Positions 1-35,980 of a stretch of 35,980 bases of DNA are shown here, in pieces. Under the pieces are notes generated by a model, which saw only the letters and a program-made list of their open reading frames with translations, ran no database searches and was not told where the DNA came from. Position 1 is the stretch's first letter, and each line of letters opens with the position of its first letter. A program made the position numbers and the translations under genes. This DNA comes from Clostridiales bacterium (GTDB taxonomy: Bacteria > Bacillota > Clostridia > Peptostreptococcales > Acidaminobacteraceae): the NCBI GenBank assembly GCA_030445805.1, contig JASUTA010000003.1:1-35980 (forward strand), read 5' to 3'.

Positions 1-8
1 TGCTTCAT
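1..8 (-). CDS. 5' end of a minus-strand gene truncated by the window edge; possibly a pyridoxal kinase by context
   Basis: Minus strand reads AAGGAGaaccgaccATGAAGCA: SD, 8-nt spacer, ATG at 8..6. Only the first codons are visible; the product guess rests only on the neighbouring pdxR/ECF genes. Confidence 0.35.
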
Positions 9-30
9 GGTCGGTTCTCCTTAACGATCG

Positions 31-95
31 ATTTATCCGAATAAAATGACTTTTTATAGTTATGCCCTTAATTACTCTTATCATAACGGATAAAT
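31..95 (-). other. Possible structured 5' leader (three-helix arrangement) upstream of the truncated minus-strand gene
   Basis: P1 31-39 ATTTATCCG / 87-95 CGGATAAAT (9 bp perfect); P2 60-64 / 82-86 (5 bp); P3 41-46 / 52-57 (6 bp); junction linkers of 0-2 nt. Confidence 0.35.
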
Positions 96-159
96 ATTAA
101 AACCGCATTAGAAAAACTTTAAATTCAGAAAAATATTGGAATAAAATTTTAAAGCCGAA

Positions 160-654
160 TCAGTGGCTCAAAGGTGCTTTTTCCAAGAATACCGCTGCGG
201 TAGCGGCCAAAACGGCACCGACCGTAAACTGGAGGATATTCCAAGGGATGCTAAAAATCGGAGCGACCCAACTGCCGTACATAAAAGCGGAAGCGACGTA
301 GTAACCGAAACACATCCAGAGACCGCCGATGAGCATGGCAAAATACGTTCTGAATTTTTCGCGATGTGCCGGCATCAAGTAGCCTGTAATCAGTCCCATG
401 AGGAATTTAATGATAAAAGTCGCCGGGGCCCAGTGTGCATAACCGCCGAGTACATCAGCCAGAGAAGAACCGATTCCTGCCGCAAAGGCACCGCCGATAG
501 GGCCGAGGAGCATTGCAGAGAGGAAGATAACGGAATCACCCAGGTGAATATAGCCGTTTGTCATGGGAACGGGCACTTGAATCACGAGTGTGGCAACGAA
601 AACAAAGGCGGCCATAAGTGCCGTATAAATCATCTGTTTGAGTGTAAACTTCAT
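160..654 (-). CDS. ECF transporter S component, pyridoxine-type (PdxU-like) by context
   Basis: Small multi-TM protein starting MKFTLKQMIYTALMAAFVFVATLVIQVPVP with ECF-S features (GYIHLGDSVIFLSAMLLGPIGGAFAAGIGSSLADVLGGY). GGAGGTTT SD before ATG at 654; the ORF-track start at 756 is too long. Divergent from a pdxR-like gene. Confidence 0.78.
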   Translation of the reverse strand: MKFTLKQMIYTALMAAFVFVATLVIQVPVPMTNGYIHLGDSVIFLSAMLLGPIGGAFAAGIGSSLADVLGGYAHWAPATFIIKFLMGLITGYLMPAHREKFRTYFAMLIGGLWMCFGYYVASAFMYGSWVAPIFSIPWNILQFTVGAVLAATAAVFLEKAPLSH

Positions 655-679
655 ATAAAACCTCCGAAAAGAACTTGGA

Positions 680-713
680 TTGACGTCATCCGTACTATAG
701 AGTATACTATAGA
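680..713 (+). promoter_or_regulatory. pdxR promoter overlapped by a putative MocR/PdxR operator (direct repeat ACTATAGA)
   Basis: TTGACG (680-685), 17 nt, TATACT (703-708). ACTATAGA repeated at 694-701 and 706-713 (12-bp period), overlapping spacer and -10. Confidence 0.6.
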
Positions 714-778
714 CTACAATTGACACTGCTAAAAGGGGCAGATTATTAAAAAACATAAGGGTCAGATGGGAGGCTTTT

Positions 779-2182
779 GTGGCTGAAATTATTTTGAGAT
801 TTGATGAACAATCGGGTATTCCGAAGTATCTCCAACTGTATCGCTACTTAAAACTCGAAATTTCAAAAGGCAGATTGGAACCGGGGGAAAAACTGCCTTC
901 GGTCAGGGTCATTTCCAAGGCGCTGAATGTCAGCAAGGCCACCGTAGAAAATGCGTATAGCCAATTGGTTGTGGAAGGCTATGTGGAAAGCCGCCCCAAA
1001 AGCGGCTACTACGTGGAACATTTGGATACGCATGCACTGGCGTCAAAGGATGAGAACGAATTTCAAAAAGAGGCTTCAGCGCAAAAGCAGCGTGAAGAAA
1101 CCGCTGTAAATGCCAATGGCATCGAAGCGGACGCTTTTGATTTTTCCAACTGGCGGCGATTCTCCGATCGCATTTTGGAATATCGGCAAAACGAATTACT
1201 CAATTATGGCGATGTCCGCGGGGCTTATGAGCTGCGATATGAAATCGCGAAGTTTGTACACCAATTCAGGGGAGCTGCGTGTCATCCCGATCAAGTGGTC
1301 ATCGGAGCGGGGACGCAATATCTCTTGGGATTTTTGGCGGTGCTTTTTAAAGGCAAAATGGCGCATGTCGCTTTTGAATTCCCCGGATTCTCAAAAGGGA
1401 TGTACATATTCGAGGATTATGGTTACCAGCTTGTAAAAATACCGCTGGAAGCAGACGGTATTGATGTGGGAAAACTCGGGGAAAGCCGGGCAAAGCTCGT
1501 TTACGTATCACCGTCGCATCAATACCCGACAGGAAGCGTGATGCCGGTGCAAAAGCGCATCGACCTGTTGAAATGGGCCCGAACGCGTGAAGGCTATATT
1601 ATTGAAGATGATTATGACAGCTTGCTTCGTTATGAGGGGTACCCGGTTCCTGCACTTCAGGGCATGAAATACGGTGAGCGCGTCATTTACATGGGGTCTT
1701 TTTCAAAACTTTTGATCCCTGCACTGCGCATCAGTTTTATGATTTTACCGAAGGCGCTTCTCCCCGCTTTTTCAAAATTGTCCGACCGCTACATGCAGTC
1801 GGTATCCACGATTGAACAGTTGACGCTGGCGGCGTATATGTCGGACGGCGCATTCGAACGGCATTTGAGACGTATTCGAAAGCAATTTGGCATGAAAAAT
1901 CAGTTGCTGGTAGAGGCTTTCAAGAAAGCGGAATCCGGTTTAGATATGAAGTCGGTTCAATTGCTCGGCAAGGCCTCAGGGCTGCACGTCATGCTTTCCG
2001 TGAGGGCAGATATTGATTTGGAACGCATGGTTGAGGCGGCTTCGCAGGCGGGCATCAAACTGGAAAGTTATCCGGATAACCGGATTCTGGTTCTGTCTTA
2101 CAGTGGCATACCGGATTATAAAATAGAAGCGACCGTCAAACGATTGGTCCAATCGGCAGAAAACGCCGCAAAGAAGGGTTAA
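779..2182 (+). CDS. pdxR: PLP-dependent MocR/PdxR family transcriptional regulator (GntR wHTH + class I aminotransferase fold)
   Basis: N-terminal GntR HTH (GEKLPSVRVISKALNVSKATVENAYSQLVVEGYVESRPKSGYYV); aminotransferase fold with probable PLP lysine (MGSFSKLLIPALRISFM). GTG start, SD gggagg. Confidence 0.85.
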   Translation: MAEIILRFDEQSGIPKYLQLYRYLKLEISKGRLEPGEKLPSVRVISKALNVSKATVENAYSQLVVEGYVESRPKSGYYVEHLDTHALASKDENEFQKEASAQKQREETAVNANGIEADAFDFSNWRRFSDRILEYRQNELLNYGDVRGAYELRYEIAKFVHQFRGAACHPDQVVIGAGTQYLLGFLAVLFKGKMAHVAFEFPGFSKGMYIFEDYGYQLVKIPLEADGIDVGKLGESRAKLVYVSPSHQYPTGSVMPVQKRIDLLKWARTREGYIIEDDYDSLLRYEGYPVPALQGMKYGERVIYMGSFSKLLIPALRISFMILPKALLPAFSKLSDRYMQSVSTIEQLTLAAYMSDGAFERHLRRIRKQFGMKNQLLVEAFKKAESGLDMKSVQLLGKASGLHVMLSVRADIDLERMVEAASQAGIKLESYPDNRILVLSYSGIPDYKIEATVKRLVQSAENAAKKG

Positions 2183-2202
2183 CTTCTCTGCGGCGTTTTT
2201 TT
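2161..2202 (+). terminator. Intrinsic terminator overlapping the pdxR stop codon
   Basis: ACGCCGCA-aAGAA ... TTCTc-TGCGGCGT followed by TTTTTTT; the TAA stop lies in the loop. Confidence 0.85.
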
Positions 2203-2231
2203 ATAAAATGATTGATGTGTTTTTAAAACAG

Positions 2232-3458
2232 CTACTCGTTAATGGCCGAGAAAATGGCATTGATAATGACGCCGACAATGGCTGCAAGGCTCAATCCGTA
2301 AAGCGAGATAGAGGTTCCCGGGATCGGAAGTGCCGGTGACAGAAGCGGCAGGTAAGTCGGAGAAAGTCCGATGTACAGGATGCTCACCATAACAATGATG
2401 TTCTTAACATTAAAGACCACGTGGTTGTCACGAATATTCTTGACTCCGATGAGCGCGATCATGGTAAAAAGCATCAAGCTGATGCCGCCCATAACGGCAG
2501 TCGGAATCGATCCGAGAACAGCGCCGAGTTTACCGACGAGGCTGAGGACGATGGCAAATACTGCCGCGATTCTCAAGATTGCCGGATTGTAGTTTTTAGT
2601 AATGGCAAGGACACCGGTGTTTTCACCGTAAGTCGTGTTGGCAGGACCACCCAAGAAACCGGCGACCATTGTAGCAAGACCGTCTCCGAGCAAGGTTCTG
2701 TTAAGTCCCGGATCTTCGATGAAGTTTTGACCGACGACCGCACCGTTTGTGGTGATGTCCCCGACGTGTTCCATGAATACGGCAAGTACGATCGGTGAAA
2801 TAATCAAAATGGCTTCAGCGCTGAATTTTGGTGCCGTAAAAGCCGGAATTGAGAGCAGTGTCGCACTTGTAATGCCCGACGTATCTACCATCCCCAAGAA
2901 GAAGGCGATGGTGTACCCGACGACAACGCCGATCAAAATGGATAACTGTTTGAAAAATCCTTTTGCGAAGAAGTTAATAATGAGTGCTGTGCCGAGTGTA
3001 ATCGCGGCGAGCATAAAGTTGGCCGAAGCCATGCCGTAGGCAGTCGGAACCAAATTGAGACCGATGACGATAATCATCGGACCGACGACGCGCGGCGGTA
3101 AAAACGCTTTGATCTTATCGACGCCGATGACGCGAATCAGGAATGAAAGCAAAACATAGATCAAACCTGCAACGACGATGCCGCCTTGCGCGTAAGTCAA
3201 GTCTCCGTTATTCAGTTCTTTAACTTGAATGATTAATGGAATAAAAGCGAAAGAAGAGCCGAGAAAAACAGGGACTTTCCAGTTGGTGCAGAAGTGAAAA
3301 ATAAGAGTACCGATCCCAGCGGTAAAGAGGGCTACGGAAGGGTTGAACCCTGTGAGGATCGGAACGAGTACCGTGGCGCCGAACATAGCAACCAAATGTT
3401 GCAGTCCGAGTATGTAACTCTTGGGATTAGAAAGTGTGGCAGTGCTGTTTTTTGACAT
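2232..3458 (-). CDS. uraA: Uracil/xanthine permease (NCS2 family, UraA/PyrP-like)
   Basis: [40 protein letters not shown]2 signature region; [62 protein letters not shown] is UraA-type. Confidence 0.92.
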
Positions 3459-3507
3459 AAAAAAACCTCCCTAATATCATTTTTGGGAGAAGACTGGATC
3501 ATCTTCT

Positions 3508-3538
3508 CTTTTTAGCCTCGCCGGACCAAATTAAAAAG
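3508..3538 (-). promoter_or_regulatory. PyrR-binding RNA element in the uraA leader
   Basis: Minus strand CTTTTT-aattt-GGTC-CGGCGA-GGCT-AAAAAG. The core GGUCCGGCGAGGCU matches the PyrR binding consensus ARUCCNGNGAGGYU except for the first base, and closes as a hexaloop hairpin. Confidence 0.8.
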
Positions 3539-3555
3539 CAAAACACACTCTAAGC

Positions 3556-3584
3556 ACTATACCATATTTCATTGGGGAACGCAA
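3556..3584 (-). promoter_or_regulatory. Promoter for uraA
   Basis: Minus strand TTGCGT-17 nt-TATAGT with TGG extended -10; leaves a ~90-nt leader holding the PyrR element. Confidence 0.6.
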
Positions 3585-3678
3585 CGGAAAATCCGGCTTT
3601 GAAATCTTTAGTAAAAGTGTTATCATAATACGATAAAGGACATAAAATCAAGAGAGGCGCACAATGGAGGACGCAGAA

Positions 3679-4443
3679 ATGGGCGATATTTACACACACC
3701 ATTATCATTTGAATACATTTGACTTCGATCAAAATCGCAACGTTCGTCTGGTGAGCCTGATGAATTTTTTACAGGATATTTCAACGCGGCATTTTGAAGC
3801 GGTTATAGAAAGAAATGCAGAGGTAGAATCACCGGGACTGTGGGTGATTGTAGAATGGCATATCGAACTGTACGACGGCATCGATGCACCGATGAAAGTG
3901 GCGCTGACGACAGAACCGACGTACTTTAGAAAGTTTATCGGGTACAGACGTTACGACATGCAGCGCGAAGACGGCGGAACGCTTCTGAAGGCTTACAGCA
4001 AGTGGGCCTATATCGACTCGAAAACCCGGACACAGCTTAACATACCGGAACGTTTTTACGCGTGTTTTTCGGTGGATGCCGGTGCGGAGCGACCGACGTG
4101 GAAAAATAAATTCAAAGCAGAAGAGGCACCCTTTAGTGAGCACCTCTTTAAAAGTCATTATTCCGATGTGGATGTGAATCGACACGTCAACAATGTGACG
4201 TACATACGTTGGGGACTGGATGCAGTCTTTTCCGATAAACCGGAGTGGGTAGACCGCTACCCGATCAAGCGCCTGAAAGTGACTTTTAAAAAGGAGACTT
4301 TCGGAGGCGATAAAGTCCGCGTATCCGGGCATTATACCGAAACGGATGAAACGGCACAGAGCCTTCATTTTTTGACAAACGACGCGGGTGAAATCTGTGT
4401 GGAAATGGAAGCCCTTTGGGACAAAGTTGCCCCAAAGGCATAA
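3679..4443 (+). CDS. Acyl-[acyl-carrier-protein] thioesterase (FatA/FatB-like, double hotdog)
   Basis: MGDIYTHHYHLNTFDFDQNRNVRLVSLMNFLQDIS and FKSHYSDVDVNRHVNNVTYIRWGLDAV. GGAGG at 3666-3670 favours the ATG at 3679 over 3664. Confidence 0.85.
   Translation: MGDIYTHHYHLNTFDFDQNRNVRLVSLMNFLQDISTRHFEAVIERNAEVESPGLWVIVEWHIELYDGIDAPMKVALTTEPTYFRKFIGYRRYDMQREDGGTLLKAYSKWAYIDSKTRTQLNIPERFYACFSVDAGAERPTWKNKFKAEEAPFSEHLFKSHYSDVDVNRHVNNVTYIRWGLDAVFSDKPEWVDRYPIKRLKVTFKKETFGGDKVRVSGHYTETDETAQSLHFLTNDAGEICVEMEALWDKVAPKA
4411..4439. terminator. Hairpin between convergent thioesterase and MATE genes, possible bidirectional terminator
   Basis: GCCCTTTGGG acaaagttg CCCCAAAGGC with one-base bulge; weak U-tract. 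Confidence 0.4.
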
Positions 4444-4462
4444 AATATCTTTTGGATGACAG

Positions 4463-5833
4463 CTAAGAGCGCTCTAAGGCAAGATTTTGCGCCCACTTTC
4501 GGGAGCGAATTCGAGGAATGCCGACCAGCGCTTTTGTCAATTCTTCGAGGGAAACCAGTCCGACGACAAAATATACCGGCAGGTGCCAAACCAGTCCGCC
4601 GATGACGGCCATAGGGACGCCGATTCCCCAAACGCAAGAGAGTTCGAGGATCATGGAGAACAGCGTATCTCCGCCGCTTCTGAGCGTTCCGACGATGGTG
4701 ATCGTATTGTAGAATTTAAAAGGCATGTAGAAAGCCAGCACGTGGAAGGTGTTGACAGTCAACAGATACGCTTCGGGGGATAAGGTGTAGAAGGCGTTGA
4801 TAATAGAAGAGGACAGTACAAAAATAACCACGCCGACGACGGCCCCTGAAATCAAACCGAGTGCGATGAGTTTCTGATTGTACTCAACGGCGCGATCAAT
4901 TTCCCCGGCCCCCAAGGTATTTCCGAGCAGGATGGCTGTTGCATTTCCGAGCCCGATGCTGATGACAAAAAAGAGATTGTTTACCGTGTTGGTAATCATG
5001 ACGGAAGCCGCTGCATTTGTTCCGATCTTGGCATAGACAATGGTATAGGCAATCATGCCAAGTGACCAAAATGTTTCATTTAGAATAACGGGGATGGCTT
5101 TTTTCAATACGCGTTTCAAAAGAGAAAGAGACGGCTTGAAAATATGATGTGCTTGGATGGCAAGCTCGGGTATGGTGCGATAAATGCCCACAATCATGAA
5201 AATACATTCGACAAAGCGGGCGATCAATGTTCCCGTGGCGGCACCGAGGACGCCATATGCGGGAAAGCCAAAGTGGCCGAAGATTAAGATGTAGTTGAGA
5301 ACCGTATTGACTAAAAGAGAAACGGCGCTGGTATACATCGGCAGTGTTGCTTTTCCCACACTACGCGTTGAGAAACCGAAAGCAAAACTGATGGCTGTCG
5401 GAATGAAACTCAGGCTGACACGTTTCAAATAGATTGAGCCGATGGAGATGACCAATGGGTCAGGCGACAAAATCGAAAAAATTTGTTCCGTAAAAAAATA
5501 ACTCCCGATAAAAAACAGGGTGCTGAGCAAAACGCCGAAGATCATTTCCAGTCCCAGAACCTTCTTGATTTCTTCCAGTGACTTACTGCCCCAAAATTGT
5601 GCCACGAAAATAGAGGCGCCGCTAAATGTCCCGAATAAGACGAGCGACATGAGGAAGTAGACTTGATTGGCGAGCCCGACGGCGGCAATTTGAGATTCGC
5701 CCAAGGTTCCGATCATAATGTTGTCTACGAGATTCAGAGATGAGGAAATGAAATTCTGTATGACAATCGGCATCATCAATGTCAAAAGTTGCGTATAGAA
5801 AATTTTGTTTTTTCGGTATCCCAAGGACAACAT
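4463..5833 (-). CDS. MATE family efflux transporter
   Basis: MLSLGYRKNKIFYTQLLTLMMPIVIQNFISSSLNLVDNIMIGTLGESQIAAVGLANQVYFL; 12-TM MATE pattern; SD AAAGAGG before ATG at 5833. Confidence 0.9.
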   Translation of the reverse strand: MLSLGYRKNKIFYTQLLTLMMPIVIQNFISSSLNLVDNIMIGTLGESQIAAVGLANQVYFLMSLVLFGTFSGASIFVAQFWGSKSLEEIKKVLGLEMIFGVLLSTLFFIGSYFFTEQIFSILSPDPLVISIGSIYLKRVSLSFIPTAISFAFGFSTRSVGKATLPMYTSAVSLLVNTVLNYILIFGHFGFPAYGVLGAATGTLIARFVECIFMIVGIYRTIPELAIQAHHIFKPSLSLLKRVLKKAIPVILNETFWSLGMIAYTIVYAKIGTNAAASVMITNTVNNLFFVISIGLGNATAILLGNTLGAGEIDRAVEYNQKLIALGLISGAVVGVVIFVLSSSIINAFYTLSPEAYLLTVNTFHVLAFYMPFKFYNTITIVGTLRSGGDTLFSMILELSCVWGIGVPMAVIGGLVWHLPVYFVVGLVSLEELTKALVGIPRIRSRKWAQNLALERS

Positions 5834-5938
5834 GTCAACCTCTTTTAAGTGTGAATTTTCATTGTGTATTCCATGAATTTTCCTCATTATAGCATTAAAG
5901 CCTCTTTAGGGCGAGACGGAATATGAAATAATAATAAA

Positions 5939-5966
5939 TTGAAATATATTTGATTTCTGATAAAAT
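5939..5966 (+). promoter_or_regulatory. Putative promoter for the phoPR-like operon
   Basis: TTGAAA (5939-5944), 16 nt, TAAAAT (5961-5966). Confidence 0.5.
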
Positions 5967-6061
5967 GACCTTAACGGGAGTTTTTAAAGGCGCCCGCATT
6001 CGCTAAAAGTTCAACCGCTTTTTTTCGCTCAAATCACCAAATAAATTTGCGAGGTGTTTGC

Positions 6062-6769
6062 ATGCAAAAAAATAAAATCTTGATTGTTGACGATGAAATT
6101 CATATTTTGGAACTGCTTCGCTACAATTTAGAAGACAACGGATACGAAGTCATTCAGGCTGAAACAGGGGAAGAAGCCTTGAAACGGATTGAAGAAACGC
6201 CTGTGGATCTCGTCATATTGGATTTGATGCTTCCGGGCATTGACGGCATCGATGTTTTAAGACAGATCCGGAAGTCGGATTACAGTCACTTGCCCGTGAT
6301 TATGTTGACGGCTAAAAATGAAGAAATCGACGCGGTTATCGGACTTGAAATGGGTGCCGACGATTATATCGGGAAACCGTTTAGGACGAGAGAGCTCATC
6401 TCCAGAGTTAAGTCGGTTCTCAGGCGTGCTCAAAGCAGAAGCGAAGCCGAGGATTCGGGCAAACCCGGAAACACGATTGAAAAAGAAGGCTTGTCCATCA
6501 ATTTGGAGACCCATCAAATTTTCAATGACGGAAAAGAGATTTTTTTGACGCTGAAAGAATTTGAATTGCTTGAAAAATTGATGAAATACCCCGGAAGAGT
6601 GTTTACGCGTGATGAGCTATTGGAATCCATTTGGGGTTATGACTACGTCGGAGAAACGCGAACGGTAGACGTTCATATTCGCCAGATCAGAAAGAAAATT
6701 GAAAAAGACGATAAAAATCCGGAAAAAGTATTGACGGTCAGGGGCATCGGTTATAAATTCAAACCCTGA
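6062..6769 (+). CDS. phoP: Response regulator, OmpR/PhoB family (PhoP-like)
   Basis: MQKNKILIVDDEIHILELL; VILDLMLPGIDG; KPFRTRELISRV; winged helix RVFTRDELLESIWGYDYVGETRTVDVHIRQIRKKIE. Adjacent PhoR-like kinase and pst operon. Confidence 0.9.
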   Translation: MQKNKILIVDDEIHILELLRYNLEDNGYEVIQAETGEEALKRIEETPVDLVILDLMLPGIDGIDVLRQIRKSDYSHLPVIMLTAKNEEIDAVIGLEMGADDYIGKPFRTRELISRVKSVLRRAQSRSEAEDSGKPGNTIEKEGLSINLETHQIFNDGKEIFLTLKEFELLEKLMKYPGRVFTRDELLESIWGYDYVGETRTVDVHIRQIRKKIEKDDKNPEKVLTVRGIGYKFKP

Positions 6770-6808
6770 TGAAATAAGAAATAGATTCGAAAAGCATCGG
6801 AGGCGCGC

Positions 6809-8584
6809 ATGCGGAAAAAAATCATCGGTTCTTATGTACTCTTGATTTTAATGCTTACGGCAGTATTTTGGTGGATCGTCAATTCATCACTGGTCGACGC
6901 CATGCTGCTTCAATACGAGCAACACTTTGTCAATGAAGCAAAACTGGTAAAAATGGAATTCCAAGAACGCTATTCGGACACGTTTGACTATGGCACTTTT
7001 GCGAATGACATTCACGACTTGGTTGATGCGAGAATTACCATTATCAATTCCGAAGGCGTTGTCCTCGCCGATTCCAACGAAGATCCTAGCGTTATGAATA
7101 ACCATTTGACGCGAGAGGAGATCCAAGAGGCATTGGCAACAGGGGAGGCGGCGGTTTCGGTACGATACAGCGATACCCTAAAAGCCGATTTTATGTATGC
7201 CGCCGTTACGACCGAAGTGGACGGACAGACCTTTATTCTTCGCGTATCCAAGCCTTTGACGGCAATGCGAGAATTGACGATGAGACTTCAAAACTATACG
7301 TGGCTTTCGACTGCAATTGCCGCCATTTTGGCGACGCTGATGGCGGTGCTGATCACCCGACGCATTACGGAACCGATTTATGCATTGACCGATGCGGCCA
7401 ATCAAATTGCCCATGGGGATTTCGGAAGGCGAATTTATAATGGCTCAAACGATCAAATCGGCGATCTGACCAATTCTTTCAATAAAATGAGCATTCAGTT
7501 GGAACGCTCCATGAGGGAACTCAAGAGCCGAAACGTGGAACTGGAGTCCATCTTAAACAGCATGATCAACGGGATTATTGCCATCGATCAAGACCGTCGC
7601 ATTTTAATGATTAATAAAATTTGCTTTGAGATTTTAAATATCCCGGAAGATTACGTCGTTCAAAATGAATCCATGTATAAAATTATCCGCAATGAAGAGG
7701 TGGCGGAAATGGTGGACACCTCTATTGCAAAGGGCATTTCTCAAATCAAAGAATTGCAATACGTTCATTTAGATAAAATCCTGCGGGTTTATATCAATCC
7801 GATTGTCACGGCAAGTGAGGAGACTCTGGGGAGTATCGTCGTCTTTCAGGATGTGACTCAGATACGCAAACTCGAAAAAATGAGAAGCGATTTTGTTTCA
7901 AATGTCTCTCATGAATTAAAAACGCCTCTGACATCCATCAAGGGGTTTGTAGACACCTTGAAAAACGGAGCCATTAAGGACAGAGATACGGCGATGCGAT
8001 TCTTAGACATCATCGACATTGAATCCGATCGGCTGTACCGCTTAATCAATGACATTTTGTTGCTTTCGGAAATCGAGAGCATGGACAGAGAGCGAGAGGC
8101 CGGAGACATCATTTTAAATGAAGTCATTGATGAAGTCATCAACATGCTTGAACTCAAGGCATCGGAAAAGGGCATTGTTCTCAAGAAAACCGAGCACGGC
8201 ATTTTCAGGATGAATGCCAATCGCGACCGCATGAAACAGATGTTGATTAATCTGGTTGATAATGCGATCAAGTACACCGAGCGCGGTGAAGTTGAAGTTA
8301 CCATTGAAGCGTCCGACCCGTGGATCCGATTACTCGTCAGGGATACCGGAATCGGATTTGCGGAAGAGCACAAGGATCGCCTTTTTGAACGCTTTTACCG
8401 AGTGGACAAAGGGAGAAGCCGATCGCTGGGCGGAACGGGGCTCGGTCTTTCAATCGTAAAGCACATTGTCTTGCTCTATAAAGGGCGTATTTCAGTCTCC
8501 AGTGTTCCGGGTGAAGGATCGACCTTTGAGATCCTTTTTCCGAATCAAGAAACGCTTAAATCTTTAAATATTGAGCAGTCTTAA
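6809..8584 (+). CDS. phoR: Sensor histidine kinase, PhoR-like (extracellular sensor, HAMP, PAS, HisKA, HATPase)
   Basis: HAMP TRRITEPIYALTDAANQIAHGDFGRRI; H-box FVSNVSHELKTPLTSIKGFVDTL; N-box MLINLVDNAIKYTERG; G-boxes RDTGIGF and GGTGLGLSIVKHIV. Confidence 0.92.
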   Translation: MRKKIIGSYVLLILMLTAVFWWIVNSSLVDAMLLQYEQHFVNEAKLVKMEFQERYSDTFDYGTFANDIHDLVDARITIINSEGVVLADSNEDPSVMNNHLTREEIQEALATGEAAVSVRYSDTLKADFMYAAVTTEVDGQTFILRVSKPLTAMRELTMRLQNYTWLSTAIAAILATLMAVLITRRITEPIYALTDAANQIAHGDFGRRIYNGSNDQIGDLTNSFNKMSIQLERSMRELKSRNVELESILNSMINGIIAIDQDRRILMINKICFEILNIPEDYVVQNESMYKIIRNEEVAEMVDTSIAKGISQIKELQYVHLDKILRVYINPIVTASEETLGSIVVFQDVTQIRKLEKMRSDFVSNVSHELKTPLTSIKGFVDTLKNGAIKDRDTAMRFLDIIDIESDRLYRLINDILLLSEIESMDREREAGDIILNEVIDEVINMLELKASEKGIVLKKTEHGIFRMNANRDRMKQMLINLVDNAIKYTERGEVEVTIEASDPWIRLLVRDTGIGFAEEHKDRLFERFYRVDKGRSRSLGGTGLGLSIVKHIVLLYKGRISVSSVPGEGSTFEILFPNQETLKSLNIEQS

Positions 8585-8601
8585 ACGGATAACACAAATA
8601 T

Positions 8602-8650
8602 AAAAAGAACCTATACCCATTGAAAACACTTGGGTAAAGGTTCTTTTTTT
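8602..8650 (+). terminator. Intrinsic terminator after phoR
   Basis: AAAGAACC-tat-ACCCA ... TGGGT-aa-AGGTTCTTTTTTT. Confidence 0.85.
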
Positions 8651-8654
8651 CTGC

Positions 8655-8693
8655 TTAACATGGATTTAACATTCGGATTATTTGTCCATAACA
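8655..8693 (+). promoter_or_regulatory. PhoP binding array (Pho box) upstream of pstS
   Basis: TTAACA (8655), TTAACA (8666), ATTATT (8677), ATAACA (8688): four 6-mers at exact 11-bp spacing; possible -10 TAAAGT at 8703-8708. Confidence 0.75.
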
Positions 8694-8802
8694 AAGGGGT
8701 GCTAAAGTATGAGCTGTGAGGAAATTGACTTTGAGCGATTTCCACGGTTAAAGATTTTAGCGAATCTTGCTGGGCAACTAAAAAATTGGAGGAAATTCTA
8801 TA

Positions 8803-9840
8803 ATGAAAAGCGTTAAATTATTGGGAGTTTTAATGTTGGTTGCTGCCATGATGCTTTCACTTGCCGCATGTAGTTCAGGCAGTGAGACAACTGCAGCCGC
8901 AACAACTGCTGCTGCCGGAGAAACCACTGCAAGCCAGACAGAAGCAACAACGGCAACGCAAGCACTTGAGGGGCAAGTTATTGTTGACGGTTCCGGTACA
9001 GTGTACCCGCTGATGGCAAACATCGCCGAAGAATATATGGTTAATGAACAACCGGATGTCAGCGTTCAAGTCGGACGTGCAGGTTCAAGTGCCGGATTTA
9101 AGAAATTTATCCCGGGCGAAACAGACCTCTCCGATGCATCCAGAAAAATTAAAGATACTGAAGTGGAAGAACTTGCGGCACAAGGTCTTACAATGGATCA
9201 AGACGTTATGGAAATCAAACTGGCACTTGACGGTTTGACAATCGTAATCAATAAAGACAACGACTGGGCAACTGAAATGACAAAAGAAGAAGTCCTCAGC
9301 ATGTTCGTGTCAGGCGCTTATAAATCAGACGACGTTGTTCTCTGGTCAGACATTCGCCCTGAATGGCCGAGCGAAGAAATTCACTTCTACGGACCGAATG
9401 AAAACCACGGCACCTATGAATTCTTCTATGAAAACCTTCTTGAAGAACAACCGCTGGTCACAACGGCAAATCTTCAACAAGAATACTCAACTTTGGTTGA
9501 CCTCGTTTCAAAAGATAAAAATGCAATCGCTTACTTCGGTTACGGATACTATGCAAGCAATACAGACAAGCTTACAGCAGTAAAAGTTGACTTCGGTAAC
9601 GGACCGGTTGAACCGACACTCGATACCATCGGTGAAGATCTTCCGTATGCACCGTTCACAAGACCGGTATTCACTTACGTAAACTTGCAACATGCGCAAG
9701 AAAAACCGGAAGTCCTGGACTATGCAATGTATGTTGTTTCACCGGACGGCGCACCGAGATTGGCCGGCGAAAACGGATTTGCACCTTACCCGGATGACGT
9801 ATACGCAGCATACTATCAACAACTGGAAGCACTGAAATAA
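8803..9840 (+). CDS. pstS: Phosphate ABC transporter substrate-binding lipoprotein PstS
   Basis: Lipobox SLAACSS; Thr/Ala-rich linker; VDGSGTVYPLMANIAEEY, VGRAGSSAGFKKFIPGETDLSDASR, FYGPNENHGTYEFFYE. Confidence 0.95.
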   Translation: MKSVKLLGVLMLVAAMMLSLAACSSGSETTAAATTAAAGETTASQTEATTATQALEGQVIVDGSGTVYPLMANIAEEYMVNEQPDVSVQVGRAGSSAGFKKFIPGETDLSDASRKIKDTEVEELAAQGLTMDQDVMEIKLALDGLTIVINKDNDWATEMTKEEVLSMFVSGAYKSDDVVLWSDIRPEWPSEEIHFYGPNENHGTYEFFYENLLEEQPLVTTANLQQEYSTLVDLVSKDKNAIAYFGYGYYASNTDKLTAVKVDFGNGPVEPTLDTIGEDLPYAPFTRPVFTYVNLQHAQEKPEVLDYAMYVVSPDGAPRLAGENGFAPYPDDVYAAYYQQLEALK

Positions 9841-9858
9841 TTCACTGACAAATCATTC

Positions 9859-9888
9859 AGATGAGAGACCGCAATCGGTCTCTCATCT
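9859..9888 (+). repeat. Perfect stem-loop in the pstS-pstC intercistronic gap
   Basis: GATGAGAGACCG CAAT CGGTCTCTCATC (12 bp plus a flanking A-T); no U-tract follows. Confidence 0.8.
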
Positions 9889-9915
9889 CAACGTGCATAT
9901 AAGGGGTGAACCATA

Positions 9916-10839
9916 TTGAACAGGTCTACAAATGTCAGAGAGATGATTCAGAAAAATATCAGCAAGAAAAAGCGTACAAGCGATAAGGTCATGCCGATGT
10001 TTTTCTTTATAACAGCTTCAGTTTCCGTGATTACCACAATGGGAATAATCTTCACACTCGTAGCTGATGCTTATAAATTCTTCCTTGAAGTGCCTTTATC
10101 GGAATTCTTCAGCACCAAGTTGTCACCGCTCAGCGCAGATCCGTCTTTCGGTATTTTGCCGCTGATCAACGGGACCTTGTTTACGACGCTGATTGCCATG
10201 CTCGTTGCCGTTCCCATCGGATTGACGGCTGCGATGTACCTCAGCGAGTTCGCTACAGAGCGAACCAGAAGAATTTTAAAGCCGATGATGGAGCTTTTGG
10301 CGGGAATTCCGACAATCGTATACGGATTCTTTGCGTATTCTTTTGTCACACCGATTTTAATGAAAGTCATTCCTTCGCTTGAACCGAAAAATGTATTGAG
10401 TCCCGGAATTGTCATGGGGATTATGATTATTCCAATGGTGGCTTCACTGTCTGAAGATGCGATGAACTCCGTTCCGAGTGCAATGAGGGAAGGGGCCTAC
10501 GGCCTCGGGGCGACAAAACTTGAAGTAACCTTCAAAGTAGTGGTTCCCGCAGCGATATCCGGCATCATGGCCTCCTTTGTACTTGCGATTTCCAGAGCCA
10601 TCGGTGAAACGATGATCGTGGCGATTGCAAGCGGCAGCTCAAAGAATTTTACGTTTGATATTACGCATTCGATGCAAACCATGACTGCTTATATTGTTGA
10701 GTTCACCAGCGGAGATGCGGCAAGCGGAACGACCGGATATTACAGTCTCTATGCCGTCGGACTTCTCCTCTTTGCGTTTACGATGATTATGAACTTGATC
10801 GCACAACATATTTCTCACAAGTATAAGGAGGAGTATTAA
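9916..10839 (+). CDS. pstC: Phosphate ABC transporter permease PstC
   Basis: PstC-type permease (LLAGIPTIVYGFFAYSFVTPIL; REGAYGLGATKLEVTFKVVVPAAISGIMASFVLAISRAIGETMIV); TTG start with upstream ggggtg. Confidence 0.93.
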   Translation: MNRSTNVREMIQKNISKKKRTSDKVMPMFFFITASVSVITTMGIIFTLVADAYKFFLEVPLSEFFSTKLSPLSADPSFGILPLINGTLFTTLIAMLVAVPIGLTAAMYLSEFATERTRRILKPMMELLAGIPTIVYGFFAYSFVTPILMKVIPSLEPKNVLSPGIVMGIMIIPMVASLSEDAMNSVPSAMREGAYGLGATKLEVTFKVVVPAAISGIMASFVLAISRAIGETMIVAIASGSSKNFTFDITHSMQTMTAYIVEFTSGDAASGTTGYYSLYAVGLLLFAFTMIMNLIAQHISHKYKEEY

Positions 10840-10840
10840 A

Positions 10841-11806
10841 ATGCAACAGGCAGAGGTGGATATGCAAACGCGTGATATGAAATCAAAGGAAGACAAATCA
10901 ATGGAAAATAATAAAAAAGGCCACGTTGAAAAGTATGTTCAAATCGATTCAAATCGCACCAAACGAAGAATCCTTCTCAACGTGCTCGCAGAACGCCTTT
11001 TCTCGCTTTCAACTCTATTTGCTCTGATTGTACTCGGTATTTTGCTGTATCGCGTCGGTGAGCAAGGCATCGGTTGGATTAATCTGCATTTCCTTACGGG
11101 AAGGCTTTCGATCAATCCTGACAAAGCCGGCATTTACGGTGCCATTATCGGTACGGTCGGCCTTATGGTGATCGTCATTCCGGTGACGCTCGGACTCGGT
11201 GTTGCGACAGCGATCTATTTGGAAGAGTATGCAACAAAGGGAAAAATTCAAGCGTTTATAAAGGTCAATATTTCCAATCTGGCCAGTGTGCCTTCAGTTA
11301 TTTTCGGACTTTTGGGTTTGACCGTATTCGGACGATTGCTGAACCTAGGTTCAAGCATTTTGGCGGGTGGGTTAACCCTTTCGCTGTTGGTGCTCCCGAT
11401 CGTTGTGGTTTCGAGCCAAGAGGCGATTAAAGCAGTACCGGGCTTTTTAAAAGAAGCTTCTTACGGCATGGGTGCCGACAAATGGACGACCATTCGAAAA
11501 GTGGTGCTTCCGGTGGCGCTTCCGGGTATTTTGACAGGTGCGATTTTGGCCATATCACGGGCCATCGGGGAAACGGCACCGCTCGTCGTCCTTGGAATCC
11601 CGACACTGATCTTGAAAGTACCGACCAGCTTGATGGATGACTTTACGGCGCTTCCGATACAGATTTATTATTGGACGCTGGATACGGTGCTGACGCCTGA
11701 ATATGCCAACTTGGCCGCAGCGACGATTATTGTACTGCTCGTCGTATTGTTCTTACTCAATGCACTGGCGATCTTTATTCGAAATAAATACCAGAGAAGC
11801 TACTAG
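10841..11806 (+). CDS. pstA: Phosphate ABC transporter permease PstA
   Basis: NISNLASVPSVIFGLLGLTVFG; KEASYGMGADKWTTIRKVVLPVALPGILTGAILAISRAIGETAPLVVLG. Confidence 0.93.
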   Translation: MQQAEVDMQTRDMKSKEDKSMENNKKGHVEKYVQIDSNRTKRRILLNVLAERLFSLSTLFALIVLGILLYRVGEQGIGWINLHFLTGRLSINPDKAGIYGAIIGTVGLMVIVIPVTLGLGVATAIYLEEYATKGKIQAFIKVNISNLASVPSVIFGLLGLTVFGRLLNLGSSILAGGLTLSLLVLPIVVVSSQEAIKAVPGFLKEASYGMGADKWTTIRKVVLPVALPGILTGAILAISRAIGETAPLVVLGIPTLILKVPTSLMDDFTALPIQIYYWTLDTVLTPEYANLAAATIIVLLVVLFLLNALAIFIRNKYQRSY

Positions 11807-11843
11807 TAATAAGCGATCTGGTCAATGACGGAGGATATAAATT

Positions 11844-12626
11844 TTGAACGCAGAGAATGAAAATAAATTGAGAGAAATCGTGTACGATGTCAAAGGTCTG
11901 AATCTCTGGTACGGAGAGGATCAAGCGCTTAAAGACATCAATATGAAAATTTATCAAAATGAAGTAACCGCGATTATCGGACCGTCAGGGTGTGGTAAAT
12001 CGACGTTTATTAAAACCCTTAATCGGATGATTGAAAATATTCCGAGTGTCAGAACCAGCGGAGAAATTCTCTATCATGGTGAGAATATTTTTGACAAAGC
12101 GGTTCGCGTTGAAGAACTCAGAACGCGTGTCGGCATGGTGTTTCAAAAACCGAATCCGTTCCCGAAATCCATTTATGAAAATGTCGTCTACGGTCCCAAA
12201 ATTCACGGGATTAAGGACAAGCGTCTTTTGATGGAAATTACGGAAAATAGTTTAAAAAGCGCAGCGCTTTGGGACGAAGTAAAAGACCGTTTGAACGACA
12301 ATGCCTACGGGCTTTCCGGCGGGCAGCAACAAAGGCTTTGCATCGCGAGATGTCTGGCGGTTCAACCGGATGTCATCCTTATGGATGAACCGACTTCCGC
12401 ACTGGACCCGATTGCAACCGCAAAAATTGAAGAGCTGATCGACCGTTTGAAGGCGGATTATTCCATCAGCATCGTAACACACTCTATGCAACAAGCCGGG
12501 CGTATTTCCGATAAAACGGCTTTCTTCTTGATGGGTGAACTGATTGAGTACAGTGATACAGTGACCATCTTCTCGAATCCTTTGGACAAGCGTACGGAAG
12601 ATTACATTACAGGAAGGTTCGGTTGA
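11844..12626 (+). CDS. pstB: Phosphate ABC transporter ATPase PstB
   Basis: Walker [32 protein letters not shown]; signature [36 protein letters not shown] start. Confidence 0.96.
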
Positions 12627-12630
12627 TGCC

Positions 12631-13278
12631 ATGAGAGAATCGTTGAATGTAAGATTGGAAGAAATTCATAAAGCAATGTCTGAAATGACGGATCTCGTAG
12701 AAGCCAGCATTGATGTGGCCATGCAAGCGTTTGTGGAGATGAACCTGGACAAAGCGACAAATGTCATTGACGGGGATTTAAGAATCAATGCCTATGAGCA
12801 AAAAATAGAAAACATGTGTGCCGAATTGACGGCGACGCAAAGCCCGGTCGGCGGTGATTTGAGACATGTGATCACCGTATTAAAAGTTGTGACGGACCTC
12901 GAGCGCGTCGGCGATTACAGTTGCAATATCGCTCAGGCGATTTTGGATCTTCATCCGCTTGAACCGAAAAAACACAACAAAGCATTGGTACTCTTGGCAG
13001 ATATGGTCAGAGAAATGCTTATCGGCAGTATGGAAGCCTACTTCAACCAAAATGTGACGCTGGCGTATGAGATTGCCGGTAGGGACGAGGTTGTGGATAC
13101 GCACTATAAAAACCTTTACAAAACGCTGATTCTCCAGTCGGGAGACGAAGAAGAGGCCCTGAATGCGACGATTGGTTTGATCTTGATCGGCAGGTATTTG
13201 GAACGTATTGCCGACCATGCAACCAATATTTGCGAACGCGTGATTTATATGAGAACAGGTAAAACCGTAAAATTTTAA
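12631..13278 (+). CDS. phoU: PhoU, phosphate signalling regulator (first copy)
   Basis: QSPVGGDLRHVITVLKVVTDLERVGDYSCNIAQ and LIGRYLERIADHATNICERVIYMRTG (PhoU E/D metal motifs). Confidence 0.95.
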   Translation: MRESLNVRLEEIHKAMSEMTDLVEASIDVAMQAFVEMNLDKATNVIDGDLRINAYEQKIENMCAELTATQSPVGGDLRHVITVLKVVTDLERVGDYSCNIAQAILDLHPLEPKKHNKALVLLADMVREMLIGSMEAYFNQNVTLAYEIAGRDEVVDTHYKNLYKTLILQSGDEEEALNATIGLILIGRYLERIADHATNICERVIYMRTGKTVKF

Positions 13279-13289
13279 TTGCAGCCTAT

Positions 13290-13318
13290 TTGACCATCAT
13301 TCAGTTAGTGATTATAAT
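13290..13318 (+). promoter_or_regulatory. Promoter immediately upstream of the MCP gene
   Basis: TTGACC (13290-13295), exactly 17 nt, TATAAT (13313-13318). Confidence 0.75.
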
Positions 13319-13337
13319 AAAATGATTGGAGCCACTG

Positions 13338-15431
13338 ATGTTCTCTTTTTCCTTGAAGATCCGAACCAAGCTGATCTTACTTGTTATTGTTACCGGTTTG
13401 ATTCCGGTGTTGGCGTTAAGCTATTTCAGCATTAACCGCTCAGATTCTGAAATCAGAAATGAAGTTTCGGAGAGCAATCAACTTTTTGCGACGGCGACAA
13501 AAGCGCGCATGGAAACGTATTTTCACAGCAGAGAAGGCGAATCGGAACTGCTTGCAGGGTCAAGAATTGTTCGCGACGGATTGGAACAACTGAATACGTT
13601 TTCAGTAAAAGGAGATGCACTGGAGCGCATCGAACGGGATTTTAAGGACTTGCTATCAACGGCGATCGGGAGCTATGGCTACACAGATATTTTTTTGACA
13701 AACCAATATAAGGAAGTGGTTTATTCCGTCAATTACAACAAGTTGGACTTATCTCCGCTGGTTGTTTCGGGTGATTACGTAGAGACGGCTATGACCGGTG
13801 AGCAGAGATGGTCCGATGTTTTCAGAAATGCCTACATCGATGACAACATTATGATCCTGTCAACTCCGGTGTACGCTTATGAAGCACGCGATGGTGCAAC
13901 GCCGATTGGCGCAGTCAATATTGTTCTCAACCAGTCGGCGATTGACGGCATGGTTCTCGACGGCATTCATATGCTTGGAGAAAGTGCCAATGTCTATTTA
14001 GTCAACGGCGAAGGACAGTTGATGACAGATGCGGTCAAACCGCCTTATGATGCGGATGCGGCGCTGAAAGCGGAGGTTGATCCAATCGTGATGGCGCCGA
14101 TTTTGACGCCGCTGGAATCAGGAGACACGTCATTTCTGCAAACCACGCGATCGGAAGATTATGCAGGGGATGCGGTTATCGGGACTTTCTCGGTGGTGCC
14201 TTTCGGAAATGATTTCGCAGGCATGATTATTTCGTTGGATGAATCGGAAGCGCTGGGTGCCCTCTATGGGCTCCGAAAAGCATTGCTTACGATTGCACTG
14301 GGGTTGCTGGCGGCGAGTTTGCTGGCGGCGCTGATCATTGCACATTCCATTCGAAAGCCGATTAAGGAAGCCATGACACTCACGGAATCCATTGCCGCAT
14401 TTGAACTGAACCCGACATTTGACAAACGCATTTTGACTCGCAAGGATGAACTTTCAAAACTTCAGTGCGGTATTTTGAAAATTGTCGAAAATTTAAAGGG
14501 TGTCATTCTTGAAACGGAACAATCCTCTGACGCAGTTCGAACGGCGGCTTTGCGCATGCAGTCCTCTCTGCGGGAATCCATTGAATCCACGCGCGAGATG
14601 ACACATTCCGTCGAAGAAATTGCAAGCGGTGCCGGGGTTCAATCGGAAAATACGCAAAAGAGCTTTGAAAAAATGGCGCATTTAAGCGATGTTTTAAAAC
14701 GAGATTCGGAAAATGTCGAGAACATGCGGCATATGATTTTGGATGTAGAAGGGCTCGTCAAACGCGGACAGGAAGTCATGGACGGATTATCGGCTGTCAA
14801 TAAGGCCTCCCTTGAAGCCAATCAAAATGTGCAGGAGAGCACGAGACGCATGGCGGAAGATGCTTCGAAGATTGAAGTAGCCAGTCACTTGATTATGGAT
14901 ATCGCCGAACAGACCAATTTGCTCTCACTCAATGCATCGATTGAAGCGGCACGAGCCGGAGAAAACGGCAGGGGATTCACGGTGGTTGCCATGGAAATCC
15001 GAAAACTCGCCGAACAATCCAAAACATCGACTGAAACCATCAATGCCATTATAGAAGCCCTCAAACACGACGGAGAAAATGTCGAGGAGACGATGACGCA
15101 ACTGGCAGAAATCGCTCAAGAACAGGCTGAGAGTGTGGAAAACACACAAGTAAAATACAAGGAAATTGTAGCATCGGTTAAGGAAATTGAAAAGCGTGCC
15201 GCTGAACTCGGCACGGCACGTGAAGATATTGATCATACGCGCTTAGAGGTGGAGCATGAGCTCGGGGCGCTTGCGGGCATCGGAGAAGAAAATTCAGCCG
15301 GAGCCGAGGCGGTTGTTGCCGCCGCGCAAGCACAGACCGCCATTGCCGAGGCCATCGATGCAGACAGCATACAATTGAGTCGCCTCGCGGAACAGTTGCA
15401 TGCTTCGGTTGGCATATTTAAGCTAACGTAG
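13338..15431 (+). CDS. Methyl-accepting chemotaxis protein (extracellular Cache-like sensor + MCP signalling domain)
   Basis: TM1, ~280-aa extracellular region ([37 protein letters not shown]), TM2, signalling tip [44 protein letters not shown] at 13327 supports ATG 13338. Confidence 0.92.
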
Positions 15432-15465
15432 GCAGAAAATTAAAGAAAGAGAAAGGGAATTTTAT

Positions 15466-16116
15466 ATGCGCGTTGCTTTAGACAATGACTTAAATGCGAT
15501 TCATGTAGACATTATCAAAATGGGCACGTTGCTGGAACGCACGATTGACGAAACCATTTCCGCACTGGTGTATCACAATGTGGAATTGGCTCAAAGCATT
15601 GTAGACGGAGATGATCGTTTCGACGAGATGGAGACGATTATTGAAAATAAATGTGTTTCTATCATCGCAAGACAGCAACCTGTTGCTTCTGATTTGAGAA
15701 AACTCTTTACGGTTATAAAAATCGTAACGGACTTGGAACGCATCGCGGACCATTGCCAGGATATTTCAAAATTAACGGTTAAAATTGCAGGCAAGGAATA
15801 TGTGAAACCGTTGGTGGATTTGTCCAATATGGCAAAACAGGTCAAGGAAATGGTAAAGATGACGGTTGATTGTTACATCGATCAAGACGTCAGAAAGGGA
15901 CGACTGATTTGTTCAAATGACGACATTGTCGATAAATATCTCGAAATAATTCGCAACGATCTTGAGCGCATTATACTTGAAAAACCAGAATTCGTCGGAC
16001 AATGTGTGGATTTGCTCATGATTGCCAAGTACTTTGAACGCATGGCCGATCATGCGACGAATGTAGCGGAATGGATTATTTTCAGCGTCGAAGGCAAACG
16101 ACACGATGAAGCGTAA
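15466..16116 (+). CDS. phoU: PhoU, phosphate signalling regulator (second copy)
   Basis: QQPVASDLRKLFTVIKIVTDLERIADHCQDISK and LLMIAKYFERMADHATNVAEWIIF. Confidence 0.95.
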   Translation: MRVALDNDLNAIHVDIIKMGTLLERTIDETISALVYHNVELAQSIVDGDDRFDEMETIIENKCVSIIARQQPVASDLRKLFTVIKIVTDLERIADHCQDISKLTVKIAGKEYVKPLVDLSNMAKQVKEMVKMTVDCYIDQDVRKGRLICSNDDIVDKYLEIIRNDLERIILEKPEFVGQCVDLLMIAKYFERMADHATNVAEWIIFSVEGKRHDEA

Positions 16117-16168
16117 GGATGAAGCGCTGACGCCATAAAACGCATGAGACAAATGAATTCTGTTTGAG

Positions 16169-16207
16169 ACTCTGCTCTCCTTATTTAATAAAGAGAGCAG
16201 AGTTTTT
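16169..16207 (+). terminator. Intrinsic terminator after phoU2
   Basis: ACTCTGCTCTC ... GAGAGCAGAGT followed by TTTT. Confidence 0.85.
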
Positions 16208-16269
16208 GTCTTTGGGTACCTGTGATATAATGAAGATAGGACGAAGTTTTATCAAGAAGGGATGCCATC

Positions 16270-17433
16270 ATGGAAAGAGTTTACTTGGACAACAGTGCCA
16301 CGTCTTTTCCGAAGCCGGAGTCTGTTAAACAAGCGGTCATGCGCTATTTTGAGTTTGGCGCCGGGAATCCCGGGAGGACGGCATCGGAAGATGCTTTGGC
16401 AATGGAACGCAGCATTTATAATACGCGTCTGGCATTGGCGAATTTTTTTCATTTTGATGCGCCGGATCACGTCATTTTTACAAAAAACATCACAGAGGCC
16501 ATCAATCTCGTCCTGTTTTCTGTTTTGAAAAACGGAGATCGCGTTATCGTTTCTGAGATAGAACACAACGCTGTTCTGCGACCTCTGGAGGTTTTGAAAG
16601 AAAAACGCGGCATAGAAGTGATTGAAATTCCACTTGATGAAGACGGTGTGCATTTGGATGCCGAACGACTGGATGCGGCTTTAAAAACGAAGCCCAGACT
16701 GATGGCACTCTCTTGCGCTTCCAATGTTTCAGGTGATGTCCTGGCACTTAAAGAAGCCGCAGAGGCAGCGAAGAATCACGGTGTGCCGATTTTGCTCGAT
16801 ACGGCTCAGGCCGCAGGTGTGACGGACATTGATTTTAAAGCACTCGGAGTTGCGTTCTTAGCTTTTACAGGGCACAAATCATTACTCGGCCCTCAGGGGA
16901 TCGGCGGCCTTTTGATCGACCCAAAACGTACGGAAATCCTTGACCCGCTTATTTACGGCGGAACGGGGAGCTACTCTGAATTGCTGACGCAACCGACGAT
17001 CATGCCGGATCGGTTTGAATCCGGAACCGGAAATCTCCTCGGAATTCTCGGACTGGAAGCGTCACTGGGAACTTTGCGTGAAAAGGGGATAGAGACGATT
17101 GCCTCACATGAGCGGCATCTGATTCGCGAACTGGAAAAACCGTTTGAAGACGATCACCGTGTGAAACTGCTCAATCGCGTGCCGGCATCAAAACGCGTCG
17201 GCGTATTGTCTATCGATTTCAAAGAGAGAGACAATGCGGTTGCGGCACATCTTTTGGCAAGGGAATTCGGTATCGTTACACGCGTCGGTTTGCATTGTGC
17301 GCCGGCGGCACATAAGGCTTTTGGCACTTATCCCAAAGGAACTGTGAGATTCAGTGTGTCGCCTTATACCACGATAAAAGAGATAGAATATACGGCTCAA
17401 TCGATTAAGAAGTTGCTGACAAGTGATTTTTAA
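16270..17433 (+). CDS. Class V aminotransferase, cysteine desulfurase family
   Basis: MERVYLDNSATSFPKPESV; GNPGRTASEDALAMER; PLP lysine FTGHKSLLGPQGIGGLLI; RVGLHCAPAAHKAFGTYPKGTVRFSVSPYTT. Confidence 0.87.
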   Translation: MERVYLDNSATSFPKPESVKQAVMRYFEFGAGNPGRTASEDALAMERSIYNTRLALANFFHFDAPDHVIFTKNITEAINLVLFSVLKNGDRVIVSEIEHNAVLRPLEVLKEKRGIEVIEIPLDEDGVHLDAERLDAALKTKPRLMALSCASNVSGDVLALKEAAEAAKNHGVPILLDTAQAAGVTDIDFKALGVAFLAFTGHKSLLGPQGIGGLLIDPKRTEILDPLIYGGTGSYSELLTQPTIMPDRFESGTGNLLGILGLEASLGTLREKGIETIASHERHLIRELEKPFEDDHRVKLLNRVPASKRVGVLSIDFKERDNAVAAHLLAREFGIVTRVGLHCAPAAHKAFGTYPKGTVRFSVSPYTTIKEIEYTAQSIKKLLTSDF

Positions 17434-17489
17434 GTGGGATTGTTGCCGAATGAGGATCAGATTGTGTAAAGGAATGGAGTGATGCGGTC

Positions 17490-17840
17490 ATGGATGATAG
17501 ACGCAAAGAGAGACGGTATGAAAATTTAGGCGTCATTGAGTCCTTTAATTTTCATATGAGCAATCGAACCGTCGAGATTAACGCACCGGTTGAAATTTCC
17601 CTAAAAGATATTTCAATGGGCGGACTCGGCATACGATCAAACAAGGCACTGGAAGTGGGAACGACACTTTCGATTCACCTCCAACTCGACCGAGACAGTA
17701 CCATCGTCATCGGGAAGGTCGTTTGGTGTCGGTATGACGGGAGTTTTTTCAATTGCGGACTCAAATTGATTTATATGCCCGATGAACTCATCGACTTTTT
17801 AGAGGTGGCTTCCGAAGAGGGCAATAAGTATATGAATTAG
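17490..17840 (+). CDS. PilZ domain protein (predicted c-di-GMP binding)
   Basis: Arg motif RRKERRYEN and DISMGGLGI (D/NxSxxG), followed by a short beta-barrel sequence. Confidence 0.82.
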   Translation: MDDRRKERRYENLGVIESFNFHMSNRTVEINAPVEISLKDISMGGLGIRSNKALEVGTTLSIHLQLDRDSTIVIGKVVWCRYDGSFFNCGLKLIYMPDELIDFLEVASEEGNKYMN

Positions 17841-17846
17841 CATTTG

Positions 17847-17891
17847 GCAAGCGCTATGCGGCATTTTTGCCGAACCGGGTAAAGCGCTTGC
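17847..17891 (+). terminator. Possible terminator/hairpin after the PilZ gene
   Basis: GCAAGCGCT ... AGCGCTTGC (9 bp) enclosing GCGGC-attttt-GCCG; weak U-tract. Confidence 0.4.
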
Positions 17892-17965
17892 TTTGGTGTT
17901 TCCATATAAAAAAATTTGGGTATAGAATAAAAAAATTTATATAGCAATAGGACCGAGGAGGAGAC

Positions 17966-19744
17966 ATGAATCGAAACGAGATAGAGAAAAAATATTTGTG
18001 GGATTTGTCCGACTTATATGCGGACGATGCCGCGTGGGAAACGGATTTCAAAAAAGGGAAAGCAGAGATTCAAACGATTGTACAATACAAGGGGCGATTG
18101 ACCGAATCGGCAGATACGCTGTATGAAGCCCTTCGAACGGAAGAGCGGGTATCACGCCTTTTGACCAATTTAATTACCTATGCCCACTTGAAACTCGATG
18201 AGAATACAAAGGGATCCACTTATCAGGCGATGTATTCGCGTATGGAAGCCGTTCTTGCGGAAGCGGGAGAGGCCGGTGCTTTTTTTGAGCCGGAATTGCT
18301 GTCCGCCGATGAGTCTAAAATAAAACAACTTTTGGAAGACGAACGGCTAAAAGTCTACGGCACTTACTTTGATCGCCTGTTCAGAAAAAAACCACATGTG
18401 CTGGATGAGGCCATGGAGGGGGTGCTGGCTCAAGTCGGAGAACTCGCCGGAACGGCAGGATCCGCATATGAGATGCTGTTAAACGCCGATATGATGTTCG
18501 AAGATGCTGTTGACAGCAACGGAAAAACGTATAAACTCACCAATGCGAGTTACATTCCACTGGTTATGAAAGGCGACCGTGCCCTTAGAAAAGACGCTTT
18601 TGAAAAGTATTACAAAACGTATGAAGGGCACGTCAACACAATCGCGGCATTGATGCAAGGAGAGGTTAAACAAAATATCTTTTTTGCCAAGATGCGCAAA
18701 CATTCTTCCGCACGTGCGGCGGCACTTTTTTCAAACTTTATTCCGACGTCGGTTCCCGACAGTTTGATCGAAGCGGTTCACGATAATCTGGAAACGTTCT
18801 ATAAATACATGCGCCTCAGAAAACGTGCTTTGGGTGTAGAAGAACTGCATATGTATGACCTCTATACGCCGATTGTGCAGGATTTGGATTTTGAAATTCC
18901 TTATGAGGAAGCTTGCAAGACCGTACTTGAAATGACAAAAGTGCTCGGCTCGGATTACCAACAAACGATTCAAAGCGCTTTTGACAGCCGTTGGATTGAT
19001 GTTTATGAAACGGAAGGCAAGCGCAGTGGGGCTTATTCTTGGGGAACTTATGATTCCAAACCGTATGTTCTTTTAAATCATAAAGACGATTTGGACAGCA
19101 TGTTCACACTGGCACATGAACTGGGTCATTCCATGCATTCCTATCTCTCCAGAAAAACACAGCCATACCTCTACTCGAATTATTCTATTTTTGTGGCTGA
19201 GGTAGCGTCTACAACCAATGAAGCCCTTTTAAATGCCCATTTATTAAACACGCTTGAAGATCCTGAAAAGAGAAAATACGTTTTAAATCACTATTTGGAT
19301 CAATTCAAGGGCACGATTTTCAGACAGACGATGTTTGCGGAGTTCGAACGCGATATTCACGCGCATGTCGAGGCCGGCGGCGCGTTGACTGCGGAATTTA
19401 TGTGTGAACATTATCTGGCACTCAATAAAAAATATTACGGACCGGATGTGGTTGTAGATGAGGCCATTCAATACGAGTGGGCACGTATTCCGCATTTCTT
19501 CATGAATTTCTACGTGTATCAATACGCGACCGGATTTTCAGCGGCGATTTCTCTGGCGGATCAGATTTTGAAAGAGGGAGATCCAGCGGTAAAACGCTAT
19601 CTCGAATTCCTGTCTTCCGGCTCCAGCCTTGAACCGATTGAAGTGCTGAGACGTGCCGGTGCGGATATGGAAACGGAAGCCCCGGTGGCAAATGCCATGA
19701 AAGTATTCAAGTCGGTGGTTGACGAACTGGAAGGTTTGTTCTAA
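17966..19744 (+). CDS. pepF: Oligoendopeptidase F (M3 family)
   Basis: Zn motif TLAHELGHSMHSYLS; M3B-type N-terminus (KYLWDLSDLYADDAAWE); SIFVAEVASTTNEALL. Confidence 0.94.
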   Translation: MNRNEIEKKYLWDLSDLYADDAAWETDFKKGKAEIQTIVQYKGRLTESADTLYEALRTEERVSRLLTNLITYAHLKLDENTKGSTYQAMYSRMEAVLAEAGEAGAFFEPELLSADESKIKQLLEDERLKVYGTYFDRLFRKKPHVLDEAMEGVLAQVGELAGTAGSAYEMLLNADMMFEDAVDSNGKTYKLTNASYIPLVMKGDRALRKDAFEKYYKTYEGHVNTIAALMQGEVKQNIFFAKMRKHSSARAAALFSNFIPTSVPDSLIEAVHDNLETFYKYMRLRKRALGVEELHMYDLYTPIVQDLDFEIPYEEACKTVLEMTKVLGSDYQQTIQSAFDSRWIDVYETEGKRSGAYSWGTYDSKPYVLLNHKDDLDSMFTLAHELGHSMHSYLSRKTQPYLYSNYSIFVAEVASTTNEALLNAHLLNTLEDPEKRKYVLNHYLDQFKGTIFRQTMFAEFERDIHAHVEAGGALTAEFMCEHYLALNKKYYGPDVVVDEAIQYEWARIPHFFMNFYVYQYATGFSAAISLADQILKEGDPAVKRYLEFLSSGSSLEPIEVLRRAGADMETEAPVANAMKVFKSVVDELEGLF

Positions 19745-19747
19745 AAT
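19719..19747 (+). promoter_or_regulatory. Promoter for the THF riboswitch/folT unit, inside the pepF 3' end
   Basis: TTGACG (19719-19724), 17 nt, TAAAAT (19742-19747); the -10 overlaps the pepF TAA stop. Confidence 0.6.
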
Positions 19748-19760
19748 AATAACGTTACAA

Positions 19761-19858
19761 GTAACAGAGTAGGTAAAACGCGTTAAGTGTTAGGGAATGG
19801 GAAGTCGTCCTTAAACGAAAGACATTTGTCTGCGGTGTTTTACTGCGTCCGCTGTTGC
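19761..19858 (+). ncRNA. THF (tetrahydrofolate) riboswitch
   Basis: GAGUAGGUAAAACGCGUUAAGUGUUAGGGAAUGGGAAGUCGUCCUUAAACGAAAGACAUUUGUCUGCGGUGUUUUACUGCGUCCGCU matches the THF class pattern (CGCGUUAAGUGU, GAAUGGGAxGUCGUC, ACGAA, GCGGUG, UGCxUCCGCU). P1 = GTAACAG 19761-19767 / CTGTTGC 19852-19858. Upstream of a folate-type ECF S gene. Confidence 0.92.
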
Positions 19859-19934
19859 ATTATTATCCATATATTCGGGAGGCTCCGAGTAATAATGTAA
19901 TGGTAGGAATTTACATTTTAAAAGGAGTTCCTTC

Positions 19935-20693
19935 ATGAAAACTAAACAACGATTATCAACGGGCGTGCTTGTTAAAGCGGCACTGCTCACTGCGGTCAGC
20001 ATTGTCCTGACACGCTTTTTTTCCGTGATGTTACCGCTTGGCGGTCTTCCGGCGCTTCGCGTCGGGCTCGGATCCATTCCCTTGATTTTATCGGGGATAC
20101 TTTTTGGACCGCTGGTAGGCGGGATGGTCGGTGCATTATCGGACGTCATCGGCTATGCCATTAATCCGGCCGGTGGGGCGTTTTTTCCGGGATTTACTTT
20201 GACGGCCGCTCTTTACGGCATTCTTTCAGGCGTGCTGGTTAAAAACGTTAAAATTCAAAGAAGCAAATGGAATTTTAATTATCTCAATGCGCTTGTTATG
20301 ATTGCTTTTGCAGCAGGGGTGTTGATGCTCCTCGTTCTTTCCGATTCTCTGCTCCTCGTAGACGGACGCTGGCAGTTCGGAGATGCTATGGCGCTTCCGA
20401 TACTCATTGCCACGGTTGTGGTTACACTTTTGTTTGTGCTCCTGCCTTTCTTTTCCGATTCAAAGATCAAAAAGTCGGAAGGGGGCATTTCCTTCGACAA
20501 AATTACGTTTATTGTCAGCTTGAACTATGTTTTTAACAGTGTTCTTTTGAACACTTTTTGGCTTTCGGTGATGTTTGGAAAAGGATTTATGGTGTTCCTT
20601 CCGGGGAGAATCGTGGCAGCTTTGGCGACGATTCCGATTTATTCATGGATTTTATATGTGCTCACTCGTTTTTTTAAATCGGATATTGACTGA
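19935..20693 (+). CDS. folT: Folate family ECF transporter S component
   Basis: LRVGLGSIPLILSGILFGPLVGGMVGALSDVIGYAINPAGGAFFPGFTLTAALYGILSG is typical of the folate-family ECF S group; THF riboswitch upstream. Confidence 0.9.
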   Translation: MKTKQRLSTGVLVKAALLTAVSIVLTRFFSVMLPLGGLPALRVGLGSIPLILSGILFGPLVGGMVGALSDVIGYAINPAGGAFFPGFTLTAALYGILSGVLVKNVKIQRSKWNFNYLNALVMIAFAAGVLMLLVLSDSLLLVDGRWQFGDAMALPILIATVVVTLLFVLLPFFSDSKIKKSEGGISFDKITFIVSLNYVFNSVLLNTFWLSVMFGKGFMVFLPGRIVAALATIPIYSWILYVLTRFFKSDID

Positions 20694-20732
20694 AGATCAT
20701 CGTGTCAATACGTCAAATTCATGTTGATACAC

Positions 20733-20766
20733 AATTAGGTGCATGACTTTGCACCTAATTTTTTTG
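20733..20766 (+). terminator. Intrinsic terminator after folT
   Basis: AATTAGGTGCA tgactt TGCACCTAATT followed by TTTTTT. Confidence 0.92.
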
Positions 20767-20829
20767 AGCTAAGTGTGGTATAATAACGAAAGAATGCAAA
20801 ACTTTTCAGGCGCCTTTCGGAGGAGAAAC

Positions 20830-21480
20830 ATGACGAAGAAAAAAGCGGAAGAAATTATGCAATTATTTGACCGATTGTACCCTGATGCCGGTCCGGAATT
20901 GGATTTTGTGAATCCCTATGAGCTTTTGGTGGCGGTTATTTTGAGTGCGCAGTGCACAGACGTGCGCGTCAATCAGGTCACAAAGGTTTTATTTGATGAA
21001 GCACCGGATGCGTATGCTCTGGAAAATATGACGATTGATCGTTTAGAGGCGATTATTAAACCTTGCGGTCTTTATAAGAGTAAGGCGAAGAACTTATCCG
21101 GGACGGCTCATTTGCTCGTCGAGCAATACGATGGGGAAGTGCCCTCGGATCACGATGCCTTGAAGGCGCTTCCGGGCGTCGGACAAAAGACGGCAAATGT
21201 CGTGGTGAGCAATGCTTTCGGTCAGCCGGCCATTGCAGTGGACACCCATGTTTTCCGCGTTTCCAACCGAATCGGATTGGTCAAGGCAAAAACAGTTGAA
21301 GAGACTGAAAAGCAACTCAGAAAGTTACTGCCGAAAGACAGGTGGAGCAAAGCGCATCATCAGCTCATCTTTCATGGCCGAAGAGTTTGTAAAGCGAGAA
21401 AACCGAATTGCGGCGAATGCTTGATTGCACCGCATTGTGCGTATTATAAAACCATTTCCGGGGAGTCGAACCATGCATGA
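20830..21480 (+). CDS. nth: Endonuclease III
   Basis: HhH ALPGVGQKTANVVVSNAFGQPAIAVDTHVFRVSNRIGL; 4Fe-4S C-x6-C-x2-C-x5-C (CKARKPNCGECLIAPHC). AGGAG SD before ATG 20830. Confidence 0.96.
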   Translation: MTKKKAEEIMQLFDRLYPDAGPELDFVNPYELLVAVILSAQCTDVRVNQVTKVLFDEAPDAYALENMTIDRLEAIIKPCGLYKSKAKNLSGTAHLLVEQYDGEVPSDHDALKALPGVGQKTANVVVSNAFGQPAIAVDTHVFRVSNRIGLVKAKTVEETEKQLRKLLPKDRWSKAHHQLIFHGRRVCKARKPNCGECLIAPHCAYYKTISGESNHA

Positions 21481-23662
21481 AAAACCAGTTAATCCAATGC
21501 CGAAAAATTTGATGTTTGCCCTGGATATCGGGACGCGTAATGTTGTCGGTGTTCTGTCCAGGCGAGAAGGTGAGCGTTACATCGTTGTGGATCACGCAAT
21601 GAAACCGCACCCGGACCGCGCCATGCTTGACGGTCAAATACACGACATACAAAAAGTAACGGAAATCGTTCGGTCTGTTGTAGAAACGCTGGAAGAGCGC
21701 AACGGCTATCAATTGGAACAGGCGGCAATTGCCGCGGCAGGTCGTGCGCTTAAAACGGCTAGAGCAGAGATTGAAGCGGAATTGGATGTGACCAAGGAGA
21801 TCGACAAAGCGGAAACGGACCGACTGGAGATGCAAGCGATTCAGCGTGCTCAAGAATTGCTGTCGGAAGTTTCCGGTGAATATTACTGTGTGGGTTACAG
21901 CGTGATCAACTACTATTTGGACGGCAGTATTATTCTCAATCCGCTCGGGCATCGAGGCAGTAAGCTCAGCGTGGAGATCATTGCCACCTTTTTGCCTCAC
22001 ATTGTTGTAGACAGCTTATATGCGGTGCTCCAAAAAGCGGGACTCGAAGTTATGAACCTGACTTTGGAGCCGATTGCCGCTATCAATGTCGCCATTCCGA
22101 AAAATTTAAGATTACTGAACCTCGCTCTCGTGGATGTGGGCGCAGGGACATCGGATATTGCCATTTCAAAAGACGGTGCCGTGGTTTCATACGGAATGGT
22201 TGCGTCTGCCGGAGATAAATTGACGGAACAAATTGCCCAGACACATCTGATGGATTTTAATCGAGCTGAGGCTTTGAAACTCGAATTAAGCCGAGGGGAT
22301 ATGTGTACTTTTTCCGATATTCTCGGGATGACTCACACGGTTGAGAGCGCGTCTATTTTGGCAGAGCTGGATGAGAAGATCAATGCACTTGCGCATGCGG
22401 TGGCAGAGGACATTTTGGAACTCAATCATAAGCCGCCGAGTGCTATTTTTTGTATCGGGGGCGGCTCTCAAATTCCGGGATTTACGGAAAAGCTGGCGGC
22501 CGCTGTCGGATTACAGAAAGAACGCGTGGTCATTAAGACGGTAAACCAATTGGATCAAGTGGATTTTGACTGTGAGGCTCTTGAGGGACCCGAATTCATT
22601 ACACCGATCGGCATCGGTGTAACGGCTTTTGAAGAACGCGAACAGGATTTTATACAAGTAACGGTGAATGAAACGTCGATTCGACTGTTTAATTCAAAGC
22701 CGCTCCAAGTTTCCGATGCCCTTATCTTAACCGGATACAGTGCAAGAAAGTTGATTTCGGAACGAGGAGAGAGCTATGAAATCACAGTGGACGGGGAAAA
22801 ACGTGAAATTAAAGGCGAATATGGCGAACCCGCAAAAATATTTGTCAACGGCATCCTTGCCGCGCTGGATACTAAGATTGGGAATAAAGATCAAATTCGC
22901 ATCATGTCTGCCGAAAAAGGGAAGCAAAAAATCCTGCATTTGGGGGACGTTATCGGCAAGAGCCGTTCGCTTCGATTGAACGGTCATGAAGTTCCCGTCG
23001 TGGATTATATCCGGGTTAACGGCGTCAATCGGACGGATGAATACAAGGTTGAACCGGGTGATTGGATTGAGACGATCGGCGTCAAGACGGCGAAAGCATT
23101 GGCCGAACGGGTAGAACTGGATTTATCGGCATTTGTGTTTATCAAACGCGGGGCGGTGCTCAGAGGGTCGGATGTCGTTGAACCGGGAGATGAATTGACC
23201 TATCGAAAGCGTCTTTCGGGAGATGCGCCGGTAGAAGCGGACGATGAGAAAACGGAGGCCGCGACATCTTATACGGAAAATGATATTGAAAATGATATTG
23301 AATACGACGGATCCCTTTCTATGCCGGCTGAAGAGGCTGTTGAAAACGACGAAACCTTTGAACTGATCAGAGAACCGGCAAGTGCGGCGAAAGCGATGAA
23401 CCGCCAGCCCGATGATTCGGAAGAAGACGGGGCCGCCGATTTGACGGATGCGCCGCCGTATATTGATGTATTGGTCAACGGAAGCGCTGTGAGAATTCCA
23501 AGGACAAAAAAAGAAATGGTTTTTGTCGATGTTTTTGATTGCATTGACTTTGACCTGTCAAAGCCGAAAGGCATTTTAGAGTTGAAACTCAATACAGAAC
23601 GCGCCCGATACACGGATGTGCTTCATACGGGCGATGTGATTGAAATACAGTGGAAGAATTAG
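21473..23662 (+). CDS. FtsA-like actin-fold protein with ~345-aa C-terminal extension
   Basis: FtsA/PilM ATPase motifs: FALDIGTRNVVGVL, LALVDVGAGTSDIAI, IFCIGGGSQIPGF; SHS2-like insert. C-terminal extension carries repeated '(V)NG...xxGDxI' segments and an acidic linker. Starts 8 nt inside nth. Confidence 0.8.
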   Translation: MHEKPVNPMPKNLMFALDIGTRNVVGVLSRREGERYIVVDHAMKPHPDRAMLDGQIHDIQKVTEIVRSVVETLEERNGYQLEQAAIAAAGRALKTARAEIEAELDVTKEIDKAETDRLEMQAIQRAQELLSEVSGEYYCVGYSVINYYLDGSIILNPLGHRGSKLSVEIIATFLPHIVVDSLYAVLQKAGLEVMNLTLEPIAAINVAIPKNLRLLNLALVDVGAGTSDIAISKDGAVVSYGMVASAGDKLTEQIAQTHLMDFNRAEALKLELSRGDMCTFSDILGMTHTVESASILAELDEKINALAHAVAEDILELNHKPPSAIFCIGGGSQIPGFTEKLAAAVGLQKERVVIKTVNQLDQVDFDCEALEGPEFITPIGIGVTAFEEREQDFIQVTVNETSIRLFNSKPLQVSDALILTGYSARKLISERGESYEITVDGEKREIKGEYGEPAKIFVNGILAALDTKIGNKDQIRIMSAEKGKQKILHLGDVIGKSRSLRLNGHEVPVVDYIRVNGVNRTDEYKVEPGDWIETIGVKTAKALAERVELDLSAFVFIKRGAVLRGSDVVEPGDELTYRKRLSGDAPVEADDEKTEAATSYTENDIENDIEYDGSLSMPAEEAVENDETFELIREPASAAKAMNRQPDDSEEDGAADLTDAPPYIDVLVNGSAVRIPRTKKEMVFVDVFDCIDFDLSKPKGILELKLNTERARYTDVLHTGDVIEIQWKN

Positions 23663-23672
23663 TGGAGATGTT

Positions 23673-24395
23673 ATGAGTGATTTATTTGATCGCGAGTATG
23701 TTTGTCCGATATGCGGCCATGTTTTTTCATCCAAGCAGGTGAAAACGTCGGCGATCCGTACAAAAGCGAGGGAAAAGGATTTCCATGCGACTTTTTATGG
23801 GGAAAATCCTACTTATTACGGGGTGATCTGCTGTGAGGCATGCGGATTTACTCAGTTTGAAAATGATTTTAAAAAGGCTGTTTCGGAAAAATGGAAAGTG
23901 GCTATCCGGGAACGGATTTCCTCGCACTGGCGGACACAAAATTTTTTGGGCCAGAGGGATACCGCGGCGGCGATTAAAGTCCATCTGATTGCGCTTTTGA
24001 ATTATAAGGTACTTGAAACGTCCTACACGACGCTTGGAAAATTGTACTTGAGATTGGCTTGGTTTTACAGGGAACTGGAGAATGAAAGCGAAAGCAAAAA
24101 ATATGTCAAACTGGCTCTTGATGCCTATGTCATGAGCTATGAGACAGAACGATTGAGTGATGAACCGGAGAGAGAACTCGAAATTATTTATTTAATCGGA
24201 GAGTTAAACCGACAACTCGGCAACTATAAGGAGGCTGTTCGATGGTACGGCAATACCATTCACCATGAATACGCCTTTAAAAATCGCTTATTGATCACTT
24301 ATGCAAGAGACCAGTGGGCGCTGGCTGCCGAACAGTATGCACAGGAAAAAAATGATAAGGTTTTACAGGAAGAGAACGAGAGAAAGGATACCTGA
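23673..24395 (+). CDS. DUF2225 family protein (Zn-ribbon-like N-terminus, TPR-like C-terminus)
   Basis: YVCPICGHVFSSKQVKTSAIRTKAREKDFHATFYGENPTYYGVICCEACGFTQFEND; helical repeats follow. Confidence 0.82.
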   Translation: MSDLFDREYVCPICGHVFSSKQVKTSAIRTKAREKDFHATFYGENPTYYGVICCEACGFTQFENDFKKAVSEKWKVAIRERISSHWRTQNFLGQRDTAAAIKVHLIALLNYKVLETSYTTLGKLYLRLAWFYRELENESESKKYVKLALDAYVMSYETERLSDEPERELEIIYLIGELNRQLGNYKEAVRWYGNTIHHEYAFKNRLLITYARDQWALAAEQYAQEKNDKVLQEENERKDT

Positions 24396-24396
24396 C

Positions 24397-24993
24397 ATGA
24401 TTGTCTATTTAATTCGACACGGACAAACATCCGCAAATGTAGAACGCAAATTCGCAGGGAGCTGGGATGTGCCCCTCAATGAACGCGGTATCTCACAGGC
24501 GATGACAGCAAGAGAAAAGCTGAAAGATATTCCGATCACCGCTGTTTATGCATCGCCGCTTCAACGCGCGGCCATAACGGCAAAAACCATTTCGGAACCG
24601 CATGGTCTCCCGGTGGTTACGGATTCAAATTTAAAGGAAATGAATTTTGGAATCTGGGAAAAACGCTTTTTCAGTGATGTTCAAAAAGAGTCTCCCGAAC
24701 TTTTAAATCGATGGTTTCAAAATTACAGAGAATTTCGCGTTGAAGGCGGAGAGTCGGTCGATGAACTCTATGACCGCGTTTCAAAAGCTTATGACGGCAT
24801 TCTGTCAAAATATGATGTTGATGGAGACGATGCTATTGTGATTGTCGCTCACGGCGGCGTGATTCAAACACTTATGAGCCATATTTGTTATGGAGACACA
24901 TCGGGTTATTGGCGATTTGAAATTGAGAATTGCGGGGTCAATAAAATTGAATACGTTATGGGGTACCCCGTCATTAAAAGCATCAACAAATAA
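24397..24993 (+). CDS. Histidine phosphatase family protein (phosphoglycerate-mutase-like)
   Basis: MIVYLIRHGQTSANVERKFAG; VYASPLQRAAITAKTIS; VIVAHGGVIQTLM. The ORF-track start at 24301 is too long. Confidence 0.9.
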   Translation: MIVYLIRHGQTSANVERKFAGSWDVPLNERGISQAMTAREKLKDIPITAVYASPLQRAAITAKTISEPHGLPVVTDSNLKEMNFGIWEKRFFSDVQKESPELLNRWFQNYREFRVEGGESVDELYDRVSKAYDGILSKYDVDGDDAIVIVAHGGVIQTLMSHICYGDTSGYWRFEIENCGVNKIEYVMGYPVIKSINK

Positions 24994-25098
24994 TTCACCT
25001 GATTTAGTAAAAAATCCCTTTGGGAAATAGGATGAACTGCCACAAAAAATGTGCTATAGTAATAGTGTACACGACGCGCGATTTAAGGAGGCGATTGG

Positions 25099-25560
25099 GT
25101 GAGGGCGGATTTTGTGAATGCATTTGTAAAGGCTTCCACTGAAGTAATCAACAACTTTGTTCCAGATAAATTTTCAGTCGGGAAACCTTTTTTAAGACAG
25201 AATCCTTTTCCAACGAAGGATATTGTCATCATGCTCGGTATAACGGGCGATGTAAAAGGGCAAGCCGTCTTCAGCATGAGTGAAGAGCTGGCGAAGCAAA
25301 TTGCTTCCGGAATGATGATGGGCATGCCGGTTGATACCATGGACGAAATGGCTAAAAGTGCGCTTTCTGAGCTGGCCAATATGATCATGGGAAACTCTGC
25401 CACGCTGATTTTCAATTTGGGTGCCGCGATTGACATTACACCGCCTTCTTTGGTTAAAGGAACCAAGATTGAAATTTCATCGGCAGGCATGGAGACCATT
25501 TGTGTGCCGCTGGTTTCAAATATGGGAGAAATCGAATTCGACATCGGTATAAAAAAATAG
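25099..25560 (+). CDS. cheX: CheX-like (CheC/CheX/FliY phosphatase superfamily) protein
   Basis: NAFVKASTEVINNFV; GQAVFSMSEELAKQIASGMMMG; ALSELANMIMGNSATLIF with the E-xx-N...GN signature. GTG start after AAGGAGG. Confidence 0.85.
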   Translation: MRADFVNAFVKASTEVINNFVPDKFSVGKPFLRQNPFPTKDIVIMLGITGDVKGQAVFSMSEELAKQIASGMMMGMPVDTMDEMAKSALSELANMIMGNSATLIFNLGAAIDITPPSLVKGTKIEISSAGMETICVPLVSNMGEIEFDIGIKK

Positions 25561-25573
25561 TATGGAGTAAGAG

Positions 25574-26044
25574 ATGGCTATTAACATCGTCCTGTATCAG
25601 CCGGAGATTCCTCCGAATACAGGAAACATTGCCCGAACCTGTGCGGTTACGGGATCGAAGTTGCACTTGATCAAGCCGCTCGGTTTTTCGATTGACGACA
25701 AACACGTCAAACGCGCTGGTCTCGATTATTGGGACCATCTTGATCTTGAAGTGCACGAATCGGAAGAAGCGTTCTTTGAAAAATACGGCGGAGAAAGACT
25801 CTATTTCTCTACGACAAAAGCCGTTAAAAGTTATGATGCCGTTGATTTTAAAGACGGTTGTTTTATCGTATTCGGCCGTGAAACCGCGGGATTACCTGCG
25901 TACATTCACGAGCGATATTCAGAACAGCGGTTCAGGATCCCGATGAAAGACGATCCTGACCTAAGAAGTCTGAATTTGTCGAATTCGGTTGCAATTGTAC
26001 TCTATGAAGCACTTAGGCAAAATCGTTTTTTTGATTTGACGTGA
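25574..26044 (+). CDS. trmL: tRNA (cytidine(34)-2'-O)-methyltransferase
   Basis: INIVLYQPEIPPNTGNIARTCAVTGSKLHLIKPLGF; FGRETAGLP; RSLNLSNSVAIVLYEALRQ. Confidence 0.93.
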   Translation: MAINIVLYQPEIPPNTGNIARTCAVTGSKLHLIKPLGFSIDDKHVKRAGLDYWDHLDLEVHESEEAFFEKYGGERLYFSTTKAVKSYDAVDFKDGCFIVFGRETAGLPAYIHERYSEQRFRIPMKDDPDLRSLNLSNSVAIVLYEALRQNRFFDLT

Positions 26045-26062
26045 AAATTATAAAGACAGGGA

Positions 26063-26092
26063 CACTACAAAACAGGGATTGTAGTGATTTTT
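26063..26092 (+). terminator. Intrinsic terminator after trmL
   Basis: CACTACAA aacaggga TTGTAGTG followed by ATTTTTT. Confidence 0.85.
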
Positions 26093-26160
26093 TATGATTT
26101 TCGCCCATTAGCGAGGGACCGTCAAAAAAAGGTTGTGAACAAAAAACATGGGGAGACGTT

Positions 26161-27813
26161 ATGGGATTTAAGGAGATATTAGAGACGCTGGTACCGCTTT
26201 TTGGAGGCTTGGGACTTTTCCTTTATGGAATGACAGTCATGAGTGACGGGCTTGAAAAATCTGCCGGCGACAAACTTGAAAAGATCATTGAGAAACTTTC
26301 AGGCAATGTTTTCAAAGGCATTTTGGTCGGTACGGTTGTGACGGTTATCATACAGAGTTCTTCTGCGACGACGGTTATGGTTGTCGGATTTGTAAATGCC
26401 GGCATTATGACACTGACTCAGGCGATCGGCATTATTATGGGGGCCAATATCGGGACGACGATTACGGCACAAATGGTCTCCATTAAGTTGACGGCACTGG
26501 CACCGGTAGCGATTGCGATCGGAAGTTCCATCAAGCTTTTTGCAAAGCGTAACAATTATATGATTGTCGGCGAAATTATACTGGGTTTCGGGATGTTGTT
26601 CCTCGGGATGGACATTATGAAGGAAGCCATGGAACCGCTGAAATCGTTTGAGGGATTTACCGATATGATTACGGCGATCGGTTCCGGAACGATTATGGGG
26701 ACTGTGGAAGGTTTCTTTGTCGGTCTCGTTATTACGGCGATTGTCCAGAGTTCTTCTGCGACGACCGGTATGCTCGTTGCTCTTGCCATGGCAGGCTCTC
26801 TGCCGATTGAAGCCGCGTTTCCGATTCTCCTCGGAACCAATGTCGGTACTTGTGTTACGGCACTTCTTTCTTCACTCAGTGCCAATCGAACGGCAAAAAG
26901 AGCCGCAATGCTTCACTTGCTATTCAACGTAATCGGTACGGTTATTTTTGTGATTTTATTCAGCAAATTGACACTGTCTATCGTCACACAAATGTCGAGT
27001 GAACCGGCACGTCAGTTGGCAAATGCACATACTTTGTTCAATGTAGTGAATACGCTGATATTGGTACCGTTTTCCGGTCTGCTTGTCAAAGCGGTTTACT
27101 GGATTATTCCTAAAACGCTTCAGGAAGAGGCTGATGCGGCCGTTTATTACGGCGTCAAATACCTTGATGAACGGATCTTGTCCACACCCACTATTGCCAT
27201 GGGGCAAGTTGTCAAAGAAATTCTTCACATGGGAAATCTCGCGAAACTCTCATTTGATTCGGCCATGGAAGGCATTTATTTTGACGATTTAAAGGCGACG
27301 GAACGCACCTTTAAAGTTGAAAAAAACATCAACGTTTTGGAACGGGAGATCAGTGAGTATTTGATTAAACTTTCCAATACGTCTATTGATAATGATGATC
27401 GCCAGTTGATCGATGGGTTCTTCAGTACGATCAACGATATTGAACGGGTTGGGGATCATGCGGATAACATTGCAGAGCTCGCTCAATACAAAGTTGAAAA
27501 CGGCGTTCATTTTTCGGAAAAGGCTTCAACGGAGTTGAAACAAATGGCAGATCGCGTAACCGAGGGGTATATGCTCGCTCTGGAAGCGTTGAAAGAAGAC
27601 AATAAGTACAAAGCGAAAAAAGTAGTGGAAATAGAAGGGGTTATCGACGAAATGGAAAAATCGCTTCGTAAAAAACACATTGCCAGACTCAATGACGGGC
27701 GTTGCGAAACCAGTTCGGGTATTGTATTTCTCGATATGCTGAGCAATCTTGAACGTATTTCAGATCATGCGTCCAATATTGCCCTTGCAATTTTAGATGC
27801 AAAAACGCATTAA
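26161..27813 (+). CDS. Na/Pi cotransporter family protein with C-terminal PhoU domain
   Basis: Two inverted QSSSATT motifs (IIQSSSATTVM, IVQSSSATTGM); C-terminal PhoU-like helices (NDIERVGDHADNIAELAQ, SNLERISDHASNIALAIL). Confidence 0.93.
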   Translation: MGFKEILETLVPLFGGLGLFLYGMTVMSDGLEKSAGDKLEKIIEKLSGNVFKGILVGTVVTVIIQSSSATTVMVVGFVNAGIMTLTQAIGIIMGANIGTTITAQMVSIKLTALAPVAIAIGSSIKLFAKRNNYMIVGEIILGFGMLFLGMDIMKEAMEPLKSFEGFTDMITAIGSGTIMGTVEGFFVGLVITAIVQSSSATTGMLVALAMAGSLPIEAAFPILLGTNVGTCVTALLSSLSANRTAKRAAMLHLLFNVIGTVIFVILFSKLTLSIVTQMSSEPARQLANAHTLFNVVNTLILVPFSGLLVKAVYWIIPKTLQEEADAAVYYGVKYLDERILSTPTIAMGQVVKEILHMGNLAKLSFDSAMEGIYFDDLKATERTFKVEKNINVLEREISEYLIKLSNTSIDNDDRQLIDGFFSTINDIERVGDHADNIAELAQYKVENGVHFSEKASTELKQMADRVTEGYMLALEALKEDNKYKAKKVVEIEGVIDEMEKSLRKKHIARLNDGRCETSSGIVFLDMLSNLERISDHASNIALAILDAKTH

Positions 27814-27847
27814 TAAAAGGATTTAAAGATAAGGGAGGAATTTGCGC

Positions 27848-28795
27848 ATGGAAGAACTTTATGATGTGATTATCATAGGCGCCGGTCCGGCCGGACTTTC
27901 TGCGGGACTTTATGCGGCGCGCGCAAAATTGAAGACCTTGGTCATCGAACGAGACGCAGTCGGCGGTCAAATTACCGGGACGAGCGAAGTTGCCAATTAT
28001 CCGGGTGCTGTCCCAGAAGTAACGGGACCGCTACTCGCGAAACGTATGGCGGAACAATGCGATGCTTTCGGAGCAGAGCGCATCAAGGCCAATGTAAAAC
28101 AAATGTTTTTGGAAGATAAGGAAAAACGCATTGAAACAGAAGATGCCACTTATAAAGCGAAGAGTGTCATTCTTGCAATGGGTGCGTCCCCAAGAAAATT
28201 AGGTGTTCCGGGGGAAAAAGAATTGACGGGAAAAGGGGTCTCTTATTGTGCGACCTGTGATGCCGAGTTCTTTACGGATCTTGAAGTATATGTTTTCGGA
28301 GGCGGGGATACGGCACTGGAAGAAGCCGTATTTATTTCGAAGTTTGCAAGAAAAGTGACGATTGTCCATAGAAGGGATACCTTCAGGGCAGCGAAATCGC
28401 TGATTGAAAAAGCGTCTAAGAACCCTAAAATCGAATTTCTCTATGATTCCGGCGCAAAAGAAATTTTAGGCGACGGGATGGTTTCCGGCGTTATTCTTCA
28501 AAATTATAAAACCGGTGAAATTAAGGAAGTCTATGCAGATGAAGCCGACGGCCTTATGGGAATCTTTATGTTTGTCGGCTATTTGCCGCAGACAGAGCTG
28601 ATTAAGGGCAGTGTTTCTTTAAATGATGTCGGCTACATTGTTACAGATGATAAGATGCAAACGAATCTGAACGGCGTATTTGCCGCGGGAGATATTCGCG
28701 AAAAACCGCTCAGACAAGTGGTTACCGCAGTTTCCGACGGCGCCATTGCGGCGGTTCAGGCCGAAAAATACATCGAAGCGAATTTTGAAGATTAG
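27848..28795 (+). CDS. trxB: Thioredoxin-disulfide reductase
   Basis: [81 protein letters not shown]. Confidence 0.95.
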
Positions 28796-28805
28796 GAGGA
28801 TGAAC

Positions 28806-29123
28806 ATGCTCGAACTCAACAAAGAAAATTTTGAACAGGAAGTTTTGAAAGCAGACGGGATTGTTATTGTTGATTATTGGGGCGAGGGCTGTTCGCCTTG
28901 TCAAGCGCTTATGCCTGATTTTGAAGCGCTTGCTCAAAGACGTGCCGCAGATGCCAAGTTCGGCAAACTCAATACCACTCAAGAAAGACGACTGGCATTG
29001 AGCCAACGCGTGCTCGGACTTCCGACAATTGTTCTTTATAAAAATGGTGCACGCGTCGCAGAGTGCACAAAAGAAAAAGCCAATCCTAAAGACATCGAAG
29101 CCATGCTTGACGCGAATCTTTAG
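28806..29123 (+). CDS. Thioredoxin family protein with GCSPC active site (glycine-reductase-associated type)
   Basis: IVIVDYWGEGCSPCQALMPDFEALAQR ... KLNTTQERRLALSQRVLGLPTIVLYKNG; AGGAGG SD. Confidence 0.88.
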   Translation: MLELNKENFEQEVLKADGIVIVDYWGEGCSPCQALMPDFEALAQRRAADAKFGKLNTTQERRLALSQRVLGLPTIVLYKNGARVAECTKEKANPKDIEAMLDANL

Positions 29124-29273
29124 TGAAATGACACAAATTTTTCATCAATATCCCTTTTATATCCGCATTGCTTCGGTAAAACTTTATAGATTTAATATAA
29201 TGATTATTTCGGCATAGTTTGGATATAATGGAGACGTAAGATAAACGGCTTTCATAAGGGAACAAGGGTGACG

Positions 29274-29343
29274 GAAAGAAAAAGTTACTTTTTCTTTCTA
29301 ATTAAAGAGGGTTTTTGAATTATGTGTAGAATATCCATAATTC
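29274..29343 (+). promoter_or_regulatory. Two perfect inverted repeats in the bmpA leader
   Basis: GAAAGAAAAAG TTA CTTTTTCTTTC (29274-29298) and GAATTATG tgtagaatatc CATAATTC (29317-29343). Confidence 0.6.
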
Positions 29344-29380
29344 GGGCAAAATTCTTAAAAGTTAAGAGGAGGAAACATTC

Positions 29381-30484
29381 ATGAGAAAAAGAGTGATTGC
29401 ACTTCTGATGGTTGTCATGGTCGTCGGCCTGATGATCGCCGGTTGTTCACAAGCGGCGGAAGCCACAAAGACGAAAGTCGGTATGGTAACCGATTCCGGA
29501 ACAATTGATGACAAGTCCTTCAACCAAGGTACTTGGGAAGGCATCAAGAAGTATGAATCAGACAATGGAACCATTGAAGCAACTTATCAACAACCGGATA
29601 ACGAAGCTGAGACAGATTATCTCAATGCGATTTCTGACCTTGTTGACAATGGTTATAACATCATCGTAACACCGGGCTACAAATTTGAAACAGCAATTTA
29701 CAAAGCCCAAGATCAATACACGGACACTAAGTTCATCTTGATCGACGGTGCACCGAATGATGGCGATTATTCAACAGACGCAGGCCCGACCTACAAAACA
29801 GGCGATAACACAGTCGCTATTTTCTTTAACGAACACGAAGCAGGTTTCCTTGTAGGTGTTGCAGCAGCATTATCTACAGAAACAGGAAAACTCGGTTTCA
29901 TCGGTGGTATGGAAATTCCGGCCGTTCAAAAATTCGGATGGGGCTATCTTGCAGGCGTTAAATATGCAAATGATACATTCGGATCAAATGCAGAAGTTGT
30001 TGACTATGTCTATGAAGGATCATTCAACAACGTTGCAGGCGGACAACAATTGGCTTCAGGTATGTATGACAAAGGCATCGACATTATCTTCCACGCAGCA
30101 GGCGGGGTTGGCGTCGGCGTCTTCTCAGAAGCAATTGAAAGAGCTACAAACGGTGAAAACGTATGGGTTATCGGTGTTGACTCTGACCAATACGAACAAG
30201 GTAAACTTTCACAAGACAGTGATCGTTCTGTAACATTGACTTCTGCAAGAAAAGGTGTTGATGTAGCCGCTTACGATTATATCGAAGCAGCTCTGAACGG
30301 TTCATTCCCGGGTGGACAAACCATTACCTTGTCACTGGCTGATGGCGCAGTTGGACTTCCAGAAGAAAATCCGAACTTAAGTGCGGACGTTCTTGCTAAA
30401 GTTGATGAAGCAAAACAAGCTGTATTAGACGGCAAAGTTATTGTTCCTTCAACTCAGGAAGAAATTGATGCATTCTTGAAATAA
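29381..30484 (+). CDS. BMP family ABC transporter substrate-binding lipoprotein (nucleoside-type)
   Basis: Lipobox MIAGCSQA; KVGMVTDSGTIDDKSFNQGTWEGIKKYESD; GVDSDQYEQGKLSQDSDRSVTLTSARKGVDVAAYDYI. Confidence 0.93.
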   Translation: MRKRVIALLMVVMVVGLMIAGCSQAAEATKTKVGMVTDSGTIDDKSFNQGTWEGIKKYESDNGTIEATYQQPDNEAETDYLNAISDLVDNGYNIIVTPGYKFETAIYKAQDQYTDTKFILIDGAPNDGDYSTDAGPTYKTGDNTVAIFFNEHEAGFLVGVAAALSTETGKLGFIGGMEIPAVQKFGWGYLAGVKYANDTFGSNAEVVDYVYEGSFNNVAGGQQLASGMYDKGIDIIFHAAGGVGVGVFSEAIERATNGENVWVIGVDSDQYEQGKLSQDSDRSVTLTSARKGVDVAAYDYIEAALNGSFPGGQTITLSLADGAVGLPEENPNLSADVLAKVDEAKQAVLDGKVIVPSTQEEIDAFLK

Positions 30485-30500
30485 GCGTCGCTGAAGATAA

Positions 30501-30535
30501 GGATTACCGAGTCCTCTCGGTAGTCCTTTCTCTTT
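30501..30535 (+). terminator. Hairpin/attenuating terminator between the BMP gene and the ABC ATPase
   Basis: GGATTACCGAG TCCT CTCGGTAGTCC (11 bp, one G-U) followed by TTTCTCTTT. Confidence 0.75.
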
Positions 30536-30620
30536 ATATGAAGTGATTTGTTTCCTTAAGACAAGCTCCATTTTTTATGTCAGCGTTTATTACGAAATAA
30601 GTCAAGGTTAGGGTGGGATC

Positions 30621-32150
30621 ATGGAGTACACAATTGAAATGCTGGGCATTCGAAAAGAGTTTCCCGGAATTGTTGCGAACGACAATGTGACGCTTCAAGT
30701 GAAAAGCGGTGAAATCCACGCTTTACTCGGAGAAAACGGTGCGGGAAAATCAACACTGATGTCAATTCTTTTCGGTATGTATCAACCGGAAGCCGGAAGC
30801 ATCAAAGTCAATGGAAAAGAAGTGACCATTTCAAATCCGAACGTGGCAAATGAGCTCGGAATAGGAATGGTGCATCAACATTTTAAACTCGTCGAAGTAT
30901 TCACGGTCACAGAAAATATCATTCTCGGTATGGAGCCGACCAAAGGCATCGTACTGGATAAACAAATTGCGGCAAAACGCATTCAGGAACTGTCTGATCA
31001 ATACGGACTCATGGTAGATCCGGATGCATTAATACAGGATATATCAGTGGGTATGCAACAACGCGTTGAGATATTGAAAATGCTTTATCGCAATGCGGAT
31101 ATCCTTATTTTTGACGAACCGACTGCAGTTTTAACCCCTCAAGAAATCGAAGAATTAATGCATATCATGGAGCGATTGAAAGCAGAAGGCAAATCAATCA
31201 TTCTGATCACGCATAAATTGAAAGAAATTAAAGCGGTTGCAGACCGTTGCACCATTTTAAGAAAAGGAAAATACATCGCTACGGTGGACGTTGCACCGAC
31301 GCCTGAACATGAAATGGCCAGACTTATGGTCGGCCGTGAGGTCAACTTTAAAGTCGAAAAAGGGCCTGCTCATCCGGGTGCTGTCGTTTTGGAAGTTGAA
31401 GGTCTTGAAGTCAGTGATAATCGAAAACTCAAAGCTGTCAAAGGTTTGAATCTCGAGGTCAAGGCCGGGGAAATTTTCGGAATTGCCGGTATTGACGGAA
31501 ACGGTCAAGCCGAACTGGTTGAAGCGATTACCGGTCTTAGACCGATCAATGCCGGTAAAGTCATGTTGGGTGGAAATGATATTACACATATGAGCATCCG
31601 AAATAAGACGGAAAAGGGAATTGGGTATATTCCGGAAGATCGTCATAAATTCGGTTTGGTACTGGACTACACACTTGCTGAAAATTTGGTCTTGCAAAAT
31701 TATTATTTGCCGCCTTTTTCTAAGAACGGCATTCTTAATCACGATGAAATTGAAAAATATGCAGAACGTCTGATTGACGAATTTGACGTCAGATCGGGAC
31801 AAGGACCTTCTACGCCTGCGCGAAGCATGTCAGGCGGGAACCAACAAAAGGCGATCATCGCACGTGAAGTCGATCGTTCGCCGGCACTGCTCATTGCGTC
31901 TCAACCGACGCGTGGCCTGGACGTTGGAGCTATTGAATACATTCATAAGCGTTTGATTGCGGAAAGAGATAAGGGCAAAGCCGTTCTTTTGATTTCATTT
32001 GAACTGGATGAAATTTTAAATGTTTCCGATCGAATCGGCGTTATTTACGAAGGACAAATCGTTAATGTATCGGATGCGGATAAAACCAACGAGAATGAGT
32101 TAGGTCTCTTAATGGCGGGTTCTAAGAAGGGAGGAGAGGCGAATGCATAA
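30621..32150 (+). CDS. Nucleoside-type ABC transporter ATP-binding protein (two ABC domains)
   Basis: GENGAGKSTLMSILFGMYQPEAG; ISVGMQQRVEILKMLYRNADILIFDEPTAVLTPQE; second half SGGNQQKAIIAREV. Confidence 0.94.
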   Translation: MEYTIEMLGIRKEFPGIVANDNVTLQVKSGEIHALLGENGAGKSTLMSILFGMYQPEAGSIKVNGKEVTISNPNVANELGIGMVHQHFKLVEVFTVTENIILGMEPTKGIVLDKQIAAKRIQELSDQYGLMVDPDALIQDISVGMQQRVEILKMLYRNADILIFDEPTAVLTPQEIEELMHIMERLKAEGKSIILITHKLKEIKAVADRCTILRKGKYIATVDVAPTPEHEMARLMVGREVNFKVEKGPAHPGAVVLEVEGLEVSDNRKLKAVKGLNLEVKAGEIFGIAGIDGNGQAELVEAITGLRPINAGKVMLGGNDITHMSIRNKTEKGIGYIPEDRHKFGLVLDYTLAENLVLQNYYLPPFSKNGILNHDEIEKYAERLIDEFDVRSGQGPSTPARSMSGGNQQKAIIAREVDRSPALLIASQPTRGLDVGAIEYIHKRLIAERDKGKAVLLISFELDEILNVSDRIGVIYEGQIVNVSDADKTNENELGLLMAGSKKGGEANA

Positions 32151-33243
32151 GCTGAAAGCTTTTTTGAGTGACGACAAAAACCAAAATCGCTTGATTCCTT
32201 TTCTTTCAATCATCTTGGGTTTTCTCGTCGGAGCCATTATCATGGTTATTTCAGGCTACAATCCTCTGGCGGCGTATTCTAAATTGCTTCAGGGAGCCGG
32301 ATTATACGGTAATTTGAGACGTTTCGGCGAAACGCTTGTTTTGATGACACCACTGACTTTGACCGGACTTGCAGTTGCCTTTGGGATGCGTACGGGGCTG
32401 TTTAATATCGGAGCTTCCGGACAAATGCTTATGGGCGGCTTTGCGGCGATCGCAGTCGGATTGCTCGTTGATTTGCCAAAGGTGATTCACTTACCGCTTG
32501 CGGTTTTGGTTGCCGTTGCGGCTGGTGCTTTATGGGGTATGCTTCCGGGCATCTTGAAGTCCAAGTTCAACATTCACGAAGTTGTCTCGACGATTATGAT
32601 GAACTGGATTGCCGTTTGGACGGTTTACTACTTTGTTCCGACTTATATGATGGGAAAATACAATACCGAGTCTGCCGCTATTCCGGACACGGCGAGTTTG
32701 AGATTTGAGTGGCTGACGAATTTGTTCAACGGGTCATCCATCAATTTTGGATTGCTTTTGGCTCTCGCATCGGCTCTTCTGATTTGGTGGGTTCTTGAAA
32801 AGACGACGTTCGGCTATGAGCTTAAAGCCGTTGGTTTTAATCGTGATGCGGCAAAATATGCCGGAATTAAAGTCAATCGAAATGTTGTTTTGTCCATGAT
32901 GATTTCAGGAGCACTCGCAGGTCTTGCGGGCGCCACTTTCTATATCGGCTATACGGATAACATTAAAATCGGAGAGCTCCCAAGCCTTGGATTTGATGGG
33001 ATTGCTGTTGCACTACTCGGGTTGAATACACCGCTCGGCGTCGTGCTCTCCGCTTTACTCTTTGGTATTATGAATGCCGGTAAAGGGTTTATGCAAGCGG
33101 CAACCGGTGTTCCGAATGAACTCGTTCAAATCATTATTGCCGTCATTATTTTCTTTGCGGCTGCAACGCAACTCATCAAGCGCTGGCTGCGCTATTTTGC
33201 ACGAAACGAGAAGAAGGAAAAAGCAAATGGAGGTGAGGCATAA
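32143..33243 (+). CDS. Nucleoside-type ABC transporter permease 1
   Basis: AFGMRTGLFNIGASGQMLMGGFAAIAVG; FNIHEVVSTIMMNWIAVW; overlaps the ATPase stop. Confidence 0.92.
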   Translation: MHKLKAFLSDDKNQNRLIPFLSIILGFLVGAIIMVISGYNPLAAYSKLLQGAGLYGNLRRFGETLVLMTPLTLTGLAVAFGMRTGLFNIGASGQMLMGGFAAIAVGLLVDLPKVIHLPLAVLVAVAAGALWGMLPGILKSKFNIHEVVSTIMMNWIAVWTVYYFVPTYMMGKYNTESAAIPDTASLRFEWLTNLFNGSSINFGLLLALASALLIWWVLEKTTFGYELKAVGFNRDAAKYAGIKVNRNVVLSMMISGALAGLAGATFYIGYTDNIKIGELPSLGFDGIAVALLGLNTPLGVVLSALLFGIMNAGKGFMQAATGVPNELVQIIIAVIIFFAAATQLIKRWLRYFARNEKKEKANGGEA

Positions 33244-34193
33244 TGTGGAATTTGGTAATGAGTATTATACCGCTTTCATTGGCTTACACGGCACCGCTTC
33301 TGATTATTGCACTCGGCGGCCTTTACAGTGAAAGAAGCGGCGTTGTCAATATCGGTTTGGAAGGCATGATGGGTATCGGCGCTTTTGCGGCGGCTTTGTT
33401 CACAGTTTCCATGCAGGGAACGCTCGGTGGTGCGACCATATGGCTCGCACTGGTTGTCGCGACTTTGGCAGGTGTTGCCCTTTCATTTTTCCATGCTTTT
33501 GCCAGCGTGTCTCTGAATGCGGATCAAGTCATCAGTGGTACGGCTGTCAATATGTTCTCGGCTGCGCTGACGGTCTACCTTGCCAGATGGATTACGGGAA
33601 GCGCCAACGTCCAAATCAAACGGTTCTTTATTAAGACGGATGTGCCGTTCTTAAGCAAGATTCCGATTATCGGACCACTGCTTTTCGGAAATGCCTACAT
33701 CACAACGTATCTGGTGCTTGCGATCATTGTCTTGAGCTGGTTCTTGCTTTATAGAACGCGTTTTGGGCTTCGGCTGAGAGCTTGCGGCGAAAACCCGCAC
33801 TCTGCGGATTCTATGGGAATCAACGTAAAAAATATGCGCTATACAGGTGTTTTGATTTCAGGTGCTTTGGCCGGATTAGGCGGCGGGATCGTTATTATGA
33901 CCTATGCCAAAGAGTTTTCACAACTCACTTACAACGGTTTGGGCTTCTTGGCTTTGGCAGCACTCATTTTTGGTAAGTGGAAACCATGGGGCATTCTCGG
34001 CTCATCTCTGTTCTTCGGAACGGCAATGACGGTTGCCAATATGTCCATTATTGTGCCCGCACTTAAGAACGTACCGAATATATTCCTCAATACATTCCCT
34101 TACGTCATCACGCTCGTGGCACTGGTTCTCTTCTCCAGTTCGTCGGCGGGACCGAAGGCGTCCGGTGAACCTTACGATGTGAGTAAACGTTAA
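33243..34193 (+). CDS. Nucleoside-type ABC transporter permease 2
   Basis: LGGLYSERSGVVNIGLEGMMGIGAFAAALF; LNADQVISGTAVNMFSAALTVYLAR; LRACGENPHSADSMGINVKNMRYTGVLISGALAGLGGG. Confidence 0.92.
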   Translation: MWNLVMSIIPLSLAYTAPLLIIALGGLYSERSGVVNIGLEGMMGIGAFAAALFTVSMQGTLGGATIWLALVVATLAGVALSFFHAFASVSLNADQVISGTAVNMFSAALTVYLARWITGSANVQIKRFFIKTDVPFLSKIPIIGPLLFGNAYITTYLVLAIIVLSWFLLYRTRFGLRLRACGENPHSADSMGINVKNMRYTGVLISGALAGLGGGIVIMTYAKEFSQLTYNGLGFLALAALIFGKWKPWGILGSSLFFGTAMTVANMSIIVPALKNVPNIFLNTFPYVITLVALVLFSSSSAGPKASGEPYDVSKR

Positions 34194-34204
34194 AAAATCA
34201 ATTT

Positions 34205-34231
34205 CCGAGCCGATTCCGGCTCGGTTTTTTT
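34205..34231 (+). terminator. Intrinsic terminator after the nucleoside ABC operon
   Basis: CCGAGCC gattcc GGCTCGG followed by TTTTTTT. Confidence 0.93.
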
Positions 34232-34325
34232 ATGCCGATTTTTCGACTATCATTTTCAATCTGAGTTTGATATAATAATAAAGTGCTTATATGGAATGGT
34301 CTTTGGGGTGAGATGGGATTTTGCT

Positions 34326-35750
34326 ATGAAAATGAATTTTAATTTAAATCTGGTCCAAACACAAAAGCTCATTATGACGCCGGAATTGAAGCAGGCTATT
34401 GAAATTTTGCAGTTCAATTCTCTTGAACTCAATGCGTTTATCAACGAAGAGCTTTTGAATAATCCCGTTTTGGAAAAATCCAGTCAAACGGCATCGGAGG
34501 ATGCCCCCGAAAAGTCGGAGTCGGATTCTGATGAAGAATACGAGTACGATCTCGACAAGGGTGATCGGGACAATTTTGACTGGGAAGAATTCGTCAATTC
34601 ATTTGATGATCCTAAGGGAACCGGAGCGCCCGCTTACGATCCGGATTCTGAAATGAATTACGATAATTTCATTGCCGATGAGGAGTCGCTAAAGGACTAC
34701 CTCATGATGCAATTAAAATTTTTAAAACAGGATGACGAAATCATAAGTATTTGCGAATATATCATAGAAAACATTGATGACAACGGCTATCTTCAAATGC
34801 GAAATGAAGAGGCGATGACGTTGTTTCATCGGAGCAGTGAGGACATTGAACAACTGGTGCGTCTCATTCAGACGTTTGACCCGCCCGGTGTCGGTGCACG
34901 CTCCATTCAGGAATGTTTGCTGATCCAGCTGTATCAACAGGGCTATGAAGACAGTCTGGAAGAAAGATTGGTCCTTGACCATCTGGAAGAATTGGGTGAA
35001 AAGCGATTTGCACAAATTGCAAAAACGCTTGGTGAAACGGCTGAACGCGTTCAAGCGGCGTATGATTACATAAGGACGCTCGAACCGAAACCAGGACGTT
35101 CTTTCAGTTCTCTCCGCGATGTTCGGTACATCGTTCCTGATGTCTATGTGGAAAAAATTAAGAATGAATATGTGGTCATCGTCAATGATGCGGCGGCGCC
35201 CAGACTTCAAATTAACGGGTTTTACAAGAGTATGATGAATCAAATTTCGCGCGATAGCCTGACGACGGAGTATCTTTCGCGAAACTTACAATCGGCACTT
35301 CGTATTATTAAGAGCATTGAACAAAGGCGCAATACCATCTATAGGGTGTGTAAAGCCATTGTCGAATACCAATATGAATTCTTTGAAAAGGGCTTGCTTT
35401 ATTTAAAGCCACTTAATCTCAAAGACATCGCCGATGAAATAGAAGTTCACGAATCAACCGTGAGTCGTGCCGTCAACGGAAAGTACATTCAATGCCCCAA
35501 CGGATTATTTGAGATCAAGTACTTTTTCCAAAGCGGTGTCAAAGGCAGTAGCGGAGAAGGCGTTTCTTCGGAAAGTGTCAAATCAATTATGAAAGACATG
35601 ATTGATAAGGAGGATTCGAAAAAACCGATCAGCGATCAGGCGATTGCCGATGCACTTGAAGCCAATGGCATCAACATTTCAAGGAGAACCGTGGCGAAAT
35701 ATCGAGATGAACTCAACATTCCTTCTTCTTCAAAACGCAAGCGATTTTAA
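34326..35750 (+). CDS. rpoN: RNA polymerase sigma-54 factor
   Basis: MKMNFNLNLVQTQKLIMTPELKQAIEILQFNSLELNAFI (region I); HESTVSRAVNGKYIQCPNGLFEIKYFF; RpoN box ISRRTVAKYRDELNIPSSSKRKR. Confidence 0.95.
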   Translation: MKMNFNLNLVQTQKLIMTPELKQAIEILQFNSLELNAFINEELLNNPVLEKSSQTASEDAPEKSESDSDEEYEYDLDKGDRDNFDWEEFVNSFDDPKGTGAPAYDPDSEMNYDNFIADEESLKDYLMMQLKFLKQDDEIISICEYIIENIDDNGYLQMRNEEAMTLFHRSSEDIEQLVRLIQTFDPPGVGARSIQECLLIQLYQQGYEDSLEERLVLDHLEELGEKRFAQIAKTLGETAERVQAAYDYIRTLEPKPGRSFSSLRDVRYIVPDVYVEKIKNEYVVIVNDAAAPRLQINGFYKSMMNQISRDSLTTEYLSRNLQSALRIIKSIEQRRNTIYRVCKAIVEYQYEFFEKGLLYLKPLNLKDIADEIEVHESTVSRAVNGKYIQCPNGLFEIKYFFQSGVKGSSGEGVSSESVKSIMKDMIDKEDSKKPISDQAIADALEANGINISRRTVAKYRDELNIPSSSKRKRF

Positions 35751-35883
35751 AGCTTTTATTCGGTCTTATGTTTCACCATATGACTTGCTGCTAAATGTTT
35801 TAACGGTTATATGTTTTACAAAAGCATTCACGTCACATCTAAATTACATTTGAACAAAATTCAAACCAAAAACCTGATGCCTC

Positions 35884-35980
35884 TGAACTGCTTCCCGTCA
35901 AGTAGACAATAAAAAAAATAAAAATATATTTCTGCCACCAGACGAAAACTGGTGGCAGTTTTATGCTGCCAACATATACT
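35884..35980 (-). mobile_element. Possible 3' end of an IS3-family insertion sequence truncated by the window edge
   Basis: TGAACTGCTTCCCGTCAAGTAGACA (35884-35908) resembles IS3/IS150-group terminal inverted repeats (TG...CA ends); hairpin CTGCCACCAG/CTGGTGGCAG (35932-35958); minus-strand reading ...YMLAA* with stop at 35963-35961 as expected at a transposase C-terminus. Confidence 0.5.

Follow-up and report, generated by a model that had tools for sequence, protein, structure and literature searches.

The stretch of DNA analyzed here, called the window throughout, comprises 35,980 nucleotides (positions 1-35,980 of contig JASUTA010000003.1, forward strand) from the Clostridiales bacterium assembly GCA_030445805.1, a MAG that is 68.8% complete (GTDB lineage Bacteria; Bacillota; Clostridia; Peptostreptococcales; Acidaminobacteraceae). 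Its plus strand carries at 21473..23662 a gene for an FtsA-like protein of 729 aa with a ubiquitin-like tail, hereafter the long protein, as defined by the open reading frame and by orthologs; the coordinates and the peptides quoted in a preliminary description of this DNA proved correct. Directly upstream lies nth (endonuclease III, HhH-GPD; 20830..21480, plus strand; Pfam and synteny), a conserved neighbor that overlaps the start of the ftsA-like gene by 8 bp. The gene directly downstream encodes a DUF2225 protein (23673..24395, plus strand; Pfam and synteny) and is also found near the ftsA-like gene in several other families. The ortholog in Fusibacter bizertensis is 59% identical and its synteny is well conserved. 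Upstream of the ftsA-like gene, the window also encodes a small PilZ-domain protein (17490-17840), and three genes downstream there is a CheX/CheC-like chemotaxis phosphatase (25099-25560), which is kept in Fusibacter (L010:9468-9977).

The N-terminal part of the long protein is an FtsA-type actin core (residues 1-388; 21473..22636, plus strand), delimited by Pfam PilM_2/FtsA matches, invariant columns and Foldseek. The preliminary description had rightly placed the end of the core at PIGIGVTAF (residues 378-386). The ATP motifs DIGT (18-21), DVGAGTSD (221-228) and GGGS (329-332) are invariant or nearly so in an alignment of 44 homologs. The same alignment shows strong conservation within the family of the FtsA/PilM-type subdomain 1C (SHS2-like; approximately residues 84-175; 21722..21997, plus strand; Pfam, model topology and Foldseek), which in the window protein gave a weak SHS2_FTSA match (E 0.038). 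The window protein thus has both the subdomain 1C and the ATP motifs of an FtsA-type core. In the Pfam search of this protein the actin-like core alone was matched (PilM_2 1.5e-12, FtsA 3.4e-9, MreB 2.5e-6). Scores against the NCBIfam models ftsA (TIGR01174; 94.8 bits, far under the cut-off of 175.85) and pilM (TIGR01175; 72.2 bits, cut-off 133) were low, and the EutJ and DDR (diol-dehydratase reactivase) profiles also matched. The AlphaFold2 model built from the alignment of 44 homologs reached a mean pLDDT of 84.8, with residues 588-657 as the sole segment below 50. Among solved structures in the PDB, the best Foldseek match of the core was FtsA (7q6i, E 1.4e-28; 7q6f, TM by target 0.86), followed by PilM (up to 0.77) and then by EutJ, MreB and DnaK. 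Viral structural relatives were mostly Hsp70-type matches, and PADLOC gave no phage-defence model match.

The core is followed by a tail of ~340 aa made of four related ubiquitin-like modules. Module 1 (residues 391-483; 22643..22921, plus strand) contains an inserted beta hairpin, and modules 2 (residues 484-538; 22922..23086, plus strand) and 3 (residues 539-582; 23087..23218, plus strand) are short forms. A disordered acidic linker (residues 588-657; 23234..23443, plus strand; pLDDT < 50, alignment and composition), with 24 D/E vs. 4 K/R and a length that varies among homologs, separates them from module 4 (residues 661-729; 23453..23659, plus strand), which is a complete ThiS/MoaD-like form with no terminal GG. 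All four modules were delimited by models and HHalign, and modules 3 and 4, each absent from some homologs, also by alignment.

The similar segments of the tail had been proposed to be repeats, each a small beta fold of the beta-grasp type. All module pairs aligned in HHalign with probabilities of 88-97% and E-values of 3.2e-7 to 3.6e-11 (four full-module alignments; one comparison each), and their scores were 39-60 vs. at most 10.2 for shuffled-column controls. A half-module HMM detected 3-5 copies in 43 of the 44 homologs (four copies in 33) and none in the cores, and 880 shuffled tails yielded 4 hits; copy 3 of the window protein fell under the threshold of this HMM, but both the structure model and the alignment of the family support it. 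The segments are therefore homologous repeats that survive profile comparison. When the tail was modelled alone with AlphaFold, block-average pLDDT exceeded 90 across nearly all structured parts, and the model matched tandem ubiquitins, ISG15 and bacterial multi-ubiquitin proteins in Foldseek (E 2e-5 to 1e-3). ThiS, Ub-Mut7C and TGS were matched above the Pfam gathering threshold in the tails of several homologs. For the tail of the window protein alone these matches were below threshold, and a profile search against PDB sequences returned weak matches (E > 0.03), several of them MoaD/SAMP2-like. We looked for a single Pfam domain across the extension and found none, only the piecewise ThiS, Ub-Mut7C and TGS matches in homologs. 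Together with the structure models and Foldseek, the Pfam matches in homologs confirm the beta-grasp proposal and show that the modules resemble the ThiS/MoaD type in both fold and sequence. The C-terminal GG used for adenylation/conjugation is absent from the window protein, which ends in ...IEIQWKN, and homologs end similarly. Given the established biochemistry of ThiS/MoaD, this makes it unlikely that the tail serves as a conjugated modifier or sulfur carrier.

We compared the long protein with canonical FtsA. No C-terminal amphipathic membrane-targeting helix was found in the window protein; the chain terminates in a beta strand, in agreement with the preliminary description, which had seen no such helix. 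The helical moment at the C-terminus is 0.2 vs. 0.38-0.91 in 18 canonical FtsAs, and the canonical proteins of Clostridia do finish with an amphipathic helix. The site that binds the FtsZ C-terminal peptide includes residue E303 of E. coli FtsA (PMC13423804). With E. coli numbering set via an alignment with 7q6d, the FtsZ-pocket pair R300/E303 is present in canonical clostridial FtsA (R in 16/18, E in 16/18) and largely missing from the long-protein family (R in 1/44, E in 5/44), a loss deduced from an alignment of distantly related sequences. Profile alignment with E. coli FtsA places the pocket helix in the same register. In an IQ-TREE tree of the cores (unrooted, these two groups only), the long family and canonical FtsA were split by a long branch (100/100). 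Sequence, structure, phylogeny and the missing FtsA hallmarks all support the earlier suggestion of an actin-family protein with duplicated beta-grasp modules that is not a classical FtsA. We conclude that the long protein represents a subfamily of FtsA/PilM actins that is conserved, has apparently not been described before and is marked by its tandem ubiquitin-like tail.

The gene nth is directly upstream in 13 of the 24 first-inspected loci (in one of them a gene on the reverse strand lies in between), where it mostly overlaps the ftsA-like gene or is no more than 90 bp away, and it is upstream on the same strand in about 10 families. In one family polA-coaE precedes the ftsA-like gene. Genome G101 has CoaE (dephospho-CoA kinase) and the FtsA-like protein fused in one open frame of 968 aa (L111:6992-9895); its relatives have coaE as a separate gene directly upstream. 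In another family a gene for a UvrD-type helicase precedes it at a distance that varies, and downstream there are M20-RluD-SpoVB-like genes (the latter named by inspection). A VanW/PG-binding protein is encoded downstream in six loci from five families, and a GGDEF protein follows the gene directly in a group of families (L043, L047, L048, L051, and L118). A search of 44 loci for SOS (LexA-type) boxes near the ftsA-like gene or its upstream operon genes gave 0 hits (0.24 expected), with none near nth in the window, and SOS regulation was rejected.

Of 292 Clostridia genomes sampled, 74 (about a quarter) encode the long protein and 85 a canonical-length FtsA, the latter count including shorter proteins below the cut-off. 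Both are present in 28 genomes, the long protein only in 46, canonical FtsA only in 57, and neither in 161, so that the long protein is the sole FtsA-type protein detected in 46 of its 74 carriers. The idea that the long protein replaces canonical FtsA and that the two exclude each other was rejected, as the 28 genomes with both slightly exceed the 21.5 expected. These genomes, and the many FtsA-less genomes that also lack the long protein, indicate that it is not a simple substitute. Within the family of the window, 22 of 41 genomes carry the long protein and 19 have no copy. The lack of a normal ftsZ neighbor was borne out: in the window MAG ftsZ lies on another contig, where it follows a small-basic-protein-like gene with no ftsA beside it. 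A second, canonical ftsA was sought in this MAG and not found; two weaker actin-like matches were rejected as FtsA, since they are MreB-type proteins. No canonical FtsA was found in Fusibacter bizertensis, and SepF is present there. Each of the other 26 clostridial genomes tested had SepF, Fusibacter bizertensis and genomes with the long protein only among them. The window MAG gave no SepF match, and its incompleteness may explain such absences.

MreB was found in 74/74 carriers, and 31 other genomes had no match (Fisher p 1e-4). We treat this association as a lead only, because the genomes without MreB are largely grouped in other families and the comparison is confounded by clade, with almost no within-family contrast. 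Among family members without the long protein (G416-G423), several show ~1-4 actin-like first-look candidates and carriers mostly 5-16, which hints at a possible joint loss of the long protein and MreB. A link to sporulation was rejected (Spo0A in 62/74 carriers and not in 12, one being the incomplete window MAG; p 0.11). Outside Clostridia, the long protein is rare in Omnitrophota (1/117 sampled genomes), which suggests horizontal transfer. In the Omnitrophota MAGs G294 and G295 the long protein occurs alongside canonical FtsA; one of the long copies is cut short by a contig edge.

The structure of the long protein is well supported; its partner and process we infer. We lean, tentatively, toward an ATP-switched actin-family scaffold that carries ubiquitin-like docking domains, does not tether FtsZ and is concerned more with rod envelope growth than with Z-ring anchoring. 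The core is predicted from sequence and model to be an ATP-binding actin of the FtsA/PilM branch that retains its nucleotide motifs and subdomain 1C, and it may act as a nucleotide-switched oligomer or filament. The two to four ubiquitin-like domains would be docking modules for partner proteins. Lacking a membrane-targeting helix and the FtsZ-peptide pocket signature, the protein would presumably not tether FtsZ directly. A nucleotide-switched core with docking modules would make a soluble or peripheral scaffold, a label that describes a putative role. The likeliest side of action would be envelope growth (MreB/rod machinery) rather than the Z-ring anchor, a role that SepF could fill in carrier genomes. 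Envelope growth is favored by MreB in all 74 carriers and by the VanW/PG-binding protein downstream in six loci. Against it, the MreB link is clade-confounded and VanW occurs only in some families, with DNA-repair genes, a GGDEF protein or M20/RluD/SpoVB-like genes elsewhere.

It is somewhat unlikely that the long protein is instead a functional FtsA, i.e., a scaffold of the divisome that brings in late division proteins via 1C and the tail while SepF anchors the Z-ring. FtsA is the nearest solved fold, ahead of PilM, 1C is highly conserved, and no other FtsA-type protein was detected in 46 of the 74 carriers and in Fusibacter bizertensis. However, the FtsZ-pocket pair and the membrane helix are missing, the protein is kept beside canonical FtsA in 28 genomes, many FtsA-less Clostridia do without it, and a published study reports no FtsA homolog in C. 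difficile. Of lower probability is a DNA-damage-linked actin/Hsp70-type ATPase that is co-expressed with repair genes and couples repair to growth or division. It would account for the same-strand upstream nth, polA-coaE and, more loosely, UvrD-type helicase genes in distinct lineages, but this pattern was picked out post hoc, repair neighbors are missing in several lineages, the nth link may be a single ancestral arrangement, and the 44 loci scanned contain no SOS box. CAC0504 is a putative C. acetobutylicum ortholog of the long protein. It lies within a LexA operon of that species (uvrB-uvrA-CAC0504-0505-0506-0507-uvrC; PMC3828012), which, given orthology, would also favor a DNA-damage role.

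The EutJ and DDR profile matches, and DnaK among the Foldseek matches, would fit an ATPase chaperone akin to Hsp70, EutJ or diol-dehydratase reactivase, with a beta-grasp tail for the binding of client proteins. We consider this improbable, as FtsA fits far better than EutJ or DnaK across the whole core and no client enzyme or microcompartment genes were recognized near the gene. It is very improbable that the long protein is the PilM-type cytoplasmic part of a type IV pilus or of a similar secretion machine: PilM_2 is the top Pfam match and PilM the second-best fold, but the 72 bits scored against the NCBIfam model of PilM fall short of its cut-off of 133, and no pilus assembly genes were recognized beside the gene in the loci inspected.

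Among the Clostridia are important pathogens and species of industrial use, which divide and grow with machinery that deviates from the textbook picture. Many of them have no canonical FtsA. With carriers making up about a quarter of the sampled genomes, the long protein is a concrete candidate replacement. For C. difficile, a published paper calls the replacement of FtsA an open question (PMC10693644); a Peptostreptococcaceae-like genome in the 292-genome sample (G274) that may be C. difficile has no copy of the long protein either. Our literature search found no paper that describes this family or its function, and the joining of an actin fold to tandem ubiquitin-like domains, as in the long protein, was described nowhere in the literature searched. 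It is possible, if doubtful, that the long protein is a widespread undescribed cytoskeletal family, an FtsA-class actin that, by virtue of its tandem ubiquitin-like tail, would be the chief actin-type scaffold of division or elongation in Clostridia without canonical FtsA.

Among known systems, PilM (PF11104, TIGR01175) belongs to the same superfamily, with a Pfam match above the gathering threshold, but its structural fit is poorer, the NCBIfam score stays below cut-off and pilus genes were not recognized nearby. Linear polyubiquitin, ISG15 and bacterial multi-ubiquitin proteins share the consecutive ubiquitin folds; at 6-13% identity the resemblance is structural only, and the long protein lacks a conjugation motif. 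The modules of homologs match the ThiS/MoaD/TGS/Ub-Mut7C Pfam models and are predicted to adopt the ubiquitin fold, whereas those of the long protein are arranged in tandem, fused to an actin core and devoid of a C-terminal GG. FtsA (TIGR01174, PF14450) shares the core fold, 1C and the ATP motifs (~95 bits; Foldseek E ~1e-28). The long protein differs from it in scoring under the cut-off, in having no membrane-targeting helix, pocket pair or ftsZ neighbor, in forming its own clade, and in adding a ubiquitin-like tail of ~340 aa.
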